Below are positions 1 through 36,457 of a DNA stretch of 36,457 nt, piece by piece. This DNA is from Eubacteriales bacterium. GTDB lineage: Bacteria > Bacillota > Clostridia > Lachnospirales > Lachnospiraceae. The position numbers and the translations under genes were made by a program. How positions within the stretch are numbered: position 1 is the stretch's first letter; every line of letters starts with the position of its first letter. The notes under the pieces were generated by a model. The model was not told where the DNA came from. It saw only the letters and a program-made list of their open reading frames with translations, and searched no databases. The stretch lies in NCBI GenBank assembly GCA_030537135.1, contig JAUNOP010000030.1:1-36457 (forward strand), given 5' to 3'.

Positions 1-113
1 ATGATGTAGCGCCACTTTGGGTAGCAATGCCTATCGGGGTTAAAAGTCGGAGGAGTAATCCGTTACTACGACTGGGCAGTTACAAGCCTATTACCTTTAG
101 GTGATGGGTAGTT
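1..113 (+). mobile_element. Possible right end of an IS200/IS605-type element with the tail of a TnpB-like frame
   Basis: A reading frame enters from the window edge and runs from 3 to a TGA at 102-104 (33 codons). It ends inside a hairpin whose arms CCTATTACC (88-96) and GGTGATGGG (101-109) pair over nine positions with U-G wobbles, followed by TAGTTGAC. A tnpB 3' end overlapping a wobble-paired terminal hairpin is typical of IS200/IS605 right ends, where the same stretch can form the guide (omega) RNA. The assignment rests on layout only. No catalytic motif is visible because the gene body lies outside the window. It could instead be the 3' part of another structured RNA. Confidence 0.3.
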
Positions 114-178
114 GACCTGAATACTCCACCTTTAAGCCTTATTTCTCACATACCTGCGTAAATTAAATTATTTCGTAT

Positions 179-209
179 AAAAAAAGACTGTTCAGAACAG
201 TCTTTTTTT
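179..209 (-). terminator. Bidirectional intrinsic terminator downstream of the LacI-family gene
   Basis: GACTGTT and AACAGTC form a seven-pair stem around a three-base loop, flanked by seven A on the left and seven T on the right, so it can work on either strand. It lies about 40 bases beyond the stop of the minus-strand regulator and also closes whatever enters from the left. Confidence 0.8.
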
Positions 210-249
210 ATCTCGTCCTTCATGTTTTCATACAGAAGAGACTCTTTTC

Positions 250-1227
250 CTATGTAGTTTCTCTCTGGACCAGGCTTACAGGGAACACACTTTTCGCAGG
301 AACCATCCGTCCTGCCGCCGCATGAGCGACCGCTGCCACAGCAGCGTCTGCCATCTCCCTTACAGGCTGGCGAATCGTAGTGATTCCAGGAACCATAAGC
401 GAGGCAACATTCACGTCGTCAAAGCCCACAATCTTAATGTCCCTGGGAACCTCCCTTTTTTCTGCCCTGCACACCTGAAGCGTCTGAGCTGCAATCAAAT
501 CAGAGCTGGCAAAAATCCCATCTGTGCGCGGATATTTCTTCAAGGCTCCATAAATCACAGAATAATAGTCCATATCATCATAAAAAACTCTTCCAGTATC
601 TACCACAATATACTCGATACCCCTTCTGGTACACACCTCCTCAAAGCCTTGCCGTCTGTCGTCTGCAGGCATTGGCTGCTCGCTGACTCCGCCTATGTGC
701 AGAAGATGCCTGCACCCCCGGTCAATCAGATGTTGTGCCGCCAAAATCCCCCCATTATAATTATCACACTCAATTCCCGCTATTCCCTCATTCAGAAAAC
801 GTTCTATTGTTACCAGGGGAAAATCCAGGTTTTTAAATTTCTCTGTGTGAAAAGAACCGCTGCACAGAATAATTCCTGCCACACGGTTGCTCTTGCACAT
901 TTCTATATACTCCTCCTCTTTATCCTCCTTTCCCTTAGAATTAAAAAGAAGAAGCTTATACTTATATTGATAGGCAGCCAGTTCCAGATTGCTTAGCAGC
1001 TTTGCAAAATATGGATGCACAATATGAGGAACAATCACACCTATTGTATTGCTTTTCTGTTTTGAAAGCGAACGTGCCATTTCATTTGGCTGGTAATTGA
1101 GTTCCTTCATTACCTCATAAACTCTCTCCCGCGTCTGCTCGCTAATATACCCCCTGTTATTCAACACTCGGGAGACGGTTCCAACCGTAAGACCAGATTC
1201 GCGGGCAACATCTTTTAAAGTAGCCAT
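250..1227 (-). CDS. LacI-family transcriptional regulator
   Basis: A sugar-responsive DNA-binding repressor of about 325 aa. The N-terminus has the LacI helix-turn-helix (MATLKDVARESGLTVGTVSR, then the hinge helix ending near NEMARSLS). A periplasmic-binding-protein-like effector domain follows (IGVIVPHIVHPYFAKLL, with GFDDVNVASLMVPGITTIRQP near the end). I place the start at 1227, not at the longer ATG at 1302, because LacI proteins begin within a few residues of the HTH and AGGAGAGGGTGG lies just upstream of 1227. A good promoter sits at 1273-1302 and a terminator follows the stop. Likely targets are nearby sugar genes such as the GH13 glucosidase or itself; the ligand cannot be read from sequence. 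Confidence 0.93.
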   Translation of the reverse strand: MATLKDVARESGLTVGTVSRVLNNRGYISEQTRERVYEVMKELNYQPNEMARSLSKQKSNTIGVIVPHIVHPYFAKLLSNLELAAYQYKYKLLLFNSKGKEDKEEEYIEMCKSNRVAGIILCSGSFHTEKFKNLDFPLVTIERFLNEGIAGIECDNYNGGILAAQHLIDRGCRHLLHIGGVSEQPMPADDRRQGFEEVCTRRGIEYIVVDTGRVFYDDMDYYSVIYGALKKYPRTDGIFASSDLIAAQTLQVCRAEKREVPRDIKIVGFDDVNVASLMVPGITTIRQPVREMADAAVAAVAHAAAGRMVPAKSVFPVSLVQRETT

Positions 1228-1272
1228 TTGTTCCACCCTCTCCTGATATACCTTCTGATATTTCTTTTCTAT

Positions 1273-1302
1273 AATATAACATTTTTTTCGTAAATATGTC
1301 AA
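1273..1302 (-). promoter_or_regulatory. Promoter of the LacI-family gene
   Basis: On the minus strand TTGACA (1297-1302) and TATATT (1273-1278) are separated by 18 bases, upstream of the start at 1227. The -35 box touches the edge of the inverted repeat at 1301-1349. Confidence 0.7.
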
Positions 1303-1349
1303 CCGTAAGTCATACAGAGAAGCCTTATTCCTCTGTACGACTTACGGTT
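1301..1349. repeat. 19-bp inverted repeat abutting the lacI-type promoter
   Basis: AACCGTAAGTCATACAGAG (1301-1319) and CTCTGTACGACTTACGGTT (1331-1349) are inverted copies with a single mismatch, separated by 11 bases. No T tract follows on either strand, so it is not a standard terminator. Its position right at the -35 box suggests an operator or a looped regulatory site, but it could be a small mobile palindrome. Confidence 0.6.
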
Positions 1350-1699
1350 TATCAGTCGAATATATATAAGCATCTGTCCCTTTTACTGCACCCCTCATGG
1401 CTAAATTCACAAGTGTTTTCCCCTTAGCTGCAAAAAATCTGCCTCGTGAGAGGATACTTTAATACCTGCTCATACTAAAAGTATGACAACCGTAAAACCT
1501 ACTCAGCAAGAGGGGATGCTTTCAGAGCTGTCAATGCAACCGGCCGTTCTTCCTATAGCCTCTGGAATTGCAGAGCTTATCATGCAGACCAGCGCTGCCC
1601 TGATATTTCGCACCTCAAAGCTCGGAATTAAAGCGTTATTTTCTTTACAGACGCCGCTTTCAGCTCTATACTTGTTATAAGAGAAGGAGGATTTTATTT
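1350..1699. other. Intergenic region between the divergent regulators
   Basis: No convincing gene. A 65-codon frame at 1483-1680 has no ribosome site and no recognisable composition. A small dyad CATACT/AGTATG occurs near 1474-1488. The only clear signal is the AAGGAGGA ribosome site just before 1700. I could not pick a confident promoter for the AraC-type gene. Confidence 0.5.
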
Positions 1700-2614
1700 A
1701 TGAAAAGTGATTTAGAAGAAAAATGCGTTCATGGTTCTCCCTTATTTCCATTCCAGTATTTCCACTCCCGCAAAGACCCGTCTGTAAAAATTTTTGTTCC
1801 CTGCCACTGGCACACAAATATAGAAATTGTATTTGTGGAAAAAGGACCTCTTCGGATTGTTACAGACGGTATCTCCCGAACCGGACAGACTGGAGACATC
1901 TTCTTTTTTAACTCAGAGCAGCTTCACCAAATCAATGGAACAAAAGTAGATAATTCCCTCTATTCTTTTGTTTTTTCTCTCTCTATGCTGAATTTTCAGG
2001 AGAATGACTATGTCCAGAACACATTGATAGAACCGCTGTGCAGGGAGCGATTCTTTCCGCCCCAGCTCTCCCCGCAGGCTCCCTGCTATGCAGACGTCTG
2101 CCGTGAGCTAAATGAACTGCGCTGCCTGAGCATAAGCCGCCCTGCAGCTTACCAGCTTATAATTAAAGCAGAGCTTTACCGCCTCCTGGCGATTCTCGAA
2201 CAGCATGACCAGTTCATTCCAGGAGTCCGGCAGTTTTCCAGAGGGCATTCCCAGACTGCTCTGCGCCTAAAGAAGGTTCTTCAGTATATAGCAGAACATT
2301 ATAAGGAAAATATTTCTCTGAATCAGGCTGCCGCTGTTATGCACATGACTCCCAAATATTTTTCCAACTACTTTTCCTCTAACCTTCATATCAACTTTGT
2401 GCAGTACCTGAACTGCTATCGTATTGAGCAGGCCAGCATCCTGCTGCAGACCACTGACCTGCCTGTCATGGAGGTTGCATTTGAGTCAGGCTATGAAAAT
2501 TTCAGTTATTTTATCCGGCGTTTTAAAGAATTCCAGGGATGTACTCCCTCTGATTACCGGAAAAATCTGAACCAGACAGAAACTACAGAAGATAAACCTG
2601 ACTCTGTACTCTGA
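1700..2614 (+). CDS. AraC-family transcriptional regulator with cupin sensor domain
   Basis: 304 aa. The N-terminal part resembles an AraC-type cupin (HWHTNIEIVFVEKGPLRIV around residues 34-55, then GDIFFFNSEQLHQI). The C-terminal hundred residues hold the double helix-turn-helix: NISLNQAAAVMHMTPKYFS for the first helix pair, and PVMEVAFESGYENFSYFIRR with FQGCTPSDYRKN for the second, the classic AraC signature. AAGGAGGA stands about nine bases ahead of the start. It converges with the GH13 gene, whose stop is 20 bases away. AraC proteins with this layout are usually sugar-responsive activators, so control of a neighbouring carbohydrate gene is plausible but unproven. Confidence 0.92.
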   Translation: MKSDLEEKCVHGSPLFPFQYFHSRKDPSVKIFVPCHWHTNIEIVFVEKGPLRIVTDGISRTGQTGDIFFFNSEQLHQINGTKVDNSLYSFVFSLSMLNFQENDYVQNTLIEPLCRERFFPPQLSPQAPCYADVCRELNELRCLSISRPAAYQLIIKAELYRLLAILEQHDQFIPGVRQFSRGHSQTALRLKKVLQYIAEHYKENISLNQAAAVMHMTPKYFSNYFSSNLHINFVQYLNCYRIEQASILLQTTDLPVMEVAFESGYENFSYFIRRFKEFQGCTPSDYRKNLNQTETTEDKPDSVL

Positions 2615-2634
2615 CAGCAGCTGCCCCTGCTATA

Positions 2635-4182
2635 TTATTTCCTGCATATAGTAAAGCTGCAGGGAGGAACAGTAAGCACGCCTTTTTCCCACTGTGCTGT
2701 TCCATGGCAGGACATCATGACCTCTCCTGGAGCTTCCTCCAAAGCACAGAAGGCGTTCCAATCCGCCGGGTTAAGAATCACTGTCACGCGCTGTCCGGGA
2801 GAGATACGTTCATATACAAACGGGTATTCCTTCTTTTCTGCATAAAGGAAGCGTATATCTCCCCTGCTCTGGAGTGCAGAACAGGTATGGCGCAGAGCAA
2901 TAAGCTCCTTGACCATATTCAGCAGAGAATCTGGCTTTGCAAGCTGTGCCTCCACTGTAGGTCGGTTCTCTGCCATATCAAGGGGAAGGTACAGCTCTTC
3001 TTTTGGAGCTGAGGAAAATCCGGCGTTTGTCGTGCCGTCCCACTGCATCGGCGTACGTGAGCCGGTGCGGTCATAGCCTCCCTCTTTTGATACCATATCC
3101 TCTATGTAGCGCATGCCAATCTCATCGCCATAATAAATATACGGACATCCCGGCATTGTCAGAAGGAACGCAAAGGCAAGCTTCATCTCCTCCTCATCCA
3201 GGGTATGGCGCATACGTTTCATATCATGATTTCCGGATGGAATGCAGCTAAAGCCCCGTCCCTGCATCTTTTCATGAGTTTCCATATAAATCTTTACAAA
3301 CTCACTGATATCTCCTGTTCCTTTTTTGGAAAAATAAGGCTCTGTACGGAACAAATCCATATAATGCGTTGGGCCATTGTGCAGAAGAAAATCCATATGA
3401 AAGCCAGCTTCCAAAGCCTCCTTAGGATTTCCCCACTCTGAAATCAGTACTGCCTCTGGATATTTTTCATCCAGAAATTTTCTGATTTTTTGCCACAAAA
3501 GTTTTGTCCAGTATTTATCAGGATCTGCTTTCACAAGGCTTGCCGCCATATCTACCCGAAAGCCGTCGCACCCCATATCCATCCAAAAGGACATGATATC
3601 CTGCAAAAGCTCTCTGCCCTCCTCTGCCTGGGGAGAATCTGCCGCAAACTGCCATTCTTCTGTCACTTCCCCAAAGCCATAATTCAGCGCCGGCTGCGTG
3701 GAAAAGCAATTGACTGCCACTGCACCCTCTCTGTCTGAAATTCCTCTGAGCCAGCCGTTAATGCCAGGAGTGGAATTATCTCCCTCCCATATCTTATGCG
3801 TCCATACATAACGGTCTGAGTATTCATTTTTCTCAGGCCTGCAGGATTCTGTAAACCACTTGCACAAAACAGAGGTATGTCCTGCTACAAGATCCAGAAG
3901 GATATGCATTCCCCTCTTATGAACCTCCTGAAACAATGTTCTCAGGTCTTCATTGGTTCCATACCTTGGAGCCGCCTTATAGAAATCTGTCACATCGTAT
4001 CCTGCATCATAAAACGGAGATTCAAAGCAGGGATTCATCCAGATTGCATTGCATCCAAGGTTCTGAATATAATCCAATCGCTTTATAATTCCCTGAAAAT
4101 CACCGATTCCGTCTCCATTATTATCCTGAAAGGATTGTGGATATATCTCGTAAAAAACCGCATCATCAAGCCACTTTGCCAT
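2635..4182 (-). CDS. GH13-family alpha-glucosidase-type glycoside hydrolase
   Basis: 515 aa, cytoplasmic (no signal peptide). GH13 landmarks in order: FYEIYPQSFQDNNGDGIGDF near the start with a DxNxDG calcium-type loop, region I as DLVAGH (D97, H102), region II GCDGFRVDMA (nucleophile D211), region III ISEWGNP (acid/base E249) and region IV SGNHD (D320), then YYGDEIGM and RTPMQWD. Length and the RTPMQWD block fit exo-acting alpha-glucosidases (oligo-1,6-glucosidase, trehalose- or sucrose-type relatives). The QPALNYGF block differs from the QPDLNW of classic oligo-1,6-glucosidases, so linkage specificity is open. GGGAG precedes the start. A TATAAT box lies at 4241-4246 on the minus strand with a weak -35. 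It is separated from galT by a terminator, so it is probably its own unit. Confidence 0.88.
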   Translation of the reverse strand: MAKWLDDAVFYEIYPQSFQDNNGDGIGDFQGIIKRLDYIQNLGCNAIWMNPCFESPFYDAGYDVTDFYKAAPRYGTNEDLRTLFQEVHKRGMHILLDLVAGHTSVLCKWFTESCRPEKNEYSDRYVWTHKIWEGDNSTPGINGWLRGISDREGAVAVNCFSTQPALNYGFGEVTEEWQFAADSPQAEEGRELLQDIMSFWMDMGCDGFRVDMAASLVKADPDKYWTKLLWQKIRKFLDEKYPEAVLISEWGNPKEALEAGFHMDFLLHNGPTHYMDLFRTEPYFSKKGTGDISEFVKIYMETHEKMQGRGFSCIPSGNHDMKRMRHTLDEEEMKLAFAFLLTMPGCPYIYYGDEIGMRYIEDMVSKEGGYDRTGSRTPMQWDGTTNAGFSSAPKEELYLPLDMAENRPTVEAQLAKPDSLLNMVKELIALRHTCSALQSRGDIRFLYAEKKEYPFVYERISPGQRVTVILNPADWNAFCALEEAPGEVMMSCHGTAQWEKGVLTVPPCSFTICRK

Positions 4183-4337
4183 AACGATTCTCTCCCTGCT
4201 GTTATTAATATTTTACCCCAAATCAATACACGGTGCCTTTATTATATACCGGATATTTCATCCTTTGCTTGCTTAATTGTAAGAAATAATAGCACAAAAT
4301 CCACACTGCCTGAATAATACGTCAGTCTTTTATTATT

Positions 4338-4370
4338 AAAAAAACGGTGGGATTTCCCCACCGTTTTTTT
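4338..4370 (-). terminator. Intrinsic terminator after galT
   Basis: CGGTGGG and CCCACCG form the stem, flanked by seven A and seven T, so it is symmetrical and usable on both strands. It lies 17 bases beyond the galT stop and isolates the glucosidase gene downstream. Confidence 0.88.
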
Positions 4371-4386
4371 ATACTGTTTTTTTGCT

Positions 4387-5877
4387 TTACAGCTTATCAA
4401 TAAACCTCATAAATGCGTCTCTTCCTTCTTCTGTACACTTGAACACTCCCGCGCACTCCAGAACCTTGACAAACACATTTCCAACTTCCTTCTGAAGGAT
4501 TTCCTCCACATTCTCTTCTGTGATGGAGTCATATTTTGGAAGGAACTGTGCTGCCCAGGCAGCATGCTTTTCAATGCTCTCATTGGAAGCAATATCCTTG
4601 CCCTCCAGAATATACTGTTTCAGAAGCTCCAGCTCATTCTTCAGACGTGCCGGAAGCACAGCCAGCCCCATTACCTCGATAAGCCCAATGTTCTCCTTCT
4701 TAATATGATGATACTGTGCATGCGGATGATATACGCCCAGCGGATGCTCTTCTGTTGTGATATTGTTTCTCAGAGTCAGATCCAGCTCATAGACATCGCC
4801 TGTCTTTCTTGCAATCGGAGTAATAGTATTATGCGGCTCTCCGTCTGTCTCTGCAAAGACAAAGGCAGCCTCGTCTGTGTACCCTCTCCATACCTCAAGC
4901 ACATGCGTTGCCAGATCAATCAGTCTCTTCTCATCCTTATGGCGGATACGCAGAACAGAAAGCGGCCATTTTACAATTCCTGCTTCCACGTCCTCATAGC
5001 CGGGAATGGTCACATGCTTTTCAATCGGAGCCTTTGCCATGGCAAAGGTATAATGACCTCCCTGGAAATGGTCATGACTGAGGATGGAGCCTCCTACAAT
5101 CGGAAGGTCTGCATTGGAGCCCAGGAAATAATGCGGAAACAACTTCACAAAGTCAAACAGCTTGATAAAAGCGTTTCTCTCAATCTTCATGGGCGTATGC
5201 TGGCTGTTGAACACAATGCAGTGTTCATTGTAATACACATACGGAGAATACTGAAAGCCCCACGGAGTATCATTGATGGTTATCGGAATGATTCTGTGAT
5301 TTTCTCTGGCCGGATGATTGGCGCGTCCTGCATAACCCTCATTTTCCATACAAAGCAGACATTTCGGATAACTGCTGGCCTTTGCAAGCTTTGCCGCTGC
5401 GATTGCCTTTGGGTCCTTCTCAGGCTTGGACAGATTGATGGTAATGTCAATCTCTCCATATGGGCTGTCCACCTTCCACTTACGGTCTTTTTTCACACGG
5501 TAGCGGCGGATATAGTCGCTGTCCTGACTGAGCTTGTAGAAATAATCGGTAGCCTCCTCAGGGGATTTTGCGTATCTGTCCCAGAATTCCTTCTGAACCT
5601 GAGCAGGGCGAGGCATCAGGCAATTCATGAGTCTTGTGTCAAACAAGTCCTTATATACAATGCTGTCCTCAATCAGCCCCCTGTTTACAGCCTCCAAAAG
5701 AAGCTCCTGCAGCGTTTCCTCCAAATCCACATTTGAAAACGCTTCCTCTGGCTCTGCATATTCATCCTCATGAAAAACATCCAGAAGCAGATTAATGGCA
5801 TAGTTTTTCTCGCAGGCAGGCAGAATTCCTGATTCTATGCCATACTGAACCAGTTTTTTGATTCCTCTGTTAAGCAT
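4387..5877 (-). CDS. galT: UDP-glucose--hexose-1-phosphate uridylyltransferase, class II
   Basis: Leloir-pathway enzyme exchanging UMP between UDP-glucose and galactose-1-phosphate in the cytoplasm. The 496 aa match the long class II (Firmicutes) GalT family, not the ~350-aa class I enzymes. Visible landmarks: MNCLMPRPAQVQKEFW, YPKCLLCMENEGYAGRANHP, SHDHFQGGHYTFAM (nucleotide-transfer histidine motif) and GVYHPHAQYHHIKKENIGLI. GAAAGGGTG precedes the start at a normal distance. It is 64 bases downstream of the anchored protein gene and is probably the last gene of that run, ending at a strong terminator. No galK or galE is in view. A cre-like 14-mer lies inside the gene at 5734-5747. Confidence 0.95.
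   Translation of the reverse strand: MLNRGIKKLVQYGIESGILPACEKNYAINLLLDVFHEDEYAEPEEAFSNVDLEETLQELLLEAVNRGLIEDSIVYKDLFDTRLMNCLMPRPAQVQKEFWDRYAKSPEEATDYFYKLSQDSDYIRRYRVKKDRKWKVDSPYGEIDITINLSKPEKDPKAIAAAKLAKASSYPKCLLCMENEGYAGRANHPARENHRIIPITINDTPWGFQYSPYVYYNEHCIVFNSQHTPMKIERNAFIKLFDFVKLFPHYFLGSNADLPIVGGSILSHDHFQGGHYTFAMAKAPIEKHVTIPGYEDVEAGIVKWPLSVLRIRHKDEKRLIDLATHVLEVWRGYTDEAAFVFAETDGEPHNTITPIARKTGDVYELDLTLRNNITTEEHPLGVYHPHAQYHHIKKENIGLIEVMGLAVLPARLKNELELLKQYILEGKDIASNESIEKHAAWAAQFLPKYDSITEENVEEILQKEVGNVFVKVLECAGVFKCTEEGRDAFMRFIDKL
5734..5747. promoter_or_regulatory. cre-like CcpA site inside galT
   Basis: TGAAAACGCTTCCT fits the published cre consensus TGWAARCGYTWNCW at every position. It lies about 130 bases into the coding sequence, a location compatible with CcpA roadblock repression. 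One short match in a coding region can arise by chance. Confidence 0.3.
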
Positions 5878-5941
5878 TTTGTTTCACCCTTTCAAGGAGA
5901 TTGCTCCCTGATTCCTTTCTTTGTTTATCATGATTTCTCAC

Positions 5942-8386
5942 CTATTCCAAAATTTCCATATAGGTGACAAATACATTTCCATATTTTTCAAAAAGCTCTT
6001 CGCTCTCGTCCATGGCGAACGCCTGTGTTTCCCCTGTGGCGGGCGTATACAGCCAGGTATTATAGGCGTCATATCCCACAATCAGCTTTGTCTCGTTTTC
6101 TCCTGTCTTTACAACCACAGGCCTCTGTGCGCTGACCTGATACAAAATACTGTCAAGGCTGCAGCCTGTAAGGTCAAGAGCCTTTCCTGTCTCTCCCAGA
6201 GCCTCCTGTATCACTTTCGTATCCAGAGGCGCGTCAAGAAAGACCTGAGGTATATTCTCCAGCGTAAGCTGTATAGAATCTCTGCGGTTTCCTCTCTCCC
6301 AGACATACTGCTGCCTGCGGTTTAGAACCACGCCGGCTTCCTGGTCAGCCTGAATAATAGCGTCTGCCGGATTGTCAAAAATTCCCTTCAAGCCTCCGAG
6401 AGCATATACATAATACGCCTCTTCCTCCGGAACCGTGGTCTCCAGAAGAATTTCCACTGTATCTGTGAGACGAATCTTCGCTTTTACCACCAGAGGCTTT
6501 TCATCATCTATGCTTTCCTCAAAAGCCATGCATACCAACGTTTCTCTGCGGTCGTCATACGTAAATTCAAGGCTAATCTGATCTGTGGCAGTTTTCTTCC
6601 CGTTCATGATATTATCTGTCTTCACATTCTGGAAGCTCTCTCCCTCTCTCTGACCGAGCTGTATTTCCAGCAAAGTGCTTCCCACTGTGACGTCTGTTAT
6701 CAGATATTCTGACTGGTAGGTCTTCTTAATATTTCCCTCAAAGTCCTGAATCTGGATAATGCTGAGAGCTGTTTTTTCATTTCCTCTTGCATCCCGGAAA
6801 ATATTTTCCTTCAGAGCCATTCCATAGATAACATCTTCATTAAAAAATCCCAGAATTTCTATTTTCTGCCCTTCTTCAGGGGCCATAAGCCGTATCTCTC
6901 CTGTGTCAAAATCAATCTCCTTCATCTGTCCGGCTTCATCCTCTCCTTTTGCCATCCACGCAGCATGAGCATTGCTCTCTGACACAAAAAACTCTCCCTG
7001 GGTGATTCCCTCTTCCAGAACATGATAGGTTCTTTGCTCAATGTCTACCTCATACAGATTTCCCCCTGAAAGGAGAAAAAGCGCATCCGAATGATTCACA
7101 TAAGATAATTTATTGATGTCCTCCTTCAAGAATTCAAAGGATTCTGTACACGGAAGAAAAACCTTCTCCTCCACAACCTTTTGCTCACTGTCATAATGAC
7201 ACACACTGATTCCAGAGTAGCCCTCATGAGGTCCTCTGTTCATATATCCATATAAAACAAAATCCACATCTCCGCTCTGACTCACACGTATGATTTTTAT
7301 ATCATGGTCTGGCCGAATATCTCGAAAATCGCTGTTTTCCTCCTGTCTGAAGGTAAAAATTCTCACAAGCTTATCCGAGTCCGGTGCATATGTCCACAAA
7401 TCTCCCAGCTGTACAAAAGCGGCGATTGTCCCGTCCTCATTCGTCAGATAGGTTACATCACGATCACGGATTCCCAGAAGGAGTCCTTCTGTAGTTACAA
7501 CCGGAATACTGCCGTCAAACACCTGCTGAACGCTCCTGTTAAAGTCTAAAAGCTCCATCTCTGCCTGAGAATATCGCATTCGGTAAAACTCTGTCACATA
7601 GTATTCCTCTGTCTGCCCCTCCTCGTTTTCCAGGGACATCAGGTATTCCAGCGTCACGCTTCCTGTGGTCTCATTGATTTCCCTGATGGTCGGTATCGCT
7701 GCCTCTACTATCTTTGGCTGAAGCTTGCTCCAGGTTATTGCTGTCCAGGAGGAATGAATGTCAATATTTGCATAGTTTATATTTGTGCTTGTACTTTCGC
7801 TTTCAATATAATCATAAATATCATCCGCTCTCTCATTGTCCATACTGTTCTGACTGAAGGTCTTGGCAAATTTTACGTATTCCCCTGCGGCGCCGCCCGA
7901 ACGCTGAATCACGCGGTTGTAATAATAAAGAGTGCCTGCTGCTGTTTCCAGAGAAATTTCAAGCGAATATTCCTGGTTCATGAGCATAGAACTTTCCAGG
8001 GCTGTGGATGCATACAGATAGCCCTCGCGCTCTTCAAGCTGCTTGAGCTTTTTATTTTCCAAAACTCTGCTTCCATCTGAAGTGCGAACCTCATAGGAAA
8101 GGCTCTTCACCTCCGCCTCATGAGGATTTATCACAAAATTCAGGGTTTTGCTCGTATCAAGAGGCGTAAGACCCTCTCTGGTAAAATCCACCTGCATTTT
8201 CTGCTTATAGCCGCACATGCGGTTTACCATAACTCCATCCACCTCAAGCAGAACCTCAGGAAGCGTTGTATAGTCCATATCTCCTTTATTATCTGTGATT
8301 TCCTGGTTCATAAAAAAAATCGTTGCTGCTCCTCCTGCCACAAAAACCAGAAAAAGTATGCCGATTCTCATCAAAAGCTTCTTCAA
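5942..8386 (-). CDS. Membrane-anchored extracellular protein of unknown function
   Basis: 814 aa starting with TTG at 8386 (MKKLLMRIGILF...). The start overlaps the upstream methyltransferase stop as TTGA, with GGAG 11 bases before it, which suggests translational coupling. A single hydrophobic segment (about residues 6-26) with Lys/Arg before it acts as an N-terminal anchor or uncleaved signal; no lipobox cysteine is seen. The remaining ~790 residues are acidic and rich in short beta-type stretches, such as YLTNEDGTIAAFVQLGDLWT and SGGNLYEVDIEQRTYHVLEE. That suggests a beta-propeller-like outer domain, but I see no repeat regular enough to claim one. I do not recognise a family. It sits between a methyltransferase and galT in one apparent run. 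Confidence 0.85.
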   Translation of the reverse strand: MKKLLMRIGILFLVFVAGGAATIFFMNQEITDNKGDMDYTTLPEVLLEVDGVMVNRMCGYKQKMQVDFTREGLTPLDTSKTLNFVINPHEAEVKSLSYEVRTSDGSRVLENKKLKQLEEREGYLYASTALESSMLMNQEYSLEISLETAAGTLYYYNRVIQRSGGAAGEYVKFAKTFSQNSMDNERADDIYDYIESESTSTNINYANIDIHSSWTAITWSKLQPKIVEAAIPTIREINETTGSVTLEYLMSLENEEGQTEEYYVTEFYRMRYSQAEMELLDFNRSVQQVFDGSIPVVTTEGLLLGIRDRDVTYLTNEDGTIAAFVQLGDLWTYAPDSDKLVRIFTFRQEENSDFRDIRPDHDIKIIRVSQSGDVDFVLYGYMNRGPHEGYSGISVCHYDSEQKVVEEKVFLPCTESFEFLKEDINKLSYVNHSDALFLLSGGNLYEVDIEQRTYHVLEEGITQGEFFVSESNAHAAWMAKGEDEAGQMKEIDFDTGEIRLMAPEEGQKIEILGFFNEDVIYGMALKENIFRDARGNEKTALSIIQIQDFEGNIKKTYQSEYLITDVTVGSTLLEIQLGQREGESFQNVKTDNIMNGKKTATDQISLEFTYDDRRETLVCMAFEESIDDEKPLVVKAKIRLTDTVEILLETTVPEEEAYYVYALGGLKGIFDNPADAIIQADQEAGVVLNRRQQYVWERGNRRDSIQLTLENIPQVFLDAPLDTKVIQEALGETGKALDLTGCSLDSILYQVSAQRPVVVKTGENETKLIVGYDAYNTWLYTPATGETQAFAMDESEELFEKYGNVFVTYMEILE

Positions 8387-9582
8387 ACAGCATCACTCTC
8401 CTCTTCCAGAAGCCTCTTTAAGGAAGGCTTTATATGAAGCTCCTCCATCATCCTGTCAAGTTCAGGATTCTCTGTCCTTTTTTCGGTCCTCACAGCCCGT
8501 ATCAAAAGATTCTTGGGCGTATGCTCCATGTCAATGAATTCCAGAATCTGCGTCTCATATCCATGCCTTTCCAGAAGCTTTGCCCGAATTCCGTCTGTTA
8601 TCAAAGCAGCCATTCTCTCCTGAAGGATTCCATAGGAAAATACCGGCGAGAGCAAATCGCTTGAAATCTGGGCATTCACCTCATGCTGGCAGCAGGGAAC
8701 CGAGAGAATCACCTGTGCGCCCCAGCGAACCGCCTTGTTCAGCGCATAATCTGTGGCAGTATCACATGCATGGAGAGTAACTACCATATCTACCTCTCTG
8801 ACTCCCTCATACTGTGCAATGTCTCCCTGATAAAAGCGGAGCTTTTCATAGCCATAACTCCTCGCCAGAGCATTGCAGCGCTCTATAACGTCTGTCTTCA
8901 GGTCAAGGCCAATGATATTGACGTCATAGCCCTTCAGGAGCTTGAGATAATAATACATGGCAAAGGTGAGATAGGATTTGCCGCATCCGAAATCCAGGAT
9001 AGTCACTTCCCTGTCTCTTGGAAGCTTTGGAAGAATATCCTCGATAAATTCCAGAAAACGGTTAATCTGCCGAAATTTATCATAACGTCTGGATACAATG
9101 CGTCCCTCCTTTGTCATGACTCCAAGGTCTATGAGAAAGGGAACCGGAGTACCCTCTTTGAGAATGTATTTTTTGGTACGGTTATGTGAAAGCTCTCTGG
9201 CCTGTTCCAGAATGGAGTGCTTTCTGCTCTTAAAGGTCATTTTTCCCCTCTTGCTCACCAGAACGGAACCATCCATATCCATTCCCTGTGACTGAAGCTG
9301 CCGGAAATACTTCTGCATCATATCCTCAATATATGTAATTACCTGTCCCCTCTCATAATTTGTATGCAGAACCTTGGCTCCCATTGTCTGGGACGCCTGA
9401 TAAAGCAGCCTGTCCTTCAAAAGAACAGGACGAATCTTCACTCTGGAAGGTTCGCCGCCGGATTTGTTCCCGCTCAGAATCATTTGTAAAAGATTTTCAT
9501 TTATATGTTCTTCTAAAAAATTTCTCAGAGTATATTCATTCATCATGTTTCTATTATAAAGTTTTTTCAAGAGGTTGTACAT
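8383..9582 (-). CDS. SAM-dependent methyltransferase (Methyltransf_32-like)
   Basis: 399 aa if read from the ATG at 9582. The catalytic half has a Rossmann methyltransferase motif I (TILDFGCGKSYLTFAMYYYL), an acidic motif II (IIGLDLKTDVIERC) and LHACDTATD followed by SVPCCQHE. These match the Methyltransf_32 family, often annotated as a SAM-dependent or RNA methyltransferase; the substrate is unknown. The start is uncertain. AGGA is only two bases from the 9582 ATG, while ATGs at 9546 and 9543 have a TATAAT box six bases upstream (nearly leaderless) and no ribosome site. It is the first gene of a run with the 814-aa protein (overlapping by four bases) and galT. Confidence 0.82.
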   Translation of the reverse strand: MYNLLKKLYNRNMMNEYTLRNFLEEHINENLLQMILSGNKSGGEPSRVKIRPVLLKDRLLYQASQTMGAKVLHTNYERGQVITYIEDMMQKYFRQLQSQGMDMDGSVLVSKRGKMTFKSRKHSILEQARELSHNRTKKYILKEGTPVPFLIDLGVMTKEGRIVSRRYDKFRQINRFLEFIEDILPKLPRDREVTILDFGCGKSYLTFAMYYYLKLLKGYDVNIIGLDLKTDVIERCNALARSYGYEKLRFYQGDIAQYEGVREVDMVVTLHACDTATDYALNKAVRWGAQVILSVPCCQHEVNAQISSDLLSPVFSYGILQERMAALITDGIRAKLLERHGYETQILEFIDMEHTPKNLLIRAVRTEKRTENPELDRMMEELHIKPSLKRLLEEESDAV

Positions 9583-9659
9583 ATCCTATTTTTTGAAAAA
9601 TATGGTTTTTTCGTAAGGACTTCCTGCATTACTGTTTATACGCGCCATAAGCAGGAGCC

Positions 9660-9698
9660 GTAAGGCTTTGCGGCTTCCCCTGCAAGAGGAAGCCTTAC
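9660..9698 (-). repeat. Hairpin downstream of the Arg-rich small protein gene
   Basis: GTAAGGCTT (9660-9668) and AAGCCTTAC (9690-9698) pair perfectly. An alternative smaller stem GGCTTCC/GGAAGCC lies within. It follows the stop of the gene ending at 9705 by a few bases, so it probably acts as its 3' end, but neither strand has a strong T tract. Confidence 0.5.
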
Positions 9699-9704
9699 CT
9701 GATT

Positions 9705-10073
9705 CTAGTAAAATCTTCTGCATCTTCTCCTTCTGCATCTCCTTCTGGTCATCTCCTGATATAAAAGCACCTCAATCAGCTCATCCAGAAATCCCCCTGG
9801 CACTGCCTGCGCCTGCATCTGCGGTTCTACCTCGCGGCGGATTTTTTCACAGATATGATGAAGCATAAATTTGTCAGGATATTCATCATACATGCGGCTT
9901 CCCTCATAATCCATTCTGTCGCACTCTTCCTCTACCTTTTCCTGAATTCTTCTGGAGGTCATGGGGTAATAGGATTTCATAAGCTCAAATTCCTTCTCCT
10001 GCATCTGCTCTCCGCTGTAAATCATTGGATTTGAGTATTCTGTATAGAAAGGAAAAAAATGGTCATAATACAT
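9705..10073 (-). CDS. Conserved small protein with Arg/Cys-rich tail, likely sporulation-associated
   Basis: 122 aa from the ATG at 10073. I prefer this to the ATG at 10094 because AGGAGTACAGGA sits six bases upstream of 10073, while 10094 has no ribosome site. The body is rich in Tyr, Met and acidic residues (YYDHFFPFYTEY, RIQEKVEEECDRMDYEG, MYDEYPDKFMLHHICEKI), and the C-terminus is strongly basic (RRRCRRRRCRRFY). I cannot name a family. The sigma-K-like promoter at 10111-10137 and the basic Cys-containing tail suggest a mother-cell product such as a spore coat component; that part is inference. Confidence 0.75.
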   Translation of the reverse strand: MYYDHFFPFYTEYSNPMIYSGEQMQEKEFELMKSYYPMTSRRIQEKVEEECDRMDYEGSRMYDEYPDKFMLHHICEKIRREVEPQMQAQAVPGGFLDELIEVLLYQEMTRRRCRRRRCRRFY

Positions 10074-10110
10074 AAATAATCCTGTACTCCTCATAAAAAA
10101 TCATTTATTA

Positions 10111-10137
10111 TAATGTATGGCAGCTTTTTCAGGAGGT
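10111..10137 (-). promoter_or_regulatory. Sigma-K-like promoter
   Basis: On the minus strand AC (10136-10137), 16 bases, then CATACATTA (10111-10119) match the sigma-K pattern AC-N16/17-CATAnnnTA. The predicted start of transcription near 10104 leaves a leader of about 30 bases ahead of the ATG at 10073 and its ribosome site. A sigma-A-like TATAAT overlaps without a good -35. Confidence 0.45.
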
Positions 10138-10249
10138 GCATTATCTATATGGGAAACGTCACGAATGCCTTCTTTATGGCGTTTCCTGCGTTGATTTCGG
10201 CTTTGCCAAGGCGCAGAACATGTCTTATTACCACAATATCAAAATATTG

Positions 10250-10280
10250 GGGTCAAAAGGTATTTTTTACCTTCTGACCC
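10250..10280. repeat. GGGTCA...TGACCC hairpin, copy 1
   Basis: GGGTCAAAAGGTA and TACCTTCTGACCC pair over 13 positions with one mismatch around a T loop. It lies in the leader of the ABC-class ATPase gene. The sequence TTGGGGTCAAAAGGTATTTT recurs in reverse orientation near 27331-27350, so it is a dispersed element and not a private terminator. Confidence 0.6.
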
Positions 10281-10343
10281 TGGTGTTATATATATTAAGA
10301 AGCAGAGCATTTTCATGCATACATAAATGAAAGGATGATTTTT

Positions 10344-12062
10344 ATGAAACAAGCACAGGATTTGCGTACCCTATTAACCTCTATACACCGAAAAAGCTAC
10401 CCTGCATACAAATCTCTGCAGGGTCAGTACCGTTTTCCAGATTACCTTCTCTCCATTGACCACGTGCAGGGAGACCCCTTTGCATCTCCCTCTCATGTGA
10501 GCGTGCGCGTGTCTCATGAAAAGGCAGCATTTCCCACAGAATACCGCAAAAATCCCCTCACCTGCACAGCACTTGCCGACTATCTGATTCGCCAGTTTGA
10601 CAGACAGATAGAACACTTCAGCTTTCAGGCCAAGGGGTCTGGAAAAAGCGGTCTTATCTCTGTCAGCCGCTGCGGACAGGAGATTCTCTCAAGAACTGCC
10701 TGCGAGATTACCCCAAAGGATATTGTTGTGCGCTTTACCATAGGCTTTCCGGCAAATGGCCGTACCATCAACGCGCCGGAGCTTGAGAAAATTCTCTTCC
10801 AGTTCCTCCCGGAATGTGTGAGGGGTTCTCTTCTCTTTAAAAGCCTGAATCCTTCTCAGGTAAGAGCCGCTGTTTATCTTGCAGAGGATCAGCAATTCAT
10901 CCGCGAGGAACTCTCCAGAAGAGGTCTGGTTTCCTTCGTGGCTGACGGAGCGATTCTCCCCAGACAGAGCGGCGTCTCCCAAAAGCCCATGAAGAGCTGT
11001 ATCCCCTTCTCCTCCCCAGAATCCCTGCGTATCTGCATGGAGCTTCCGCACAAGGGGCGCGTCACTGGTATGGGAATTCCCAGAGGAATCACTCTGATTG
11101 CAGGAGGCGGCTATCATGGAAAATCCACGCTCCTCTCTGCTTTGCAGCTTGGCGTATATAATCATATTGCAGGGGACGGAAGAGAATATGTTATCACAGA
11201 CGATACTGCCTTAAAGCTCCGCTCAGAGGACGGAAGATTTGTAAAGGATGTGGATATTTCCCTGTTTATCAACGATTTGCCTGATCACAGAAATACCTCC
11301 TGCTTTTCCACAGAGGATGCGAGCGGAAGCACCTCTCAGGCAGCAGGCATTATAGAAGGAATCGAGGCTGGAAGCAGGGTGTTTCTCATGGACGAGGATA
11401 CCTCAGCCACAAACTTTATGGTCAGAGATTCTTTCATGCAGAGGGTCATTTCCAGGGACAAGGAACCGATCACTCCATTTGTGGAGCGGGCAAGGGAGCT
11501 GTATCAGAGAGCTGGCATTTCCACGATTCTGGTGGCAGGAAGCTCTGGAGCCTTCTTCCATATCGCGGATACTATTCTTCAGATGGACTGCTATGCAACC
11601 AGAGATATCACTGCCTCTGTAAAGAAGCTGTGCAGGGATTATCCTCTTCCAGCCGGAAATGCTCCTGCCTTTCACATGCCCCAGGGAAAACGGCTGTTCA
11701 CGATTTCCGCAAAAAAGTCTGAAAGCAGAAGGAGCAATAGAGCTGAGGACTCAAGAAAGGATCTGAAAGCAAAGGTACGGGGCAGGGATGAATTTGCCCT
11801 TGGCCATGATACCATTGACCTGCGGTATGTCGAGCAGCTTATTGACACAGAGCAGACTGCTGCTCTTGCTTCCATGCTCCGCTATGCTGTGGAACACTTC
11901 TCAGATGGAAAGAGAAGCCTTGTGCAGGTTGTAGATTTCCTGCAAAAAGAGATTGAGACAAAGGGTCTTACCGCTGTGTGCGGTCCCTCCTATGGGGCCT
12001 GCGGCTATGCGCTTCCAAGAGTACAGGAAATTTACTCATGCTTTAATCGATATCGGAGATAG
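10344..12062 (+). CDS. Predicted ATPase of the ABC class (COG3044-like)
   Basis: 572 aa, soluble. I use the ATG at 10344 because AAAGGATG lies about ten bases upstream; the in-frame ATG at 10335 is too close to it. Landmarks: Walker A GGGYHGKST at about 254-262, a signature-like EDASGSTSQAAG near 325-336, and Walker B VFLMDEDTSATNFM near 346-359. A C-terminal block RGRDEFALGHDTIDLRYVEQ is typical of this stand-alone ABC-class ATPase family. It has no membrane segments and no permease next to it. The cellular role is poorly known, though nucleic-acid binding has been proposed for relatives. It appears monocistronic and no good terminator follows on its own strand. Confidence 0.88.
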   Translation: MKQAQDLRTLLTSIHRKSYPAYKSLQGQYRFPDYLLSIDHVQGDPFASPSHVSVRVSHEKAAFPTEYRKNPLTCTALADYLIRQFDRQIEHFSFQAKGSGKSGLISVSRCGQEILSRTACEITPKDIVVRFTIGFPANGRTINAPELEKILFQFLPECVRGSLLFKSLNPSQVRAAVYLAEDQQFIREELSRRGLVSFVADGAILPRQSGVSQKPMKSCIPFSSPESLRICMELPHKGRVTGMGIPRGITLIAGGGYHGKSTLLSALQLGVYNHIAGDGREYVITDDTALKLRSEDGRFVKDVDISLFINDLPDHRNTSCFSTEDASGSTSQAAGIIEGIEAGSRVFLMDEDTSATNFMVRDSFMQRVISRDKEPITPFVERARELYQRAGISTILVAGSSGAFFHIADTILQMDCYATRDITASVKKLCRDYPLPAGNAPAFHMPQGKRLFTISAKKSESRRSNRAEDSRKDLKAKVRGRDEFALGHDTIDLRYVEQLIDTEQTAALASMLRYAVEHFSDGKRSLVQVVDFLQKEIETKGLTAVCGPSYGACGYALPRVQEIYSCFNRYRR

Positions 12063-12165
12063 ATTTGTATCTGCTTTCCGTTGCCCATCAAATGTCTGCT
12101 CATGCCCTAAAGAACTAGCTTCGCGTCGCAAACATGGCAGCCGTTTGTCAGGCTTATCGCGCACC

Positions 12166-12211
12166 AAAAAAGACGGCCATCATTTTCTTCCTTGAAAACG
12201 ATGACCGTCTT
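12166..12211 (-). terminator. Minus-strand intrinsic terminator of the decayed gene
   Basis: AAGACGG-CATC-TTTTC pairs with GAAAA-GATG-CCGTCTT with two single mismatches and a six-base loop. On the minus strand it ends in six U. On the plus strand no T tract follows, so it serves transcription arriving from the right, where the only candidate is the broken gene at 12223-13006. Confidence 0.75.
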
Positions 12212-12222
12212 AAAATTCTTCA

Positions 12223-13006
12223 TTATTCAATTTTTTCTTTCCTTTCGTTTTTTCCACTCAGAATTCTTCTTTTCATTTTCTTCTGGAAGTCTCTTTCTTT
12301 CCAGTAATCCTTGAATTCTGCTCTATGTGTGGGTATTAGCATCTTATCAAATAATTTGATAAGTATGATTTTTCGCGTTCACTCTATTCAATTTTCATCT
12401 GTTGTTTCTATATATAAAATATCTCTTTATTTCCTGCTCATAAACGATACGATTTTCATCATTCGATTTATTTAGAAAGTTCTATAGCTTTTTGAATTAT
12501 AATTCACGATTTATAATTCTGGCTTTATATTTAGAAGAAATATGGATATACCTTTCTAACAATCCTTAATTTCATCCCTTGAAATCAAAAACCATTTCTC
12601 TTAAGTTCCTTCTATTCCTTCTTCTCTGTAATATCCTCCCGGATATTCTTCTGATGCAAAGCTTCCCCCTATATCCTAATGGTTCTGATATAGCTGTCAA
12701 ACTATCTTGCAGATTCATCATGGAAGAAATAAGAAAACATCTTCTCTCGGTTTCTTCTAAAACCTGTAGTTATAATCTTTCTGAAATCTGTTTCTTCACA
12801 CAGATCCAAAAATCTTTGTATCAGGCTTGCGGAAATATTTCAATAAGAACGTCAGCTACTATAATTACCAGTCATGCGGTTCTTCTTTATTTCACCTTAT
12901 ATGAATATAAATCTCTCTTTTCACTTATCTGTGCATCTGGTCTTTCTTGCAGGAACTGCTGAAGCTTCCGCTTTCTTATTGAATGGTAGAAAGTTATGTT
13001 TTCAAT
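12223..13006 (-). pseudogene. Decayed protein gene with several frameshifts
   Basis: No long frame remains, but protein-like stretches follow one another in changing frames on the minus strand. A 39-codon opening (13006-12890) reads ENITFYHSIRKRKLQQFLQE and ends RDLYSYKVK-stop. A 45-codon stretch (12839-12705) contains IQRFLDLCEETDFRKIITTG and FRRNREKMFSYFFHDESAR. Near 12450-12400 lies RIVYEQEIKRYFIYRNNR. The end (about 12376-12226) contains LFDKMLIPTHRAEFKDYW and closes with NERKEKIE-stop. The first codon is ATT where ATG is expected, nine bases after GGAG. Promoter, ribosome site and terminator are intact. I do not recognise the parent family. The T-rich plus-strand frame at 12579-12962 is its shadow. 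Confidence 0.6.
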
Positions 13007-13058
13007 GGACCGATTCTCCTTTCTTTTTATTTTTTGTTGCTTTTGTTTTGATGTGTTT

Positions 13059-13087
13059 ATAATATCAAATCATGTCCAATTTGTCAA
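13059..13087 (-). promoter_or_regulatory. Strong promoter of the decayed gene
   Basis: TTGACA (13082-13087) and TATTAT (13059-13064) with a 17-base spacer on the minus strand, followed by AAAGGAGAA (13014-13022). This is close to the sigma-A consensus and would still drive transcription across the broken frame to the terminator at 12166-12211. Confidence 0.75.
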
Positions 13088-13248
13088 TACTATTTTTTAA
13101 TTTTTTAAAAATAAATTGTTATTTATAGCGTATTATTTGTTTAAAACTGGTATTTTGTTTGTATTTTCATGTATTTTTAGACAATTAATATTGTTCTTAT
13201 TATTTTTTGTTAAGCGGAAATCTGCAATGCTTGCAGTTCAGAAATAAC

Positions 13249-13284
13249 AAAAGGCGGCGTAGCCGTCAGGCTAAACCGTCTTTT
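13249..13284 (-). terminator. Terminator after the aconitase-family hydratase
   Basis: AAAAGGCGG pairs with CCGTCTTTT (one G-T), with an inner stem TAGCC/GGCTA around GTCA. On the minus strand it continues into TTTTGTTATTT. It lies about 170 bases beyond the hydratase stop, with repeat copy A in between. Confidence 0.55.
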
Positions 13285-13298
13285 GCTTCAATGTTTTC

Positions 13299-13360
13299 GT
13301 CAAGCGGATATTCGCAATACCCACAGGGTACGATGTCCGCTTCGCTACTTACTTGATACG
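13299..13360. repeat. Palindromic intergenic repeat, copy A
   Basis: The element contains AAGCGGATATTCGCAATACC, then CACAGGGTACGATGTCCGCTT, and continues into CGCTACTTACTTGATACG. Outer arms AAGCGGA/TCCGCTT and an inner stem TACCC/GGGTA make a hairpin. Related copies are at 18225-18262, 18466-18510 and 26442-26489, and a partial one near 13211-13230. It has no coding potential. Confidence 0.7.
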
Positions 13361-13453
13361 TTAAATCACCGTCCCATTTTCCGGGAATTTCCATGTTTGT
13401 TCGTTGCCGCAGTTTTTCCAGCACACTCTTCTTTGATCCAGAGCAGGATTTTC

Positions 13454-15712
13454 TTATTTCCTGTTATAGTTGATAAGGCAGCCCTTGAGGATGATCTCCC
13501 TCTCATCGTCAGTCATCTCGCCAAGAGTTACTGTGAAGGGCTTGAGAGCGCCGTCCTTTACCACATATCCGGTAATCTGTTCAGTCTTCTCCTGCACTGC
13601 TTTCTTAATCTCAGGGAAGAAGAGGTAATCGCCGTTTGCAAAAGGAAGCTCTCCTGCCGGAATCAGGAAGGGCAGCATACCCCAGTTAATCAGATTAGAG
13701 CGATAGCGCTTGGTCGCATATTCATTGGCAATGTTTGCCCAGCCGCCAAGTACCTTCTGACAGGAGGCCGCCTGTTCACGCGCAGAACCGTCTCCTGGCT
13801 TCACAGCAAAGATGGTGCTTCCAACGCCCAGATTTCCCTTTCCAACAGAAGGATAGGTCTGATGAATCACATCCATCACAGGCTTCAGCTCAGGAACTGC
13901 TTCCAATGGACATGTCTCATTCAGAATCGCATTTTCTGCCTTCTGAATCTCCTTTGCACGTCCCACATAAGCAGGATCCTTTCTGGACAGAGTGAACTCT
14001 GCAAGGCCCAGAGGGTTCGAGCGGTAAGAAGAGGTCTCGCCAGAAGGAATCAGCTCATCTGTGGTTGTTACCGGGTCATGAATTTCAGACACTACCTTTA
14101 ACACCAGATTTTCAGCCAGCGCCGGCATCTGAGGCCAGTCCTTGATGTTCGGGCCAAACTGAATCTTTGTCTCAGGCTCGGCAATGCCGTGGCTGTCAAA
14201 CACGCGGTTCTCATAGATGCTCTTGTCAAAGAAATACTTCTGTCCTGTGTACTCTCCTGTGTATTCCTCTGCTGAGGTCAAAAAGCCCTTGTTCGCTGCT
14301 GTCGCTGCAATGGAACGGGCGTCCATAAGAGCCACAGAGGAAATCTGTCCATTCTGTACCTTAGAGCCCTCTCTGTTCGGGAAGTTTCTGGTTGTGTGGC
14401 GGATGCTGAAGGCATTATTTGCAGGAGTATCTCCTGCGCCAAAGCACGGTCCGCAGAATGCGGTCTTTACCACAGCGCCCGCTCCCAGAAGCTCAGCCAG
14501 AACACCATTCTTTGCCAGTTCCATATAAATCGGCGTACTTGCCGGATATACGCTTAAGGTAAAGGCATCGCAGCCAATGTTCTTTCCTCTCAGAATGTCT
14601 GCAGCAGCACAGATATTCTCAAATCCGCCTCCTGCACAGCCTGCGATGATTCCCTGATCCACATACAGCTTTCCGTCAACTACCTTCTCCTTCAGAGAAT
14701 ACGGAACCTTTCCTCCCAGGCTTACCTGCGCTCTCTTCTCCACATCAGCTAGAATATCGCCCAAATTTGCCTTCACCTCGTCAATCGTATAGGTATTGCT
14801 CGGATGGAACGGCATAGCAATCATCGGCTTGATTTCGCCAAGGTCAATTTCCACGCAGCCGTCATAGTAGGCAACTGCTCCTGGATTTAATTCCTTGTAG
14901 TCCTCTGGTCTTCCATGAACAGCGTAGAACTCCTCAATAGTATCATCGGTTTTCCAGATAGAGGACAGACAGGTGGTCTCTGTTGTCATAACATCCACAC
15001 CAATACGGAAATCAGCGCTCAGTCCTGCCACACCGGGGCCTACAAATTCCATAACCTTGTTCTTCACATAGCCGTTTGCAAACACCTCTCCGATAATGGC
15101 AAGAGCCACGTCCTGCGGACCTACGCCTGGTCTTGGGCTTCCCTTCAGATAGATAGCCACTACTCCCGGCATATTGATATCATAGGTCTGAGAAAGGAGC
15201 TGCTTTACCAGCTCTCCGCCTCCCTCGCCCATGGCCATGGTTCCAAGCGCTCCATAACGGGTATGGCTGTCTGAGCCGAGAATCATCTTGCCGCCTCCGG
15301 CGAGCATTTCGCGGGCAAACTGGTGGATTACCGCCTGATGAGGAGGCACATACACACCGCCATACTTCTTGGCGCAAGTGAGTCCAAACATATGGTCATC
15401 CTCATTGATGGTTCCTCCTACCGCGCACAGAGAGTTGTGGCAGTTGGTAAGCACATAGGGAATCGGGAACTTCTCAAGCCCGGAAGCGCGGGCTGTCTGG
15501 ATGATTCCCACAAAAGTAATATCATGGGAAGTCAGCTTGTCAAATTTAATCTGAAGCTTCTCCATGTTTCCGGAAGTATTGTGAGCTTCCAGAATGCCAT
15601 AGGCAATCGTATTTTTTGCCGCCTCTTCCTTAGATACGGGGAGAGAGGCCTTTGCCTCCTCTACAATGTCTGTTCCATTTAGAAGATAGACACCGCTGCT
15701 GTACAATTTCAT
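13454..15712 (-). CDS. Aconitase-family hydratase (YbhJ-like)
   Basis: 752 aa, matching the length of E. coli YbhJ, an uncharacterised aconitase-superfamily member. I choose the ATG at 15712 because AGGAGG lies nine bases upstream; ATG 15718 is only three bases from it. Aconitase-type features: [20 protein letters not shown] and two cysteine clusters likely for the 4Fe-4S cluster ([10 protein letters not shown] and [17 protein letters not shown]). RNFPNREG and a C-terminal swivel domain with [15 protein letters not shown] also fit the family. The reaction is probably a hydro-lyase or isomerase step on a carboxylic acid; the substrate is unknown. No citrate-cycle genes are adjacent. It has its own promoter (16001-16029) and a roughly 280-base structured leader. 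Confidence 0.88.
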
Positions 15713-15994
15713 TTGCATAAACCTCCTGTATTTCATTATTCGCAGCATACTGCATTTGAGAGCAGCCGCATTTATTGTTACCTGCTAATCACACGCCTCT
15801 TTTGCTGCCTGCCGGAAGTATTTTCCCGGAAGAATCCTTTCTTATCACGATAAGCGTAAAATGCTGTCAACTCCTGATTTCGTTGACAGCATTGTCATAT
15901 GGCAGCAGCTGTGGAAGCACGAAGTGCAGAGCAGCTGACTTTTATTCATGACAGTGATTCGACCAAAGGGTGAATCATGTCCGTTTGTTTTTAC
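15713..15994 (-). promoter_or_regulatory. Long structured 5' leader of the hydratase gene
   Basis: Transcription from the promoter at 16001-16029 would give a leader of about 280 bases. On the minus strand it can fold in order into three hairpins. The first has a GAC..GATTC/GAATC..GTC stem (15949-15981), the second CAGCTG-GCAC/GTGC-CAGCTG (about 15908-15940), and the third is a 12-pair stem AATGCTGTCAAC/GTTGACAGCATT (15860-15893) ending in TTTT. The last resembles a weak terminator, so the leader may attenuate. I do not recognise a known riboswitch class. Confidence 0.45.
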
Positions 15995-16000
15995 TCTGTT

Positions 16001-16029
16001 ATTATAATAGATTTTTATACAAGTTTCAA
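16001..16029 (-). promoter_or_regulatory. Promoter of the hydratase gene
   Basis: TTGAAA (16024-16029), 17 bases, TATAAT (16001-16006) on the minus strand. This is a good sigma-A match. Confidence 0.7.
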
Positions 16030-16192
16030 TTCAAATTTTTACTACTTTATCATCTGAAAGTTATTGATTTTCCCCAATTGAGCAGGCTGCTTCTATAGTT
16101 CCATTTAAATCCTTCCGAATATAGAAAAAAAATCAAGCCCAAGGTTCCGATTTCACCAGAGCGTGTTCCTGGATTATGGTATAGAAGCCAAA

Positions 16193-16226
16193 AGAGAGAA
16201 ACCCTCTTTGTAAAGGATTTCTCTCT
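16193..16226 (-). terminator. Terminator after the PPK2-type kinase gene
   Basis: AGAGAGAAA...TTTCTCTCT forms a perfect nine-pair stem, extended by CCTTT/AGAGG, about 40 bases past the stop. Its minus-strand 3' side continues TTTT. Confidence 0.7.
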
Positions 16227-16268
16227 AAGCCTTCTTTCTTATACAATTATGCAGACAAGCAGAAGGAA

Positions 16269-17741
16269 TTAATTCAGCGCCTTCTCCAGCTCCTTTATCA
16301 CAATCTTCAGAGCCTTGATTCTGGCGTATTTCTTGTCTACAGATTCCAGGATGTACCAGGGAGCATAGGCTGTGCTGGTCTTCTGAAGCATTTCATTGAC
16401 AGCGCCCTCATACAAGTCCCATTTCTCACGGTTTCTCCAATCCTCGTCTGTGATTTTCCAGCGCTTCTCCGGATTGTTCTGACGGTCTGTAAAACGGGCG
16501 AGCTGGGTATCCTTGTCAATCTGCACCCAGAACTTGATAATCACAGCTCCCCAGTCAGAAAGCTCCTTCTCAAATTCATTCATCTCATTATAGGCCCTTC
16601 TCCAGTCATTCTCACTGCAGAAGCCCTCCAGGCGCTCTACCATTACTCGTCCATACCAGGTACGGTCAAAGATAGCGATATGTCCGTCCTTTGGAAGTCT
16701 GGTCCAGAAACGCCACAGATAATGACGAGCCTTCTCGTGAGGTTCCGGACTTGCAATCGGATGAACCTCAAAGCCTCTTGGGTCCAAAGCCTCTGTGATT
16801 CTCTTGATATTGCCGCCTTTTCCGGCTGCATCCCATCCCTCATAGGTAATGATAACAGGAACACGCTTTCTATAAAGGCGATTGTGCAGCTCTCCGAGCT
16901 TCTTCTGAAGAGCCTTCAGCTCTGCCTTATACTCTGCATCCTCCAGAACCTTTCCTTCCAGCTGAATTTCTTCAAGCTTCGGCATTTTCACAAGCGGGAA
17001 TACATTCTGAAGAAGAGGAACAGAATGTGCGCTGTTCTGCATGGCAACCTCAATTCCGCTTACCATCAGCTCCAAAACCTGCAGCTCAGCCCATTTTCTG
17101 TCCTTTGCATTTATAATATACCACGGAGCTGTGGACATATTGGTGTCTGAGAGATATTTGTTAAATATTGCGCGGCACTTTTTATAATGCTCATTCTGCC
17201 ATTTATCAAAGGCGCTGACACGCCACCTGGCGTCCTCATCCTCCAGAAGGCGCTCAATACGCGCTGTCTGTTCCTTTTTCTCAATATGCATGAAAAATTT
17301 CAATACCAGATATCCGTTGTCTGTGAGCTGACGCTCAAAGCGCTTGATGCTGTCGATTCTCTCTGCATAATGATCCTCGTCCAGCACTCCTTCCAGGCAG
17401 TCCTTTACTGTCTGCTCCATCCAGCCGGAATCCAGGAATGTGAATTTGCCTGCTTCAGGAATCTGCTTCATGTAGCGGTACAAAAACGGTCTGCGAAGCT
17501 CCTCTTCTGTAGGTGCAGACATGGTTGCAACCTTAAAAAATCTGGGGTCAATGTTCTTGATAACCTTGCCAATCGTGCTTCCCTTGCCAGAGGCTCCCCA
17601 GCCTTCAAAAAGTACAAGTACAGGAACCTTATGCTCCTTAATCTTCATCTGCAGCTCATACAGTCTGGCACGCGCTTTGTCAAGACGTTCCTTCACTTCC
17701 TCTTTGGACGGAATTTCTTCAGGATTCCAGTTCTTTAACAT
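16269..17741 (-). CDS. pap: Polyphosphate:AMP phosphotransferase, two fused PPK2 domains
   Basis: 490 aa from the ATG at 17741; GAGGTG precedes it, while the upstream in-frame GTG (17750) is part of that ribosome site. Family role: transfer of phosphate from polyphosphate to AMP (class II PPK2), in the cytoplasm. Two tandem PPK2 domains are visible. The C-terminal one is canonical: Walker A EGWDAAGKGGNI (about 301-312) and Walker B-like FDRTWYGRV (about 358-366). The N-terminal one keeps EGWGASGKGST (about 46-56) but reads FLDSGWMEQTV where DRTWYGR is expected, so it may be structural. This matches the known Acinetobacter-type PAP plan. It has its own promoter and terminator. Confidence 0.9.
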   Translation of the reverse strand: MLKNWNPEEIPSKEEVKERLDKARARLYELQMKIKEHKVPVLVLFEGWGASGKGSTIGKVIKNIDPRFFKVATMSAPTEEELRRPFLYRYMKQIPEAGKFTFLDSGWMEQTVKDCLEGVLDEDHYAERIDSIKRFERQLTDNGYLVLKFFMHIEKKEQTARIERLLEDEDARWRVSAFDKWQNEHYKKCRAIFNKYLSDTNMSTAPWYIINAKDRKWAELQVLELMVSGIEVAMQNSAHSVPLLQNVFPLVKMPKLEEIQLEGKVLEDAEYKAELKALQKKLGELHNRLYRKRVPVIITYEGWDAAGKGGNIKRITEALDPRGFEVHPIASPEPHEKARHYLWRFWTRLPKDGHIAIFDRTWYGRVMVERLEGFCSENDWRRAYNEMNEFEKELSDWGAVIIKFWVQIDKDTQLARFTDRQNNPEKRWKITDEDWRNREKWDLYEGAVNEMLQKTSTAYAPWYILESVDKKYARIKALKIVIKELEKALN

Positions 17742-17887
17742 AGAATTCACCTCATTTTCTGTGCGGGTTAAAAGTTGTTTGTTCTTAAACCGCGCATCTA
17801 AAGCTGTGCGATTTAAAAATTAAAAAGGCGGACATATTTATCTTCTATAATATTTTCAGTCCATCTCCGTTTCATCTTATAATATCT

Positions 17888-17916
17888 AGTATAAGCACAA
17901 ATTTGTAAAAAATCAA
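17888..17916 (-). promoter_or_regulatory. Promoter of the PPK2-type kinase gene
   Basis: TTGATT (17911-17916), 17 bases, TATACT (17888-17893) on the minus strand. The ~140-base leader contains a small hairpin GGTT-AAG/CTT-AACC near 17766-17791. Confidence 0.6.
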
Positions 17917-18100
17917 CAATATTCTAAAGAACAAATGAATTTTATTGTTATAATTGTTACTGTTTGATATGTCCATGGCAGCCTGCTTTACCATGAACAA
18001 AAATGCTGCCTTCTAGTGCATCTCATGCTGCCCGCCTTAAGATTTTCGTGTCTCTGGCACGGAAATTTTTCAGCTGCTGTTTATACCCCTTTCAGGCATT

Positions 18101-18222
18101 TAACCAAATCAAGTAAGTCCACTGCTTCAGCTGCGAAAAGCAATAAGCAGTGGATGGGGACTTGCTTGTATCAGGAGGGATGCAAGCCCTTCCTGATAGA
18201 CTGCGAAGCAGTTATTTGGTTA
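18101..18222. repeat. Cloverleaf-like structured intergenic element
   Basis: Perfect outer arms TAACCAAAT (18101-18109) and ATTTGGTTA (18214-18222) enclose three hairpins. The first is AAGTAAGTCC/GGACTTGCTT with inner CCACTGCTT/AAGCAGTGG (18111-18167). The second is TATCAGGAGGG/CCCTTCCTGATA (18169-18199), and the third CTGC-GAA-GCAG (18202-18212). The first module recurs at 29482-29551. It could be a small non-autonomous element with terminal inverted repeats or a structured RNA. Nothing codes here. Confidence 0.6.
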
Positions 18223-18224
18223 TG

Positions 18225-18262
18225 AGCAAGCAGCGAAGCGGATTGCGCATATGCGCTTGACC
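18225..18262. repeat. Palindromic intergenic repeat, copy B
   Basis: AGCAAGCAGCGAAGCGGATT followed by the perfect palindrome GCGCATATGCGC and TTGACC. The AGCGAAGCGG...CGCTTGA ends match copy A in reverse orientation, with a different centre. Confidence 0.6.
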
Positions 18263-18359
18263 AGTAAAATCCTGTGCAAAATGGAAAAATTTCGGTTCTG
18301 GCTTGTCCAGGTTAGGGTAGGAAAACTCACGTTCTTAATCTTGGGATGATTGCCATTTC

Positions 18360-18388
18360 TTGATTCTATGTATAATAAGTGTTATAAT
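18360..18388 (+). promoter_or_regulatory. Promoter of the restriction-modification genes
   Basis: TTGATT (18360-18365), 17 bases, TATAAT (18383-18388). The leader to the ATG at 18538 is about 140 bases and contains repeat copy C. Confidence 0.6.
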
Positions 18389-18465
18389 ATATACATAGAA
18401 AACAAATATAGACATACCAAAACAACTGTATCATTGATAAACGATAAGATATGCAGTTATAAGAG

Positions 18466-18510
18466 AGCTGCAAAGCGGACGTCATACCCTGTGGGTATCG
18501 CAAATTTCCG
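18466..18510. repeat. Palindromic intergenic repeat, copy C, in the methyltransferase leader
   Basis: AGCTGCAAAGCGGACGTC, then ATACCCTGTGGGTATCGCAA and ATTTCCG. The inner TACCCTGTGGGTA is identical to copy A (reverse orientation), and the flanks differ at a few bases. It lies between the promoter and the ribosome site of the methyltransferase gene, so it will be transcribed. Confidence 0.65.
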
Positions 18511-18537
18511 ATTAACAATAAGGAGGTGGCGGCAGCT

Positions 18538-20724
18538 ATGGAAAGTATAAATATCCTGGAGGAATCTTATTTTTACATAAACAGGCACTTTAACACTTAT
18601 AAAAAATATTTTAAATTTCTATATTGCTCTAATATTTCTGATGAGGAGGTTCAATTTGTCGACAAAATATTTGGCAAAGCACAGGCAGAATTATGTACGT
18701 CTGATAAAATGCTGAATTATTCCATAGCTACCCTATATACAGCGGTCTCTGTACTTATAGAAATCATGAACAGGAATCATATTTCGTATTCATTGGAAGA
18801 TATAGAAAATATCTGCCCAAAATATGCCGATTTTCCTCAAAGCACAATGCAATTCCCTCAAAGTACAGAGAATGAGCTGGAAGAAATTCTCTTCGGATTA
18901 TTAGTAAATGGAGTAGATTTAAACTGTCGAAAAAAATCCGGCAGTGAGAGAACGCCAGATGAAATCATTGCTTATATGCTGGATATTATTGGATATTCCG
19001 GTTCAGACATCATAAATCGTACCATTATAGACCCAGCCTGCGGAACTGGAACCTTTACAGCCCAAATTTTGAAAAGATATATCAGTGAAGCAAAGCCATG
19101 GGGAAATGCATTCATTCTGGATAAATTGCTTATCCAAAAATCCATACAGGCATTTGATACAAAGCCCTTAAATGTATATATTACAAAAATAGTATTCGTA
19201 GTGAAATTGATTATAGAAAAAATAATTCACAATATATCAGAAGTTCTTGATGTTATTAAAAAAGCTCCTGTATATTGTGAGGATTTTTTAAAAACAAACC
19301 AGCATGCCGATTATATCGTAGGAAATCCTCCTTATATACGCCTGCAAAATCTTCCTCCAGCATACAGAGATGATATCAAAAAGCATTACATAAGTGCAAC
19401 CGGAAGATTTGACATTTACGTATGTTTTATAGAAGCCGCCAGCAAATTGTTAAAAGATAACGGCACCTTCTGCCTGATCACCAGCAACAAATACCTTACT
19501 ACAAATTATGGTGCTGGAATCCGAAAATATCTGACAGACAATATATATATTAAACAATTAATAGATTTATTTGATACAAAGCTTTTCAAAGCCTCTGTTC
19601 TGCCTGCTATTTTAGTTTGCCAAAAAAAAGAACCCAGTAGTATAGTAGATTATATTGGAGTAAAATCCAGTTCCGAAATTTCTAACACCAATACGAAATA
19701 TTTAAGCAGCGCAGAATTATTTAAATTTCTCCAAAACGTAGAGCTGCCTTCACAGCATAATGCTATTCTTGTCAAAAGTGAAGAACGCCTTCCTCTGGAA
19801 ATTGTACGTACGCAGACATCCTTGCCTAAAGGCGGGAATACCTGGAATTTCTCTGCATCTGCTGAAATTGAATTAATGAAAAAAATAGAAGCAAAAAAAT
19901 ACTGTTCGCTTGGTGAATTAGTTGATATCAACGTAGGAGTGAAATCTACAGCCGACGATGTTTTCGTCAAACCAATGACGCAGGAATTTATAGAAAAAAA
20001 TAGATTTGAAAAGGAGCTGATTTTTCCGCTTATTCAAAGCTTTAATGTAAAAAAATGGAAAATTGAATGGGGTTCTTGTCCAAAGGACAGATATATTCTC
20101 TATCCACATATAGAAAAAAACGGGAATATGTGCGCAGCTCCATTAGAGCTGTATCCCAATATTTGTTCTTACCTGCATAATAACAAAAATATTTTAGCAT
20201 CCAGAACATATTTAACAGAATCAAAGATACGAAAATGGTATGAATGCTGGGTACCACAAAGGCTCTCAAAATTCAGACAGCCCAAATTAGTTACTCGAGA
20301 CATTGTTTCCTGTAATTCCTTTGCCTATGATACAAACGGTATGATCTGTCAGGGAAATACTTTCTTTCTCACAAGAAAAGAACGAGTATTTCCTGGTAAT
20401 TGCTCTGACCTCGACAGTTCAGAATATTATTATTTTCTCCTTGGTTTTCTTAATACCAAAATCATGGAATTTTATCAAAAAATAATTAGCGGCTGTTTGT
20501 ATTCTAAAAAATACCGATACACGACCACCAATCTAAAACGATGGCCGATCCCTGAAGTTTCTTCTGATTGTGCCAGGAAAATTGCTCGGCTGGCAAGAAA
20601 AATTACTTTTGAACAAGCATATACATGTACGGAAAAAGAATTGGATGAAATTGCTTATAAGTTATTTGAACTTAGCAAAGAAGAAATACAAGTTGTTGGA
20701 AATTTTTTAAAAAACAACACATAA
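18538..20724 (+). CDS. Type II DNA adenine-N6 methyltransferase (Eco57I/TaqI-like)
   Basis: 728 aa from the ATG at 18538; AAGGAGG lies upstream, and the GTG at 18526 overlaps that ribosome site. It protects host DNA by adenine methylation. SAM-binding motif I is DPACGTGTF (about 165-173) and catalytic motif IV is GNPPYIRLQ (about 262-270). KLLKDNGTFCLITSNKYLTT follows. A long C-terminal part (IDLFDTKLFKASVLPAILVC, then INVGVKSTADDVF onward) fits a TaqI_C-type target recognition region. The order motif I before IV with a C-terminal recognition domain is the gamma layout. The target sequence cannot be predicted. The gene is visibly more AT-rich than its neighbours, consistent with horizontal transfer, and is followed by its nuclease partner 54 bases on. 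Confidence 0.92.
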   Translation: MESINILEESYFYINRHFNTYKKYFKFLYCSNISDEEVQFVDKIFGKAQAELCTSDKMLNYSIATLYTAVSVLIEIMNRNHISYSLEDIENICPKYADFPQSTMQFPQSTENELEEILFGLLVNGVDLNCRKKSGSERTPDEIIAYMLDIIGYSGSDIINRTIIDPACGTGTFTAQILKRYISEAKPWGNAFILDKLLIQKSIQAFDTKPLNVYITKIVFVVKLIIEKIIHNISEVLDVIKKAPVYCEDFLKTNQHADYIVGNPPYIRLQNLPPAYRDDIKKHYISATGRFDIYVCFIEAASKLLKDNGTFCLITSNKYLTTNYGAGIRKYLTDNIYIKQLIDLFDTKLFKASVLPAILVCQKKEPSSIVDYIGVKSSSEISNTNTKYLSSAELFKFLQNVELPSQHNAILVKSEERLPLEIVRTQTSLPKGGNTWNFSASAEIELMKKIEAKKYCSLGELVDINVGVKSTADDVFVKPMTQEFIEKNRFEKELIFPLIQSFNVKKWKIEWGSCPKDRYILYPHIEKNGNMCAAPLELYPNICSYLHNNKNILASRTYLTESKIRKWYECWVPQRLSKFRQPKLVTRDIVSCNSFAYDTNGMICQGNTFFLTRKERVFPGNCSDLDSSEYYYFLLGFLNTKIMEFYQKIISGCLYSKKYRYTTTNLKRWPIPEVSSDCARKIARLARKITFEQAYTCTEKELDEIAYKLFELSKEEIQVVGNFLKNNT

Positions 20725-20778
20725 ATTCAATTTACTTCATCAATGCAGAAGATTTTTCCAAAGCAGGAGGATTTTTTT

Positions 20779-21878
20779 ATGGATTATATGAAAACTAGTA
20801 AAACGCCGCCCAGAGCGAAAAAAGATTTGTCAACTCCCGAAAATCTTGCAGAACGTTTGAGACCGCTCATTGGTCAAAAATTAAAGCTGTCTGGAAAGCC
20901 GCGGACAGACGGCTCAAACTTCAGGAAATTAATAACATCTTTTTTACTGTCTCAGTATATGCCTGAAGGCTCACAAGAATACGAAATTATTCCGCCAAGA
21001 AAAAAGGCGTACCTGTTTTTTTGAGAGAATATATCGACACATATCTCGTAACAACAGGTACTTCGTATAATCTTCAAGTTTGGAATCGAAATCCTAATAC
21101 TCCATCTGTACAAATAGATTTGAAAAATGGGGAAGCATTGCTCGCAAATGATGTACGTTTTGTTCTGGGGAAAGTAAATAGCGAAGGTATTCTGGAATCT
21201 ATCATTATCATGACACATGCATATATAGAAAATACTTTTGGGAAGTTTGGGAAACCCACATTAAAGCAGCAGCTCATTGTCTCAAATAAAAAGCGTAGAG
21301 AAATCGTAGAAACAGGTTCGCTGGTAATTGACGATACTGCTCTCTCCCATGATGTTATAGACTTCAACCATAATCCAATTGCTTCAAATGTCGGTCTCAA
21401 GGATGAACCAACAAAAGTATTTCCAATTTCTTATATAGACAAGGAAATCACCAGCAAGCTCTTAGGCCAAAAACTGAATTCCTCATTTTCAACCAAACAG
21501 AGAGGACAGCAATTAGAGCGAATAGTTGCCTATCACTTAGGTTATACGCAAAGTCAAGAGACTTTAGAGGGCGGTTATCCTGATATAAGAAATCAAATGC
21601 TTGAAATAAAAGTGCAGGATTCGCCAACTATAGACCTTGGAAAATACTCTCCTCAATTTGAAGAGCAAATAAACCAGAATTTCACAACCAGAACTATTCG
21701 CTACTTGATTGCATTAACAGACGCGGCAAGCGGCTCTATTGACGGAATTATTCTTTGTCCTGGCGAGGACTTAGGCAAGCATTTTTCTTATATCACGCAG
21801 GGAAGCTTTAAATGTCAACGAAGTATACCAATGAACTTTTTTAAACAGTATAGAGGACAAGTCGTCTATAATCCTTAA
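20779..21878 (+). CDS. Restriction endonuclease (PD-(D/E)XK), frame interrupted by a -1 shift
   Basis: Translation starts at 20779, eight bases after AGGAGG. The first frame runs 76 codons to the heptamer A AAA AAG (21000-21006), then only five more to TGA at 21022-21024 (81-aa product). A -1 slip at the heptamer continues with GVPVFLREYIDTYLVTTGTS and the rest to 21878, giving a 366-aa protein. The joined text reads as one continuous domain. A PD-(D/E)XK-type site is visible as GGYPDIRNQMLEIKVQ (PD at about 268-269, EIK at about 276-278 of the joined protein), with RGQQLERIVAYHLG before it. The frame break may be programmed frameshifting, a true inactivating indel or an assembly error in the A run. 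A TTG-initiated 285-aa form from 21021 is another, weaker, possibility. Confidence 0.8.
21000..21061 (+). promoter_or_regulatory. Candidate programmed -1 ribosomal frameshift site
   Basis: The zero-frame codons end ag-A AAA AAG, the same heptamer and phase as E. coli dnaX. Two bases later GTACCTGTT (21009-21017) pairs perfectly with AACAGGTAC (21053-21061). An inner stem GAGAATAT/ATATCTC (21025-21032, 21041-21047) stacks inside. The zero-frame stop lies within the structure. The two-base spacing is shorter than the usual 5-9, which weakens the case. Confidence 0.5.
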
Positions 21879-21910
21879 CCATACTAATTTTATAACAAGG
21901 AGGCAGTCAA

Positions 21911-22180
21911 ATGTTCCGTTTATGGGGAAAAATATGGAAAAGCAATCATTTAATCAAAGACACTGTAGCAGTTGAGGACAGCAGTGACACCCGCACGCAC
22001 AAGGTATTTCACTGCCTGAGCCAAATCTGCCTTAACTTTGACCTGGAGCAGCCTATCTGGCTGGACTCTAATATCAAGGACTTCCAGAGGATAGGCAAAA
22101 CCCGGTTCCGTCAGGATAATTTTATAGAAGAAATCCCCTTCGACTACCTGGAAATTCAGATAATCGAAGAGGACTCTTAA
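21911..22180 (+). CDS. Conserved hypothetical small protein
   Basis: 89 aa, beginning MFRLWGKIWKSNHLIKDTVA and ending with an acidic tail (EIPFDYLEIQIIEEDS). AAGGAGG is seven bases ahead of the ATG. There is no membrane segment and no motif I can name. It lies 32 bases after the nuclease stop and could be cotranscribed with the restriction-modification genes. Its base composition is closer to the surrounding housekeeping genes, so it more likely belongs to the chromosome backbone. Its stop overlaps the convergent dehydrogenase gene by four bases. Confidence 0.75.
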   Translation: MFRLWGKIWKSNHLIKDTVAVEDSSDTRTHKVFHCLSQICLNFDLEQPIWLDSNIKDFQRIGKTRFRQDNFIEEIPFDYLEIQIIEEDS

Positions 22181-23133
22181 CATACGCGGTTTCTCTCTTT
22201 TCCTTCCAAAAACGCCTCTATATTCTTCACTACTTCATTGACGCACCGAAACCGTGTCTCCACTGGTGCCCAGGCCATGTGCGGCGTGATGACAAGCTTT
22301 CTGCTGTCCCGAATCTTCGCAAGAGGATTGTCTGGCGCCATAGGCTCCACCTTCAGAACATCCAGCGCAGCCCCTGCGATCCAATTCTCTGTGAGAGCCG
22401 TATACAGAGCCTCCTGCTCCACAATCGGTCCCCTTGCCACATTCACAAGAACCGCTGTGTTTTTCATTTTTCCGAGCGCCTCTGCATCTATCAGATTCTC
22501 TGTGTACGCATTCAGCGGCGCATGGATGGACAAAATATCCGATTCCCTGAGAATTGTGTCAAAATCCACCTGTTCATAGGGAGAGTCATACCTTCCTCCA
22601 GAAGCAGAATAACAGATCACACGGCAGTCAAAGGCCTGTGCAATCTGCGCCACCTTTCTTCCAATGGCTCCGAGGCCGATAATTCCCCACGTCTTCCCGG
22701 AAAGCTCATAGAATCTCTCTGGAAAGCAGGAGAAAGCTCCTGCCCTCGTGTATTCTCCTGATTTTACATACTCATCATAATATCTCAGCTTTTCCCACAC
22801 ATAAAAGAGCAGCGCAAAGGTATGCTGCGCCACAGCGTTTGTGGAATATGCAGGCACATTGCAGGCTGCAATCCCTCTTTTTTTGAGATACTCTCTGTCC
22901 AGGTTATTAATTCCGGTTGCCGTGAGGCAAATAAGCTTGAGATTTCTGGCTTCCTTTAGCGTTTCCTCATCCATGGGAAGCTTGTTCGCCACGATAATAT
23001 CTGCATCCTCCACCCGTGCAGGCATTTCCTCTGCAGAGGTTTTGGGATAAATCACAACTTCCCCCAGATTCTGGAAAGGGGTGAAGACCATGTCTTCACC
23101 CACACTCAAACCTTCCAATATTGCAATTTTCAT
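22177..23133 (-). CDS. NAD-dependent D-2-hydroxyacid dehydrogenase
   Basis: 318 aa from the ATG at 23133 (MKIAILEGLS), four bases after the pgi stop; the longer upstream reading overlaps pgi and lacks family similarity. The NAD-binding motif is GIIGLGAIGRKVAQ (GxGxxG at 153-158). The catalytic Arg is in NVARGP (R234), the Glu in KVEP (E263) and the His in ITPHMAWAP (H285). This family includes hydroxypyruvate/glyoxylate reductases and D-lactate-type dehydrogenases; the substrate is not decidable from sequence. Coupling to pgi in one transcript suggests a role next to central carbon metabolism. Confidence 0.92.
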   Translation of the reverse strand: MKIAILEGLSVGEDMVFTPFQNLGEVVIYPKTSAEEMPARVEDADIIVANKLPMDEETLKEARNLKLICLTATGINNLDREYLKKRGIAACNVPAYSTNAVAQHTFALLFYVWEKLRYYDEYVKSGEYTRAGAFSCFPERFYELSGKTWGIIGLGAIGRKVAQIAQAFDCRVICYSASGGRYDSPYEQVDFDTILRESDILSIHAPLNAYTENLIDAEALGKMKNTAVLVNVARGPIVEQEALYTALTENWIAGAALDVLKVEPMAPDNPLAKIRDSRKLVITPHMAWAPVETRFRCVNEVVKNIEAFLEGKERNRVC

Positions 23134-23137
23134 GAAA

Positions 23138-24484
23138 TTACAGTCTCTTGAGCAGCTCTTCTCTCTGAGCCTCATACCCTGGTTTTCCAAGAAGTGCGAA
23201 CATGTTCTTCTTGTAGCTCTCTACACCTGGCTGATTGAACGGATTTACGCCCAGGAGATATCCGCTCACGCCGCAGGCAAACTCAAAGAAATAGAATAAC
23301 TGACCCAGATAGAATTCATTCTGCTCTGGAATATCAATGCGCAGATTAGGAACCTGACCGTCCGTGTGAGCCAGGATAGTTCCGTTCATAGCGCTCTTGT
23401 TTACGAAATCAACAGTCTTGCCAGCCAGATAGTTGAGGCCGTCCAGGTCTACAGGCTCTTCTTCGATAATAATCTCTGCGCCTGACTTCTCTACATTGAG
23501 AACAGTCTCAAACATGATTCTGGCACCGTCCTGGATAAACTGTCCCATAGAATGAAGGTCTGTTGTCAGATCCACTGCTGCCGGGAAAATGCCCTTCTGG
23601 TCCTTGCCCTCGCTCTCGCCGTAGAGCTGCTTCCACCACTCATTCATATAATGAAGGCTTGGCTCATAGTTTGCCAGAACCTCAACGCCTTTTCCTTTGC
23701 GCAGAAGGATATTGCGCACTGCGGCATATTTCACGGCATCATTTTCTTCAAACGGAGTATTCAAAGCCAGCTCTCTTCCAGAAGCAGCACCCTCCATCAG
23801 CTTATCAATATCTGCGCCGCTCACGGCGATTGGCAGAAGTCCCACAGCCGTCAGAACAGAGAAGCGTCCTCCTACGTCATCCGGAACTACGAACTCTGCA
23901 TAGCCTTCCTCGTCTGCTACCTTTTTGAGCGCTCCTCTTGCCTTGTCGGTGGTAGCATAGATTCTGGCAGCAGCGCCTTTCTTACCATACTTCTTCTCCA
24001 GAATAGCCTTAAACACACGGAAGGCAATCGCCGGCTCAGTTGTTGTACCGGACTTGGAAATCATGTTGATGGAGAAATCTCTGTCTCCGATTACATCAAT
24101 AAAGCCCTGGATATAAGAAGAGCTGATGCTGTTTCCTACATAATAAATCTCAGGAGTCTTGCGGATATCCGCAGACACATTATTGTAGAATCCATGTCTC
24201 AGGAATTCAATGGCAGCTCTGGCTCCCAGGTAGGAACCTCCGATGCCGATAACAAGAAGAACTTCAGAATCCTCCTGGATTTTCTTTGCTGCTGCTTTAA
24301 TGCGTGCAAATTCCTCTTTGTCATAATCCACCGGAAGGTCTATCCATCCAAGGAAATCATTTCCTGCTCCACTCTTGCTTACCAGAGTACTCTTAGCTGC
24401 TTGTGCAAGAGTTTTCATTGATTCCATCTCATGGTCTGCTACAAAACAGGCTGCTTTTGAATAATCAAACGTTACTTTGCTCAT
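23138..24484 (-). CDS. pgi: Glucose-6-phosphate isomerase
   Basis: 448 aa, interconverting glucose-6-phosphate and fructose-6-phosphate in the cytoplasm. The length and text match the compact Firmicutes Pgi. Landmarks: [38 protein letters not shown] (sugar-phosphate-binding SKSGTT), [16 protein letters not shown] and the catalytic glutamate region [25 protein letters not shown] is eight bases before the ATG and the promoter is at 24530-24558. It is the first gene of a two-gene unit with the dehydrogenase. Confidence 0.97.
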
Positions 24485-24529
24485 GTTTATCGCTCCTTTT
24501 CTCTTATGAGATTACAGTTTGTACCTTTT

Positions 24530-24558
24530 AGTATATCAAATTGTAGCTTTTTTCACAA
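24530..24558 (-). promoter_or_regulatory. Promoter of pgi
   Basis: TTGTGA (24553-24558), 17 bases, TATACT (24530-24535) on the minus strand, with a short leader to the start at 24484. Confidence 0.7.
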
Positions 24559-24644
24559 GCTATTTACTACATTTTCCCAAAATTAACTTTTCAGACATGT
24601 TACTCCTCACTGCGAACAGGAGCCTCAAACCAGGGGGCTATATT

Positions 24645-25286
24645 TCAACTATTCATAAACTCCTGAATAATTTCTTTCATAATCGCGGTTTCCTCAGGAG
24701 TGAGCATTTTCTTGAAATGCCCTCCTGTAGCAGCAGTCTGGCGGATTCCCTCGGCGATATGGTCGAGCATTTTCTCCCGCTCTCTGCGCTCCTTTTCCTT
24801 GCGTTCTCTCTCCTTTTTCGCAGACTCGGCTGTCTTCATATCTGATACCACAACCGCAGCCGCCGGAGCAGCGCTCTTATCTATATATTCTCTCATCCAC
24901 TCCAGAGCCTCTGTCTCACGGAAGGAAATATCAAGTCCTGTTCTCACAAGCATCAATACAACCGGAACTCCCACTGCCATATACAGATAGGAGGCAGCCA
25001 GAGGTGTACGTATATCAGCAAAATGATGAATCAACAAAGATACACCATACAGCAGCGTGCTGACCAGTGCCGGATACCATACAAAACGGTTCATCAGGCG
25101 AATCGCCCTGTCCCGTTTCTCCCACAGAGTAAACCATCTGTCCTTCTGCAGTGCAAACTCACTCTCATTTCTTTTCTTTAAGGTTCTTTTGTACAGCAGA
25201 TTGCTAACCAGGATACCAATTGCTCCCACTGCTCCTGCTGCTGCCATAGCGAATACCAGTATCTGCATACGAATGATCATTTCCAT
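24645..25286 (-). CDS. Conserved membrane protein of unknown function
   Basis: 213 aa; AAGGAGG stands nine bases before the ATG. Hydrophobic segments occur at about residues 8-31 (ILVFAMAAAGAVGAIGILVS), 68-86 (FVWYPALVSTLLYGVSLLI) and 97-115 (AASYLYMAVGVPVVLMLV). A highly charged stretch (SAKKERERKEKERREREKML) follows, likely a helical or coiled-coil cytoplasmic tail. I recognise no family or catalytic motif. It appears to be a single-gene unit with a promoter candidate at 25385-25413. Confidence 0.8.
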   Translation of the reverse strand: MEMIIRMQILVFAMAAAGAVGAIGILVSNLLYKRTLKKRNESEFALQKDRWFTLWEKRDRAIRLMNRFVWYPALVSTLLYGVSLLIHHFADIRTPLAASYLYMAVGVPVVLMLVRTGLDISFRETEALEWMREYIDKSAAPAAAVVVSDMKTAESAKKERERKEKERREREKMLDHIAEGIRQTAATGGHFKKMLTPEETAIMKEIIQEFMNS

Positions 25287-25676
25287 CTCTTATACCCTCC
25301 TTGATATGCTGTTCGGTCTGCATCTCCATTCTGTTTTCAGGCCTGTACAAAACAAAAGGTGTGATGCCTGATTCCGATAGCGCCATTATAGCGCAGGGTC
25401 AAGGGTTTGAAAAGAAAATTCGTTCGACAAATTTCAGGTGAATCCCTGTTTTTTCTGACACTTTAACCTTTCCTTTAACTTAAATCTCGATTTAAAATCC
25501 TCTGGTCAAAGTAAAAATGTGTCAATCCAGAGAGAAAGATTCCTTTAAAAAGCTCTCCTCAAAAGCTCTTGCTTGAAGTTCGAGTTCTAATCAGAGGAGC
25601 ATCCGAATACAGGCTAAAACGCAGGAATGCCTGTACACAGGAATTTCTCTTCTTCTTTTCTCCCAGGGCGCGCTTC
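25287..25676. other. Intergenic region with a promoter candidate for the membrane protein
   Basis: On the minus strand TTTTCA (25408-25413), 17 bases, TATAAT (25385-25390) is a plausible promoter for the gene starting at 25286. The six-mer TAGCGC occurs twice around the -10. No gene is supported here, and I see no clear terminator for the mtnN gene that ends at 25677. Confidence 0.45.
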
Positions 25677-26375
25677 CTACAGCTCCTTCAGCATGTTTTC
25701 TGTAAGATTCACACTGTGAAGAATCGCCTGCTTCTCAAAGGTCTCATAAGCCACAGACGCACTATCATCCGCTTTATCCGAAATCGCCCGGATAATCAAA
25801 AACGGGATGCCATTCAGATAAGCTGTCTGTCCGATGGCTGCACCCTCCATCTCCACACAAAAGCCCTGGAAATTCTTCTTGATTTCCTCCTTTACACTGC
25901 GACTGGATATAAACTGATCTCCAGAAGCCACCCTTCCCCTGAAAACCTGAATCTCTGGATTCACTCTTTTGCACACACGCTCCGCAAGGTCTGCAAGATG
26001 TGCATCTGCCTCAAAGGAAAATGCATCCATCTGCGGAATCTGTCCCAGCGGATATCCAAATCCCGATGCATCCATATCATGCTGAACTACGTCTGTAGAC
26101 AGCACAATGTCCCCGATATTAATTTCATTTTTCAGCGACCCTGCAATTCCAGTATTGATCATTGCCTCCACCCCAAACACATCCACCAGAATCTGCGCGC
26201 ACACGCCCGCATTTACCTTTCCGATTCCCGATCGCACCACAACCACCTGCTTTCCGTGAAGCCTTCCCTCATAAAATTCCATAGAGGCTCTTGTTGTAAT
26301 ACAAACCTCCTCCATCTTCTCCTTTAATAAGGAGATTTCCTGCTCCATTGCTCCGATAATTCCGATTTTATTCAT
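25677..26375 (-). CDS. mtnN: 5'-methylthioadenosine/S-adenosylhomocysteine nucleosidase
   Basis: 232 aa from the ATG at 26375 (MNKIGIIGAMEQEISLL); AAAAGGAG lies just upstream, and the longer in-frame start at 26414 is not needed. It cleaves adenine from methylthioadenosine and S-adenosylhomocysteine, recycling sulfur metabolites and the AI-2 precursor. The N-terminal GAMEQE holds the catalytic acid (E13, equivalent to E12 of E. coli). The substrate-binding block is FCVEMEGAAIGQTAYLNGIP and the catalytic aspartate is in AISDKADDSA. The promoter at 26577-26605 gives a ~190-base leader containing repeat copy D. Confidence 0.95.
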   Translation of the reverse strand: MNKIGIIGAMEQEISLLKEKMEEVCITTRASMEFYEGRLHGKQVVVVRSGIGKVNAGVCAQILVDVFGVEAMINTGIAGSLKNEINIGDIVLSTDVVQHDMDASGFGYPLGQIPQMDAFSFEADAHLADLAERVCKRVNPEIQVFRGRVASGDQFISSRSVKEEIKKNFQGFCVEMEGAAIGQTAYLNGIPFLIIRAISDKADDSASVAYETFEKQAILHSVNLTENMLKEL

Positions 26376-26441
26376 CTTCTTCTCCTTTTCCTGACCCAGA
26401 CAAGCCAAAACCAAAATTTTGCCGTCTTACACGAGTTTTGC

Positions 26442-26489
26442 CAATCAAGCAGATATTCGCAAGCCGCTTCACTACTTACTCATAATCAA
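26442..26489. repeat. Palindromic intergenic repeat, copy D, in the mtnN leader
   Basis: ATCAAGCAGATATTCGCAA joins directly to GCCGCTTCACTACTTACTC. Both ends match copy A, but the central TACCC/GGGTA hairpin is missing, as if the centre is a dispensable module. A further hairpin TTCCTCC/GGAGGAA follows at about 26494-26510. Confidence 0.6.
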
Positions 26490-26576
26490 ACAGCTTCCTC
26501 CTGGGGAGGAAACTGCTGCAGACAACTGCTTAAATATCTCGGACAGCCGCTGCTGCTGCCTTCCTGATTCGCTCTA

Positions 26577-26605
26577 ATTATAGCAGACTCCTTCCGCCCT
26601 GCAAA
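26577..26605 (-). promoter_or_regulatory. Promoter of mtnN
   Basis: TTTGCA (26600-26605), 17 bases, TATAAT (26577-26582) on the minus strand, back to back with the plus-strand promoter at 26623-26651. Confidence 0.55.
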
Positions 26606-26622
26606 CAGTTTTCCGAAAATAG

Positions 26623-26651
26623 TTGCATCCTCTCTTTGCCCCTGCTATAAT
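26623..26651 (+). promoter_or_regulatory. Promoter of the TSCPD protein gene
   Basis: TTGCAT (26623-26628), 17 bases, TATAAT (26646-26651), about 40 bases ahead of the start at 26692. Confidence 0.7.
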
Positions 26652-26691
26652 CAAAACCATCAATACCACACGCAAAAAGGAGAGATTTGTT

Positions 26692-26928
26692 ATGACATAT
26701 AAATGCAAGGGAGTCTGTTCCCAGTCCATTGATTTTGAAATCATTGATAACAAAGTACATAATGTGAAGTTCAACGGCGGCTGCAATGGCAACACAAAGG
26801 GCATTGCGAGCCTTGTGGAGGGTATGGAGGTATCTGAGGTTATCTCCCGTCTGGAGGGAACCACCTGCGGCTTTCGTCCCACCTCCTGTCCAGACCAGCT
26901 CGCCAGGGCCTTAAAGAGCGCACTGTAA
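26692..26928 (+). CDS. TSCPD-domain small protein (TIGR03905-like)
   Basis: 78 aa. AAAGGAG lies nine bases before the ATG at 26692; the codons upstream of it overlap the promoter. Five cysteines (C5, C9, C31, C59, C66) and the motif TSCPDQLARAL mark the stand-alone TSCPD family. The same fold closes some B12-dependent ribonucleotide reductases, where its cysteines may bind metal. The function of the stand-alone form is not established. A terminator follows at 27085-27133. Confidence 0.88.
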   Translation: MTYKCKGVCSQSIDFEIIDNKVHNVKFNGGCNGNTKGIASLVEGMEVSEVISRLEGTTCGFRPTSCPDQLARALKSAL

Positions 26929-27084
26929 GGCAGAAGTCCCAGGTCTATGGCTGTCTGGATTATCAAGCAGGCTGCCCCTGCTCGATTATCACTTTCGCAA
27001 AGCTTGCAGCAAAGTCACTCGCTTGGTCAGCTGTCTAATGTCTGCTCGTGTATACACTAAAGGTTCATGACGGCTTTATCGCTC

Positions 27085-27133
27085 AAAAGGCGGTCTTTAC
27101 CCACATTTTCTGTCGGCAGGACCGCCTTTTTTT
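27085..27133 (+). terminator. Intrinsic terminator after the TSCPD gene
   Basis: AAAAGGCGGTC pairs with GACCGCCTTTT across a 24-base loop, then runs into T. It lies about 160 bases past the stop. Confidence 0.7.
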
Positions 27134-27776
27134 GCACAAAGCCCCTTCAGACCTTCTTCTGCGGATTCCTTCCTTTCTCTTGTGCGCTCCTGTAAGGTTC
27201 CCTATATTGTGAAAAAAATGTCTTATTCTTCCATCTATTATTATCCAATAATTCTACTATCCACACTATATTTTCACATCTCCCACATTTCACCTCTGGT
27301 TCAAAATAAAATATCTATGATACCAGGGGCAAAATACCTTTTGACCCCAACATCCTATCTATTCTGTTATCATTCTTACCAATTCCTAAAATTGTTCAAT
27401 ATACTCATAATTTTCACTTTGTCTCCTATAAAAATTATGCAAAATACAAAATACCATACCCTGTATTTGAAAATTTTTGTTTATAATCAGGTATCTAAGG
27501 CTGTTCTCATCTCTCATCTCTCCTTTCACCTCCCTTTTCATTCCTTCTGAGAAAATTTCCTCAAACTTTCCCATTAAAAAGCTATCATGTGAAAAAACGT
27601 CGGACTTACAGTAATTTACAACATGGATTTATAAAGGAAATTTTACTACAATAAATCCAGCATAAGGGTGATTCATCTGCTTAGCCCATTGCCTGAAGAT
27701 AACCCGAAAAAGCAAAGGACAATTTCAACGGCAGAATACCCAAACAAAAAAAATCAAGAAATAAGGAGAAAGAGAA
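27134..27776. other. AT-rich leader region of the symporter gene
   Basis: No gene supported. It holds the dispersed hairpin at 27325-27350 and a perfect eight-pair dyad GGATTTAT/ATAAATCC (27625-27632, 27651-27658) about 120 bases ahead of the symporter start. The dyad could be an operator or a leader hairpin. I could not choose a convincing promoter. Confidence 0.45.
27325..27350. repeat. GGGTCA...TGACCC-type hairpin, copy 2
   Basis: GGGGCAAAA pairs with TTTTGACCCC with one bulged A and a TACC loop. In reverse it reads TTGGGGTCAAAAGGTATTTT, identical to copy 1 at 10248-10267, but the far arm is shortened. Confidence 0.6.
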
Positions 27777-29207
27777 ATGGCGAATCAATCATCAAAATCC
27801 AAAAAGCCGCTCAGCAAAGCATTTGTCTGGTTCCATGCAACCTCTGTCAACGGCGGCGCAATGGCTATCGCAGCTACCATCACTTCCTATTTCTCCCTGT
27901 ATGTACAGGAGGAAATCGGTATTACTGCTGCTCAATTATCAGTTATCCTGTTAATCTGCTCCCTGTGGGACGCAATCAACGACCCTCTGATGGGCGTTAT
28001 CTGCGATTCCTGCAATCCAAGATGGGGACGCTACCGCACCTGGTTCTTATTCACACCTATTTTCCTGCTTGTTGATATGTTCCTTCTGTTCAGTAATCCC
28101 GGCTTTATTCAGGGCAGTCCTATGGCGAAATGTATTTATGTGTGTATTACATACATGGTTTATGGCATGTGCGTTACTGCATACACCATGCCTCAGATGG
28201 CAATCCTGCCTGCCATGACTCTGGATGACCAGGAGCGTAACGATGTTGTTGCAAAGGGCGCTGGTATCTGTGCTCTGATGTTTACCATCGCCTCCACCTT
28301 CTCCAATCAGCTGGTAGCTATTTTCGGAAGCTATCGTAATCTGATGTGCATTTACGCAGTTTTTGCAGTTATCTCCTTCTGGGGACTGTACAAGACCTCT
28401 GAAGAGCGCTACATGGTTCCAAAGGACCCGAACAACAGCGGACTCAAGCAGCTGATTTATGTTTTCCGTCATAAGGAAATCTGGCCTGTTATGCTTTGTT
28501 GGTGTCTGGCCGCTGTTTCCTATGGCTTTATGTTTACCTCCTCTGTATATTATGCACAGTACATTCTGGCAGGACAGCGGGTGGATTTTGCAGCCATGGA
28601 CGAGGCGGCAATCGGAGCCACAATCGGCGGTACCATCTCCACTTACATGGGCTTTATCTCTGTAGGAGCTCTGGTTTCCATGATGGTACTTATGCCTATC
28701 TTCCTGAAGAAATTTAAAACCGGTTATAAAGCTCTGCTGGTTTCCCAGGTTCTGACCGTTATCTGCTATGTAGTTCTGTATTTTACAGGCAAGATGAACT
28801 TTATGTACTGCTGTATCCTGTCCTTTGTTGCAACTGCTGTCGGCGCCATGGTCAATGCTCTGGTAAATGTTCTTGTAAATGATACCATCGACTTTATCAT
28901 GCTCAAGGAGGGCAAACAGCTTAATGGCGTTGTTTCCTCAGTAAAAGGCTTTGCTCAGAAATGCGGCAACACTGTTGTAAATTCTGGTCTGCTGGCCGTC
29001 CTGGCTATCTGCGGATTTGATGCTTCTCTTGGACCGTTCGGCCAGTCCGCTGCTGCTGCCGCCGGTACAAATGCTGTTCGTTTCCTGATTCCTGCACTGG
29101 TATCTGTTGTTATTATTATCATCATGGTATTTTATCCGCTGAAGAAGTACTTCCCGGAAATTGCTGAAATGAAAGCAAAAATGGCTGCTGAGCATAAAAA
29201 CGACTAA
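27777..29207 (+). CDS. GPH-family sugar:cation symporter (MelB-like MFS)
   Basis: 476 aa with about 12 hydrophobic segments, an inner-membrane glycoside importer driven by a cation gradient. The GPH signature is visible between helices 2 and 3: LWDAINDPLMGVICDSCNPR then WGRYRTWFL. Later VNVLVNDTIDFIMLKEGKQL and SSVKGFAQKCGNTVVNSGLL fit the second half of this family. AAGGAG precedes the ATG at eight bases. The likely cargo is an oligosaccharide or glycoside; it cannot be fixed here. It is followed by beta-phosphoglucomutase, which suggests uptake of an alpha-disaccharide that is later phosphorolysed, though no phosphorylase is in the window. Confidence 0.92.
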   Translation: MANQSSKSKKPLSKAFVWFHATSVNGGAMAIAATITSYFSLYVQEEIGITAAQLSVILLICSLWDAINDPLMGVICDSCNPRWGRYRTWFLFTPIFLLVDMFLLFSNPGFIQGSPMAKCIYVCITYMVYGMCVTAYTMPQMAILPAMTLDDQERNDVVAKGAGICALMFTIASTFSNQLVAIFGSYRNLMCIYAVFAVISFWGLYKTSEERYMVPKDPNNSGLKQLIYVFRHKEIWPVMLCWCLAAVSYGFMFTSSVYYAQYILAGQRVDFAAMDEAAIGATIGGTISTYMGFISVGALVSMMVLMPIFLKKFKTGYKALLVSQVLTVICYVVLYFTGKMNFMYCCILSFVATAVGAMVNALVNVLVNDTIDFIMLKEGKQLNGVVSSVKGFAQKCGNTVVNSGLLAVLAICGFDASLGPFGQSAAAAAGTNAVRFLIPALVSVVIIIIMVFYPLKKYFPEIAEMKAKMAAEHKND

Positions 29208-29398
29208 GCTTATTGCAGCAAAACTGCTCTCTACAGTCCAATCTCCGCGGCAAGCCTGTAAGGTTTGCACCGCCAATCCAATTTATAAGTGTTTATCGCA
29301 CAGTGCTTTATACTATCTGCCCAGGCAGAGGCAGAAGCTGCCTGGGACTTGCTTGATACGTTCAAAAGCTTATTTCCATTACATAATTTCACACCATT

Positions 29399-29426
29399 AA
29401 GGGGTTTGATAAAAATCAAACCCCTT
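29399..29426 (+). terminator. Strong hairpin, likely terminator after the symporter
   Basis: AAGGGGTTTGAT and ATCAAACCCCTT pair perfectly over 12 bases around AAAA. The T tract is poor on both strands, so termination efficiency is uncertain. Confidence 0.5.
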
Positions 29427-29481
29427 GTATAAAAACAAATTCATTGCCGCTTACACGGCAGCATCCATTTTTATAGTTTTG

Positions 29482-29551
29482 TAACCAAATCAAGTAAATC
29501 CCCTGCTTCAGCTGCCAAAAGCAATAAGCAATGGGTGGTGGGACTTGCCTG
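29482..29551. repeat. Structured intergenic element, partial second copy
   Basis: TAACCAAATCAAGTAAATCC...CTGCTTCAGCTGCCAAAAGC...GGGACTTGCCTG aligns with the first module of the element at 18101-18222, with scattered substitutions. The second and third hairpins and the closing arm are missing. Confidence 0.6.
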
Positions 29552-29617
29552 TTCGTATTCTCGCAGATTATGTCTGCCCAGTAGTTACATCATTCTAAAA
29601 TATCAGGAGGAAAAATC

Positions 29618-30259
29618 ATGAAAGCATTTATTTTTGATTTGGATGGAGTCATTGTTTTCACCGACAAATTTCACTATCAGGCATGGAAAAAGATGGCTGA
29701 CAGCATGGGAATCTATTTTGATGAGACAATCAACAACCGTCTGAGAGGAGTAAGCCGCGCAGAAAGCCTGGAAATTATCCTGGAAAGATATGAGGGGACT
29801 CCTTTAAGCCCTGAGAAAAAGGCCGCTCTTATGGAAGAAAAGAACAATACCTACCGCTCGCTTCTGGCCACTATGACTCCCTGCGACGTCACAAACCAGG
29901 TAAGAGATACCCTGAAAAAGCTCCGAGAGGCTGGATTTAAGCTTGCCATTGGTTCTTCAAGCAAAAATGCCCGCTTTATTCTGGAAAAGGTAGCGCTCAC
30001 CGACGCCTTTGACGCCATCTCAGACGGAAATAATATCACGCATTCCAAGCCAGACCCAGAGGTCTTTGTAAAAGCTGGTCAGTTCCTCGGCGAAGCTCCA
30101 GAGGATTGTGTGGTAATCGAGGACGCCTACGCAGGAATTGATGCTGCCAAGGCTGCCGAGATGACAGCCGTAGGTATCGGAGATGCCTCTGGTTATGATA
30201 AAGCAGATTATAAAATTCACGAATTCTCAGAGCTTCTGAAAATCGCTGGAATCGCTTAA
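29618..30259 (+). CDS. pgmB: Beta-phosphoglucomutase
   Basis: 213 aa HAD-superfamily enzyme converting beta-glucose-1-phosphate to glucose-6-phosphate. The N-terminal IFDLDGVIVFTDKFHYQAW carries the nucleophile and acid/base aspartates (D7, D9). LRGVSRAESLEIIL is the beta-PGM cap motif, and the core continues AIGSSSKNARFILEK, SKPDPEVF and VIEDAYAGIDAAKAAEM. AGGAGGAAAA lies upstream of the ATG. It sits 400 bases after the symporter on the same strand, consistent with a disaccharide phosphorolysis pathway whose phosphorylase lies elsewhere. Confidence 0.94.
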   Translation: MKAFIFDLDGVIVFTDKFHYQAWKKMADSMGIYFDETINNRLRGVSRAESLEIILERYEGTPLSPEKKAALMEEKNNTYRSLLATMTPCDVTNQVRDTLKKLREAGFKLAIGSSSKNARFILEKVALTDAFDAISDGNNITHSKPDPEVFVKAGQFLGEAPEDCVVIEDAYAGIDAAKAAEMTAVGIGDASGYDKADYKIHEFSELLKIAGIA

Positions 30260-30311
30260 TCGCACTTTTCATTCTGAGAAAGTCTGCCAAGCAGCACCCC
30301 TGTGGGGTTCT

Positions 30312-30346
30312 GGGTCATACAGAAAGCCAAGCTTCCTGTATGACCC
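30312..30346 (+). terminator. GGGTCA...TGACCC hairpin after pgmB
   Basis: GGGTCATACAG and CTGTATGACCC pair perfectly, with an inner AAGC/GCTT extension. It lies between the convergent pgmB and rrf2-type genes and probably ends both. Its outer arms share GGGTCA/TGACCC with the hairpin at 10250-10280; the T tract is weak. Confidence 0.5.
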
Positions 30347-30376
30347 CAAAATAACCCGGATAAAAGGGCAGCTCAT

Positions 30377-30784
30377 TTATATGTCTCCATTCACAAGATC
30401 TGCAATAGTGATTTTATAGAAGAAATCATGAACCATTGCATCGTATTTCTTCCACATAGGCAATGTCTTACATACTTTTTCTCTCGGGCAGATTTCTGCA
30501 TTTTCGTCCAGGCAGGCAACGGTTGCCAATGTTCCTTCTGCTATTTTTAATATTTCACCAACTGTATATTCCTCTGGCTTGCGGAGTAGGCGATACCCGC
30601 CTCCTTTTCCGCTGACACCCTTTACCAGCTTTCCTCTTACTAATAGTTTTACGATAATCTCCAGATATTTTTTCGATATTTCCTGTCGCTTCGCCACATC
30701 ATCAAGCGGCACCAGGACTCCTTCCGGCTGTTCAGCCAGATCTATCATAAAACGGATTGCATATCTTCCTTTGGTTGAAATCAT
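30377..30784 (-). CDS. Rrf2-family transcriptional regulator with three cysteines
   Basis: 135 aa. An N-terminal winged helix (MISTKGRYAIRFMIDLAEQP, then QEISKKYLEIIVKLLVRGKL and VKGVSGKGGGYRLLRKPEEY) is typical of Rrf2. C91, C99 and C105 (CLDENAEICPREKVC) are spaced as in IscR-type Fe-S regulators, whereas the CymR cysteine regulator lacks them. AAAGGAGG precedes the ATG. Its promoter is spanned by a perfect ten-base dyad (30802-30833), and a related half site lies in the divergent transport promoter. It is therefore probably autoregulatory and controls the importer operon in response to cysteine or Fe-S status. The signal is inferred. Confidence 0.92.
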   Translation of the reverse strand: MISTKGRYAIRFMIDLAEQPEGVLVPLDDVAKRQEISKKYLEIIVKLLVRGKLVKGVSGKGGGYRLLRKPEEYTVGEILKIAEGTLATVACLDENAEICPREKVCKTLPMWKKYDAMVHDFFYKITIADLVNGDI

Positions 30785-30801
30785 AATAAAATCCTCCTTT
30801 A

Positions 30802-30838
30802 TTCACCTATTCTACCTCAGGATAATAGGTGAATTCAA
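30802..30838 (-). promoter_or_regulatory. Promoter and operator of the Rrf2-type gene
   Basis: On the minus strand TTGAAT (30833-30838), 18 bases, TAGAAT (30809-30814). The perfect inverted repeat TTCACCTATT (30802-30811) / AATAGGTGAA (30824-30833), spacer 12, covers everything between the two boxes, so a bound repressor would block polymerase. Confidence 0.7.
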
Positions 30839-30859
30839 CAAAAAAAGAAATTTTTTTCA

Positions 30860-30896
30860 TTTACCTATTGACTAAGTAGGAAAATAGATGTATAGT
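30860..30896 (+). promoter_or_regulatory. Promoter and repressor site of the transport operon
   Basis: TTGACT (30868-30873), 17 bases, TATAGT (30891-30896). TTTACCTATT (30860-30869) repeats the operator half site of the divergent regulator gene, and CCTATT-GACT-AAGTAGG is a looser dyad over the -35 box. This suggests repression of both genes by the Rrf2 protein. Confidence 0.7.
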
Positions 30897-30942
30897 AAAA
30901 CCATCGAATTTGAGCAACCAATCACGAAAGGAGAGGAATGCA

Positions 30943-31059
30943 ATGTACAGAACAAACACTTCTTATGAGTTCATCATGTGTTGTAGCCGAATGTTATTTC
31001 CCCGGGCATATCTATATGGCCAGGTGCGTTCGTCTGCTTTGTGCTGCACCAATGTATAG
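30943..31059 (+). CDS. Candidate Cys-rich leader peptide
   Basis: 38 codons: MYRTNTSYEFIMCCSRML, then FPRAYLYGQVRSSALCCTNV. GGAGAGG lies six to nine bases before the ATG. Cysteine codons occur as two adjacent pairs, TGTTGT (codons 13-14) and TGCTGC (codons 34-35), which is unusual enrichment for so short a frame ahead of probable sulfur amino acid importers. The stop TAG overlaps the 5' arm of the next hairpin. An alternative frame from the ATG at 30938 (49 codons, ending 31087) also has five Cys codons, but its ribosome-site spacing is short. Proposed role: sensing Cys-tRNA supply by ribosome stalling. Confidence 0.5.
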   Translation: MYRTNTSYEFIMCCSRMLFPRAYLYGQVRSSALCCTNV

Positions 31060-31129
31060 CATTTCACTGGTAAATGAAGTGCTATAAACGCCATTTGCCC
31101 GGGAGCTTGTTTGAAGCCCCGGTTTTTTT
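31001..31129 (+). terminator. Leader attenuator with competing structures
   Basis: The intrinsic terminator is CCGGGAGCTT (31099-31108) with AAGCCCCGG (31114-31122), one bulged A, followed by seven T (31123-31129), 65 bases before the first structural gene. CCCGGGCA (31001-31008), inside the leader peptide frame, is perfectly complementary to TGCCCGGG (31096-31103), which includes the terminator's 5' arm, so pairing would prevent termination. A ten-pair hairpin TAGCATTTCA/TGAAGTGCTA (31057-31084) lies between. No T-box or SAM riboswitch core motif is seen. Confidence 0.65.
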
Positions 31130-31194
31130 GCGCTCAGATTCCTTACATGGTGCGAACTTATCACCTGAAAAAATTTGAAAAGAGGTAAATAATT

Positions 31195-32832
31195 ATGAAA
31201 AAGTATTTGAAAAGAGCAGGAGCTGCACTCCTTGGGTTAACACTTGCAGTAGCATCCCTTTCCGTGTGCAACGCAAAACAAGATACAGCCACCAAGCAGG
31301 ATGCTTCTTCTGCTGAAAATGTTGTATATAGAACTGTGGATGAAATTAAAGAAAGCGGAACGATCAATATCGGTGTATTCTCTGATAAGAGCCCTTTCGG
31401 TTATGTAGATGAAAATGGTGAATATCAGGGTTATGATGTGTATTTCGGCAATCGAATTGGCGAAGATCTTGGAGTCAAGATTAATTACGTATCTACTGAG
31501 GCTGCAAATCGTATCGAGTATCTCCAGACCGGAAAGGTTGATATCATTCTCGCAAACTTCACTGTCACAGAAGAACGTGCGCAGGAAGTAGATTTTGCTC
31601 TTCCATATATGAATGTTGCTTTGGGCATTGTATCTCCGGACGATGCAGTCATTACAAATCTTGATGATATCGGAGCTGATGATGAAGTGATCGTTATTTC
31701 CGGAACAACCGCTGAAACTTATCTGGAAAAGAATCATCCGAACATCAAGCTGCAGAAGTATGATGCATACGCAGAAGCGAAAACAGCATTTGAGAATGGC
31801 AACGGCGTCGCATGGGCAAATGACAATACCGAGGTAATCGCATTTGCTATTGAAAATCCAGGATATACTGTTGGAATTCCTTCTCTTGGAAGCGCAGACA
31901 CAATTGCAGCCGCAGTAACAAAAGGCAATGAAAGTCTTCTGAACTGGCTGAATGATGAAATTGTTGCTCTGGGCGAAGAGAATTTCTTTCATGAAGACTA
32001 CGAAGCAACTCTCTTTGATACTTATGGAAAAGAATATGAAGATACTCTTGTAGTTGAAGGTGGTGTTGTCGCAAGCGGTGAAGAAACAACAGAAAGCAAG
32101 GGAACCATTACAGTAGCAGCATCTCCTACTCCCCATGCAGAAATCTTGGCACAGGCAGCAAAGCTTCTTGCTGCGCAGGGTTGGACTCTTGAAGTTACTG
32201 AATTTGAAGATTATGTTCAACCGAATCTTGTAGTCGACAGCGGAGATATTGATGCGAACTATTTCCAGCATGCTCCTTATCTGGATAACTTCAATAAAGA
32301 AAATGGTACCTCGCTGGTATCTGTAGCTGGTATTCACTATGAGCCTTTTGGTATTTATCCAGGCACCAAGTCAGATCTTTCAGAACTAAGCGATGGCGAT
32401 GTGATCGCAGTACCGAACGACACAACGAACGAAGCAAGAGCGCTTCTGCTCCTTCAGGACAATGGAATTATTAAGCTCAAGGACGGCGCTGACCTGCTGG
32501 CAACGGTAAAGGATATTGAGGAGAATCCTCATAACATAAAGATTCAGGAGCTTGAGGCTGCTCAGGTATCCAGAGTGAAAGATGAAGTTGCATTTGTGGT
32601 ATTAAATGGAAATTACGCGCTTGAGGCTGGTTTCTCAGTTGCACATGATGCAGTTGCTTATGAAACAAGCGATTCTGTAGCAGCACAGACATATGTGAAT
32701 ATCCTTGTAGTAAAAGAAGGAAACGAAAATAATGAAGGAATCTTGGCACTTGCTGAAGTACTGAAATCTGACGAAATTAAACAGTATATTATTGATACCT
32801 ATGATGGAGCAGTTGTTCCATTTGAGGATTAA
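31195..32832 (+). CDS. Two-domain solute-binding protein: SBP_bac_3 fused to NlpA/MetQ
   Basis: 545 aa, about twice the size of one binding protein. The signal peptide is MKKYLKRAGAALLGLTLAVA followed by SLSVCNAK; C25 may be a lipoprotein cysteine, but Val at -1 is atypical. Residues ~44-285 are an SBP_bac_3 (amino acid) domain: SGTINIGVFSDKSPFGYVDE, then GYDVYFGNRIGEDL and DIILANFTVTEERAQEVDFA. An acidic linker (~286-302, VVASGEETTESKG) leads to residues ~303-545, an NlpA/MetQ domain: TITVAASPTPHAEILAQAAK, DANYFQHAPYLDNFN, GIHYEPFGIYPGT and AVPNDTTNEARALLLLQDNG. It is followed by a MetNI pair and a polar-amino-acid ABC set, so each domain probably serves one importer. AAGAGG precedes the ATG. 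Confidence 0.9.
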   Translation: MKKYLKRAGAALLGLTLAVASLSVCNAKQDTATKQDASSAENVVYRTVDEIKESGTINIGVFSDKSPFGYVDENGEYQGYDVYFGNRIGEDLGVKINYVSTEAANRIEYLQTGKVDIILANFTVTEERAQEVDFALPYMNVALGIVSPDDAVITNLDDIGADDEVIVISGTTAETYLEKNHPNIKLQKYDAYAEAKTAFENGNGVAWANDNTEVIAFAIENPGYTVGIPSLGSADTIAAAVTKGNESLLNWLNDEIVALGEENFFHEDYEATLFDTYGKEYEDTLVVEGGVVASGEETTESKGTITVAASPTPHAEILAQAAKLLAAQGWTLEVTEFEDYVQPNLVVDSGDIDANYFQHAPYLDNFNKENGTSLVSVAGIHYEPFGIYPGTKSDLSELSDGDVIAVPNDTTNEARALLLLQDNGIIKLKDGADLLATVKDIEENPHNIKIQELEAAQVSRVKDEVAFVVLNGNYALEAGFSVAHDAVAYETSDSVAAQTYVNILVVKEGNENNEGILALAEVLKSDEIKQYIIDTYDGAVVPFED

Positions 32833-32840
32833 AGCACAAC

Positions 32841-32877
32841 GGGCAGTGTACATATATATCATCACTGCCCTTTTTTT
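32841..32877 (+). terminator. Internal terminator between receptor and transporter genes
   Basis: GGGCAGTG pairs with CACTGCCC around a 14-base loop and ends in seven T. It sits nine bases after the receptor stop, so most transcripts should end here. That gives more receptor than transporter, a common arrangement for ABC importers. Confidence 0.85.
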
Positions 32878-32903
32878 GCTGATAGAAAGATAGGAATTGT
32901 TAT

Positions 32904-33677
32904 ATGAATGAGAATTATATTATGCTGAATTCCCTTTCCAAACGGTATTTGGCTAAAAACGGGTCTGTCGAGGCTCTGAAAAATGTGTCTCTTAGCATTG
33001 CTCAGAATGAGATTTTTGGTGTGATTGGGTTATCCGGAGCTGGAAAAAGTACATTGGTACGATGTATCAACCTTCTGGAACGTCCAGACAGCGGAGAGAT
33101 CCTCATTGATGGGGAGAATCTTCAGAACCTGAATAATGAACAGCTTCGCCTGCGACGACAGAAAATCGGAATGATCTTTCAGCATTTTAACCTGCTGGAG
33201 CAACAGACAGTATTAAACAATGTATGTTTTCCGTTAGAAATTCGTGGAGTTCAGAGAAAAGAGCGGGTGCAGAAGGCTCTGGCATTGCTTGAGAAAGTCG
33301 GTCTTGCAGAAAAGGCGGAGGCATATCCCTCCCAGCTCTCAGGCGGACAAAAGCAGCGTGTTGCAATCGCCAGAGTGTTGACAAACGAACCGGATATTTT
33401 GCTTTGCGATGAAGCGACAAGTGCCTTGGATCCGGAAACCACAAAGACCATTCTGGGTCTTTTGAAAACAATCCATGACACAATGGGGATTACTATAATT
33501 ATCATTACTCATGAAATGAAGGTAATTCAGGAAATCTGTTCAAGCGTTGCCGTACTTGAAAACGGTGAGGTACAGGAAGTTGGCACAGTCTCTGAACTCT
33601 TTGCAAATCCAAAATCCAAAGCAGCAAAACGGTTATTACTGTTGGAAGAAAAGGAGGAAGAGGAGCATGTGGGATAA
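32904..33677 (+). CDS. MetN-type ABC importer ATPase lacking the NIL domain
   Basis: 257 aa. Walker A GLSGAGKSTLVR (about 42-53), Q-loop FQHFNLLEQQTV, signature LSGGQKQRVAIARVL, Walker B DILLCDEATSALDPETT and the His switch IIITHEM. The text is closest to MetN methionine importers, and the next gene is a MetI-type permease. Typical MetN is ~340 aa with a C-terminal NIL/ACT-like domain that binds methionine and inhibits transport. This protein stops soon after the ATPase core (LLLLEEKEEEEHVG), so that feedback domain is absent. The stop overlaps the permease start by 11 bases. Confidence 0.92.
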   Translation: MNENYIMLNSLSKRYLAKNGSVEALKNVSLSIAQNEIFGVIGLSGAGKSTLVRCINLLERPDSGEILIDGENLQNLNNEQLRLRRQKIGMIFQHFNLLEQQTVLNNVCFPLEIRGVQRKERVQKALALLEKVGLAEKAEAYPSQLSGGQKQRVAIARVLTNEPDILLCDEATSALDPETTKTILGLLKTIHDTMGITIIIITHEMKVIQEICSSVAVLENGEVQEVGTVSELFANPKSKAAKRLLLLEEKEEEEHVG

Positions 33678-34332
33678 TACTATGACAGTCATGATGCTGG
33701 AGGGTATTTGGGATACCGTTTATATGACCGTAATATCCACCATTTTCGGATATGTAATCGGTCTTCCTCTTGGAGTGGCTCTTACTCTTACAGATAAGAA
33801 TGGACTTAGCGCAAACCAGACAATATACAGCATCCTTGATGTGATCATCAACATTACAAGAAGCATTCCGTTTTTAATTCTGCTGATTGTGGTAATGCCT
33901 CTGACAAAGCTGCTTGTAGGTAAAAGCTACGGCTCAACGGCGACTATTGTACCGCTTACCTTGGCAGCTGCACCTCTTATTGGGCGTATGGTAGAGTCAT
34001 CTTTGAAAGAAGTAAACAAGGGTGTCATTGAAGCCGCTGTCAGTATGGGTGCAAAGACAAGAACGATTGTTTTCAAAGTTTTAATTGGAGAGGCTCGTAC
34101 CTCTCTTCTGGTCGGAGTGACAATCGTACTGGGTACCGTACTCGGATACTCAGCTATGGCAGGAGTGGTTGGAGGCGGTGGCCTTGGCGATATTGCAATC
34201 CGTTATGGTTACTACCGATACGACACTCCAATTATGATTGTCACATTGGTGTTCATTATCGCCATTGTTCAGCTTATGCAGTTTGTTGGAACACTTTTAG
34301 CAAAAAGAATGGATCACAGAAATAATGAATGA
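33667..34332 (+). CDS. MetI-type ABC importer permease
   Basis: 221 aa, inner membrane, about five helices. I use the ATG at 33667, which follows a run of AGGAGG/GAGGAG and overlaps the end of the ATPase gene. The permease coupling motif is EAAVSMGAKTRTIVFKVLIG, preceded by INITRSIPFLILLIVVMPLT and followed by VLGYSAMAGVVGGGGLGDIA, all typical of MetI. It should pair with the upstream ATPase and with the NlpA/MetQ half of the fused receptor to import methionine or a related D/L-amino acid or dipeptide. Confidence 0.92.
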   Translation: MWDNTMTVMMLEGIWDTVYMTVISTIFGYVIGLPLGVALTLTDKNGLSANQTIYSILDVIINITRSIPFLILLIVVMPLTKLLVGKSYGSTATIVPLTLAAAPLIGRMVESSLKEVNKGVIEAAVSMGAKTRTIVFKVLIGEARTSLLVGVTIVLGTVLGYSAMAGVVGGGGLGDIAIRYGYYRYDTPIMIVTLVFIIAIVQLMQFVGTLLAKRMDHRNNE

Positions 34333-34349
34333 TTGAGGAGGTGGGTATT

Positions 34350-35009
34350 GTGGATTTAGATGTTATGACTTCCTATCTCCCACTCTATAAGGAAGCGCTT
34401 TTCTTAACCATGAGAGTTGGATGGAAAGGTGTGTTCATTGCTGTTATGATTGGATTACTTGGATCTGCAATCCTTCATTTTAAAATCCCGATTGTAAAAA
34501 AAGTCGTCTCTGCCTATACGCAGTTGTTTCGAAATACACCGCTCCTGGTTCAATTATTCTTTATATATTTTGCCTTACCCAAAATCGGAATCCGCGTCTC
34601 CCCTGAAAGCTGCGGAACCTGGGGACTTGGACTTCTTGGGGGCGCGTATATGACAGAAACGTTTCGAAGCGGGCTGGAAAACATTCCAAGGATTCAGTTT
34701 GAAAGCGCAGAAAGTCTGGGTATGAGTCGCGGTCAGGCGTTTCACTGCGTGATTCTTCCGCAGGCAATTTCATCCAGTGCTCCCGGACTGGTTGCAAATG
34801 TTGTCTTTCTTTTAAAAGAAACAAGTGTATTTTCTACTATTAGTCTTATGGATTTGATGTTTACGGCTAAGGATCTTATCGGAATGTATGCAAAAACGAT
34901 CGAGTGTCTAACCCTTTTGGTGTTGTTTTACCTGATTATGCTTTTGCCGGTGTCCATTCTCGGAGACCTGCTGGAAAGGAGGCTTCGCCATGCAGAATTT
35001 GGGGATTGA
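34350..35009 (+). CDS. Polar amino acid ABC permease 1 (HisM/GlnP-like)
   Basis: 219 aa from the GTG at 34350, chosen because AGGAGG lies eight bases upstream; the ATG at 34329 overlaps the metI-type stop but has no ribosome site of its own. Several hydrophobic helices are visible, with YTQLFRNTPLLVQLFFIYFA and the coupling motif ESAESLGMSRGQAFHCVILP near the middle. These are features of the His/Glu/Gln/Arg/cystine permease family. It forms a probable heterodimer with the next permease, serving the SBP_bac_3 half of the receptor. Substrate is inferred only from context (sulfur amino acids such as cystine). Confidence 0.9.
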   Translation: MDLDVMTSYLPLYKEALFLTMRVGWKGVFIAVMIGLLGSAILHFKIPIVKKVVSAYTQLFRNTPLLVQLFFIYFALPKIGIRVSPESCGTWGLGLLGGAYMTETFRSGLENIPRIQFESAESLGMSRGQAFHCVILPQAISSSAPGLVANVVFLLKETSVFSTISLMDLMFTAKDLIGMYAKTIECLTLLVLFYLIMLLPVSILGDLLERRLRHAEFGD

Positions 35010-35664
35010 CGTTCTCTTCAAAGGAACAAACTTTGTGCGATTGCTCTTGGGTCTGTGGGTTGCAGTCCGGATCAGCCTGATTTCCGTTATCATCAGTATT
35101 GTACTTGGCTTAATTGTTGGTGTCCTGATGACGTCGAAGAATAAAGCTTTGAAAGCTGTCTTTCGAGTTTATCTTGAAATCGTACGCATCATGCCACAGA
35201 TGGTACTTTTGTTTATTGTATATTTTGGAACAACAAGGATTTTTGGATGGAATCTGGACGCTGAAGTCTCAGCAGTCCTTGTGTTTAGTTTTTGGGGTAC
35301 AGCTGAAATGGGGGATTTGGTACGCGGCGCACTCATCAGCATTCCAAAGCTTCAATATGAAAGCGCTATGGCTCTCGGAATGGATGGAAAACAAATCTAC
35401 TATTATGTGATTCTTCCACAGACAATACGAAGATTGATTCCTCTATCCATAAACCTGATTACAAGAATGATCAAGACAACCAGTCTTGTTATGATGATTG
35501 GTATCATAGAGGTTTTGAAGGTTGCACAGCAGATCATTGAGGCGAATCGAAGAAGCTCTCCTAACGCTGCTTTTGGAGTCTTTGCCGTAGTGTTTGTGTT
35601 GTATTTTCTGATTTGCTGGCCGATCAGCAGGTTATCCGTTTATCTGGAAAAGAGGTGGTCATGA
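34990..35664 (+). CDS. Polar amino acid ABC permease 2 (HisQ/GlnP-like)
   Basis: 224 aa. AAAGGAGG is seven bases before the ATG, which lies inside the end of permease 1 (20-base overlap), indicating translational coupling. Hydrophobic helices, RVYLEIVRIMPQMVLLFIVY and the coupling motif ESAMALGMDGKQIYYYVILP mark the same family as permease 1, but the sequences differ clearly, so a heterodimeric channel is likely. The stop overlaps the start of the ATPase gene. Confidence 0.91.
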   Translation: MQNLGIDVLFKGTNFVRLLLGLWVAVRISLISVIISIVLGLIVGVLMTSKNKALKAVFRVYLEIVRIMPQMVLLFIVYFGTTRIFGWNLDAEVSAVLVFSFWGTAEMGDLVRGALISIPKLQYESAMALGMDGKQIYYYVILPQTIRRLIPLSINLITRMIKTTSLVMMIGIIEVLKVAQQIIEANRRSSPNAAFGVFAVVFVLYFLICWPISRLSVYLEKRWS

Positions 35665-36404
35665 TGACGCATATACTTTTATCGGTCAAAAACCTTCACA
35701 AGGAATTTGGCCAGAATGTAATTCTAAAAAATATGAATCTTAAAGTTGACAAGGGAGAAGTAATTGTAATTATCGGACCATCCGGCTGCGGCAAAAGCAC
35801 GTTTCTTCGCTGCCTGAATGGTTTGGAGGATATCCAGAGTGGAGAAATTTATCTGAATGGCAAACGACTTCAAAAAAATGCGAAGGACATTTCTTCCATG
35901 CGGCAAAAAATCGGGATGGTTTTTCAAAGCTACGATCTGTTTCCACACAAAACAGCTCTGGAAAACATACTTTTGGCGCCGTTGAAGGTTCAGAAAAGGA
36001 AACGTACAGAGGCCGAAGCAGAGGCTATCGAGCTACTTAATAAGGTTGGGCTGGCTGATCGTAAGAATGCTTATCCACGGCAGTTATCTGGAGGGCAAAA
36101 GCAGCGAATTGCCATTGTAAGAGCCCTGATCATGCATCCAGAGGTACTCCTCCTGGATGAAATTACTGCGGCACTTGATCCGGAAATGGTTCATGAGGTA
36201 CTGCAGGTTGTTCTAAATCTTGCAAAAAGCGGCAGCACTATGCTGATTGTTACCCATGAGATGGCCTTTGCAAAAGCTATTGCTGACCGTGTGTTGTTTT
36301 TGGAACATGGAGAAATTGTGGAAGAAAGCCGGGAACCAAAAAAATTTTTTCTAGCGCCAAAAACAGAGCGAGCCAGACAGTTTTTAAAGTCTTTTGAGTA
36401 CTAA
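35664..36404 (+). CDS. Polar amino acid ABC importer ATPase (GlnQ/TcyC-like)
   Basis: 246 aa from the ATG at 35664, eight bases after GAGG; the adjacent ATG at 35661 is an equal alternative. Walker A GPSGCGKSTFLR, FQSYDLFPHKTALENILLAP for the Q-loop region, signature LSGGQKQRIAIVRAL, Walker B VLLLDEITAALDPEMV and IVTHEM. The short length without a C-terminal extension and the text fit GlnQ/HisP/TcyC. It energises permeases 1 and 2. Asparagine or other differences at the core motifs are not seen. It is the last gene of the operon. Confidence 0.93.
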   Translation: MTHILLSVKNLHKEFGQNVILKNMNLKVDKGEVIVIIGPSGCGKSTFLRCLNGLEDIQSGEIYLNGKRLQKNAKDISSMRQKIGMVFQSYDLFPHKTALENILLAPLKVQKRKRTEAEAEAIELLNKVGLADRKNAYPRQLSGGQKQRIAIVRALIMHPEVLLLDEITAALDPEMVHEVLQVVLNLAKSGSTMLIVTHEMAFAKAIADRVLFLEHGEIVEESREPKKFFLAPKTERARQFLKSFEY

Positions 36405-36412
36405 ATCGGATA

Positions 36413-36432
36413 GGGGAGATTTTACTCTCCCC
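36413..36432 (+). terminator. Hairpin at the end of the transport operon
   Basis: GGGGAGA pairs with TCTCCCC around TTTTAC, nine bases past the last stop. The following TTCC is a weak T tract, so it is a probable but not strong terminator. The last 25 bases of the window hold nothing I can name. Confidence 0.6.
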
Positions 36433-36457
36433 TTCCACACCACGTAGCGTACCGTTC

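Follow-up and report, generated by a model that had tools for sequence, protein, structure and literature searches.

What controls transcription of the transport operon that begins at position 31195 of this stretch? The stretch analysed here, which we call the window, comprises 36,457 nt from a Eubacteriales bacterium, and the initial annotation was right to take the genome for a Clostridia type; the genus is probably Blautia. That annotation had proposed that a Cys-codon leader peptide and an attenuator precede the operon. In our assessment the element is very probably a transcription attenuator of the ribosome-mediated type, in which the ribosome gauges how much charged tRNA-Cys is available. 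The cysteine reading is supported by a conserved frame, the position and spacing of its Cys codons, a covarying antiterminator, a competing terminator, and a sulfur-gene context. The features of the window are listed below with their strand and basis.

30377..30784, minus strand: divergent Rrf2-family regulator (CymR/IscR-like superfamily); Pfam PF02082 (E 4.1e-33), NCBIfam TIGR00738
30863..30881, no strand assigned: operator-like palindrome ACCTATTGACTAAGTAGGA over the -35 box, probably an Rrf2-family site; consensus across leaders
30868..30896, plus strand: sigma-A-type promoter-like site, TTGACT-17 nt-TATAGT; sequence read
30930..30933, plus strand: Shine-Dalgarno (SD) site GGAG of the leader peptide; sequence, and SD with in-frame ATG in 97 of 106 copies
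30943..31059, plus strand: leader peptide gene, 38 aa, MYRTNTSYEFIMCCSRMLFPRAYLYGQVRSSALCCTNV; frame conserved in relatives
30979..30984, plus strand: regulatory Cys-Cys codons 13-14, the proposed stall site; Cys-codon counts in 106 copies
30988..30993, plus strand: near-invariant CGAATG 3' of the Cys codons; codon counts in 67 leaders
31000..31020, plus strand: 5' strand of the antiterminator within the peptide gene, CCCCGGGCA (31000-31008) and ATGGC (31016-31020); covariation with the 3' strand
31023..31050, plus strand: hairpin P2 (GGTGC/GCACC), inside the antiterminator; locus swapping and fold
31055..31086, plus strand: hairpin P3, 12 bp, holding the leader stop codon; fold, its sequence not conserved in alignments of relatives
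31090..31104, plus strand: 3' strand of the antiterminator, GCCATTTGCCCGGGA, overlapping the 5' arm of the terminator; sequence and covariation
31099..31129, plus strand: intrinsic terminator, CCGGGaGCTT-GTTTG-AAGCCCCGG and then T7; sequence, fold, and arm pairing across 60 leaders
31195..32832, plus strand: first structural gene, a fused family-3 (cystine-type) and NlpA/MetQ-type substrate-binding protein; profile matches
32904..36404, plus strand: rest of the operon, encoding a MetN-like ATPase, a MetI-like permease, two polar-amino-acid permeases, and a GlnQ/TcyN-like ATPase

Several of these parts had been described in the initial annotation and are borne out by the sequence: a 38-codon frame with a ribosome site and two Cys-Cys pairs; a hairpin and then an intrinsic terminator with seven T ahead of the first structural gene; and the full complementarity of CCCGGGCA (31001-31008) to TGCCCGGG (31096-31103). 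The second Cys pair occupies codons 34-35 (31042-31047), and the stop codon lies at 31057. The terminator arms span 31099-31108 and 31114-31122, followed by the seven T at 31123-31129, and 15 nt separate the first Cys pair from the antiterminator pairing strand. A second part of the same helix, ATGGC at 31016-31020 with GCCAT at 31090-31094, had been missed, as had the operator-like palindrome (30863-30881) and the promoter-like site that falls within it at the -35 box.

In the proposed mechanism, RNA polymerase would start at about 30903, from a promoter probably under an Rrf2-type operator, and transcribe the short peptide gene. With Cys-tRNA scarce, the ribosome would stall at the Cys pair, its footprint ending just 5' of the CCCCGGGCA...ATGGC strand. 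The freed strand would then pair with GCCAT..TGCCCGGGA once the latter is made, forming a large antiterminator that encloses P2 and P3; the terminator could not form, and the importer operon would be transcribed. With cysteine plentiful, the ribosome would run over the strand towards the stop codon and hold the two strands apart, allowing the terminator hairpin to be made and the polymerase to stop near 31129. Three points of this scheme are inferred: that the ribosome stalls, that cysteine scarcity opens rather than closes the operon, and that an Rrf2 protein binds the operator.

Conservation of the peptide frame and of the complementary segments among relatives had been set beforehand as the test that could refute the attenuator; both are strongly conserved. 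Within the genus, a DNA search of 64 genomes recovered stretches of the leader in 7, counting the window's own, and seven leaders then served to build a sequence-only model (R1). R1 matched 51 of 397 genomes of the family (taken to be Lachnospiraceae), spread over 47 of 334 genera. We then supplied the antiterminator pairs and derived a second model (R2) from 60 leaders; it matched 22 of 344 genomes of the order (13 outside the family), 14 of 391 of the class (12 outside the order, one of them weak), and 6 of 398 of the phylum (4 beyond the class, of which one is weak at E 0.001). Within the genus the leader is patchy, with R2 finding it in 9 of 64 genomes, a point that weighs against the attenuator. 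These rank counts include the window's genome and overlap in part, each rank was sampled at up to 400 genomes, and the training sequences of the models contained TGTTGT. Scanning named genomes with a pattern added at least 120 stretches. Among the matches listed, 80 titles belong for the most part to Lachnospiraceae, Oscillospiraceae/Ruminococcaceae, Saccharofermentans, and unclassified Clostridia of the rumen and gut; they also include one Ruegeria record, which had no model match, and one titled Eggerthellaceae. In the contig titled Eggerthellaceae (Actinobacteria; L203:6273-6413), the leader stands before a metY-like gene, a copy that may reflect either horizontal transfer or a mis-binned contig.

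Over 255 loci, nhmmer gave 229 distinct matches, of which 211 were kept at a core score of at least 11 and 18 below it were dropped; L071, L095, L115, L120, L126, and L158 had no match. The 211 leaders, 106 from the first DNA search and the models and 105 from the pattern scan, include close species and are not all independent. Counts within the core are partly set by construction, since Cys, Arg, Met, Ser, and other residues at codons 0-12 all raise the core score. The layout recurs in 211 distinct leaders with compensating base changes, which places it beyond chance.

The reading frame was assessed at codons -12 to -1, which lie outside the scored core. Across 106 copies, the leader frame contains 0 stops in 1272 codons, compared with 111 and 74 in the other two frames, and an SD with an in-frame ATG accompanies it in 97 copies, compared with 5 and 1. 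These counts point to a short translated ORF ahead of the first gene. They also decide against the overlapping frame from 30938, which had been suggested as the possible real peptide: it is open in the window, but an SD and ATG in that register, open to the core, occur in only 5 of 106 copies. An internal start at the ATG before the Cys run was likewise rejected, as an SD-like site accompanies it in 1 of 82 cases. The peptides vary N-terminally and share the core (M)CC-R-M-L-x-S-R-A-x-x-M-A-G. Every one of the 106 copies has a Cys codon at positions -5 to 0, and 85 have at least two; the +1 and +2 frames have one Cys codon there in 96 and 7 copies, respectively, and at least two in 25 and 1. 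Since a Cys codon also occurs in the +1 frame of 96 copies, the specific sign is the Cys pair rather than a single Cys. Both TGT and TGC are used at the Cys positions, and a further Cys codon follows core codon 12 in 88 of 106 copies. Of the 106 copies, 89 have the last Cys codon 12 nt ahead of the pairing strand; the distance is 15 nt in 9, 18 in 6, and 9 in 2. A gap of 12 nt presumably fits the size of a ribosome footprint, and judging from this spacing, a ribosome stalled at the Cys codons would be placed to free or block the antiterminator strand. Many metY-type leaders finish with CGATGTTGA (Arg-Cys-stop), a peptide end that recurs in relatives after P2.

Methionine codons also recur at the proposed stall site. 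Position -2 is Met in 62 of 106 copies and Cys in 36, with ATG and TGT differing at all three bases, and Met stands immediately 5' of the last Cys run in 82 of 106. A tentative extension, to which we give rather little credence, is that the leader senses both amino acids through stall blocks such as MCC, MMCC, MCMC, and MCMCMC, so that a shortage of either would open the operon. Alternatively, the Met preceding the last Cys run in those 82 copies may merely aid the stall. If dual sensing were true, one leader peptide would read two linked amino acids for genes that supply both.

Could the conserved nucleotides instead be the binding site of a metabolite-sensing riboswitch, for cysteine, O-acetylserine, SAM, or a similar ligand, with the short frame overlapping it by chance? 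The strong nucleotide conservation (CGAATG, TCCCGGGCA) and the structured P1/P2 would suit this idea. We consider it very improbable, as it is opposed by the conservation of a frame with an SD, no stops, and Cys codons, by the variability of the interior past P2, and by the lack of an Rfam match. With Rfam 15, the window has no match at the gathering score, T-box RF00230 included; relaxing the cut-off to E 5 for 30850-31200 yielded three snoRNA families (E 0.22-1.7) and again no T-box. Nine related sources searched in the same database showed no known riboswitch class, only a tRNA. The CGAATG motif itself (CGA in 60 and ATG in all of 67 leaders, which were located with a score that favors Arg and Met at these codons) has no general pairing partner among those tried. 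A partner in the P2 region (CGTTCG/CATTTG) scored at least 11 in 21 of 67 leaders, with about 3-5 expected; in the larger set, pairing with P2 was found in 83 of 210 leaders against 81.7 in the locus-swapped control, which is equal because the sequence is constant. Pairing of CGAATG with CATTTG of the 3' strand occurred in 80 of 196 leaders, and six permutations of the same bases scored better.

The antiterminator of the favored attenuator was evaluated in an alignment (A4) of 60 of 71 loci made with the sequence-only model, omitting 11 loci chosen beforehand (L055, L057, and L065-L073), ten of them among the weaker matches. The 15-pair helix is paired in 92.3% of cells, compared with 29-47% when one strand is slid along the other. 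That the complementary segments would covary across relatives proved correct: 30 cells show changes on both sides of a pair, where shuffling gives 5.7 on average (0 of 500 shuffles reaching this value), and 8 pairs do so where it gives 4.3 (6 of 500), with the caveat that relatedness inflates such shuffles. Examples of compensation include CCCAGGCA with TGCCTGGG, GGACA with TGTCC, and ATGACC with GGTCAT. Swapping strands between loci gave a similar picture, as 160 of 208 own pairs score high compared with a swapped mean of 111 (maximum 120). Together with the overlapping arms, this covariation indicates that the antiterminator and the intrinsic terminator are mutually exclusive; across the 60 leaders, pairing of the terminator arms is strongest at four to six central pairs.

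Codon usage in the core follows the helix. Among 67 of the 71 loci, the set also used for the CAG matches and the first count of CGAATG partners, TCC is found in 55, CGG in 53, and CAG in 10. All 10 leaders with CAG in place of CGG carry the matching T on the other strand, which implies that Arg-to-Gln substitution is tolerated if the helix is kept. The Cys positions show the opposite pattern, with either Cys codon in use and Met and Cys exchanged for one another. In the strand-pairing tally, which covered 103 of 105 pattern-scan leaders and all 106 others, the 103 with enough DNA comprised 91 with G-C, 4 with A-T, 8 with no element, and 0 that contradict the pairing; these leaders had been fetched on the 5' strand and kept if nhmmer matched, with one of 120 loci lost. 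The same data bear on nascent-peptide arrest, in which the ribosome would stall because of the conserved RMLxSRA, with cysteine or some other small molecule as the signal, rather than because of the level of tRNA-Cys. RMLxSRA is indeed kept at the peptide level in most copies, but its residues come after the Cys codons, several codons are fixed at the nucleotide level as pairing demands (TCC, CGG), and Arg gives way to Gln where the RNA helix changes from G-C to A-U. We therefore judge arrest to be about as improbable as the riboswitch.

Within the antiterminator, RNAalifold returned no interior structure (energy 0.0 in both groups, probably owing to gaps), so P2 was tested by locus swapping: 100 of 210 leaders pair well, compared with a swapped mean of 51 (maximum 64). 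Beyond P2, alignments show the interior to be variable among relatives. A candidate anti-antiterminator found by eye, UCCCGGGCAUA with UAUGGCYGGGG, was discarded since it is not kept in several CCCAGG leaders.

We then folded 187 of the 211 leaders with ViennaRNA; all values are equilibrium figures. For partial transcripts, which begin 42 nt before the core, the antiterminator probability is 0.97 with no ribosome; masking the Cys region raises it to 0.99, and masking the stop region lowers it to 0.94. For full-length transcripts, the corresponding means are 0.77, 0.87, and 0.57. In both cases the value is 0 with the pairing strand masked, which holds by construction, as masked bases may not pair. 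Because the modelled ribosome-free default in partial transcripts is the antiterminator, termination would need active translation. The full-length window RNA gives 0.015 with no ribosome, 0.79 with the Cys region masked, less than 0.001 with the stop region masked, and 0 with the strand masked; as the terminator wins here in the absence of a ribosome, the outcome would be kinetic. The stop-masked means show that the folds do not explain how a ribosome at the stop codon would block pairing. In these models, a first strand left free while the second is being synthesized tends to leave the element open, and occupation of that first strand by a ribosome would close the element.

Upstream of the leader, the palindrome belongs to a family with the consensus ACCTATTGACATAGTAGGT, an inverted repeat of ACCTAnTnnnnnAnTAGGT. 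This consensus was derived from the same leaders in which it was counted. If at most 5 mismatches are allowed, 170 of 207 leaders contain it ahead of the SD, compared with 4 of 1035 mononucleotide shuffles; among the 105 non-pattern leaders with enough DNA, 82 contain it. The ACCTA-n9-TAGGT palindrome is probably a binding site for an Rrf2-family protein. In the window's own genome, ACCTATTGACNNAGTAGG has a single exact match, and the search there showed no second target, with three 3-mismatch sites compared with 46 in the reversed control. The window's Rrf2 protein scores below both equivalog cut-offs (CymR/IscR-like). It has three Cys with the spacing C-x7-C-x5-C, which we take to be like, and not identical to, the cluster motif of IscR. 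A crude pattern for a divergent Rrf2-like start was found upstream of 32 of 197 leaders. In L104, L105, L106, L107, and L236, another conserved promoter region (GAATTTACAAAC... TATAAT) replaces the ACCTA operator. Least probable of the three rivals is that the Rrf2 regulator alone controls the operon and that the leader survives as a relic or attenuates to a fixed level, for despite the frequent operator-like site and the divergent Rrf2 gene in the window, 37 of 207 leaders lack the site and keep the leader core, and the compensatory changes point to selection on the antiterminator. Repression by the Rrf2 protein, followed by attenuation, may instead form two layers of control.

The genes downstream fit a sulfur context. 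Profile matches uphold the earlier description of a double ABC importer in the window, combining a MetN/MetI-like system with a polar amino-acid/cystine-type system and a fused binding protein. First genes were called for 203 of the 211 leaders with a simple ORF rule and clustered by BLASTP, and ten representatives were compared with NCBIfam. The 203 comprise 117 metY-like genes (O-acetylhomoserine sulfhydrylase/homocysteine synthase-like), 56 binding proteins of the same cluster as the window's, 9 amino-acid permeases, 3 metN, 2 cysK, 2 PepT-like genes, 4 in one unassigned cluster, and 10 singles. The rule erred at L004, where the frame is wrong (the true gene, MDQEFIAEYIPLYREAAV, is a permease by eye), and the call at L179 looks spurious. 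With at least two Cys codons in 85 of 106 copies and sulfur amino-acid genes downstream in most of the 203, leader and context name the same amino-acid group. The singles include one metK (L099), a weak case because its 3' strand is poor (score 9 of 20), and one sulfopropanediol dehydratase-like gene. In the latter (L028:1784-3190), the leader stands ahead of a partial gene that resembles (2S)-3-sulfopropanediol dehydratase (NF048011, below cut-off), hinting at sulfonate use under cysteine control. The unassigned cluster is that of L015, L045, L056, and L066, where the leader precedes a conserved protein (411 aa in L045, with no NCBIfam match at E 1e-20 for that copy) that presumably resembles glutathionyl-hydroquinone reductases and is a candidate thiol gene.

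Within the genus, matches to the window's binding protein cover both halves in one piece in three genomes (G000, G004, and G057); the leader lies directly ahead of the match in G000 and G004, and in G057 it lies about 2.3 kb upstream. Two further genomes, G026 and G040, probably encode fused binding proteins as well, judging from open frames of 592 and 589 aa; the leader is about 3.5 kb upstream in G026, and none was found by the genus search in G040. In the window's own genome, the best metY homologue (81%) lies 3' of the end of a cysK-like gene, judged by eye, and an R2 search of that locus detected no leader.

How does this element relate to known systems? The trp and his attenuators of Proteobacteria have a translated leader with runs of cognate codons and an antiterminator and intrinsic terminator that exclude each other. 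The Clostridia element shares the translated cognate-codon leader and the mutually exclusive structures. It differs in having Cys codons and a sequence-conserved core whose antiterminator strand is the peptide gene itself, in the absence of a clear 1:2 hairpin, and in its reuse before several different sulfur genes. To our knowledge, the cysteine T-box contains no translated ORF. The Clostridia element, unlike that T-box, has no match to the Rfam T-box family, and the same genome has four T-boxes over the cut-off elsewhere. As described in the available part of PMC2940859, the clostridial cysteine T-box detects whether tRNA-Cys is charged and governs a terminator ahead of cysteine genes; some of these genes lack a T-box, which the paper takes as a sign of further mechanisms in clostridia.

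Cys-rich leader peptides have been reported from other phyla. Mycobacterial and actinobacterial polycysteine ORFs encode such peptides before cysteine genes and, in the portion of PMC1262725 available to us, have no conserved terminator hairpin and carry their Cys runs near the stop codon. The one of M. smegmatis is termed translation attenuation in the accessible text of PMC13236596, which cites Canestrari 2020. The Clostridia element is likewise rich in Cys codons and, compared with those accounts, differs by its covarying antiterminator and intrinsic terminator and by the absence of an NCBIfam match; no NCBIfam family, those for actinobacterial cysteine leader peptides included, was found at E 0.001 for either window frame, a search that very short peptides may escape. 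Closer in logic is uORFC-8-2, for which the accessible text of PMC8632094 describes two tandem Cys codons, usually at positions 14-15, a 3' U-run terminator, the same proposed logic, restriction to cysS of Rhodobacterales, and Cys codons inside the first stem. By that description, the Clostridia element is set apart by its metY and transport genes and by Cys codons outside the stem. Within Firmicutes, the histidine leader peptides of bacilli before hisS*/hisZ were the first regular case, according to the text available from PMC2965389 (2010); the Clostridia element resembles them as a classical leader peptide and differs in amino acid, genes, and class. In the literature searched, outside subscription papers and supplements and including the partly accessible PMC8632094, PMC2965389, PMC1262725, PMC13236596, PMC2940859, PMC11109978, and PMC6429828, we found relatives in principle and no description of this element. 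The earlier suggestion that it is possibly undescribed stands to that extent, in keeping with the Rfam and NCBIfam searches. The principle of attenuation is old; what is new, as far as searched, is the family itself, together with the range of its hosts, its architecture, and the way it recurs as a module.

In clostridia, T-boxes were already known to place cysteine genes under RNA-level control. The present element would broaden leader-peptide attenuation in Firmicutes to include a large cysteine family. Because it is reused before metY-like genes, cystine and methionine import, metN, cysK, and singly others, the element marks a sulfur regulon and can hint at the functions of unknown neighbors. 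It is a candidate for RNA-level cysteine control in Lachnospiraceae, Oscillospiraceae-type, and other gut and rumen lineages.
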